Origin: JALSIF01 sp026981635 [NCBI: bacterium]
GTDB taxonomy: Bacteria > 4484-113 > JALSIF01
Length of the DNA stretch: 6,576 nucleotides
NCBI GenBank assembly: GCA_026981635.1
Contig: JALSIF010000012.1
Span: 1-6,576, forward strand
Reading direction: 5' to 3'
Below are positions 1 through 6,576 of the stretch, in pieces (within the stretch, counting starts at the first letter, position 1; each line of letters starts with the position of its first letter). A program made the position numbers and the translations under genes. The notes under the pieces are model-generated. The model was given only the letters and a program-made list of their open reading frames with translations. It was not told where the DNA came from and made no database searches.

Positions 1-1
1 C

Positions 2-61
2 GGCTGGAACCTGATCTTCGGCAGCCTGGTGCTCAGCTTCAAACAGGCGGGGGGGCTTTAG
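2..61 (+). CDS. C-terminal end of an unidentified plus-strand protein (partial)
   Basis: The frame is open from base 2 to a TAG stop at 59-61 and encodes the last 19 residues, GWNLIFGSLVLSFKQAGGL. Seventeen of the 19 codons end in G or C, as in the good genes of this window, which is the main reason to believe it. The peptide alternates hydrophobic and polar residues like a terminal beta strand (NLIFGSLVLSF), but it is too short to place in a family. A run of seven G (49-55) lies four codons before the stop, so a sequencing slip there would change the end. The gene converges on the minus-strand unit that ends at 131. The body of the gene lies outside the window, and no function can be given. 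Confidence 0.45.
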   Translation, partial: GWNLIFGSLVLSFKQAGGL

Positions 62-130
62 CAGGACACAGTCGGGAGAATCCTTCACCTAGGATCAGCT
101 GAATAACTTGAGAGGTTTAACCCCTTGCCC

Positions 131-538
131 CTACTCCCCTTTCTCTTCTGCGTCCTGGTTTTGCTCAGGGTCCTTTTTGGGGTAGTCAAAGCCGATGGAC
201 TCCAGCACGGGGAGGACCAGGAAGTTGGCCGTTCCCTTCTCCTCCATGGTGCCAAACAGCTCGCTCAGGGCCTTCTTCAGGCGGGCAAGCTCCTCGTCGT
301 CGCGCAGGGCCACCATGAGCACCCGGTCCTCGTGCTTACGGGACTCAAACAGGCGCGACAGCGCACCCCCCACCGAAAAGTCGGTCACAAACTGGGAGTA
401 GGTATCGGAGGAGATGCCGCGGGAGGGGAAGGTGGTCACTCCGGTCACCTTCACCTCCAATACAAGCTTGGCCAGAAGCTCCTCCAGGCGGTCCAGCTCG
501 GAAAGGATGATCAAGCCCAAGTATTTCATCTTGGTCAT
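131..538 (-). CDS. P-II-like small regulatory protein encoded next to a cation antiporter
   Basis: This 135-residue soluble protein looks like a divergent member of the P-II (GlnB-like) ferredoxin-fold superfamily. Seen: a first strand and helix (MKYLGLIILSELDRLEELLAKL, residues 4-25), a second strand with TGVTTFPSRGIS (32-43) resembling the P-II 'GATVIDSRGMG' strand, a third strand DRVLMVALRD (71-80), a helix DEELARLKKALSELF (81-95) and a last strand NFLVLPVLESIG (105-116) resembling the P-II 'ilF.lPV..v.G' ending. The tail after 117 is charged and probably disordered (KKDPEQNQDAEEKGE). The T-loop region is short, and the canonical nucleotide-binding B-loop (TGKIGDGKI) is not recognisable, so its ligand is unknown. 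The ATG at 538 is supported by GGGAGGAGGT eight bases upstream. Only 2 bases separate it from the antiporter stop, so the two are very likely co-translated. Regulation of the antiporter is inference from P-II-type proteins paired with transporters. Confidence 0.8.
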   Translation of the reverse strand: MTKMKYLGLIILSELDRLEELLAKLVLEVKVTGVTTFPSRGISSDTYSQFVTDFSVGGALSRLFESRKHEDRVLMVALRDDEELARLKKALSELFGTMEEKGTANFLVLPVLESIGFDYPKKDPEQNQDAEEKGE

Positions 539-540
539 GG

Positions 541-1959
541 CTAGCTACCTCCTCCCGTCAGGGGGCCAGCCACCGCCGTTGGCGGCGCTTCACCGGAAGG
601 GGACCCCCCATCTCCCCCGTTCTTCTCATTCGGGGGAGTGAGGCTGAAAGCCCAGCGCAACAGGGGCGGAGTCACGAGAGTGGTGATCAGAACCATAAAC
701 ACCATGACTGAGAAGATCTCGCTGTCTATCACCCCTGAGCTAAGCCCGATGGAGGCGATGATCAGGCCCACCTCGCCGCGGCTGACCATCCCCACGCTGG
801 CCTGGAAGGCCTCCAGCTTCTTCATCCCCTGGGTGACCGCACCGATGTAGACCCCGCCGATCTTGCTTATGATCGCAAAGAATACAACCAAGAGAGCAAA
901 TCCAATTCCCGCCCAGTACTCCGTTGGTGATTTACCAGCGGGGAGAAAGACAGTTCTCAGGTCGGTCATAAGTCCAATACTGACAAAGAAGATTGGGACA
1001 AACAGTGAGTAGGTGATTGAGTGGAGCCTGGGTTCAATCTCCTCTCGGAGGTTGGAAAAGTTGGCAATCAAGAGCCCAAACATGTAGCTGCCGGTGATGG
1101 CAGCGACCGAACCGAGAAACTCTGCCGCCCAGCCGTAGAGCAAAGCGACCACCAGAGCTCCTGCGAGTAGACCCTCGGAGACCGGTAGCTGGCCGAACCA
1201 CTTAACGAATCTCAGAGCTACCGTTCTGAAGAGAATGACACCTAGCACAAAAAAGGCAACCATCATTATTACTAAGGTAACCACCGACAAGATGCTCACC
1301 ATCGGGCCACTAACCCCAGCAGCTTCAATCCAAGCAACTACATAGTCGTGGAGGATCTGTTTGCCCTCACCTACAAGATCGCTAGGCGCAAAGGCGACCA
1401 CAAGTGAGAGGATGAGTATCCCCAGGATGTCATCTATAACCGCCGCTCCCAGAATGGTGAGTCCGGGACGGGTGCGCAGCTTGCCCAGCTCAATCAGAGT
1501 CTGGGCGGAGATGGAAACCGACGTAGCAGTGAGGATCGTTCCGACAAAGATGGCAGTAAACCAGAGGTGCCTTTCTCCACCGAGAAAGCCTGCGAATAGC
1601 AGAAAGATTCCAAACCCTAGCAAGAATGGACCCAGGACTCCCCCGATAGCTCCCCAAAACGCTGGGCGACCAACTTTGAGAAGGGAGTTGAAATCAGTTT
1701 CTAACCCAGCCACAAACATAAGTAAGAGCACCCCAACCTCTGCAAGTAACACTACAAACTCAGTTACAACCTCATTGCTTCCGTGGAATTGAAAGATAGG
1801 CCAGCCTAGGAGGTTTATCAAGGTCGGACCCAAAAGCACGCCAATGAGAATCTCACCAAATACAGCTGGCTGGTGATAGCGGCTAGCCAGGGCTCCGGCC
1901 CATTTTGAAGCAAATATTATGATTGCTAAAAGCAGAAAAATGGCCAGTGCTAGTTTCAA
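541..1959 (-). CDS. CPA2-family (NapA/Kef-type) cation:proton antiporter
   Basis: This 472-residue integral membrane protein exchanges a monovalent cation (Na+ or K+) for H+. It has about 13 hydrophobic segments over residues 1-437, which fits the CPA2 fold. Seen: QPAVFGEILIGVLLGP (30-45) in an early helix; an unwound-helix region TATSVSISAQTL (144-155); the ion-binding Asp pair in AVIDD (D176, D177); SVAAITGSYMFGLLIAN (284-300); FFVSIGL (324-330); and SRGEVGLIIASIGL (393-406). K366 in ISKIGGV probably corresponds to the lysine that pairs with the second Asp in electrogenic NapA/NhaA proteins; this is alignment from memory. No RCK/TrkA domain follows. The tail (438-472) is Pro/Gly-rich and unlike a domain. 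The start is TTG at 1959 with AAGGAGGT four bases upstream. The gene lies 81 bases after hppA, with no terminator between. The first ~365 codons are clearly AT-richer than the last ~105. Na+ versus K+ specificity cannot be read. Confidence 0.9.
   Translation of the reverse strand: MKLALAIFLLLAIIIFASKWAGALASRYHQPAVFGEILIGVLLGPTLINLLGWPIFQFHGSNEVVTEFVVLLAEVGVLLLMFVAGLETDFNSLLKVGRPAFWGAIGGVLGPFLLGFGIFLLFAGFLGGERHLWFTAIFVGTILTATSVSISAQTLIELGKLRTRPGLTILGAAVIDDILGILILSLVVAFAPSDLVGEGKQILHDYVVAWIEAAGVSGPMVSILSVVTLVIMMVAFFVLGVILFRTVALRFVKWFGQLPVSEGLLAGALVVALLYGWAAEFLGSVAAITGSYMFGLLIANFSNLREEIEPRLHSITYSLFVPIFFVSIGLMTDLRTVFLPAGKSPTEYWAGIGFALLVVFFAIISKIGGVYIGAVTQGMKKLEAFQASVGMVSRGEVGLIIASIGLSSGVIDSEIFSVMVFMVLITTLVTPPLLRWAFSLTPPNEKNGGDGGSPSGEAPPTAVAGPLTGGGS
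547..556 (-). promoter_or_regulatory. Ribosome-binding site of the P-II-like gene, inside the antiporter gene
   Basis: The minus strand reads GGGAGGAGGT followed by an 8-base spacer and ATG. The site falls within the final Gly-Gly-Gly-Ser codons of the upstream antiporter (stop TAG at 543-541), so ribosomes finishing the antiporter uncover or occupy it. This layout indicates translational coupling and fixes the start at 538. Confidence 0.8.
571..587 (-). repeat. GC-rich hairpin in the antiporter tail codons
   Basis: On the minus strand CGCCGCC and GGCGGTG pair over 7 bp (one G-U in RNA) around an AAC loop. It lies about 15 bases upstream of the P-II-like gene's ribosome-binding site. No U-tract follows, so it is not an intrinsic terminator. 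It could influence coupling or mRNA stability, or it may simply reflect GC-rich low-complexity coding. Confidence 0.45.
612..638 (-). repeat. Perfect 8-bp inverted repeat in the antiporter tail codons
   Basis: CTCCCCCG (minus strand 638-631) and CGGGGGAG (619-612) form a perfect 8-bp stem around an 11-base A-rich loop. It sits where the antiporter leaves its last membrane helix and enters the Pro/Gly tail. The stem is followed by G-rich, not T-rich, sequence, so it is not a rho-independent terminator. A role in processing or in setting the antiporter/regulator ratio is possible but unproven. Confidence 0.5.
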
Positions 1960-1963
1960 TGTT

Positions 1964-1971
1964 ACCTCCTT
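1964..1971 (-). promoter_or_regulatory. Ribosome-binding site of the antiporter
   Basis: The minus strand reads AAGGAGGT, a full match to the anti-Shine-Dalgarno sequence, four bases before TTG at 1959. There is no ATG or GTG at a better spacing, so this decides a TTG start. Confidence 0.8.
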
Positions 1972-2040
1972 AAGCCCGGTGCATCCTCCAATTTCCCTCC
2001 CTGAACATTAGTCTCGGCTATCGTATGAAGCCAACCCTAT

Positions 2041-4182
<2,142 letters not shown>

Positions 4183-4188
4183 GGCGCT

Positions 4189-4196
4189 ACCTCCTT
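4189..4196 (-). promoter_or_regulatory. Ribosome-binding site that sets the hppA start
   Basis: The minus strand reads AAGGAGGT, six bases before TTG 4182. The site lies inside the reading frame if translation is taken from the earlier TTG at 4203 (residues 2-5, PEGG), which argues strongly that the shorter 713-residue protein is the real one. Confidence 0.85.
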
Positions 4197-4232
4197 CAGG
4201 CAAGATGCTTCAAGCAGCTTCGCGTACCTATC

Positions 4233-4258
4233 AAAAAAAGCCCCCGACGAGGCGGGCT
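4233..4258 (-). terminator. Rho-independent terminator of the DoxX-like/DUF255 unit
   Basis: On the minus strand AGCCC, a bulged G, CC, a TCGTC loop, GG and GGGCT form a 7-bp GC-rich stem, followed directly by seven T. It begins 48 bases after the DUF255 stop codon (4309-4307). It is oriented to stop transcription coming from the right and lies 50 bases before the hppA start, so it separates the two units. Confidence 0.85.
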
Positions 4259-4259
4259 A

Positions 4260-4288
4260 AGTCTAGCTAGGTGATTTATAAGCGTCAA
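4260..4288 (-). promoter_or_regulatory. Sigma70-like promoter for hppA, abutting the terminator
   Basis: TTGACG (4288-4283, 5/6 match to the -35 consensus) and TAGACT (4265-4260, 4/6 match to the -10) are spaced 17 bases apart, with an AT-rich spacer containing TTATAAAT. The expected start site is near 4253, giving a leader of about 70 bases before hppA. A separate promoter is needed here because the terminator cuts hppA off from the upstream unit. TATAAA inside the spacer could be an alternative -10, but it lacks a good -35. Confidence 0.6.
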
Positions 4289-4306
4289 GCAAAGGAGGCT
4301 CTCCTC

Positions 4307-6271
4307 TCAGCCACCACCCTCTAGCACTTCGCCAAGCCACTCCCGCTCTCCTCGGGCCAGCCTCTCCATGACCGGGGCAAGCTCATCGGGAGCCACCAGG
4401 GGGCTTGAGCACTGGCCATGGGTGCAGACCCAGGCGGTGGGGGAATCCCCCGCCTTGAAGGTGAGGGAGAGGAAGCGTTTGCCCAGGGTGGTTGAGCCGT
4501 CGTCGTTTTTCACTTCCTGCCTTGCCGAGTGGAAGAGCAGAGCCATGGCTGGAGTGGGACTTGCCCGGGCCACCTGCCAGAGGGAGACCAGCCGCTCCTC
4601 CTCAAGCAGTGCCCCTAGATCGGGCAAGGGGCTGACCAGGTGGAGGGTGAGGGGGTAGCGCTCTGCCTCCACCAGGGCGAGGGCATACTCACCGGCGTGG
4701 AAGGAGTAGGCGGGGATGACCGGAGCCAGCGCCCGAAGCAGGCGGCGGGAGAGGTTTCGCAGGCGGCGCATCTCAAGGAGATGACCCAGCCGGGCAAGCA
4801 GGCGGGCGGCGCGAATGTTCTCCATCACCGGGTGGGGACCCTTGGGGCGGCCATCCTCCCCGCCAAGCTCGGGCAGGCCGCCCAGGGCAAAGAGGGAGCG
4901 CTCCTGGTCAAGCAGAACCATCACCATGCGGTCGGCCAGGGCACCTACTAGGGTCACCTCTTCCTTGCTGGCGTCGGTTGCGGCCACCGCAACGCTGGCG
5001 GCAAGCATCCCCAGGTAGTCCTTGAACAGGTCGTGGGGGCCCTCTCCGGTGAGGGTGTGGGAGAGGCCGCTGTCGGGGTTGAAGACCTCCCCCAGCAGGC
5101 GGCGGCCAAGCTCTCCTCCCCTGAGGATGAGAGCGGGCCCGCCCAGGGCCATCCCCGCCTCCACCAATGCCAGGGCCAGCTCCCCATTGGGGCCGGTGTA
5201 GCGGTTCTGGTCCACCGCGGGGACCCCCAGCCGCAGGCGCTCCTCCTCGCCCAGGGGAAAGTAGTCCTCCCCGGGGACGAAGTCGGCCTGGGGGTCGTGG
5301 CTGCCCAGGTCGGCATCCTGGCTGTTCATGTAGCCCCACTCGGGGTGGGCCAAGAAGCGGTCCAGATAGGCCAGGGTCTGCTCTACCGCCCGGGCGTAGG
5401 CCTCCTCGCCCAAGAGCAGGTGGGCACGGGAATAGAGCTGGATAAGACGGGCCTGGTCAATGAGCAGCTTCTCGTAGTGGGGGCGGGAGAAGGCGGCGTC
5501 GGTGGAGTAGCGGAAGAAGCCGCCAAAGACCGGATCCTGGAGCCTTAGCAGACCGTCCAGGGCCAGCCGAGCCTCCTCCACCAACTGCCGGTCCGCCCAG
5601 GCGGCCCACAGGTAGAGCTCGTAGGCACCGGGGAGGGGGAACTTGGGCGGGCTGCCCAGACCGCCGTAGGCCCTGTCCAGCGCCCCGCGCACCGCTCCCA
5701 CCAGGGCAGGGACCATGCCCATTAGATCTCCCTCTTTCCCCTTTCCCTCAGCGGGAGGGGAAGGACCGGTAGCGGGCGAAGCGTGGGCGGCCTCCCTCAC
5801 CCTGGTGAGGATCTCCTCCCGCCGCTCCTCCCACAGGCGCTTTACCTCAGAAAGCCACATGTAGAGGGCGCGGGGGGGGACATAGCTCTGGGCACTAAGC
5901 ACCTCACCGGAGGGAAGCAGGATGGCGGTGGTGGGCCAGCCGGAGTGGAGGTAGCGGTCCTGCACGTCGGGCCGCTCATCACCGTCTACCCGGATGGGGA
6001 TGAAGTGGCGGTTGATGAGCTCAATGTTTGCTGGCTCGGAGTAGCTGGTCTCGTCCATCACGTGGCACCAGTGGCACCACTTGGCCGAGATGTCAAGGAG
6101 GATAAGTTTCCCCTCCCGCTCGGCCTCCTCCAGAGCCTCCCGCGACCAGGGGCGCCAGCCTATCTCGTGGTCCCGCTTCTGGCGTGGCCCGGGGGGGACG
6201 ATCCCCTCCAGGGCACCGGGCCTGCCTGAGGGGGAGGAGGAACCGCTTTCCGATGAATTAGTCATCTCCAA
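4307..6271 (-). CDS. Thioredoxin-fold DUF255 / YyaL-family protein with alpha/alpha-toroid domain
   Basis: This 654-residue protein has the two-domain layout of the DUF255 (YyaL/SPATA20-like) family. Residues ~38-150 are the thioredoxin-like domain: GWRPWSREALEEA, the active-site WCHWCH with C66 and C69, VDGDERPD (95-102), and the cis-proline GWP (111-113). Residues ~185-610 are helical and resemble a six-hairpin glycosidase-like toroid: YGGLGSPPKFPLP (202-214), GGFFRYSTDAAF (250-261), RPHYEKLLIDQARL (263-276), NSQDAD (316-321), GEDYFPL (334-340). The end has CTHGQCSSP (616-624), the usual C-terminal cysteine motif. The exact biochemical role is unsettled; thiol-disulfide chemistry is inferred from the CxxC. 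The loop before GWP is shorter than in the long-form family, and a Ser/Pro-rich 35-residue leader precedes the domain; no signal peptide is evident. TTG 6271 has AAAGAGGT nine bases upstream; ATG 6265 is two codons later but badly spaced. It follows the DoxX-like gene by 26 bases. Confidence 0.9.
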   Translation of the reverse strand: MEMTNSSESGSSSPSGRPGALEGIVPPGPRQKRDHEIGWRPWSREALEEAEREGKLILLDISAKWCHWCHVMDETSYSEPANIELINRHFIPIRVDGDERPDVQDRYLHSGWPTTAILLPSGEVLSAQSYVPPRALYMWLSEVKRLWEERREEILTRVREAAHASPATGPSPPAEGKGKEGDLMGMVPALVGAVRGALDRAYGGLGSPPKFPLPGAYELYLWAAWADRQLVEEARLALDGLLRLQDPVFGGFFRYSTDAAFSRPHYEKLLIDQARLIQLYSRAHLLLGEEAYARAVEQTLAYLDRFLAHPEWGYMNSQDADLGSHDPQADFVPGEDYFPLGEEERLRLGVPAVDQNRYTGPNGELALALVEAGMALGGPALILRGGELGRRLLGEVFNPDSGLSHTLTGEGPHDLFKDYLGMLAASVAVAATDASKEEVTLVGALADRMVMVLLDQERSLFALGGLPELGGEDGRPKGPHPVMENIRAARLLARLGHLLEMRRLRNLSRRLLRALAPVIPAYSFHAGEYALALVEAERYPLTLHLVSPLPDLGALLEEERLVSLWQVARASPTPAMALLFHSARQEVKNDDGSTTLGKRFLSLTFKAGDSPTAWVCTHGQCSSPLVAPDELAPVMERLARGEREWLGEVLEGGG

Positions 6272-6280
6272 GCTAACTTT

Positions 6281-6288
6281 ACCTCTTT
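6281..6288 (-). promoter_or_regulatory. Ribosome-binding site of the DUF255 gene
   Basis: The minus strand reads AAAGAGGT, nine bases before TTG 6271 and fifteen before the in-frame ATG 6265. The GGAG that touches the ATG is too close to serve it. Spacing therefore favours TTG, though not decisively. Confidence 0.55.
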
Positions 6289-6297
6289 CCCTGCCGC

Positions 6298-6576
6298 CTA
6301 CTTCTTCCGGCTGGTCCGACGGTAGGCCTGGGCCAGGCGGCTGGCATCCAGGGAGGCGGAACCCGGCCCCATGATAAGCAGGGCGATGAGCGCCCCCATC
6401 AGGGCCAGGTGATAGCGGGCGGCGACCACAAGCTCCACCCAGCCCTCCAAGGTGCCGGGCAGACCGGCCATTAGGTAGTTGCGAAAGAGACCAGCCAGAG
6501 CCACCAGCAGAGCGGCGGCGGCCGCCTCGGAGGTGAGGAAACCTGCCATGAGCAGCAGGCCGGCCAGGGTCTGGAC
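6298..6576 (-). CDS. DoxX/DoxD-like membrane protein, C-terminal part (partial)
   Basis: The frame is open from the right edge of the window to a TAG at 6300-6298, giving the last 92 residues; the N-terminus is outside. An internal ATG at 6549 is not a likely start, because the preceding codons (VQTLAGLLL) continue a membrane helix. Seen: a helix LAGLLLMAGFL, a second AAAALLVALAGLFRNYLMAG, a polar stretch GTLEGWVELVVAARYH, a third LALMGALIALLIM, then GPGSASLDA and a basic tail (RRTSRKK). The final helix followed by G-x-G-x-x-SLDA is characteristic of the DoxX family, and the NYLMAG segment suits the DoxD-like (thiosulfate:quinone oxidoreductase small subunit) branch. Many such proteins are of unknown function, so an enzymatic role is not claimed. 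It is read just before the DUF255 gene (26-base gap, no terminator), so the two are probably one operon. Confidence 0.75.
   Translation of the reverse strand, partial: VQTLAGLLLMAGFLTSEAAAAALLVALAGLFRNYLMAGLPGTLEGWVELVVAARYHLALMGALIALLIMGPGSASLDASRLAQAYRRTSRKK

What the first reader, a model, noticed from the sequence alone, without database searches (positions are those of the whole stretch)
131..1959. P-II-like protein translationally coupled to a CPA2 antiporter: candidate undescribed transporter/regulator pair
Seen: a 135-residue P-II-like protein starts 2 bases after the antiporter stop, with its ribosome-binding site inside the antiporter's last codons. The antiporter lacks the RCK/TrkA regulatory domain that many CPA2 proteins carry. 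Known: P-II-type proteins are often encoded beside the transporter they regulate (GlnK-AmtB, SbtB-SbtA). Inference: this protein senses a metabolite or nucleotide and gates the antiporter in place of an attached domain. The missing canonical B-loop suggests an unusual ligand.
Basis: partly seen in the sequence, partly recalled or inferred. Interest (0 to 1): 0.62.

Follow-up and report, generated by a model that had tools for sequence, protein, structure and literature searches.

The report
P-II-like regulator coupled to cation antiporter
A small sensor-type protein of the P-II superfamily is encoded directly behind a cation–proton antiporter, and similar pairs, often with a phosphotransfer protein added, recur in many bacterial groups, which points to a little-noticed way of controlling ion balance.

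Summary
A 135-residue protein starts 2 bases after the stop of a CPA2-type antiporter that has no RCK/TrkA domain, with its Shine-Dalgarno sequence inside the antiporter's last codons. The protein has the P-II fold and belongs to a family whose profile matches solved PII proteins; the GDGK B-loop and SbtB's cysteines are absent. A profile found 70 homologues in 61 of 385 genomes: 39 lie within 2 kb of a PF00999 gene, all 39 on the same strand, about 0.4 expected. At least 36 lie near a PTS EIIA-2 gene; in eight, EIIA and PII-like domains share one open frame. Linked antiporters seldom lie in long frames (2 of 40, against 38 of 85 unlinked). The link is not obligate: 31 of 70 homologues have no antiporter within 2 kb, including this protein's three nearest relatives, and most close relatives of this antiporter lack the gene (4 of 34 have it). 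Best reading: a broad PII-like subfamily that gates cation antiporters as a separate subunit, with EIIA in many lineages but not here. Ligand and physical binding are inferred. My paper searches found no description.

The parts
131..538 (-). P-II-like protein, 135 aa, no cysteine; the core (about residues 5-117) has the P-II fold; low-confidence acidic C-terminal tail
   Evidence: family members by profile
541..1959 (-). CPA2-type cation/proton antiporter, 472 aa, PF00999 only, Gly/Pro-rich C-terminal tail, no RCK/TrkA domain detected
547..555 (-). Shine-Dalgarno sequence GGAGGAGGT of the P-II-like gene, inside the antiporter's last codons (stop TAG 541-543, ATG at 538)
2041..4203 (-). membrane pyrophosphatase (PF03030; NCBIfam 'sodium-translocating pyrophosphatase'), upstream in the same direction, 81 bases before the antiporter; true start perhaps the TTG at 4182
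   Evidence: the same order PPase > antiporter > P-II-like in L015
4240..4253 (-). terminator-like hairpin with T run upstream of the pyrophosphatase; may set the start of the transcription unit
   Evidence: 9 such sites found in the window, 5.9 expected by chance

Best explanation
The 135-aa protein is a divergent member of the P-II superfamily. Made by coupled translation with the antiporter, it most likely forms a trimer (inferred) that binds a small ligand in the clefts between subunits, most likely an adenyl nucleotide other than the ATP/2-oxoglutarate pair of classical PII (inferred), and docks its T-loop on the cytoplasmic face of the CPA2 antiporter to hold it closed until the ligand state changes (inferred from GlnK-AmtB, SbtB-SbtA and PtsN-YcgO). 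It does the work that fused RCK/TrkA domains do in other antiporters. In many other lineages a PTS EIIA-2 domain, separate or fused, joins the module and could add phosphorylation control; no EIIA-2 gene was found in the window's assembly or in the five held relatives that carry the protein, so here the P-II-like protein works without it. Shown: coupling, fold, recurrent same-strand linkage, EIIA linkage and fusion, frame-length contrast. Inferred: trimer, ligand, physical contact, sign of regulation.
For: Coupled start and Shine-Dalgarno. Model from a 4-row alignment (mean pLDDT 67.8, pTM 0.57): strand-helix-strand-(helices)-strand-helix-strand; Foldseek top rows are SbtB and PII (E 4.1e-4, prob 1.00), VIA-align Z about 10 to PII, GlnK, SbtB and CPII over 79-90 residues. 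Family profile against PDB: PII proteins from E 1.8e-6; 38 of 54 members match PF00543 at E<=0.01. 39 of 70 places within 2 kb of PF00999, all same strand, antiporter upstream in 29, in 27 of 44 family codes, 0.41 expected; without the three seed places of those 70, 36 of 67. On the tree of 54 members the link needs at least 10 changes (4 forced by well-supported branches), so it recurs. EIIA-2 within 2 kb of at least 36 of 70, with both partners in 26; eight EIIA-PII frames, four of them confirmed by Pfam. Frame length: 2 of 40 linked against 38 of 85 unlinked antiporters at 550 codons or more, Fisher p 3e-6. Precedent: unphosphorylated PtsN (an EIIA) binds and inhibits the K+/H+ antiporter YcgO (PMC11808508, abstract and passages).
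Against: 31 of 70 homologues have no antiporter within 2 kb; 21 have neither antiporter nor listed EIIA. The window protein's nearest relatives (G003, G006, G009) are unlinked, and in G003 and G006 the antiporter has no such neighbour. Two same-phylum genomes (G001, G005) have the antiporter and no detected P-II-like gene. Only 4 of 34 relatives of this antiporter with room downstream have the gene. Members also adjoin genes that look by eye like Mrp subunits, ClC, permeases and DUF1538, so the partner may not be the antiporter everywhere. The frame-length contrast does not correct for ancestry. No complex was modelled and no ligand is known.
Confidence: 0.66

Rival explanations
1. A general transporter-associated P-II subfamily whose main partner is the PTS EIIA protein: the P-II-like domain reads a metabolite and sets the phosphorylation or binding of EIIA, which in turn controls ion transporters; the antiporter is controlled only through EIIA.
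For: EIIA-2 lies within 2 kb of at least 36 of 70 members, and in 10 of these without an antiporter within 2 kb (one of the ten, G320, is at a contig end); eight EIIA-PII frames (Pfam on four). PtsN binds K+ transport proteins (PMC13104625, passages).
Against: No EIIA-2 match in G000, G002, G003, G004, G006 or G009, which carry the window-type protein (G000 is 85% complete).
Confidence: 0.17
2. The P-II-like protein has another target (an enzyme or transcription regulator), and operon membership only makes it respond to the same conditions as the pyrophosphatase-antiporter unit.
For: Unlinked members, among them the nearest relatives; members beside metabolic genes such as L110, L116, L118, L145.
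Against: The excess of immediate, same-strand linkage across 27 family codes and the frame-length contrast.
Confidence: 0.12
3. Metal or ion sensor in the manner proposed for CutA or PII-NG: binds the transported ion rather than a nucleotide and regulates the antiporter or its expression.
For: PII-NG clusters with the CzcABC proton/cation antiporter (PMC7726332, passages); the family lacks the nucleotide-phosphate-binding B-loop.
Against: No obvious metal-ligand motif: no cysteine in the window protein; the nearest folds include nucleotide-binding SbtB and CPII, though fold alone shows no ligand.
Confidence: 0.05

Closest known systems
SbtB-SbtA (cyanobacterial bicarbonate transporter and its PII-like regulator)
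   Same: PII-like fold and a gene beside its transporter; SbtB structures top the Foldseek list
   Different: Different transporter class; no CGPxGC redox loop (no cysteine in the window protein); no detectable sequence match to SbtB in the PDB search
GlnK-AmtB (canonical PII and ammonium channel)
   Same: P-II superfamily, transporter-linked; 38 of 54 members match PF00543 at E<=0.01
   Different: No GDGK B-loop, other T-loop, partner PF00999 instead of an ammonium transporter
PII-NG with CzcABC (PMC7726332, passages)
   Same: PII-type protein in an operon with a proton/cation antiporter
   Different: Partner there is an RND-type metal exporter of proteobacteria; here a CPA2 antiporter, often with EIIA-2
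PtsN-YcgO (PMC11808508, abstract and passages)
   Same: A soluble EIIA regulator inhibits a cation/proton antiporter by binding; EIIA is the recurrent partner of this PII-like family
   Different: No PII protein mentioned there (0 occurrences); YcgO is CPA1 with its own RCK and CorC domains; the window's lineage has no EIIA-2 match
KefC/KefB (CPA2 antiporters with attached RCK domain and ancillary KefF/KefG)
   Same: CPA2-type antiporter under soluble or attached control
   Different: The window antiporter has PF00999 only; regulator of a different fold
PstA/DarA (c-di-AMP-binding PII-like protein)
   Same: PII-like; weak phmmer echo of Lmo2692 (E 0.68); the window's assembly has a diadenylate cyclase
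   Different: Only 1 of 54 members touches the DarA model (E 0.0041), none the Pfam receptor family among the eight listed

Membership tests
P-II superfamily | ferredoxin-like beta-alpha-beta-beta-alpha-beta fold | tested here: met
   (model pLDDT 68; Z about 10 to PII, SbtB, CPII)
P-II superfamily | sequence relationship to PF00543 | tested here: met
   met for the family (38 of 54 members at E<=0.01; PDB profile E 1.8e-6); the window protein alone gives no match and is tied in by the family
P-II superfamily | homotrimer with ligand clefts | not testable with these tools
   single-chain prediction only
Canonical GlnB/GlnK | B-loop GDGK and 2-oxoglutarate/ATP-binding residues | tested here: not met
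   family GTGI, window GTAN at the GDGK columns
SbtB | C-terminal CGPxGC redox loop | tested here: not met
   no cysteine in the window protein
PstA/DarA | match to the c-di-AMP receptor models | tested here: not met
   window protein: no such match; family: 1 of 54 at E 0.0041
PII-NG | operon with an RND/CzcABC metal exporter | tested here: not met
   window neighbours are PF00999, H_PPase and a DUF255 protein; a sequence comparison with a PII-NG member was not made
CPA2 antiporter (PF00999) | Na_H_Exchanger domain | tested here: met
   E 2.2e-53; NCBIfam CPA2 model TIGR00932 150.8 bits, below its cut-off of 238.3
Antiporter-linked PII-like group (this report) | PF00999 gene within 2 kb on the same strand | tested here: met
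   met for the window; 39 of 70 family members overall

The most novel reading that the evidence does not exclude
Bacteria share an undescribed modular control system for cation/proton antiport, built from a CPA2 antiporter without RCK domain, a divergent PII-like sensor and, in many lineages, a PTS EIIA-2 domain that may be fused to the sensor. It couples nucleotide or metabolite state and PTS phosphorylation to Na+/K+/pH balance; the window shows an EIIA-less form combined with an ion-pumping pyrophosphatase.
Probability: 0.5. Interest if true: 0.76.

Novelty: new variant of a known kind. Interest (0 to 1): 0.6.

Why it matters
How antiporters without attached regulatory domains are controlled is open. 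A recurrent soluble PII-like partner, with EIIA-PII frames as natural linkers between the phosphotransferase system and ion transport, gives directly testable pairs in many bacteria. It would also place another branch of the P-II superfamily at ion transport rather than nitrogen control.

Tried and rejected
Chance adjacency: rejected by the tally and the small diadenylate-cyclase control (0 of 24). False ORF or non-PII fold: rejected by homologues and fold. An exclusive antiporter-regulator pair: rejected. Diadenylate cyclase as a clue to c-di-AMP: uninformative, since 345 of 385 genomes have it; G000 does have one.

Led nowhere: single-protein scan of genome contigs found no relative; the scan with alignment A1 could not run. 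Paper searches for a PII-like protein with CPA2 antiporter, EIIA, DUF1538, gene neighbourhood or PtsN found no description of this pairing; the library holds open-licence papers only, so subscription papers may have it. Papers seen: PMC4316997, PMC6516651, PMC10710835, PMC10117731, PMC7726332 and PMC13104625 as passages; PMC11808508 as abstract and passages; the rest as listings only.

Rows left out of counts: one search used 132 of the 135 PF00999 places (three fragments left out); one search used 125 of 135 (ten fragments or cut genes left out) and measures open frames between stops, not proteins. The tree and alignment A5 used 54 of the members in hand; near-copies and several divergent ones (for example L157, L158, L160, L162, L165, L166, L169) were left out. 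Profile A4 was built from 11 sequences, five of them antiporter-linked, which favours such members; three of these five are among the 70 places. In one search the ORF caller misassigned the antiporter in some loci and the output was cut; one search repeats that count with profiles, on all 40 loci. Of the 40, six had no room downstream; 4 of the remaining 34 (L021, L043, L045, L049) have a family member directly after the antiporter, and L021 is the same contig as G002:C121.

Full report
What is there. The window is a whole contig (G000:C12) of a 1.75-Mb assembly in 317 contigs, 85% complete, from a phylum for which only ten genomes are held. On the - strand lie, in order, a DUF255/thioredoxin-like gene (4307-6271), a membrane pyrophosphatase (2041-4203), the antiporter (541-1959) and the P-II-like gene (131-538). 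A terminator-like hairpin with seven Ts lies between the first two. The P-II-like ATG follows the antiporter's TAG by two bases, and its Shine-Dalgarno sequence GGAGGAGGT lies within the antiporter's last codons. The antiporter matches PF00999 only.

Is it P-II? Alone, the protein matches no curated model convincingly. Three genomes of the same class encode 33-36% identical proteins, and a profile of eleven homologues (A4) finds 70 places in 61 of 385 genomes at E<=1e-5. A 54-member profile matches solved PII proteins from E 1.8e-6, and 38 of 54 members match PF00543 at E<=0.01. A model from only four sequences (mean pLDDT 67.8) gives the P-II order of strands and helices and matches SbtB, PII, GlnK and CPII (Foldseek E 4.1e-4 for the best row; VIA-align Z about 10). 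At the canonical GDGK B-loop the family reads GTGI and the window GTAN. It has no cysteine, so no SbtB-type redox loop.

Is the pairing meaningful? Comparing the 70 places with the PF00999 places of the same genomes, 21 lie within 300 bases, 27 within 600 and 39 within 2 kb; all 39 are on the same strand and the antiporter is upstream in 29; random placement predicts 0.41 at 2 kb. The 39 come from 27 of 44 family codes. Three of the 70 places were in the seed alignment because of their linkage; without them it is 36 of 67. As a small control, 0 of 24 diadenylate-cyclase places were near PF00999 (capped list). On a tree of 54 members the link changes at least 10 times, 4 of them forced by well-supported branches. 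Linked antiporters lie in shorter open frames: 2 of 40 reach 550 codons, against 38 of 85 unlinked (Fisher p 3e-6; ancestry not corrected).

A third partner. PTS EIIA-2 genes lie within 2 kb of at least 36 of the 70 members (35 on the same strand); 26 have both EIIA and antiporter, 13 the antiporter only, 10 EIIA only, 21 neither (lower bounds for EIIA). In eight places EIIA and P-II-like domains share one open frame; Pfam confirmed EIIA-2 in the four examined (L149, L156, L159, L161). Seven of the eight follow an antiporter within 2 kb and the eighth (G320) starts at a contig end. In E. coli the EIIA protein PtsN binds the K+/H+ antiporter YcgO and inhibits it (PMC11808508). The window's assembly and the five held relatives that carry the protein show no EIIA-2 match, so the window represents an EIIA-less form.

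What speaks against a fixed pair. In the window's phylum the protein is beside the antiporter in G000, G002 and G004 but elsewhere in G003, G006 and G009 (in G009 the antiporter contig ends inside the gene, so its neighbour is unseen); all six phylum members except a second G002 copy form one supported clade. G001 and G005 have the antiporter but no detected P-II-like gene. Among 40 relatives of the antiporter in genome contigs, 34 have room downstream and 4 of these have the gene directly after it (L021, L043, L045, L049; L021 is the G002 contig). In four further loci (L023, L024, L041, L042) the profile touches what looks like canonical GlnK, beside ammonium-transporter-like genes by eye. 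Other members sit beside genes that look by eye like Mrp subunits, ClC, permeases and DUF1538. So the subfamily is linked to ion transport broadly, with CPA2 the commonest partner found.

How it most likely works. By analogy with GlnK-AmtB, SbtB-SbtA and PtsN-YcgO, a trimer would read a small ligand and block or release the antiporter through its T-loop. Absence of the B-loop makes the classical ATP/2-oxoglutarate switch unlikely; an adenyl nucleotide such as AMP, cAMP or c-di-AMP is my guess, and the diadenylate cyclase in G000 allows but does not favour c-di-AMP. Placement behind an ion-pumping pyrophosphatase, also seen in L015, suggests a unit that makes and spends an ion gradient. Trimer, ligand, contact and sign are inferred.

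Known or new. PII-like proteins beside transporters are a known kind (SbtB, GlnK, and PII-NG with CzcABC, PMC7726332). I found no paper describing this PII-like group with CPA2 antiporters and EIIA in the searches listed under Tried and rejected; coverage is limited to open-licence papers. I class it as a new variant of a known kind.

Noticed in passing
L149, L156-L159, L161, L162 (274-276 aa proteins): EIIA-2 and P-II-like domains in one protein directly after a PF00999 gene; Pfam run on L149, L156, L159 and L161 only
   Followed up: partly
L167, L168, L169: Genes that look like DUF1538 membrane proteins precede P-II-like genes; L169 holds two P-II-like repeats by eye, with PF00543 matched in the second half
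   Followed up: no
L114, L115, L126, L119: P-II-like genes near Mrp MnhE-like (L114, L115, L126) or ClC-like (L119) genes, by eye
   Followed up: no
L023, L024, L041, L042: Relatives of the antiporter in Acidobacteria lie 1-3 kb from what look like canonical GlnK genes beside ammonium transporters
   Followed up: no
window 2-61, + strand: End of a convergent gene (GWNLIFGSLVLSFKQAGGL, then stop), cut by the contig end
   Followed up: no
window 4182-4203, - strand: The pyrophosphatase start is probably the TTG at 4182; AAGGAGGT lies in the codons before it
   Followed up: no
window 6298-6576, - strand: 92-aa membrane-like fragment without a Pfam match, DoxX-like by eye, cut by the contig end
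   Followed up: no
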